32,708 nt of DNA from Pilasporangium apinafurcum. Its lineage: Eukaryota > Oomycota > Peronosporomycetes > Pythiales > Pythiaceae. The notes beneath the pieces were generated by a model. That model was not told the origin of the DNA, made no database searches, and saw only the letters and a list, made by a program, of their open reading frames with translations. A program made the position numbers and the translations under genes. The stretch spans positions 28,381 through 61,088 of the forward strand of contig BCKE01000085.1 in NCBI GenBank assembly GCA_001600495.1, given 5' to 3'. Numbering within the stretch: the first letter of the stretch is position 1; each line of letters begins with the position of its first letter. Shown here piece by piece: positions 1-32,708 of the stretch.

Positions 1-97
1 CTAATCCTAGCTTTTGTTAGTCAAGTCAGGAACAAACAAAGAACAAAAGGTCTTCCCTCACGTACTTTCGGTATCCCAAATGATCTCCGACGTGCTA
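1..97 (-). repeat. Dispersed repeat, copy 1
   Basis: Read on the minus strand, this stretch and the plus strand at about 15175-15265 share interrupted blocks: ATCAT-TG-GA-ACC-AAAGTAC, then AGG-A-GACCT, then GACTTGAC-AACAAAAGCTA. Substitutions and small indels separate the copies. The copy is cut by the window edge. Conceptual translation in one frame gives a KY-REDLLFFV-like string in both copies, so it may derive from a transposon coding region or long terminal repeat. The family is not identified. Confidence 0.5.
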
Positions 98-702
98 TAC
101 AATTTATTGATGCAATGCAATCCAATAATTGCATGACATCTCAATAAATGAACTTTTGTTCCAATGAGTGATGGAAGCTCTTCATTTGATGTATTCCTGG
201 TATCTCTGTCGATAAGACCCAAAATATCAGCCCACGATCCAGGTTGTATGCAAGAACGGCTGACCACAGAAATAGATATTCGAGATCAGCTGCACGAGCA
301 AACCAATCGCATAACGAATTTCCATCAATGAGAGTCAAATGACTCGGTCGTTTCATGGGCAATCGATGTCAAACATAGCACAAAGAATCGTTCAGAATGT
401 GGAATGTCGTTATGCCAATGCTGTCCGTTGCTTGTTCGTGCAGGAAACACCCCAGCTCTGTTTAAATCGCATTGTCGCGATGACAATATACTCGAATTCC
501 AGAAACTTGACATTTTTCTCCATAATTCATTCAAAGGAAAGCTTTTATGATGCATCGAAAGCATAAATATAGAGACAATACAAACGCACCCATCCCAAGA
601 ATAGGCGAGACTAAGTGTGGCTGAGTACCTGGCCGTTTCTTTTTTGATGTACAAAGTCCTTTTCTTTGATTTTAATGGGCACAACGATCGCACACACACA
701 AT

Positions 703-710
703 TCATTCTT
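703..710 (+). promoter_or_regulatory. Oomycete initiator-like element
   Basis: TCATTCTT matches the oomycete core-promoter initiator consensus (TCAYTYY) and lies about 40 nt upstream of the ATG at 747. It is the best transcription-start candidate for the secreted-protein gene. Confidence 0.45.
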
Positions 711-746
711 TGATCGCCTCAATAAGTGAACCCAATATTTCGCATC

Positions 747-2267
747 ATGAAGAGCTTGCATAGCTTGTGTGGGTTCATTGTGCTCGCTACAGCATTCCCT
801 AGGGTGTCCAGTGCAAATTTTCAATCCACAAAAAGCGCTTCCGATCACAGTGTTACTCGCTCCACCTTGAAACCAGGTACTGATGTTGTCTTTACATCGA
901 AACTACAAGCGGATACGACTGGATTCATCACAGATCTCCACAATTGGATCGAAAGACTGGTTGGGACCGTGGATAACGCCGAGTTGCTCACCAGCTCCGA
1001 ATTCGAAGTGAAGATCTCGGACAGTGTGGATACACAGCATCTATGCGGTAATTTGGTATCTGGAGACACGTTTAATCAAGTCAAGAAGTTTCTAGACACA
1101 CCAAAGACCGCAACCTTGACCGAAAGCGATGCCGAAACGTTCATGTGGCGCCCGTCGAGTGACTGTCTATCCAAACAGAACTCGTACTTTGTGAACGGCA
1201 CTACACATGCCACTTTTGTCGCTACATGTGGAGATGAGACGTTGCTCACTGTGTCAACTGTTAGTGGAGGCGTAACGAAGCAATTTTTAGGCAAGCAAGT
1301 CGAATCCACAAGTGCAATGATCGCTGCCAATTTTGACGACAATACAGTCAATGCTGTAGGTGCCACCGGAACCCAAACGTCGGCATTGGAGCTTCGTGTG
1401 ATGCCCAACAATGTGAATAATGTCATGAAAATGTGGAAGAAGACTATACGCCAATGCGCGAGCCACAACTCGCTGAGCTTCAAAGGTGTCGTCGGTGGCG
1501 GTTGGATTCAGAAATTCTCTCACTTTCCAGAGATAGGCAGCTCGACAACCACGTCAGCGGTGCAGTATGCAAACACGTTTGAGATTAGTTACCATGGCAA
1601 ACCGTCGGTTCCAACACAAGCTCCTTCTACTGCAACGTCATCTACTGGTTCATCAGATGCAGGAGATTTCCACTGGACGCCAGGTTCAAGTAAGACAGGA
1701 TCGGGGTCTGTTGGTGGCTTCAACGCCGGATCTGGCTCATTTGCTGCTCCGAATGCTGGGTCAGGGTCCACGCAGACATCAGATTCGAATGCTTCAGCAG
1801 GTATGGACCATGATGCTCCCAGCACGACTCTCCCAGTTACATACTCGCCAATACATATCCCGTCGACTGATGTTGGCGCAACAGATACGGAAGTATCGAG
1901 CTTTTCGAGTGCAAGTGCAAGCATGGCAACAGGCTCTTCTTCACAAGATGACGCCGGTTCATCGGATGAGGCGTTCATTGGTGAAGGCTCCACGGACCCA
2001 GCGGCATCAATCTCTCATACCACGGAAATCATCCCATTTATTCCGACGCCATCAAGCGATCCAATGTCACAATCCTTCGTCGCTAGTCAAGGTGAGCACA
2101 CAGTCAAGACTGCTACAGCCCATGAAACAACCACGTCAAGCCCAAGTGGATTCTTTTTCGCTGGAATGGGGGCGGCACTTGTGGCAGCGGCCGTAGCGTT
2201 TACAGTGTATCGCACACGTATCCGTCGTAGCAATTACGACAGTCTCCCCACCAGAGCGACTTTTTAA
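747..2267 (+). CDS. Secreted Ser/Thr-rich type I membrane protein
   Basis: An intronless gene of 506 aa; I do not recognise the family. The open frame runs back to a GTG at 726, but the first ATG is at 747 and begins a good signal peptide: charged start, hydrophobic core LCGFIVLATAF, probable cleavage after SSA at about residue 23. An ectodomain of ~240 residues follows with four well-spaced cysteines (LCGN, DCLSK, TCGD, QCASH), enough for two disulphides. Next is ~200 residues of Ser/Thr/Gly-rich linker with repeated GSGS units, likely heavily O-glycosylated. A ~20-residue hydrophobic segment (about 469-488, AALVAAAVAFTVY) and a short basic tail (RTRIRR) end the protein. The layout suggests a stalked cell-surface or cell-wall-associated protein; a GPI-anchored form is less likely given the basic tail after the membrane span. 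The function of the ectodomain is unknown. Confidence 0.8.
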   Translation: MKSLHSLCGFIVLATAFPRVSSANFQSTKSASDHSVTRSTLKPGTDVVFTSKLQADTTGFITDLHNWIERLVGTVDNAELLTSSEFEVKISDSVDTQHLCGNLVSGDTFNQVKKFLDTPKTATLTESDAETFMWRPSSDCLSKQNSYFVNGTTHATFVATCGDETLLTVSTVSGGVTKQFLGKQVESTSAMIAANFDDNTVNAVGATGTQTSALELRVMPNNVNNVMKMWKKTIRQCASHNSLSFKGVVGGGWIQKFSHFPEIGSSTTTSAVQYANTFEISYHGKPSVPTQAPSTATSSTGSSDAGDFHWTPGSSKTGSGSVGGFNAGSGSFAAPNAGSGSTQTSDSNASAGMDHDAPSTTLPVTYSPIHIPSTDVGATDTEVSSFSSASASMATGSSSQDDAGSSDEAFIGEGSTDPAASISHTTEIIPFIPTPSSDPMSQSFVASQGEHTVKTATAHETTTSSPSGFFFAGMGAALVAAAVAFTVYRTRIRRSNYDSLPTRATF

Positions 2268-2391
2268 TTCACCACAGCACATCTCCAAGTTCCAAACATG
2301 GCTACAGTTAGTATATGGCTACATTTAATGAACCTGACATAATGCATATACTATTTTACAGTTGTAATACATTTTTACCGTAAATCTTTCT

Positions 2392-2400
2392 TATAAAAGG
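2392..2400 (+). promoter_or_regulatory. TATA box of the GCP5 gene
   Basis: TATAAAAGG lies 31 nt upstream of the A of an initiator-like TCACTCC at 2421-2427, the canonical TATA-to-start spacing. The ATG follows at 2455. It sits in the 187-bp gap after the upstream gene. Confidence 0.5.
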
Positions 2401-2420
2401 CTCTCTTCGAGTGACGACCA

Positions 2421-2427
2421 TCACTCC
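2421..2427 (+). promoter_or_regulatory. Initiator-like element of the GCP5 gene
   Basis: TCACTCC fits TCAYTYY and is correctly spaced from the TATA-like box at 2392. The implied 5' leader is about 32 nt. Confidence 0.45.
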
Positions 2428-2454
2428 GAGGCGGTTGATTCAAACAGAGAAGCC

Positions 2455-5400
2455 ATGGCTGTTCCTGCATGGACGAAGGAATGGCGCGCGCTGGTAAAGC
2501 AATTGTGCGATCGAATGGTGCCACCGGCCGTTTTGGCTGAGTCTATCGATGAGTATACAGGTGAGATAAACGACTGCAGCGCCATTGGTCGCCAAAAATC
2601 ATCATCAAATGCGGAAAAAGAGCAACGACTGCTTCTGGTGGATCGCGTCGTGAGTCAATTATACTCGCACCGCTTTCTGGACACCATCCCTGCGCAGGTT
2701 CAGCAGGAGGTCGATGGTCTTGCCGCAAAATTTCGCGTGCATTCGCTGGAAGAACGTGCTGATGGCATTCGGAAACTAGCAGCAAGTTGCGATTATCTGG
2801 TGCTTAAGTTGTTGTTGGAAATGGCCGACAACCCGACAGCGGCATCAGATGACACGATTCAGGTGGATGATAGCATCTTTCAGACGTGGCAGGATCAAGA
2901 AGCGACGATTCGAAAAGAGGAGAAGCAGCTGCAAGAGCAAATGATCGAGGAGCTGTTTGAGATTTCGACGAATGACGAGTGGTATAAAGAATGGAATGAT
3001 GATAGTGATGATAGTGATGGTATCCATGATACAATTAGTGATGACGAAGATGATCCCATGGATTCTGACAAGAGGGATCACATGGAAACAAAGGAATTGG
3101 TGACATCGATTGATATGATCGTCGGCGACCGAGTTCCCAGGAAGATGCAGCACACGCCACCACATGCGGTAACAAAACCCTATACATCTACTATAGTGTG
3201 GAACGAAGAGTCGGTTCGGGTCCAAGATGAGCTCTTGATGCGTTACTACTCACAAGATGGAGCTCGAATGGAGCCAGGGAGGACTAGAGGGAGTCATGAA
3301 GATATGGTGGACGAAGGCGAGCAGTCAGCGACAGTTGATGGAGAGGTCGATTTGATGAAAGTGGATGTTTCATTTAGTATGGATCAACCGTGGACATTGT
3401 ATCCTTCGCTGGTTTATTCACACAATAAAGCTCAGAAACGACATTCAGCCACCGAATCCGCGCTACCGCATCAGATCATTCACGAGCGAACTGTGGCCAA
3501 TGCTGCTTTTCAAGCACTCCGCGGAGTGGAATCAGACCTGTTCGAGTTTCAGCCTGTCACACAAAAAATGCCCCTTTTATGTACGGAATTTCGCACGTTT
3601 GTAGTGAAGCTATCAAGTGCTGCACGAAGCATTGCTGTTGGTCATCTATCCCCATTGGCACTTTATCGGTTCCTGCAGCCATTTTCACAAGCGGCATCAA
3701 ATATCCAAACGCTTCGCGACTTTGTGAACGTAATTCGTCGAGATTGTCTTGAAGAACAGCGATGTCTCACGCTAGAAGGATTAGCCCACGCTTTAACGAA
3801 AGTAATTTGGAAATTTCAAGAAGCGATCAATGATGTGGAAATGCGGGCCAATTCTCCGACCTCTTTCCCTAATAATGGTCTCACTAGCACAGAGCTTATA
3901 TATGCAGACCCGCAGAAGATACATCCAACATTATTGGGAGTATTTGGCGCTTTAAAGGGACTCTTCGGTGCCATTTCATGGGTTAAAGATTCGCTCTCGT
4001 CATGCTTCCAGAATGGCCAAACAGACACAGGAGTGTCTATGCGTGCAAAATGTGTGTTGAGCTCACTCTACGATCAACTACAAGCTGAATCAATTCAGTA
4101 TGTTGATAATGATTCAGTAGAGAACTCTTCTCGATATGATATTCTTCTTGATCTATTCGTTGGAGCCCTGAATCCGTACTTGGACGCTCTCAATGGTATG
4201 CTTTTCGAGAGGAGCCATCTAGACTCGATTGCGCTGCATGAAGAAGTGTTCTTCGTGACCCCACCATCAGTATCAAGTAACGGTGTGATATCTCCTATCC
4301 AATCAGAGCGCAATCAGACTTTTGCGGACGCATTGAAAGCGCTGGCGCCGTTTAAAGTTAACTCAGCTGCTACACCTACGTTTTTACTCCCTGTACTTGA
4401 TTTGATGAACGAGGCGCTTGCTAGTCGCCAGACGAAAAATCGGTACCATCAACAAAACAGCACTACCCCATCTGTACATCAATTACAACACAAAACAAAG
4501 GAGAGTTTGTCGGAGTTATTCAGTAACGATATGCAAGTCTTCAGAAGGGCAGCAAAACAAACTGTCCGTGAACAATATTCAACCGCAGCCGATTGGACAG
4601 CGCATCGTCACTATGGGTCCATGCTGAATTATGTTCCCTTCAGCCGCATCATGGACCAATGCCTAACGAAGCACATCAAGCAAAAGGTATGAAATACACT
4701 TCTTTTCTTCGTTTTCTGAGTTCACCCAACCTTACGGTTTGGTATTTGCCTAGTGTCGCTACATCAATCAAACAATTACGGACATTTTTCGCGAAAAACT
4801 TCGGTTTCTAGAGCACGTGGATTCAGTTCGGTTATTCGTTCTTATGCAACAGGTAATAAGCCTCATAGTTCATAACAATGAGACGTAATCAGGCGCTAAT
4901 GTGTAATATTGTGGGTTTTGTGTTGATACACAGCAAGATGTCTTCAGTATGGTCAGTACTCACTTGATGGGACAAATACAATCTAACCCAATCTCGTGGG
5001 CTGACGGCGAAGAGATCAACGGTTTTTACCAAAGTGCAATACAGCGCATGCTTGAAGACAATATGATATCCGAATCGCAACGACAGATTGGCAGTCGTAT
5101 CTGTATCAGGGTCAACGCCACACAACTTAAATCTACGGGTATGACCAGAAAAATCGACATTTCCGCGATGAAATGTCTTTATTTCACCTTTTCAACGCCT
5201 CAACCGCTGCGAATACTCTTTGGCGCCAATATTATGCGAAAATACTCGCGACTTGCAACATTCTTGCTTCAAGTGAAAGCTGTGGAATCTGCTATTGTAA
5301 AGGTAAACTTAATTCTGCCAGAATATCCTATGTAAATGAACCTAACATTAGATATGCATCGTGTGCAATGTTTAGTTCAAGAAAGATCTTCGCCATTATC

Positions 5401-6405
5401 GTTGCTTTGCATAGTAAGTTCCCTTTCTGAAGTGTTTGGTCTCCCTCACGCAATGAGTCATTACGTATGTGTGTTTTCGTAGCATTGAGCGTGATATCAG
5501 AGGCTTACTACTGCACATATCGGATATGCTTCATTATACCAAGAGTTTGCTCAATTACCTTACAACTCAGGCACGTATATATTTGCTATATAGCGTCTTT
5601 CGTGGTGTATAGTTCTTTTCACATATGCATTTGCACATCTAGTTGACAACCGGAGGAGAATGGCTCAAATATAAAAGCCTTCTAGAGAACTCTTCTAGCC
5701 TGGCGAAGGTAAAGCAACTATCCAAGCGCCTTTGATGATTCTAATCCGAGTCTTGTGCATACTAACCGTACTATAAATCGTTTGCTGCAGATGAACGAAG
5801 TCCACGAACAGTACTTGGATCATTTGCTGAATCGATTCTTTCTATTGGACAAGGTGGGTTTCGACTCGATCATCATGACGTGATATTCTCATATGCTAAT
5901 ATCCATTCTTCTATGGTCTGTTCAGCATGCAACAGTTATCCAGTACATTCTGACCACGTTCAATCATATCATGCGCTTCGTGAATCAAGTGAATGAACTT
6001 GTGAATGTGGTCGAACGAAACTTTTCCAACTACTTCCCTCAAAGTATACAGACATCACAGCAGAAAAATGAAGAAAACAGCAAAGAATCTGGCTCTGGTG
6101 GCAACAACCAAGCTGGAATTTTGTGGAAGTTCGAGGAAAACTCCAAACGACGCGAAGAAATCATGAAAAGTGCCAAGGAGTTTAAACGCCAGTCCCATTT
6201 CCTGGTTGTGATGCTCACAGCTATGCAAAAACACGGAGCATCCCCTCACGTGACAGAGATTTTGCAACAACTGAACTACAATTACTTTTACCATCACCAA
6301 GAACCGCAATTTGCATCGCATGTTCCTCACCACCTTAGAGCGATGCGGCATACCGCAATTATCACACGTAAATGCCATACTCGAGAAGAGGGAAGTCTTG
6401 GTTAA
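2455..6405 (+). CDS. TUBGCP5: Gamma-tubulin complex component 5 (GCP5), 8 exons
   Basis: Predicted 1144 aa subunit of the gamma-tubulin ring complex, which nucleates microtubules at organising centres. Exons: 2455-4686, 4754-4852, 4934-5302, 5376-5413, 5483-5570, 5643-5708, 5791-5853, 5926-6405; the frame is continuous across all. The N-terminus carries the GCP5-type segment (HRFLDTI, then LVLKLLLEMADNP, cf. human SILSLLLCLSDSP). An acidic Asp/Ser tract near residues 180-205 and the GRIP1 region (about 345-620) follow. The C-terminal GRIP2 module is recognisable from QPLRILFGANIMRKYSRLATFLLQVK and ends in the helical LNRFFLLDK and FVNQVNELV stretches. GCP5 is favoured over GCP4/6 by the N-terminal match and length. 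Intron 5 (5571-5642) begins with GC instead of GT. The last ~50 residues are less certain. The gene converges on the deacetylase gene with 23 bp between stop codons. Confidence 0.88.
5571..5642 (+). other. GC-AG intron in GCP5
   Basis: The 72-nt intron 5 starts CAG/GCACGT and ends TCTAG. Only this donor keeps frame from LLNYLTTQ into LTTGGEWLKYK. The nearby GT (5574) shifts frame and meets a stop. GC donors are a known minor class of U2 introns. Confidence 0.6.
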
Positions 6406-6428
6406 ATAATTTAACAGGCAAATTTTGC

Positions 6429-7906
6429 TCAACGCTTTCTTTTCAGTAGGTTTTCCTCACGCGTACGTCGTACAGCTGCCGCTTTGTCTAGTGTTTCGAT
6501 AGCCTTATCGCCAGTGGCTTGCAGCGATTCTGGCGTATTTTGGTTCGGCCGATGAAGAACAGTTTTCGTGGCCATTGTAAAATCTGGACCGTACCTGTCA
6601 GCCAGTCAAAACACCAACAAATCAGAATACGTGATGACTCCTCCCAGTATCTGTCATGTCAAATCTGCGACTTACTTCTCGTAGAACTCGTGCTCTGGAA
6701 CCCGTTCAGGGAGAGATGCTGTTGCGCCTACAATGGTGGCGAGAATGGCAGTATAGGCTTTACAGGCATCCGCGCCGCTGTATCCTCCTCCACCGAACAA
6801 CAAAACTGGCAAATTAAATGACAGCACAATTTCGACACAAGCACCAATTCCATTGCTGGTAAGATTAAAGCCACCCAGAGAGTCTCTACATAGCACAAAT
6901 CCAACATCAGCAACGTGCGCCAGCTATCTTGCCCATAAGGATACCCTTACCTTGCCAATGTGTCGACTCCACAAACCAGTACAATGACTTGCGGCTTCAG
7001 AGACTGCACAGCATGGTGAATTACTCGGCTAAAGAGCGTCATATACTGTTTATCTGTAATCCCACGTTGTAAAGGAATGTTAACGTTGTAGCCTTTCCCG
7101 CGTCCGACGCCACATTCTTTCGCTGTTCCGGTTCCAGGAAAAAAGCCTCGTTCGTATAAATGGAAGGAAATGGTTGTGACTGCTGGAGTGAAGTAGAACG
7201 CCTCCTGGGTACCATCACCGTGATGAATGTCGATATCCACGCAGAGAATGCTAGTAATTCCGATTGATAATCCTTTGCTGAGCAGCCGTTGGGTGGCCAA
7301 GACAACGTCGTTCACATAGCAAAAGCCGCTTGCTTGGCCTCGCATTGCGTGGTGCCGCCCGCCTCCAAGATTGATCACAACCGGACTAGGAACAGTACCA
7401 GTATCAGAAGAAGTTGGAGTGCTGTCGATATCGGTGGCTGGAAGATCAGCATGCTCCTGTACGATAGAAATGGCGGGAATTGATGGAGAATATTGCTTCA
7501 TCAAATGCAGCAACGCGTCCACTGCCGTAAGGCTAGCACCTGCCACAAACGTGCAGTACTCAAACAAGTGAGGGAACACGTAGGCGTCGTCCACGAGTCC
7601 AAACTCTTCCAGCTCTAAGCGAACAGACTTGCTTTCGAGGTTGTAAACGTCGTTGTTATTGTTGCTGCTACCATATCGCCTCAACACATCGATGTAGTCT
7701 TTGCTGTGAAAACCTTCAAGATCCTGCTGCGTCGCTGGCTTTGGCGCAATAAATTGCAACTTTTGTGTCAGTCGCACAGCTTGAAGTAGCGCCACAGTCA
7801 TTCGTTCACGCAGCGGATGAACAGGAAGATGAGCGAGCGCCTGCATGTACGCTTTCGAGTACATGCACACCACACGCCGATTGCCTCCATTCTCCGCCAT
7901 TATCAT
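6429..7906 (-). CDS. Class I (HDAC8/Hos1-like) histone deacetylase, 3 exons
   Basis: Predicted 443 aa zinc-dependent lysine deacetylase. Exons on the minus strand: 7906-6951, 6885-6676, 6594-6429, joined in frame across a 65-nt and an 81-nt intron. Visible catalytic features: the His pair in GGGRHHAM (about 185-186); zinc ligands Asp226 and His228 in VDIDIHHGDG; the third ligand Asp315 in CGVDTLAR; and the transition-state Tyr354 in FGGGGY. GFFPGTG and PEHEFYEKYGPDF are family signatures. A low-complexity insert (about residues 140-173, Pro/Ser/Thr-rich) precedes the active-site strand. Oddities: Arg before the HH pair, where HDAC1-3 have Leu and HDAC8 Trp, and ARD where class I enzymes have AGD/SGD. 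The C-terminus ends in a basic string LLKRKR. Either ATG of the starting MIM could be used. An initiator-like TCACTTT lies ~50 nt upstream. Confidence 0.88.
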
Positions 7907-7954
7907 TGCGTGTTGAGGATGTCATGTTTCCTGTCAAAAAGAAACAACCTCATC

Positions 7955-7961
7955 AAAGTGA
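7955..7961 (-). promoter_or_regulatory. Initiator-like element of the deacetylase gene
   Basis: TCACTTT on the minus strand matches TCAYTYY, about 50 nt upstream of the ATG at 7906, within the 173-bp gap to the CLU gene. Confidence 0.35.
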
Positions 7962-8079
7962 CAAGTCATTAAAAAAAAGAATGTGTAGCCATGTCTTCAA
8001 TCCATGTATTATTACAAAGGGGAGTGAGAATGTCAGGACATAAATCCTACAGTGACCTTCTCGATGCCCTTTCTAATAC

Positions 8080-11000
8080 CTATGATGACAATGGAGATGC
8101 TGTTGCCTGCACTGCTTGATCTACGAGATAAAGCAAGGCTGCTAGCTGCCCACCAAAAGTAAAGTCTCCTGATGTCGTTATGAGGAAATTGGTGTCCACT
8201 TGACTGATCGACATGCGCCGCGTTGCGGCTCCTGGTGACAAAGCAAGCTTTGGTGATGTTGGTGCAATGATGGAGGAAGATCCTGATGATTCACCGCTGA
8301 AAGAAAAAGAAGCAAACCGAGAAGTACCAGCTGTGGGGGATTGCATGCGTTTGAACTCTGGAGACGGGACTTCCATAGCATCATTTCGAAGTGTTCCAGC
8401 AAAACCCAAAGTGTATTGCTTCCGATACTCTTGGAGCTCCTGATCAGTTTTCTCTACGAGGGCATTCGCATAATCAATTGGATCTTTAAGGAAAAGCTCC
8501 TTCATGACAAATGTTAATAATTCACATTCGACAGTCGATGCAGCCCCAGATAGGTTTAAATTTTGCTTATTCTGATCGGAGTGAAGGTCAACAGTGGGAT
8601 TCGCTTGGTCGAAGCGCAGCCAATGTGATGCGAAGCGCTTTCTTGTCTTCTCGATGATCTAGAAATAAGCGCATTAATAGCAAGTAATTTAACTGCAAAC
8701 ATTTTGCGCATGTGTCTCAATCTTACATGCAGTTTATCTGTAGAGAGAGATTCCAAGTGTAACTGAAGCATGAGTTCTGTGACACTCCGGATTTCGTCGG
8801 CTCGTTCTTCATCACGCATTTGCTTTAACATTCCCAACGCTGGTCTGAAACACTCTAGCGCTCGATATCGATCGCCCAATTCTTTTGCAAGTGCGCCCAA
8901 TTGCAGATATGAGTTCATTAGATCAACATGATTCCGTGGCAATACCTCCTTTCGAAGTGAAAGTGCTTGCAATGCAGCATTGTACGCTGCTTCAGTTGTT
9001 GTATTTCTGTTTGCTTTGGTGCTGTTGGTGTCCATGTAAATTGCCGCTTTGAGATAGTAACAAGCAGCAACGAGGATTTTGTATGTAGTAGCTAGTTCGA
9101 TTGGATCTTGGAAATACCTTTCATAGACAGCGATCACATCCTCCAACACACCAATTGCTTCCTCGTACGCGCGATTTTCGAATAAGAGCGTTCCCTGCTT
9201 CCGTCGGATGTCAGCATACACCAAACTTGCTTTCCCGAAGCACTCTCTCGTCACATGAACACACTCATTTAGCACCTCTTGCGCTTCCTGAAGCTCGCCA
9301 TGCTCATACAAGATTTCCATCATCGTTAAATATGTGTCAGTAAAGAATGGATGCGCACTTCCTAAGTGCCATTTGCCGACTGCTATCGCATTAGCAAAGT
9401 GCATCCTCGCGGCTTCGATGTCCCCAACCATATACTTGGCCTTCATACATACTGTGTGTGCCTTCATCTGGATGGCGTGATTCTTTGGACCGTCTTCGAC
9501 AGCGAGGAACGCAAACTGCTCAGCTTTCTCTCTATCGTTTAGTAATAAACATAAATCTGCTGCACATGTCAGAAGATGACAAATCCGGATCTTGTTATCG
9601 CCTGTCGACACTGTGTCAAGAATTGAGAGATGAAGTTTGATGCTTGCCAGGGCTTCTTCATATTTCCCATCAGCTACGAGTTCATCTGATTGCTCTAAAT
9701 AATGCTCGCATTTGATAGCTGTCCGTGCAAGCAACTTTGTTATGGGTGATATGCTAACAAGATTTTCGGTATTGAACGGTTCGATCGCTTTGAAGTTGTA
9801 GTGCATATGATCATCGAAACGCAGATTTATTTGCACTTGCACAGCATGGAAGAGTTGGGGCAAATGAATTACATCGTCACCCATCAATGCCTCTAACGTT
9901 GGGGGTACATTATGGCCACCAAATTTACCCCATATTTGAGGCAAGATTCGGTCTTTCCAGAACATTCGCGCATCTAGTGAAGATATTACTCCAAAGACTA
10001 GGTTGAAAAATGTCAATGTCATGTGATGGACATCACCTCGAAGTTTCGCTTGAGCAACTTGTCGCGTCGTTTCTTCATTTGCTTCAGTGCCAAGGTCCTT
10101 CCCTTCATCAGAAGAATTAGGCTCATTGTCTTCACCGGGTTCCGATTGTGATCGAAGGGCAGTTAGCTGGGATGTTTCGTGCACGAGTGTCCGTAAAGAC
10201 GCGCGAAACTCCACCTTACAGGCTCGAGCTAACATTTCAGTGAAAAAAAGGCGACGAATATGCTTCGCTGTGGCCAATTCATAACAGAGACCAAGATATC
10301 GGATGTTGATGCCTTCAGCATGGAGTGCATGAGTGAGTGAATCGCTATCAAAGACGTTAATAATCTTGTTCTCTTCCAGGCTTCGAACAAAAGATGGTAC
10401 AATAACACTCTGTAAATACTCACCAGCACTGATGGCTGCTTGCTGTAGGAGATGAGACTCCAGCTTGGTTTGTCGAGCATTGGATTCCAGTATCTCTAAA
10501 TCTTTCGATGGGTCCACGTGTGCGTTTGCATGGAACAAAAGCATCTCTCCGTGCTGTCGTACAAATTCAGGACGCATTTTGAACAAAGCACACTCAATTG
10601 CAGACATTCGTACGACGCCGTTGCTATGGCCACGTGTTTGAACATCAACCGGAAAGAGATCATAGACGTTTTGAAGCCAATACGTAGTTGACAACTTTGG
10701 AGATATGCTTGTCGAAATTCCAGCGGAAATAGGGAAGAAAGCAGGTAATGTTCCATCTGCGCACACTTCATTCTCATTGTCATCATTGATATGTTGCGTA
10801 CATAACGTGTCTGTCATCAGCCCCAGGCGATCACATACGCCCTTCAGCTGGTTCTGCATATATGATGTTCCTTTACCAGATTTGCTTTCACGTGAAGAAA
10901 CGACTGCCCGCATACTCGTCATATACGCTTGCGACGAAGCAATCACATACATGCGATGGCCTAAATAGTCGACTGTGCATTGCAGTGGAATACGAAGCGC

Positions 11001-12825
11001 CTCTGCATGAGATAATGGAGAATCCTCGGCTTCATTGTGAAGGCTTTCTATCATATCGTGAAGAGCGCGTGCGGCTCGAATTTGGTGCCCCATCAATTTG
11101 TGGAATGCGATCACTTCGAGGGCGTCTTCGTGAGATCCAGAGCCAACATGAACGTAAAGGATGAGTCCATTTCCACGATAGCGGTGTATAAGTGGTTCTT
11201 GCAACCAATCTATTTGATGAATCCCATCGGTCGACAAGAATTGGTCGTTCATCGTATTTTTCTGCGGACGTTGTGTTTTGATGTCATCGTTAAGTACCAT
11301 CTCGCCAATGATTTGATATACCAGCGCTTCTGCTGCTTCAAAGAAAGTCTTCAGGAATGCTGAAACTCGAAAGCCTTGCGCGACTTCGTCATTGATGTTG
11401 GCACTATGCAACAAGAGGTCATATTCTTCGTTCCATTTGTAAGACCGTTGAATGTCGGCTTCATTCACTGTGTTTGGATTCCTGTTCTGGTCAGCTTTCG
11501 CGATATCAGCATTCCCTTCGGCATTTAATACGAGGTTTGCCAGGTCTTTCGTCATTGATGCTGCTGAACCGTCGCAAGTGCCGATCTGATTATTAACAAC
11601 TTCCTTTCTCTCTTGAACGCGGTGCATGACCTCCTGAGCATTGTAGTAGTTCTTGAGCCACGTCAAGAACCTATCACGCGCAATCTTCCCTTGTCCACTG
11701 GGGTCTAGTTGATGTTGGATGATGGGATACTCCGCTGAGTCTCCTTGCCATCCAATGTATATTATCAATCCGGTCGGTGTGATGAAAGGAAACCCACAAC
11801 AAAAAATGAACAGTTATGCAGTCACTAATGAACGTAAGAAAAGAATGGATATCATCCTAAGCAGAATAGGAATCTTGGCCGCGTCAACTTTCCCCGAACG
11901 CCTGATATCATGCTGCAAAGAGCAAGTTGCATGAGGTCATTTTCGTCAAACACGACATTCACTTACACGCACAAACAAATCATAACGCACACTAGAAAAC
12001 GCTTCATCAGCACGTCGAAGTCTCTCTGCTACGCTACAAAATCAGAAATACGGAAGATAGCAATGGCATAGACATGCCAACAGCCAACAATACACTGTCG
12101 TGTAGACTAATCTCGTACACAGAAGAGCTCGTGTTAGTGGCAGGCGAAGCGTATCGAGTCTATAATGGATTGCATGATAATACATTAAAGCTGCACATCT
12201 TGCGTACACACGAGAAATATTATAAACCGCGCAGCATAAGTCACACATGTCCGCACCTGAAAAGCGTGTTTCCACTCGTCACGTTCTTTCTCGGATGAAC
12301 ATGCAAATACTAGAGGTTTCTGTGTCTATAAGTACACATTCCAATAAACGAAGACGCCTCCATGATGTATTACCATGTGATGCTTTATTAAGCTTTTGCG
12401 TCGATCACTTTACCTTTTCTGTGGGTGCCAGTTGAAAGACAAACTTGCGATTAAGTTTCTTCTGCGATTCCGCATATTACACAACTTGAGCACCAAACAA
12501 TCACAACAGGCTAACACTCGCAAATAACAGACACACCAACCTCATCAGCGGTGGCATATTCATACTCCATAAGGTTCACCACACTACTCTGCCGTGAGCT
12601 TGAGAGTGCAAACGCTTGCGGTTCGGACGCCATGGGGAAATATTTCAACACATTCCCATCCAAATGTACCCACTTCTCAGTCCATTTCGCGCCAAATAAG
12701 CCATGCTGTAACTACCAAAGCATACAGCACACACGAGAACATCATATATACTTATCAATTCGTCATCTACATTGAACATTTTATAGAACCTTGTAAAGTT
12801 TGCCTGATTTCGGCTCCACGTTCAT
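8080..12825 (-). CDS. PH / EF-hand / CLU / TPR protein (clustered mitochondria family), 9 exons
   Basis: Predicted ~1366 aa. Exons on the minus strand: 12825-12790, 12711-12541, 12461-12414, 12325-12257, 12159 to about 12119, 12033-11967, 11912-11853, 11756-8727, 8658-8080. The exon 5 donor is ambiguous; other junctions keep frame uniquely. Residues ~5-108 form a PH domain (SGKLYKLQHGLFGAKW start; EKERDEWKHAFQ final helix). Next is an EF-hand pair with loops DIRRSGKVDAAK and DPSGQGKIARDR, both lacking Glu at position 12, so calcium binding is doubtful. Then come the CLU domain (~270-450), a CLU-central region (INIRYLGLCYELATAKHIRRL, ~645-690) and TPR-like helices (~830-1110). The C-terminus is Ser-rich. 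CLU proteins (Clu1, CLUH) bind mRNAs for mitochondrial proteins and keep mitochondria dispersed. The PH/EF-hand front is not part of yeast or animal CLU. ATG 12825 is the first in-frame AUG. Intron 7 appears to be AT-AC. Confidence 0.82.
11757..11852 (-). other. Probable U12-type AT-AC intron
   Basis: This 96-nt intron, read on the minus strand, begins ATATCCATTC (U12 AT-AC donor consensus ATATCCTT) and ends AATATAC. Splicing joins LLRM to IGWQGDSAEYP. That gives exactly 18 residues between the Arg of the first EF-hand exit helix and the Asp starting the next loop, the same as in calmodulin. GT-AG alternatives in this stretch keep frame only with irregular spacing. A TTCCTT core suggestive of a U12 branch site is present but lies ~26 nt from the acceptor, farther than usual. 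Confidence 0.6.
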
Positions 12826-13298
12826 GTTCGTCAACTTCTCCGAATGCACATGAAACGACGCCGCCAAAGGGAACTTCAAGTGTATCAGGTGGTCCACATA
12901 AAATTCCGGGTTTAGGGCACATGGATGCTCCTCTTCAAAAAAATCGAAAAAAAAATGTGCTGGCAAAATCCAACGCTCTGATTGGCTAAAGCTCCTTGCA
13001 CATCACCCGACCACAAAGGCCATACAATTCTTAAAACGTTACCAATTTTGTAAAAAAACGTGAGTTCATGTCTTCTAAAATTCTTATCAGTGATATAAAT
13101 CAGAGATTCTGGTAACAATTAATTTAATATAAAAAGTAAATATTTCAACGGTTACGAATGGGTTATTTCTGAAGCTCCGCTTGGCATGTCAATCAAATCA
13201 CAAAAAACTCTAAAAAGACCTGATGAGTGGTGAAGGAATCTTTTTTCATTTTTGCAAATCCGACGAAGAGAGGGAAGGCACAGCAAACCGCAAGCAAC
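12826..13298. other. Divergent intergenic region between CLU and VOC genes
   Basis: About 470 bp separates two divergent ATGs, so it should hold both promoters. It is AT-rich in the middle (13040-13150). On the plus side an initiator-like TCATTTT lies at 13246-13252. On the minus side no clear initiator was found. No gene is seen. Confidence 0.5.
13246..13252 (+). promoter_or_regulatory. Initiator-like element of the VOC gene
   Basis: TCATTTT in a T-rich context matches TCAYTYY and lies ~52 nt upstream of the ATG at 13299. Confidence 0.4.
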
Positions 13299-14426
13299 AT
13301 GGGCAGTGAAGACAAGCGTCGTAAGGTTGAGAACGGTGATGCTATCGCCGTCGCTGGTGATGATGAGCCAGAGTTAACGCTCACGAAGGAAGAGGTCTAC
13401 AAGCTCCAGGAAGAAGCGGGGAACATCAAGATCTTGGAACATATCAACCTGTCAGCGCAGGCGAAATGCACAGAACAGTCACCACAATACATTTTCTACA
13501 TCCGTGGCTTGCTCTGCACGCGTGATCCACGACTGGCCTACCATTTTTGGGCGAATTTTGGCCGCAACCAGTTCCATTTGTTCACGGGGCAGCCAAAAGA
13601 TGAGATGATCAAAGGCAGTGTGTACCTGTATGTACCTGACTTGGACGAAATCGAAAAGAGCTTGGAGAGCATCAAAGACGATTTGAAGGACACCAAGTTT
13701 GCGTTTGAGCGCATAAACCGCGGCGGTAACACCACGCACGAGTACCCGCGTGAACAATGGCAAACGCTCTTTGATGCGAACGCGTACGACCACATCAAGG
13801 CGAACGATCCGTATGGAAACGAACTCCGTCTCTTTGTGACACCGCGTCATTACTGGTCGGTCTACAAGTCGTTTGGCAAATTGCTGCCGACCGATGGCGT
13901 ACGTGAGGGTGTGCCACAGGGCATGCCGTTCATCGTCTATCCTGTGCGTCCAGGCATTGCACACGGTATCTCGCGGTTCTTTGAGCACTACTTGAAGGCT
14001 AAAACCGTCGTGACGAAGAAAGAGAATGAGTCAACGGAGTTGTACCGCGTGCATGTGCACTGTGGCGCGCTGCAGGCGATTGTGTTCGACGAACAAGAGT
14101 CGGAAAAAGACAACGACGGCGCCTACGATGGCCACCACCTCTGCATCCACATTGACCGCTTCAAGGAGTGCTACGACCTTGCGTTCAACGACAACATGCA
14201 GTGGAATAATTTCCTCTTCTTCGATCGCTGCGACACGTGGTTTGAAGCGAACCGTGATCAGCAGTATCGCATCTTAAACATCGTGGATCCTGTCGATAAG
14301 AAGTTCCTGACGGCGTTTGAACTGGAGATCCGTTCGGCGCAGCACTTCCGCTACCTGGTGCACCGTGAGGATGAGACTCCAGAAGATGCGGCCCGCAATG
14401 AAGAGCTGCGGAAGAAGAATCTGTAA
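13299..14426 (+). CDS. Two-module VOC (glyoxalase-fold) protein
   Basis: Intronless, 375 aa. The open frame extends to a GTG at 13227, but the first ATG is 13299, in a good context and ~50 nt after an initiator motif. The N-terminus is charged with a possible nuclear signal (KRRK, residues 7-10). Residues ~64-180 look like a VOC module: FYIRGLLCTRDPRLAYHFW, then QFHLF with His93, strand GSVYLYVPDLDEIEKSL, and the closing DPYGNELRLF with Glu175. His and Glu at these places are typical metal ligands of this superfamily. The second half (~205-375) has a similar strand-helix pattern (HGISRFFEHYL, LYRVHVHCG, HHLCIHIDRF). Known VOC enzymes include glyoxalase I, dioxygenases and epimerases; the substrate here cannot be told. 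Codon use is regular and GC-ending, suggesting high expression. It is divergent from the CLU gene. Confidence 0.65.
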   Translation: MGSEDKRRKVENGDAIAVAGDDEPELTLTKEEVYKLQEEAGNIKILEHINLSAQAKCTEQSPQYIFYIRGLLCTRDPRLAYHFWANFGRNQFHLFTGQPKDEMIKGSVYLYVPDLDEIEKSLESIKDDLKDTKFAFERINRGGNTTHEYPREQWQTLFDANAYDHIKANDPYGNELRLFVTPRHYWSVYKSFGKLLPTDGVREGVPQGMPFIVYPVRPGIAHGISRFFEHYLKAKTVVTKKENESTELYRVHVHCGALQAIVFDEQESEKDNDGAYDGHHLCIHIDRFKECYDLAFNDNMQWNNFLFFDRCDTWFEANRDQQYRILNIVDPVDKKFLTAFELEIRSAQHFRYLVHREDETPEDAARNEELRKKNL

Positions 14427-14580
14427 GTGATTAATCACATTGAAAAAAGCAAACAAGGAGAGAATGCGTACATAAGTAGTTTGTGGAATTGGGCCATCCC
14501 TTTAATGATGTAGTAAACTGAATGCAAACACGAAGGCTTTGCCCCAATTGTTAATTTCTGTTGTGTGTTTACCGTAGATC

Positions 14581-14960
14581 TTATATTTTATCTATGCTTA
14601 CGAGGAACGGAGCGTTTATTGGAAGTGAAATGGACGTTACGTAGGTAATTTGCTAATTGGGGAGCACGTCCACACGGAGTTGGCTGAAGAACTGCGTCAC
14701 AGTGATTTTCATCTTCAGTATCACCAAGTTCATCCCCAGGCATTGCCGCAGACCGGTATGGAAGACTACATGTTTAAACGAAGACATGACGATTGCCTTC
14801 TTCATTGTTGAGTCGAATTATCGGTCTAGATTGAATATTGTAGCCCCTGGCCTCTAGCATTAACCTTTGGAACGTAGTCGTATTGAAAGCTAAGCGGTGC
14901 GATGGATAGTAGAGCTGCGCATCGTGGAGGCAGCATAAAAATTCGTGCTAATGAGGGCGA
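14581..14960 (-). pseudogene. Decayed cytochrome P450 copy (C-terminal part)
   Basis: Read on the minus strand, the C-terminal ~95 codons of a P450 are recognisable, closest to the intact plus-strand gene at 15716. Matching blocks: IFNLDR-stop-FD against VFNPERWFD; SFKHVVFHTGLRQCLGMNL against SFKFMSFHAGPRSCIGMNL (heme loop, Cys kept); and ISLPINAPFLV-I-KI against the same C-terminus ending at 14581. There are two in-frame stops, one at the Trp of PERW and one at the Gln after VVPG. Further upstream only a blurred LYYPS block (cf. RLYPS after ExxR) can be seen to about 14960. The rest is missing; the repeat at 15175 may mark where it was interrupted. Confidence 0.82.
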
Positions 14961-15715
14961 GAAACTAAGATTACCAGAAGCCTTGGTTTATTTAATGAAT
15001 CACAGTGGCAGCACATAGTCAGAGAGTGGAAGACCGCCATACAATACTAAGCTGCAAAATACCTTTGCAACATGGCCTTCTTGTCCGTGCTCTTTAGCGC
15101 AAAACGTGTGAGAATGATCAGTCTTTTCCTGATGTGTTTACTGCATAAATCGTTTCGTTACGACGGTCCACGCCTCAAGAGATCATATGAGACACCAAAG
15201 TACCTCAGGGAGGACCTCCTGTTTTTTGTTGTTTGGGTCCGACTTGACCAACAAAAGCTACTTAAGACTAGACAACCGCGGATCAAACATATCCGCCACT
15301 TGGACTCGATGAGTCCAAGAGAGTAGGTGTTCATTCTTGAGAAAGATACTTCTAGTATGACGTTTGCCTTCCTTTCGTACTGATACTACCGCGCCATGCT
15401 TTCTGGACAATCACTTTAATTTTCTACATACTCGATCTCCTCAAACATGCACTGTCATCGCTTCGCATTCGTTCTTGAAAAGAAGAGAGTTCATTACAGA
15501 GAATTGGAAACAATTTTCTATCGATATGGATATGTTTGGTTTAAAATTCAGATCAAAGTGCATCGTCGAGGCAGGAGAAATGGAGGATAAAAATTAACTG
15601 ATGTGAGGTATTTATCGAGGCGAGACCATCATTCTGTCTGCTTCCCGCCGGAACTTCATCTTTGTCCATACAAGGAACATATCTGCCATCGTGTCCAAGA
15701 GACGAAAGGGAAGCG
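14961..15715. other. Intergenic stretch upstream of P450-1
   Basis: No intact gene. It contains a dispersed repeat copy (about 15175-15265). Just beyond lie two small perfect hairpins: CGGAT/ATCCG at about 15280-15296 and GGACTC-GAT-GAGTCC around 15302-15316. The remaining ~350 bp is AT-rich and should contain the promoter of the P450 gene starting at 15716; no clear core element stood out. Confidence 0.4.
15175..15265 (+). repeat. Dispersed repeat, copy 2
   Basis: Related to the minus strand of window positions 1-97, in opposite orientation. Shared blocks include ATCAT-TGAGACACC, AGTAC--AGGGA-GACCT and GACTTGAC-AACAAAAGCTA. It lies between the P450 pseudogene and the intact plus-strand P450. 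The family is unknown; it could be a transposon or LTR remnant. Confidence 0.5.
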
Positions 15716-17335
15716 ATGAAGTTGTGGTTCCTCGACGACATTCTCCCGTTTTCATGGGAAAAAAGCGTCACCACCACGAGCCATGCGCTGCAATTGACGT
15801 TGGGAATTGGTTTGCTCTTGCTTATCAGTACCTGGAGGCTGTGTCGTTCCTCACAGACATCGCAAAACCAGAATGTGAAGTTAGCGGCAACATCACCGAC
15901 AGCATTACCGTTTCTCGGTAGTACGTGGGATCTCGTGAAGAATGTACATCGCTTTCACGACTGGATGACTGATCAATGCATTCTATTTGATGGGCAGTCG
16001 TGGCTCATGCAAGCACTGGGGCGACCCGATGTAATCGTCGTGAGTTCTGTCGAGGCGATGGAAGACGTTACGAAGCGGCAGTTTGATAACTTTGAGCGCG
16101 GAGAATACGCTTATGACGTATTGAAGGACATGTTTGGTGATGGCATCCTCACGCTTGATGGCGACAAGTGGGCACATCACCGCAAGATTGCCAACCAGTT
16201 GTTCACGTTGAGGACCTTGAAGGACTCGATGGCATACACGATTCAGAAATACTCAATTGTACTCAATGAAATCTTCGAAGAAGCGGCAGAAACCAAAATT
16301 ACGATCGATTTGTATAAATTGTTTACCCATTTCACAACAGAGGCGTTCGCTGAGATTGGTTTTGGCATTCAGATGAATGGCTTAAGATCCAAGGAAGAAC
16401 ACCCTTTTCAGAGTGCATTTGAAGGTGCCCAGAAGGCAATCATTGCGCGACTTATGGCACCTGTCTGGCTGTGGAAGTTGCAACGCTGGCTTGGCGTGGG
16501 ACTAGAAGGACAATTACAGCGCTGCTTGAAAATCTTGGACACCATCGTATATGATATCATTTCACAATCACTGGAACATCACACCAAGAATAATAATAAA
16601 GGTGGTGATACTAAGATGACACGAACAGATCTTGTTTCACTCTTCCTGGAACAAGTGACAACAACGGGCGATGATCAAGCGTATGCGCTGAATCCCAAGT
16701 ATCTGCGTGACATGGTCTTCCAGTTCTTACTAGCAGGAAGAGATACCACGGCAGAGGCGCTGAGCTGGTTCTTTTTCGAGTTAAGTCGTCATCCCGAGGT
16801 AGAAGAAAAGATTCGCGATGAAGTTAAAGCTAAGATCCCAGGGTTGATGAGTGGTGAGATTACTTCTCCTTCAATGGTAGATGTCCAGCAACTTACGTAC
16901 TTGGAAGCTGCGTTGAAGGAGACTTTGCGTTTGTATCCTTCTGCTCCATTTAATGCGCGAGATGCCGCACATGACACGGTTTTGTCGGATGGAACGTTTG
17001 TTCCTGCAGGTACACGTGTTGGTCTTCCTATCTATGGAATGGCACGAATGCCAAGCATCTGGGGCCCAGACGCAGCTGTGTTTAACCCTGAGCGGTGGTT
17101 TGATCCAGTGACAAATAAACCGATTGTAGTGTCATCTTTCAAATTCATGTCGTTCCACGCGGGACCGAGGAGTTGTATCGGAATGAACTTGGCAATGCTG
17201 GAGATGAAGATCGCGGTGGCGCAGCTACTGAGTAAATTCCATGTAAAAGTCGTTCCTGGACAGCATACCACGTATGAAATGGCGATCTCGCTCCCAATGA
17301 ATGCTCCGTTCCTTGTACACGTGGAGAAACTTTAA
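15716..17335 (+). CDS. Cytochrome P450 monooxygenase (P450-1)
   Basis: Intronless, 539 aa, normal length for a microsomal P450. ATG at 15716 is chosen; the frame reaches back to a TTG at 15662, but the first ATG starts a proper N-terminus. A membrane anchor (about 25-43, LGIGLLLLIST) is followed by a Pro-containing hinge (SPTALPFLG). Oxygen-activation motif LLAGRDTT is at 338-345, ExxR as ETLR at 402-405, PERF-like FNPERW at 456-461. The heme loop is FMSFHAGPRSCIG with the ligand Cys487. The style resembles the CYP86/CYP94/CYP704-like fatty-acid omega-hydroxylases and the oomycete CYP5014-5017 families; I did not assign a family. It converges with P450-2 (266 bp between stops) and is the closest relative of the pseudogene at 14581-14960. 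A reductase partner is not in the window. Confidence 0.93.
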   Translation: MKLWFLDDILPFSWEKSVTTTSHALQLTLGIGLLLLISTWRLCRSSQTSQNQNVKLAATSPTALPFLGSTWDLVKNVHRFHDWMTDQCILFDGQSWLMQALGRPDVIVVSSVEAMEDVTKRQFDNFERGEYAYDVLKDMFGDGILTLDGDKWAHHRKIANQLFTLRTLKDSMAYTIQKYSIVLNEIFEEAAETKITIDLYKLFTHFTTEAFAEIGFGIQMNGLRSKEEHPFQSAFEGAQKAIIARLMAPVWLWKLQRWLGVGLEGQLQRCLKILDTIVYDIISQSLEHHTKNNNKGGDTKMTRTDLVSLFLEQVTTTGDDQAYALNPKYLRDMVFQFLLAGRDTTAEALSWFFFELSRHPEVEEKIRDEVKAKIPGLMSGEITSPSMVDVQQLTYLEAALKETLRLYPSAPFNARDAAHDTVLSDGTFVPAGTRVGLPIYGMARMPSIWGPDAAVFNPERWFDPVTNKPIVVSSFKFMSFHAGPRSCIGMNLAMLEMKIAVAQLLSKFHVKVVPGQHTTYEMAISLPMNAPFLVHVEKL

Positions 17336-17601
17336 AGCAAGTAGAGGAAAACATGAAACGTAAAATCCTTTTTTGAAAATTGTCAGCTACGCTATTGCTC
17401 AAAAAATGTCCAAAACTGGCAAATCTGAGAGTCAATCTAACATGGAAAGATGTCAAGATTCGAAGTAATATGTGTCAAATGCACTGTGACAATTCCCATA
17501 AAATAAACTTTTTTTGTTTTATAGTAGGCAAATCAAGTACAACATCACAACCATTCGTATTTGCAGATATGCATCATACCCACCTCTTCGTCAACTCCAT
17601 C

Positions 17602-19191
17602 TTAGGCAAATGGCGCAGTCAATGGGCGTACACGCACCATAAACGGATCACGCATAGGGAACGTAATTGCACGCTTGTATGTGACCGTCTGACCGGGCAC
17701 AACATCCAATTCAAACTTGCTCAAGATCCCTGACGCGATGATCTTCATCTCCAACATGGCCAAATTCATCCCCAGACAGATCCGTGGGCCTGAATGGAAT
17801 GAATTAAACTGGAACGAGGTCACGTTCTTCAGCTTGCCTGTATTTGGATCCATCCATCGGTCTGGATTATATTTTTCCGCATCTTCTCCCCAGAGCTCCG
17901 TCATCCTACCCATGCCATAGACATTGATCATCACATATGCACCAGCAGGCACAAACGTGCCATCGGCTAGAGTCGTATCTTCCACAGCCTCGCGTGGATT
18001 CAGTGGAATCACTGGACAGAGCCGCAATGTTTCCTTGATGCATGCTTCCAGGTACGAAAGCGTCTGCACCTCGTCCATCGTCGGGAACTGAAAGGTGCCT
18101 TTGATTAGCTCTGGAATTTTGGCAGTCATCTCTTCACGGATCTTCTGTACAACCCGTGGATGCTGGCTCAGATGGTAGAGGAACCAGCTGAGTGTCTGTG
18201 CGGTCGTGTCTCTGCCCGCAAGCAAGAAGCCGACGACCATATCCCTCAACACCACTGGATTAATATCTTCATTATCATCACTATTTCCTTCTTTTTGCGA
18301 AAGGTGGTCAAGTGTGAGTGACACGAGGTCATTTCGTCCACTGACCTGCTCGGTATTTCTATGCCGCTCGAGCGATTGTACAATCATCTTTAGCACGGAG
18401 TCATTGATCACCTGCAAGCTCTGTTGGAGTACTTTTTCATGACCCACGCCGAGCCATCGTTGCAATTTCCATGCCCACACAGGCACATTCAGTCGCTTGT
18501 CCAGACACACGAGCGCTGTATCAAACGCTGTCTGGAAAGGGTGCACCGTTTGGTTCGTCAGTGCATTCAATTGAATGCCAAAACCGATCTCCGCAAATGC
18601 CTCAATCGTGAACCCACTCAACAATTTGCAAAGGTCGATTGGTTTCTCAGTGGCTACCTGGTCTTGTAAGAGCTTAATGACTGTCTCGCCGTGCTTGATC
18701 ATGATTGATGCAAATGAGTCGCGCATGGCGCGCAGGGTGAAGAGATTGACGGCCGTTTTGCGGCGGTGAAACCACGAATCACCATTGGTTGTGAACACCC
18801 CCGTGCCCAACAAATCGCACATGACGTCCAAGAAGTACTCGCCTTTGATGAATTTCTTGAATTGTGTCTTAGTCGCGTCTTCTACTGCCCCTGGAGACGT
18901 GATAACGATCATCGGCGGACGCCAAGGGGCACTTAACAGCCATGGCTGCCAGTTGGCGGCTTTGCTCTGCTCCAGAGCCCATTCAAAGAATTCGTCGGCT
19001 TTGAAGAACACATCCAGGAGATTTCCCAAGAGCGGCAATGTTGATGGTGGACGGTAGAGTTTTTGATACTTATCTTGCTGCTGTTTCTTCGTTGCCCAGA
19101 AGGCGTAGGCACTGCCCACAACGAGTGTGACACAGCCGAGGACAATAGCGACTTGCAAATCAGAGCGATCGAAGAAGAAATTCAGCACCAT
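17602..19191 (-). CDS. Cytochrome P450 monooxygenase (P450-2)
   Basis: Intronless, 529 aa, starting at a true ATG (19191-19189). A membrane anchor spans about residues 12-32 (VAIVLGCVTLVVGSAYAFW), followed by the hinge PPSTLPLLGNLLD. The I-helix motif AGRDTT is at 325-330, ETLR at 387-390, YNPDRW at 441-446. The heme loop FNSFHSGPRICLG carries Cys472. It is much closer to P450-3 than to P450-1: the two share MVL starts, the LLGNLLD/ILGNLLD hinge, SFQFNSFHSGPRICLGMNL and VVPGQ/IVPGQ ends. They are tandem minus-strand duplicates ~1.5 kb apart. The expected reaction is NADPH-dependent hydroxylation in the ER membrane, probably of a fatty acid-like substrate; this is family inference only. Confidence 0.93.
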   Translation of the reverse strand: MVLNFFFDRSDLQVAIVLGCVTLVVGSAYAFWATKKQQQDKYQKLYRPPSTLPLLGNLLDVFFKADEFFEWALEQSKAANWQPWLLSAPWRPPMIVITSPGAVEDATKTQFKKFIKGEYFLDVMCDLLGTGVFTTNGDSWFHRRKTAVNLFTLRAMRDSFASIMIKHGETVIKLLQDQVATEKPIDLCKLLSGFTIEAFAEIGFGIQLNALTNQTVHPFQTAFDTALVCLDKRLNVPVWAWKLQRWLGVGHEKVLQQSLQVINDSVLKMIVQSLERHRNTEQVSGRNDLVSLTLDHLSQKEGNSDDNEDINPVVLRDMVVGFLLAGRDTTAQTLSWFLYHLSQHPRVVQKIREEMTAKIPELIKGTFQFPTMDEVQTLSYLEACIKETLRLCPVIPLNPREAVEDTTLADGTFVPAGAYVMINVYGMGRMTELWGEDAEKYNPDRWMDPNTGKLKNVTSFQFNSFHSGPRICLGMNLAMLEMKIIASGILSKFELDVVPGQTVTYKRAITFPMRDPFMVRVRPLTAPFA

Positions 19192-20694
19192 CGCCGTTTA
19201 GGAAGAAAAGAAGATCGAAGGAAGTAGATCTGTGACGTTCTCGTCCAATTCGTGAATGGCTTAAAGTAGATAACCCTGTTCTTGTTTACTTGGTTGAGTC
19301 TCTTGCTCATGTTATTTGGGTCATGCAGGTGCAGCGAAGAAGTTTCGGCTGGTGAGAGCAGAGGCTCATCGATTGGGATGTGTATTGTCCCACTCTTGCC
19401 GATCAGTGATGCGCCGAAGGTGATGAGAAAAGATCAGTAGAACAAAAAGGACAGAAGGAACAAATGGACGGATGAAGCCACGAAAAACAAATAATTATAC
19501 TGAATAGGTTGGTCTAGCAAGTTTGTCAACTGCTCTGGTGTGGACAAAATAGAAGAAAAAAGACATTTTTTTTCCATCGACTACACTAACTGCATCCACA
19601 GAAGTCGATTATTGCGGTCGTGGAGATAGAATGGGTTCACAATCGACTACGTATTCAATTTTGGGGTCATTAATTGACTTCAGCTGTGGTTATTCACCTT
19701 ACTTGGCATATCCTTCTTCCTTTCTCACACCATTAAGCACCAACTTCACACAGACATCTGCCGGTGCCGTGAAATTACAGTATCCATCACTTCACCAATC
19801 TATTCATTTGAAATCTCAGAGCATCTAAACACACAATTCACCCATTAACCAGTCCATTTTGACTTGATCAACCAGCAATTCAGGCTATAACTTTTCCACT
19901 TCACGCAAACTCATGTCTGCTTTCTTTTTTGCATCACCCCTGTTACTCCGAAGTCCAATTTCTTACTCTTTTTGTAAACAGGCTCCTTGAAAGAAATTTG
20001 TTTTGCGTAAACGTGACAATAATAAGAGATTAAGAAGGGACGATCTGTTGCAAAGATTGAGGCAAGTGTAGATGTCTCCTTTATGAAAAGCCAATCATCG
20101 ACGTGAACCCCAGTAGCCACCATCCTCGTCTGTGTTAAGACCATCAAGGCGCAACTGACCATTCACGCCAGTAGTACATTGTGTATCTCATAGCGGGGCG
20201 ACCTCAAACTTTGAGGATACTGTCCATAGTGGGCATGATACTGAATATACCATATGCCTGAATATTCACAAGTATCGACCTGAGTGAGAACCTCACATAC
20301 TGACACCGTTCACTGCGCACCGGTAGACACATTGAGAAGATTATGGTTCCGTTAGAGACATGTAGGCAACTGCGCCAATGACTTCGTTGTACTTCTGAGA
20401 TGCTTCCATTGTTGAATGAGTACACGATTGTTTTCCCTGTCAAAATCTCAAAACAAAAAAAGAAAGCATCTCTGTCTGATGGTCGTGCATGCTACTTTTA
20501 TTACTTGGTAGTGTCAGGGTAAAATATGGCTACACTTTCACCAATACTTTTTTCATTACACAAATGCACTCCAGAACAAATTCAATTACATACGAAATGA
20601 TAGACTAAAAAGTAACTACCTTCCCTTCCAAGTCCATGATCCTCCTCTCCGCCTCCACACACATCACTCAAACTCCCATCGACAAAATAGCTTT
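19192..20694. other. 1.5-kb intergenic region between P450-2 and P450-3
   Basis: No supported gene. The right part (20470-20690) is AT-rich and probably the 3' region of P450-3; the left part holds the P450-2 promoter. At about 20370-20440 (-), one frame reads KQS--HSTMEA followed by YNEVIGAVAYM. This faintly resembles a Copia RNase H region, but it is too short and interrupted to call. Confidence 0.35.
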
Positions 20695-22332
20695 TCATTG
20701 GACATAGATACGAGGCCGCACCATCAATGCCCCTTTCATCGGGAACGTGAGCGCACGCTTGTAGGTCACGTGTTGCCCTGGCACGATCTCCAAGTCAAAC
20801 TTACTCAAAATCCCCACAGCCACCAGTTTCATCTCGAGCATCGCCAAGTTCATCCCCAAGCAGATCCGTGGTCCAGAGTGAAAGGAGTTGAACTGGAATG
20901 ACGACACGTTCTTTAATTTCCCTGTCATTGGATCGATCCATCGATCGGGGTTGTATTCCGTAGCGTCAGGTCCCCAGACTTCAGGCATGCGCCCCATCGC
21001 GTAAGAGTTCAAGATGACACGCGTTCCTGCAGGCACAAACATCCCATCAGAGAGTACAGTATCCTGCACTGCTTGTCTTGGGTTCATTGGAATCACAGGA
21101 TACAATCGCAGTGTTTCCTTGATGGTCGCCTCCAAGTACGGCAATTGCTGCACTGTAGCCATGTCTGGATAGTCGCATGAGCCGCCAGGGAGTAGTTCTG
21201 GAGTATTCGTTGCGATTTCCTGCCGAATCTTTTGGACAACTTGTGGGTGTTGACTTAGTGAATAAATATACCAACTCAACGTCTGAGCAGTCGTGTCGCG
21301 GCCAGCGAGTAAGAAATTCACGACCATGTCACGTAGAAATACCGGGTCAAAGTCTTTGGGAGCTTGAGTCTGATTGTCCAGGAACAAAGAGACCAAGTCG
21401 TGTTTTCCCTGTAAGTCCTCGCGGTTATTACCACTGTTTTGCTGCTGCTGGTTGCGTCGTTCCAGTGATTTTTCAATGATCTGAAACACCAGCTCATTAA
21501 TCACCTCCATGTTTTGCTTTAAAGCCTTCTCGTCACCGATATTCAAGAGCCGCTTCAATTTCCACACCCACGTGGGAACAATAAACCGCTTGTTCAACAA
21601 GAGCAGCGCACTGTCAAACGCGTTCTGGAATGAATGCTCTGTGCCTGTACCCAGTCCCTTCAATTCCACACCGAAGCCAATTTCCGCAAACGCTTCAATC
21701 GTGAACTCACAGAGTAACTTGCAGAGATCCAATGCCTCGCCTTGTTTTGCCTTCTCTAGGAGGATCTGGTTGACTGTACGACCGTGCTTCTGCATAATCA
21801 CCGTAAAGGAGTCGCGCAGTGAACGCATCGTGAATAGATTGCTCGCGGTCTTCCGCTGATGCACCCAGTTATCGCCATCGGAGATGAACACTCCCTGTCC
21901 AAGGAAATCGGTCAAGTTCATACGCAAGAACGTGCCTTTTTGGAAGTGCGTGAAAAATGTCTTCGTGATATCTTCAGTGATCGCCACGGAGCTGTACACG
22001 AGTACAGGGGCTCGCCACGGTGCTGTGAGCAGCCATGGTTTCCCTTGTCTTGTAGCGGTCAGTGTCTGCTCACATCCCCACTCGAAGAAGTAATCAGCTT
22101 TAAAGAACAGATCTAGTAAATTCCCCAGTATAGGCAATGTCGTTGGCGAAATGTACACCGCCGAAAGATCCAGTCGTTTGTAAATGGACGATGGAGATGG
22201 TTCCTTGTTGGTCTTTGTGTTGTTAATGGCGGAGATGAACGCATAAGCACCACTGGCAAAGACCAAAAGACACCCCGCAGCCACTATGTGCAGTGTGTAG
22301 CCGTTGACTTGCGAGAGAAACGTCAGCACCAT
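20695..22332 (-). CDS. Cytochrome P450 monooxygenase (P450-3)
   Basis: Intronless, 545 aa from the ATG at 22332; the frame extends to a GTG at 22383, but the MVL start matches P450-2. An N-terminal anchor spans about residues 12-34 (TLHIVAAGCLLVFASGAYAF). Next are a Pro-rich hinge (SPTTLPILGNLLD), AGRDTT at 343-348, ETLR at 406-409, YNPDRW at 460-465, and the heme loop FNSFHSGPRICLG with Cys491. Compared with P450-2 it has extra residues before the hinge and a polar Gln/Asn-rich insert near 294-304. It is the oldest-looking member only in the sense of carrying inserts; order of duplication cannot be told. A 10-bp-arm palindrome lies ~140 bp upstream of the start. Confidence 0.93.
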   Translation of the reverse strand: MVLTFLSQVNGYTLHIVAAGCLLVFASGAYAFISAINNTKTNKEPSPSSIYKRLDLSAVYISPTTLPILGNLLDLFFKADYFFEWGCEQTLTATRQGKPWLLTAPWRAPVLVYSSVAITEDITKTFFTHFQKGTFLRMNLTDFLGQGVFISDGDNWVHQRKTASNLFTMRSLRDSFTVIMQKHGRTVNQILLEKAKQGEALDLCKLLCEFTIEAFAEIGFGVELKGLGTGTEHSFQNAFDSALLLLNKRFIVPTWVWKLKRLLNIGDEKALKQNMEVINELVFQIIEKSLERRNQQQQNSGNNREDLQGKHDLVSLFLDNQTQAPKDFDPVFLRDMVVNFLLAGRDTTAQTLSWYIYSLSQHPQVVQKIRQEIATNTPELLPGGSCDYPDMATVQQLPYLEATIKETLRLYPVIPMNPRQAVQDTVLSDGMFVPAGTRVILNSYAMGRMPEVWGPDATEYNPDRWIDPMTGKLKNVSSFQFNSFHSGPRICLGMNLAMLEMKLVAVGILSKFDLEIVPGQHVTYKRALTFPMKGALMVRPRIYVQ

Positions 22333-24011
22333 CTTCGTGAGGGTAAAATGCCGAATGGCAAGACGAAGCGAGTTCCCTCTCACTCACTTTCTCGTCAATT
22401 ACCATGCGGCCCGCCATGGAGTTGCCCATGGAGTGGGAGCTTCCTAAATTTGCTGGAGAATCCGCAACTCGCGTCAACATACCCTGTGTTGACGCGAAAG
22501 CTACGGAAATAGTATTATTTTATAGAAAAAATCACATTACTGCCGTAAAATAAGCGCTATTTTACTACAAATAACGTTTTTTATTGGAAAATAACGCAAT
22601 TCTTAACCAGAAATTCGGGTGGTGCGTACTTCAACGCCCTGCTTCGTTGAAGCAGCGCCGCTAGCGACGGGTGCGCATGGGGAGATGCGCTGTTTCGATT
22701 GTGGCAGCGTGAATGACCATAATCCACCTGTTCGTACTTCCACGCGCTTCAGAATGTATTATTAACAAGCAATCCGCGAGCCAACGGTGCCAGTTTTCAG
22801 TTGTTTTCCTAAACTCAAAAAATCCGCAACTGCCTTTTAGCACATAATATTTTGGCATAGGATAGTTTTTTATTTGTAATGATGAACAAAGCAAACAGCG
22901 TTCAAATCGAACTAGTGGTTGTCGAGTAATTAGCAGTCAAAGATGAGTATTCGCTTCCATTTTGGCATTGTTTTAGCTTGATGGTCATCGTTTTTATTTC
23001 TTTTGATTCATAATTCGTTTCATATATGTCATTTACCCTAACCATATTGAATAAAATGAGCTCTAATATTGTCAAGAGTGTTTGTCGTCCAAGTAATTTG
23101 GCGGCAATCTTCGAGTTATTGGTGCAATACTGTTGGTGTCTTAAGCCACTCTTCAGCACTTGAGTTCCATACTATGTGCTACAGAGTATATCATTGGACA
23201 AAAATGGTATTGTGGTATTTTTTATGTTCTGAACGACCTTGAGAATCGCAAAATCGATGACCATCTGACAGAAAATGCAAATTTTGTCGTACCAGTTCTC
23301 CTCTCTGGATGCTACGACTTGGATAATAATCACGGGAAACAAGTTTTCTTGGACGGATCTGTTTCGAACTGCCACACATTTTCGTAGAGCACGAATAGCG
23401 GATTTTTTGGATTTTGGCCAACCTAAGAATTAGGCTGTTTTTGGCTCCCTTGACTTGCGGATTGCTTGTTAAAAGTACTTCCAACAATGACGAGCCGTGG
23501 TGGAGAGGGGGTTTACAGTTACTACTTTCATTTTAACCTTGAACAATGAACATTCCCAACAGACTCAACATTGAGAATGTTTGTTTTCTTTATGCGAACG
23601 GATTGCTGTAGAGGCTTCTGCAGTGTTACTCGAAAGAAGATCATGGTGACATTGGATTAATGCTGTACAGAGAATGTGAGTGTTGAGCGATACTTCGCTC
23701 AGAATAAGCATACACGTCTTTGATTCATCTACGGTAATTTTATCAATGTTGTACTCTATTTCATCATCATAACTAATCTCACAAGCTCTTCTTCTTCTCT
23801 AGTGCTCGTCATTTCTTGAATCCTTTATGGAAACTTGGTGCACGACCGTGTCCGTATCATGGCCTTGCGTCTAAACGTTTGATATCTTTTGCTCGTTATC
23901 GCAGCGTGCACTGATGGCCGCTTTACTGCAATCATTTCTTCGTTTCACAGTGTTTGCTTTCGTTTTCATCCTCGTGGCTATTTGCTGTGTATTTGTCAAT
24001 GGGCTGGTTGT
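22333..24011. other. 1.7-kb region without a recognised gene
   Basis: It holds the upstream region of P450-3, including a perfect palindrome at 22470-22496 and a strongly AT-rich stretch near 22505-22615. A short GC-richer patch lies near 22620-22700. Beyond that, open frames up to 98 codons appear on both strands, with no motif, no good start context and no splice continuity. The right end is the 3' flank of the minus-strand FHA gene. Confidence 0.4.
22470..22496. repeat. Perfect inverted repeat upstream of P450-3
   Basis: Arms CGCGTCAACA (22470-22479) and TGTTGACGCG (22487-22496) are exact reverse complements, separated by 7 nt. It sits about 138-164 bp upstream of the P450-3 ATG. It could be a regulator binding site or a transcribed hairpin; the sequence alone does not decide. 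Confidence 0.6.
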
Positions 24012-25479
24012 CTACATGGGGGTGGGCTGTGAGTCTTCAGATGACAGTGTGGAATTATGCAGCTGCTGCGAAGGATCAGAAGATGACGTAGGATTTTGTC
24101 TAGCAGCTTTATCCAATCCGTCAAGTTCTTCCGAAATAGCTGCCCAAGGTAAAGGTCCTGAAATGATGGGTCGCTTTCGCTCTTGAGCAATCAAACCACT
24201 TATCTGATCTAGTAAGTTGTTCTTCCGACGAATTTCCTCCCTGGCTTTATGGAAATTGAGCTTAACATCTTTAAGTTCCTGGTTCTGAATATTCACAACC
24301 ATCAGAAATAAAACAATCAACATCGTAACCAAAGTAAATGTTGGCTAGAGTATCAATGTGATAAGTACCTCTTTTTCTAGACGTGCCACATTGCCCAAAG
24401 CACCGTCCAGTGCAGCAGCGTTTTCTGCACTCTCTTGTGTCTTACTTTCAAGCTCTGCTTTGAGTTGAGCAACGAGTCTTTCGGAAGCCGCTAGTTTCTC
24501 CTCGAGCTTTCGAACTACTAAAGTCACTGATGCAGCTGCAGCTTTAGTTGAAGATGTACCTTCATGGAACGAAGTTGCTGGTTGTTTCTCTTCTTTGTCG
24601 TCCCCGGAACGCATACGCCTTCGTTTCGGCTGAGAACCAGTAGAAGAGATTACTCGCAAAGCAGCCACACGTGATACGCGCGACGACGGGGCATTTGCAT
24701 CCAATTCTGCATCTTCAGCGGACCGTTTGTTCTTCCCTCGCCTTGATGAAGTAGTGGGAGTAGTTGGAGCAGCAGGCGCAGCAGGCGCAGACCTATTACT
24801 AACAAGATAATAGACCAACATCAGCCATACTAACAAGCATGATACTGGAGTCAATTAGCTCTTACATGAGCTCAAATTTGTAGCCTGTCAGCACATGCGT
24901 CAAACCATATTCGAATCAGCAAAAGGTAGGCAATCTAGGGCATGAGCTACATAACCAACCTTCTTTATACACGCTTGGATTTTTAAAATGAATATTACTG
25001 TTAGGTTGTATAGTCACAGTCGTTCCTTTCCCAATTCGCTCTCCGTTCACATAGGTCCCAAAGCGACTAATAACGGCATGATGCATCCATAACCAGCATT
25101 AATCCATCATATCCACGGCTCACCAACAGCAATACCGGTACCGGCATGATGTCGGCAAGAGCACCTCATGTCTTGCACAGCAACGATCGCATTTCCTGTG
25201 CTATCAACGCCATTAAGGCGAACAATACAATGCTGTATGTATACATACCATAATTGGTTGGAGGCATTAGTACGTTTTTGCAACCCACTTTTGCACAAAA
25301 ATCAACCCACGTACGACTCCACTAATATACGTTGTGTTCTTCGACAAGACGATATCGCAGCGCAAAGCGTCACGGCCGATGGTGTGCGCATCCTTATGAA
25401 AGTAGAGGTGGTCGCTCTCCTCCACATTCGGCTGTGTTGAAAAAAACCGTCCCCATGGCGCCAACTGTCGTTGCGTCAT
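24012..25479 (-). CDS. FHA-domain coiled-coil protein, short paralogue (FHA-A), 6 exons
   Basis: Predicted 353 aa. Exons on the minus strand: 25479-25315, 25232-25165, 25066-24960, 24884-24866, 24798-24369, 24284-24012. The first ~110 residues are an FHA domain: HTIGRDALRCDIVLS (phosphothreonine-binding Arg in the IGR turn), then HCIV and SRFGTYVNGERIGKG, which carries the conserved SRxGTYVNG loop. An Ala/Pro/Thr-rich linker and basic clusters (RRGKNKR, PKRRRMR) suggest nuclear location. A coiled coil follows (KLEEKLAASERLVAQLKAELESK and, in the last exon, FHKAREEIRRKNNLLDQI). It ends in a Ser-rich tail with SSEDSQPTP. FHA domains bind phosphothreonine. Exon 4 is only 19 nt; its frame and its equivalent in the paralogue support it. 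The partner gene is the plus-strand copy at 28134; exon 2 is 68 nt in both. Confidence 0.75.
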
Positions 25480-25729
25480 ATGTGGTCTCTCCCGCGTTTT
25501 TCCAGTTTAAAAGTGACATCCAAGCAAATGAAAACGGAATATGTCCCGCAATCCCCAAAAACTGCAATAAATACCGGTATAATCAAGGTATTTGTTGCAG
25601 TTTTGCTTAGCTAGAGTTAATCAAATGAAACGAACCTAGACTATCAACACTGTAGATAGCGAACTTAGAGAATGCTTGGTGCTGGCAGTTTATAAATTGA
25701 CTACCATGTTGAAAATCCAAGGTTATCTT

Positions 25730-27710
25730 TCATTTGAGGCCAAGCGAAAGTGTCCATTTTCTCAAAATGACCGACAGTTTAGACGCTTCAAGCGCATTCT
25801 TGGAACCAACTAGGAGCCTCAAGACTTCTTCACAGCGATGTGCATTCAGTGGCTCTTCACCCGTCGCCAATTGGTGACAGTACCCGACACAAGCGCCACG
25901 TTTTGCCTCCCAGTACTCTGGATCCGGATCCAGGCGCTCAAGCACGTCAAACGCTTTCACGGCAAAGTAAAAGTTCTTCGTCTACATATATCCATATAAG
26001 ACATGATCAACTAATTCCCAGCCATACAAGCATTTGCAATCTATAGATAGTAGATTGCTCACCTTGTAATAGTCATTCGCGATGAGTTTCAGCAATTCAA
26101 AGGCATCGGAGGTGTTTTCCATTTTCAAGTAGAGCTCCCAGGCAAGTCCTGCACTACCTTTATTGATATAGATGTAGCAGCGTGCAAGCCAACTGCACCA
26201 CACCAATTGAGTTTTCATGACCGGGCTCTGGACACGAAATAGGATCTCTTGGGCTTCGTTGTATTTGCCACAAGAAGCGAGCGAAATACCGTAGTTCCAG
26301 TTAAAAGCATCACTGGAGTTCAGATAGGACTCGATTGATTCGAGATAAACGTTTGCCTGATCGAATTCTTTTCGTAATATATAATATGATGCCATGCATT
26401 GACGCCCCGGAATCGTATCACAATCCTCTGATGATGCCCCGATTGCCTGACAATCATTTGTCAAATATATGTTCATGTTGTCATCAATTACAGCTTGTAA
26501 TGTTGATGGAATAGCTTACATGGAAGTATTTTTCAGCAAGAAACACGTGGTCTTTCGAATTCGTCTGCTCCCCGATGATTCCATGTAGAATTGCCTTCAC
26601 GATATACTCTGTAGGTGTCATCGGCTCCAGATCTTCCACGAGCTCAAACGCTAGTTGGTATTCGCGTTTATTCAGATACACTATCGCCAAATTTATCCGC
26701 GCTTCTTCGATGCTTCCGATAAGTGGCTTTAATACACTCACAGAAGATCTTCGCTCGGCGATACCGCTCATTTCCTGGAAAACGACCATGTTATGATCGA
26801 CCACATCCTTGATTCCGGTCGCATCCATTCCTCCTTCTTGGGCACAGGGATGAGAAGGATGACGTTGAATAAAACCCTCCAGCTCTTCTTTCGCTTCATA
26901 TCCACTATATCGACGATATTGATTACAAGCTTTCAAGTTGGTGGCCACAAAGCTCTCTGGGTGACCTTCTAAATACGCTACGAGTAGCTCAAGCGAGACG
27001 TCATAGTAGTCTAGTTTGAAGTAGCACATCGCAAGGTATACCTGCACGGTTGTAACTTGGTCTCGATAATTAATAAGCAGTTGTTTGTAAATATCGATTG
27101 CCTCTTGGAAATTACGACGCAAAAAACCCACGAACGCCATTGCTAATTGGTCTTCTTTCGATGTCCGAGTGAGCTGCTGATACCGATCTAGTAGAACTTG
27201 ATCCCCATGGTTTCGTCGATGAGCAACCAAAAACAAAAGGCGGTTGCAAAGCGAGTGCCGTGTGGTGCTTAGAGCTCTTTGTTCTGCTTCTTCAAAACGA
27301 TGCAGATAATACAAACAACAGGCACTACTCAACCGCCACAAATCTTCAAATTTTGTTGTTGAGGCTACTTGTTCTCCTTTCTCATACGATTGCAGCAATT
27401 GCTCGAAATGCTCTAACGCCACTTCGAAATTCCCACATTGGAACTGACAATACGCTACCCACCAGGTATTCCGCATCCAAAAGGCGAGTCCTCCTAAACG
27501 CGAGTCGTCACCGCTATCGTGCTGTGCTGGCTGTTGAGACTGGATGCGTAAGAGAGCAAGGGCACCCACGTAATCCTGGTTCAAGAGGTACGTGTCTAGC
27601 TCAAAGAGTGCATCCTTCTTTTTTTTACTGGGCGCTAATTTGCGTAAGCTCTTATCTGCATGGTTTTCTTTCCTTTGAAGTAGTTTAGATGTTTGCCGTG
27701 GCACATACAT
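25730..27710 (-). CDS. IFT56: Intraflagellar transport protein 56 (IFT56/TTC26/DYF-13), 3 exons
   Basis: Predicted 608 aa TPR protein of the IFT-B complex, which carries cargo into cilia and flagella. Exons on the minus strand: 27710-26520, 26446-26063, 25981-25730, joined in phase 0. It starts with a basic stretch (KLLQRKENH, APSKKKKDALFELD), as in TTC26, followed by repeated TPR helices. Diagnostic strings: HNMVVF, LEPMTPTEYIVKAILHGIIG, EDCDTIPGRQCMASYY, WLARCYIYINK, AWELYLKMENT, ELLKLIANDYYK and KAFDVLERLDPDPEYWEAKRGACVG, all near-identical in spacing to vertebrate TTC26. It is slightly longer than the human protein (~554 aa). It points to flagellated zoospores. The gene lies between the two FHA paralogues and diverges from FHA-B across ~420 bp. 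Confidence 0.92.
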
Positions 27711-28133
27711 TATGTCGGCGTCGCTTCACATGTAAGGAATGTCGAAGAGATTGGCTACTTCATCCTATCTTGAGGTCACCTTTTTTGTAGATAAAGTTAA
27801 ATTTTCGACAACAACCTGGAGACTTTTCGGTCTATTACGAATTTTGATGTGCGTTAATCTTGGCGTGACGTGTAGGAAGTGCGCTCCTTGCTCTTGGTGA
27901 GATGAAAATGTTACATCAAAAGATCGATGTATTAAAAACGTGCCTTGTGATGCAACATGTAAAGTCTCCAATGTGGCCATCGCATAACAGATATTGGAAA
28001 TGATCACGCAAAAGTTGCAGCCAGACCATCACTCAGGCAAAAATGCCTTCAGCATACCGGTTTTATGATCGGTACATTACGGCGCAAAGACAGCTTTTGC
28101 CTTTCAACGAAGGCGAAAAGCGCGGGAGGAAAC
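27711..28133. other. Divergent region between IFT56 and FHA-B
   Basis: About 420 bp expected to hold both promoters. An 80-codon open frame on the minus strand (28007-27765; first ATG-led portion about 70 codons) reads like a plausible beta-rich peptide, but it has no recognised motif and no clear splice partner. A second in-frame ATG for FHA-B lies at 28065. Confidence 0.4.
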
Positions 28134-30704
28134 ATGGCGCGTGATGACGACAACGAAAGCGAACGCCTGGCGATGTGGGGATGCTTTCGCCTCATCTCTA
28201 AGGAACCTGCAGAAGATAGTGATCATATCTATCTGCGACGACGGACACATCGCATTGGCCGTAGCGCGCAGCAGTGCGATATTGTGCTCAGCAACATGGG
28301 GTTTGTCAGCGCCACTGTACGTAAATGATGAGCGTGATACCGATACTGCTAACTGAGACTATGACCAATAACGAGCGTTGTATGTTTATGTTTCGTTTTG
28401 TTAGCATTGCATCGTGACAATTGAAGGGATAGATGATAACGGCGACCCGATTGTGACATTGAAGGATATGAGGTGCGTCTACTATAAATGCGAATGTACC
28501 CTATCGATTTGGTTTCGTCTGGCGTGCGTATTTAAATCATTACCTCTTAATTTGTAGCCGCAACGGAATCTATGTGAACGGAGAGCTGATCGGAAAAGGC
28601 AACTCCACGTCGTTACAAGGAAACTACACAATTCATTTCACAAAACCAGGACAAAGACAAGGTATGGTGTAACGTTGCTGAAGTGCTATCTGCAGGTTGC
28701 GGACTTTTGTATTTTTCCATCTAATACGCTTCTTCTTTGAACAATAATGTAGCTGGAATTTCGCCAACGGTGTATCGTTTTGAGCTGTTGTAAGTGACAA
28801 GATCATGCTTAGCTTGCAGAAGCGAACCTATTGTGATATGTTTGCTCAAAGTAGGTCACAATCATCTACTGATGAACGCACTCAAAATGCCGATACTGCG
28901 ACTGCTGATACATTGCCAGCTTTGGAGCCTGTGATTGCTACGCAGCGAATAGCTCAAACACCAGAGCGTGTCAATTCGTCCCACAAACGATTGGCACAAG
29001 AAACAGCAGCGTCGTCCACCACTGAAGAGTCAAACTTGTTGTCATCCTCAGCTCGATCTAAACGAAGACGATTGCAACATCATAGAGATGAAGATGAGGG
29101 CGAAATTGAGGAAACCAAGCCAAAACCATCAGCAGCCTGGAATACGCATGCGCAGGAAATCGTGGGTAGTCGTCAACAGGACACATCTACGACGCAAAGT
29201 ATTGAGGACCTTAAGCGCCAGTATACGGTGTTGGAGCTGAAATTGGAAGACCATCAACGTGAAATGACAAAACACCGAAACGAGGCAGCCGAGCGCGACA
29301 AGAAATTTGAAGAGATATTACGAGAGAACCAACAGCTCACAGAAGAATTGCGACGAAGTAAACAAGAACAAGAACAGTTCAAAGCAGACGCCAAGAACGA
29401 GTCCGAAGCTCGACAAATGTTGCAGGAGGAAATGGAAACGAAAACAAGGCAAATGCAGGAGATGAAAACATTTGCGGATACGGTTGATGAACAGCTCCAA
29501 GCAGTTCGTTCTCAATTAGCCGCTTTAGAGAAACAGGTATGCTGTTGCTGTGTTGGCATACATTCGTGGCTGGTAATGATTACGTATGCATGTATATGAT
29601 AGGTGGAAACATTGCATACTGAGAAGGCGGAATTGCAAGATCGGCTCGATGGCCTGAAGCAGCGGAAGAACTCACAAGGTAGTGATGACAGCAAAAGGTA
29701 TGGATCCATATCATGTGTATTTTTAAGAGTTGAGCATATCCAGGTGTGCTAATCGAATGTGGATTTATATATTGTGGTTTGAGTTTAGTGGCAGTCAAGC
29801 GGAGAGATCGTCGCGAAGAAAAATGCTCGAAACACTTGCTAGAGCCCAGACACAGATGGCCAAACATTTCAGTCATTTCAACCTTCTGTTTGACACTGCG
29901 AAGGCGCAAATGGTTCAGCAATTTAATGATATTGCAAACTCTGTCGCCACGTGTGGACCTGAATGGCAGGATGCATTATTGCAACAAGGGTTCGAAAGCT
30001 CTTCTTCGGAACCATCACAGTCCTCTCAGACATTTAATTCTTTGCTATCGTCGGAGCAATCTCAACCGACTCCTGGGGACGTTGAGGAAACTCAACAACT
30101 CGGCGTATCAGCAAGGCGTGTGGATACAGATCGAGATGGAACAGAAAACGCCAACCATAGCTACAATGAGGATAATGTTCGTATAGCGAAGAGACTATCG
30201 CTCGTGTCAACGAAATCTAGTGGCTCTTCATCGTCCACAAGAACTCCAACACCCTCGAAAACGCGCGACGGTCCATCACCCAAGTCCGCCTCGCCGGCAC
30301 AGCAAGCGACTAAGCGGTCGCAAAGCCTCATCGATGAGACAGAAGAACAGTATTCACCAATCCAAGACACAGAATTGCTCAAGAATTCAATGGGAATCCC
30401 ACAGATCCAGAGTGTGACTGTCAGCTCACCACTTTTACATGGTACGGACTTGGAAGGTACAAAGGTGCAAGAAGAGAAGCCAATATTGTCAACTGACCTT
30501 CTTGATACACACAAGGACGAAGCAGCCGTAGCTACGAATCAAGACAGCCAAGAACATGGGGATGCAAAAAAGCAACCTAACAACGAGCAAGAAACAGAAG
30601 ATCCAGCACAAGACGACGATAATGAGGGTAAAAGTGACCAATCGCTTCCGTTAGAAAGCAGCACATCTCCCATCAGAGGCAGTGCCAGTAGCAGTGGCCC
30701 TTGA
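28134..30704 (+). CDS. FHA-domain coiled-coil protein, long paralogue (FHA-B), 7 exons
   Basis: Predicted 694 aa. Exons: 28134-28316, 28405-28472, 28558-28661, 28753-28789, about 28855-29536, 29603-29697, 29789-30704. The FHA domain spans residues ~15-130 (HRIGRSAQQCDIVLS, HCIVTIEG, DMSRNGIYVNGELIGKG, VYRFEL). Next come a Ser/Thr-rich linker and basic cluster (RSKRRRLQ), then a long coiled coil (~225-390, DLKRQYTVLELKLEDHQREM onward). The C-terminus is long, acidic and Ser-rich, with the SSEQSQPTP motif shared with FHA-A. SQ/TQ dipeptides are frequent (about a dozen), the pattern of ATM/ATR-kinase substrates. The GTAAGT after FEL looks like a stop in frame but aligns with a true donor in FHA-A. 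The start at 28134 matches the paralogue; an upstream in-frame ATG at 28065 would add 23 residues. I cannot name an orthologue; a DNA-damage or kinase-signalling adaptor is a guess. Confidence 0.75.
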
Positions 30705-31296
30705 TTGAGGTTGATGCTTGGAAATGACGACGAAGTAGCTACTGAAAATCACTAAACGACATACAAGGAGAGCGAAACCTACGAGACTCAGCTTTCCAAA
30801 ACGTAAGCAAGTGAGATAGTGGCTCAGTACTCGTTTTTTGGGTCAGGTATAAATTTGCTATTATGAAAAAGTCGGATGCAGAATGATGCTTGCTCATAGC
30901 ACAATGATATTGGGCTTTTTGACCAGTGACTGCCAGCACACAGACTAACCGTATGGACACGTTTGAGAGATTGTTAGACTCTCCTGCTGTCTACACATAC
31001 ACTTCCTACACTCTATTCTCCTCATCGCAACTCTTGTGGTCTTGGAAATCCATGTAGGAGACATATGGTGAGCGTAAGAATGTTTTTCGATGCGCTGACA
31101 TCTTGCTTCCACGTCATTCTGTACTCGCTGTTATTGCAGCGAAGAACCTGGTAGGAGTCCTGACTCATCGAGCTGATATGTGTGCTCGACGCGCAACTTG
31201 TTGTTGTAAAGCGAGTGGTGGGCTATGATGGCATGGCTGAATGTATTTACACTGCATGACACCATCTATGAGTCTTTTACTTGGTTATTTATTATA
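30705..31296. other. Intergenic, nothing recognised
   Basis: 3' flank of the FHA-B gene followed by sequence with no gene-like frame, motif or repeat that I could identify. It ends at the left terminus of the MITE-like element. Confidence 0.4.
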
Positions 31297-31703
31297 GGAG
31301 CCTGATCGGCCGACACCCCAAAGTTGATCCGCCGACACCCTTTCCTGCATCATACTAACAAATTATTAAAAAAGTAACGAATTATAAAAAAATGACGAAT
31401 TATTTATTATTTCATGCTAAAATTATTCTGCGAATCCGAACAATGTGAAACAGCTTCCCAGTCAGCAACAGCTCGGGCCTCAGTTGCTTACAACTCTCGC
31501 GTCTTGTGTGTTTTGGCGACTTCCGAAGCATCAGCACCGCTGATCGCAAATGCGGCACTTTCGTCGTGCTCTTTCCACTGTCTCGAATAGTGAAGGATTT
31601 CTTCGAACACTACGAATAATTCACCGTTTTTTAATAATTTGTTAGTGTAATGGAAGGGGGGGTGTCGGCGGATCAATTTTGGGGTGTCGGCCGATCAGGC
31701 TCC
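31297..31703. mobile_element. 407-bp MITE-like element with long terminal inverted repeats
   Basis: The outer 44 bp at each end (31297-31340 and 31660-31703) are inverted copies differing at one base. After a short divergent gap, a further 20 bp (ACTAACAAATTATTAAAAAA and complement) is perfectly inverted, so the TIR reaches about 70 bp. Each TIR contains a direct duplication of TGATCGGCCGACACCC / TGATCCGCCGACACCC (one mismatch), probably a doubled transposase site. The flanks show a 3-bp ATA on both sides, a possible target-site duplication. The interior is AT-rich, with one 62-codon minus-strand frame that I do not recognise and no transposase. It looks like a non-autonomous DNA transposon. 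A 3-bp duplication would fit PIF/Harbinger or CACTA groups; the termini do not start with CACTA. Confidence 0.85.
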
Positions 31704-32481
31704 ATAATTAATTTGATGTTTTCTCTTGAACTCTGCAGCACCACCGTAGAATATTGTCAAAGAAGTTGAGATTGTATTTAATCTGAGCATGCGGATCAAT
31801 TAATAGCAAACTCTGACTCACCCTTACCGGGTTCTAACTGGAAGAGAGGTCCATTATTGTTGACAACTATTCCATGCTTGCTATCGCTTCCGCTATAACA
31901 ATTTGTTCAAACAGCTCTAATTTTCTGTTAATAATATTAATGCCGCAGCGAAAGTCATTCTTGTGTGTTGCGAGAATCAACCATAAGCCCAACAGGTGAA
32001 CCATCAATGTATAGCGAAACTGGTGCGAGTATATCATCCATTGCAATCAACAATGTAATTTAGTGTGGATGCTGAAATTGTCACTAATTTCCTGAAAACA
32101 GTAAATCTGTTGATATTGTATTATGAAGGTAAGTAAATAACCAATTTTGTAACGGGTTTCCATTACATTGCAGATCCATCCGGGTATGAAGACTGGTTGA
32201 ACCCAGATGGGTTTTACAAAGTACGAATTTTTTGCTGTTTGTGTCGCATAGAGCTAAGTTCGCGGTCAAACAGCACTCATTGGTATGGCTAAATACCCAA
32301 GTTGCAGTTTTCCACCTCGTTTGTTTGACATTGAAGATAATGACATTCATGTAATTTCAAATTACAGGTCCACAATGACAAGGTAGGTACATTTCAAGCA
32401 GGTCCACACACAGAGCTAGCTGCAAAATTCATTTTCGAGAGGAGGTGAATAGAACGACACACGGGCGATACTAAGAACATC
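31704..32481. other. Intergenic between the MITE and the ankyrin gene
   Basis: About 780 bp, mostly AT-rich. There is no supported gene on either strand; the longest frame (minus, 32350-32084) has no motif. The right end should contain the promoter of the ankyrin-repeat gene. Confidence 0.4.
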
Positions 32482-32708
32482 ATGAACTCTTCCACCTTCA
32501 TCTACGACGCAGCATACCAGGGAGACTTGGCGCGTGTGCAAGAATTGGTCAAGAGCGGCAGTGATGTTGATGGCATTCCGTTGTGGGGTGCTCGCCATTC
32601 GACACCGTTGAGCGCCGCTGCAAGCAAGGGCCACCTGCCTGTTGTCAAATATTTGGTCGAGCATGGTGCAAACATAGGATCATCCGGCCAAACACCACTG
32701 AACATTGC
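32482..32708 (+). CDS. Ankyrin-repeat protein, 5' end only
   Basis: Partial: 75 codons from the ATG at 32482 to the window edge, no stop. The peptide begins MNSSTFIYDAAYQGDLARVQ and shows one full ankyrin repeat plus part of the next. Key strings are STPLSAAASKGHLPVVKYLVEHGANI and QTPLNI, with the TPLxxAAxxGH core and the GA turn. No signal peptide is visible. Ankyrin repeats mediate protein-protein contact; the rest of the protein is needed to say more. Confidence 0.85.
   Translation, partial: MNSSTFIYDAAYQGDLARVQELVKSGSDVDGIPLWGARHSTPLSAAASKGHLPVVKYLVEHGANIGSSGQTPLNI

Follow-up and report, generated by a model that had tools for sequence, protein, structure and literature searches.

Strict rules usually serve to recognise minor introns: a 5' splice site RTATCCTT, a branch motif TTCCTTRAY, and an acceptor near the branch. 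For the U12-type introns of Phytophthora, the cited part of the survey gives the 5' splice site as RTATCCTT, in which one C may be T (PMC2846911). The distance from the branch to the 3' splice site of U12-type introns has its optimum at 11-13 nt, according to the section drawn on here (PMC3584512).

The DNA analysed, called the window, is a stretch of 32,708 nt from Pilasporangium apinafurcum (contig BCKE01000085.1, assembly GCA_001600495.1), in which positions are counted from the first letter. On its minus strand, 11852-11757 is a segment of 96 nt in phase 0 that starts with ATATCCATTC and ends with AATATAC, as a first-pass annotation had described it. With a probability of about 0.87, this segment is truly an intron of the AT-AC type that the minor (U12-dependent) spliceosome most probably removes, and one of a small set with a long branch-to-acceptor distance. 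It would be a probable U12-type AT-AC intron and apparently a lineage variant. Its length is a multiple of three, but an in-frame TAA at 11816-11814 (minus strand) appears when it is read through, so that its removal is required to join the two halves of the gene. Removal leads to the join LLRM|IGWQGDSAEY in a PH/EF-hand/CLU/TPR protein, which agrees with the LLRM/IGWQGDSAEYP of the first-pass annotation, and the exon join expected under the AT-AC model is ...CTTAGGATG|ATTGGATGG.

All parts of the gene lie on the minus strand. The PH region is assembled from five exons deduced from frame and homology (12705-12541, 12461-12414, 12325-12257, 12159-12096, and 12028-11967), and its PH domain matches PF00169 at 39.7 bits. 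The five upstream introns, deduced in the same way, are GT-AG, and all of their acceptors are YAG. The exon directly upstream of the AT-AC intron (11912-11853, HDIRRSGKVDAAKIPILLRM) contains the first EF-hand loop by frame and protein match, and the downstream open frame (11756-8556) comprises IGWQGDSAEYPIIQHQL, the second EF-hand loop, and the CLU, eIF3_p135, and TPR domains. The linker between the two 12-residue EF-hand loops measures 24 residues, and the second troponin C lobe is aligned ungapped. Calmodulin also has 24 residues between its EF-hand loops; the exact 18-residue calmodulin spacing once claimed for this join does not agree with the measured linker. The EF-hand pair is called degenerate because its Pfam scores are below the cut-off. 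As a whole, 8556-12705 has an unusual architecture, in which PH and an EF-hand pair are fused to a CLU/eIF3_p135/TPR body. Paralogues in the genome amount to only two partial matches of 77 and 57 aa, and the viral contigs searched contain no orthologues of the gene.

The signals of the intron resemble those of U12-type introns with several deviations. The 5' splice site ATATCCATTC (11852-11843) can pair with the U11 of the same genome at +2 to +6, +8, and +9, with the A at +7 mismatched (7/8). Compared with RTATCCTT, ATATCCAT agrees at 7/8 positions and departs from the rule by the same A. The branch-like TTCCTTTCA (11791-11783) has the TTCCTT of TTCCTTRAY at 11791-11786, whereas RAY is replaced by TCA. 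Its predicted pairing energy with the U12 of this genome is -8.9, which is inside the sister range of -7.7 to -10.2 and is equalled in 31/300 shuffles. The A at 11783 lies 26 nt from the AC acceptor, which is outside the 11-13 nt optimum, and the 3' splice site ATAC occupies 11760-11757. The strict published rules would leave the intron out of the U12-type, its +7 position being A and its branch motif imperfect; yet it most probably works like one. In the proposed course of events, U11 would pair with ATATCC.TT at the 5' end and U12 with TTCCTT, the AC about 26 nt downstream of the branch would serve as acceptor, and splicing would restore the EF-hand pair between the PH domain and the CLU/TPR body. 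Splicing itself, the agency of the minor spliceosome, and the identity of the branch A are all inferred from sequence.

The motif alone says little. In the window and four 10-kb stretches (145,416 strand-nt in total), ATATCC is at background level, counted 36 times against a mean of 37.0 for 90 anagrams, and ATATCC..TTCCTT..AC was found three times with the window intron included. Only the coincidence of the motif with a junction set by the protein carries information. The chance of ATATCC and AC at such a junction is about 5e-5 with three equivalent registers, a figure that simplifies the matter because homology leaves the junction unfixed to the base. For a TTCCTT placed so that its A lies 19-40 nt from the intron end, the chance is about 0.03.

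The strongest competing explanation is an intron of the GT-AG (U2-type) kind whose borders are shifted and which removes the stop, for example 11825-11730 (GTGACTGC...AGCGGAG) or 11833-11744/11735. Among 84 in-frame open joins, 33 are AT-AC, 19 AT-AG, 15 GT-AC, 12 GT-AG, and five GC-AG. The first-pass annotation had held that GT-AG joins keep frame only with irregular spacing, which is wrong: 11825-11730 also leaves a linker of 24 residues, and linker spacing alone therefore does not decide against GT-AG. Moreover, the gene's deduced donors are loose (GTTGGTGT, GTGCGGAC), and Pfam scores are nearly equal, with EF-hand_7 giving 15.8 bits for GT-AG 11833-11744 and 15.2 for AT-AC, all below the cut-off. 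Pfam EF-hand scores do not discriminate between the splice models and were dropped as arbiter.

The protein fit points to the AT-AC junction. In a search of solved structures, the AT-AC model matched troponin C with an E of 8.2e-4 and 23.1 bits over two lobes; the lobes score 11.2 and 10.2 bits, neither passing alone, and the better one is ungapped over 62 residues. The GT-AG models run in the same search were three of the 12, those judged most plausible, and they reached E values of 0.72 (11825-11730), 0.26 (11833-11744, for its best EF-hand match), and 0.18 (11833-11735), losing 7.5-9.4 bits to the AT-AC model in the troponin C comparison. Elsewhere in the genome, residues 13-69 of the AT-AC model are matched by a frame without interruption (C27:114451-114621) at 39% identity and an E of 5.5e-4; this match, for which the AT-AC model was the sole query, covers 57 residues in 171 nt. 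Six of the 12 GT-AG donors lie inside the intron and would make an ISILFL.. exon, while the other six cut the first EF-hand loop, and Pfam, run on two of these six, assigned no family. In addition, two of the three tested models have the acceptors GAG and AAG, which are unlike the five YAG acceptors of the gene.

The coding statistics point in the same direction. The 27 nt at 11756-11730, exon under AT-AC, score +5.1 bits, and 65 of 115 coding windows are as low, whereas the 27 nt at 11852-11826, exon under 11825-11730, score -7.8 bits, as low as none of the 115. These coding windows come from the long exon of the same gene, and training used that exon and, in the first run, a neighbouring frame. 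Because the first intron model included sister introns, the statistics were rerun with the five GT-AG introns of this gene as intron model, which gave +2.1 for 11756-11730 and -3.7 for 11852-11826, the latter again 0/115. The first 18 nt of the AT-AC intron, which the 11833 donors would turn into exon, score at a level reached by one of 173 coding windows. By protein fit and coding statistics, the best splice model for 11852-11757 is AT-AC, with AT at 11852 and AC at 11757, and a small chance is left to the GT-AG intron.

Similar introns appear to exist elsewhere in the genome (36.5 Mb in 136 contigs, used for intron and snRNA searches alike). A strict AT-type pattern, which demanded the U12 branch motif and set no acceptor (ATATCCTT followed by TTCCTTRA within 16-76 nt), occurs 11 times genome-wide against three in the reversed control. 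Six of the 11 sites join open frames as AT-AC, and L012, L061, L066, L067, and L069 gave no convincing join. Homology spans the junction in three of the six: L011 is an otubain (PF10275 and OTUB1 structures; branch A to intron end 26 nt), L063 is a TBCC protein (PF07986, with 61 residues aligned over the join to 61 profile positions; 26 nt), and L068 is an HSBP1 protein (PF06825, with 3ci9 ungapped; 37 nt). In L064, an IPK domain starts directly after the join (25 nt), and L062 (21 nt) and L065 (25 nt) join by frame only, without a Pfam match. Including the window, intron lengths are 96-116 nt. In all six sisters and the window, no AC in the downstream frame lies closer to the branch A than the chosen one; nearer ACs occur in other frames only (L011, 16; L062, 4; window, 4, 6, and 10), and a second, later in-frame AC follows in L062 at 39 nt and in L065 at 49 nt. 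In-frame GT-AG alternatives, sought inside the intron or up to 24 nt from its junctions, number none in L062, L063, and L068, five in L011, one in L064, and three in L065; one of those in L011 differs by one extra residue only. The best U12-pairing segment of L068 lies off the motif itself. Because the six sisters have 21-37 nt, the 26 nt of the window intron looks ordinary in this genome, and 21-37 nt from branch A to AC looks like the local norm on these six cases. The long branch distance raised as a caveat in the first-pass annotation is thus confirmed as a measurement (A at 11783) and softened as an objection.

Other motif searches gave mixed results. The genome contains ATATCCTTT 486 times against 193 for the reversed motif; this count was rejected as evidence by itself, being mostly background. 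Of the 100 listed places, 28 were read regardless of branch motif and none was convincing by eye, and of the five listed places with the strict branch motif, L011, L062, and L064 join but L012 and L061 do not. A strict short pattern gave two matches (L011, L012) against zero in the control, and the short-distance pattern ATATCC..CCTTRAY..YAC gave 28 against 17, with repeated places counted. Motif matches can mislead, since among those of the short-distance pattern L019:1501-1566 (ATATCC..CCTTAAC..AC), in a gene we take to be STT3-like, fits an ordinary GT-AG intron and was set aside as a false AT-AC match or a relic. L044 (~1501-1583) and L034 (~1501-1581, minus strand), from the same pattern, are possible AT-AC introns with ordinary, short branch distances of 11 and 13 nt and joining frames; L044 also has eight GT-AG alternatives. 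By eye, similar sequence surrounds the ATATCCTTT matches in L071/L089 and in L003/L084, suggesting dispersed repeats.

The AT-AC intron could also be excised by the major spliceosome, since U2-type AT-AC introns are known, according to the cited part of the source (PMC8280824). A TTGAT near 11769 could, by eye, be a U2-like branch site. Donors of AT-AC introns of the major spliceosome resemble ATAAGT, and the donor here fits its own U11 at seven of the eight positions +2 to +9. U12 branch motifs are present in the sisters, but they were a requirement of the search. Removal by the major spliceosome is given a very slight chance, lower than that of the GT-AG intron. Finally, two genes or a pseudogene with no intron, in which the downstream frame, long on its own, starts independently, can practically be dismissed, as joining the two halves yields a full EF-hand pair and the upstream PH domain comes together in the same frame across five deduced GT-AG introns.

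Of the four minor snRNAs named in the first-pass annotation, three had matches in the genome. One gene each was found for U6atac (85 bits), U11 (52.7 bits, cut-off 39), and U12 (52.7 bits, E 2.8e-8, just below the cut-off of 53), while U4atac had no match in the genome search, a result that by the tool's own statement does not show absence. As for protein factors, AT-type minor introns are affected when CENATAC is depleted, and the strongest interactor of CENATAC is TXNL4B (PMC8280824). That annotation had also called ATATCC...AC the hallmark of the minor spliceosome. AT-AC as best model, the presence of U11, U12, and U6atac, and the existence of sisters are in line with this, but the wording is overstated for a site with A at +7 and no RAY.

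The sole U6atac gene found (L010:1501-1630, equal to G000:C10:186626-186755, minus strand) is, by eye, preceded by a TATA-like stretch and has a T-run as terminator. Its sequence shows GUUGAGCCGAGAGA in place of the UAUGAAAGGAGAGA of the Rfam consensus, with GCC instead of AAG at nt 12-14, and its element for pairing with the 5' splice site is, as read from this gene, largely lost. U11 retains AAAAAGGG. The predicted donor pairing falls from -7.1 kcal/mol with the consensus to -2.8 with the genome's own U6atac in four of six sisters, and from -5.2 to -1.2 kcal/mol for the window donor. No canonical U6atac copy was found; the genome search gave 10 matches with 2-3 mismatches against 25 in the control. 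The changed stretch is complementary over nine pairs to the 5' end of U12, which is likewise off consensus, and the U6atac/U12 duplex of -11.2 kcal/mol is matched by 38 of 5000 shuffles, the nine-pair complementarity hinting that U12 and U6atac may have co-evolved a shifted helix. In human suppressor assays, changes of intron C5 and C6 were matched by changes of U6atac G14 and G15 and U11 G6 and G7, as given in the consulted part of the report (PMC4980772). The U6atac change is not reported in the titles or abstract openings of the literature searched.

These features raise the tentative idea, which we regard as rather doubtful, of a lineage with a rewired minor spliceosome, in which minor introns would be (nearly) all AT-AC, the acceptor would lie some 25 nt beyond the branch A, and 5'-site choice would rest mainly on U11 because U6atac has GCC in place of AAG. 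The strict GT-type pattern (GTATCCTT) gave one match against one in the control, and another strict GT-type search gave the same counts; weaker GT-AG minor introns could have escaped such strict patterns. If the acceptor rule is shifted and the U6atac element changed, standard classifiers would overlook such introns, leaving gene models wrong at these junctions; if true, this would also provide a natural experiment on how far the minor spliceosome depends on U6atac pairing.

Compared with known systems, the AT-AC minor intron is of a known kind, and what differs is the A at +7, the lack of RAY, and a long distance from branch to acceptor that the sisters have too. In the cited parts of the sources, canonical U12-type introns share the 5' ATATCC, the TTCCTT branch core, and the AC end, but have their branch-to-acceptor optimum at 11-13 nt against 21-37 nt here (PMC3584512). 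Blastocystis ST1 likewise has AT-AC as the dominant subtype (77%, 196/253), but contains hundreds of minor introns with a mean below 42 nt, whereas few were found here and these are 96-116 nt long (PMC5608401; PMC10639083). Phytophthora shares AT-AC ends, few introns per genome, and minor snRNAs (Bartschat and Samuelsson 2010, PMC2846911). In contrast, the introns counted there conform to RTATCCTT and possess an effective branch site, where the window intron has A at +7 and an imperfect branch, and Phytophthora has a GT-AG U12-type intron in L31, where the strict GT-type pattern here does not exceed its control (PMC2846911).
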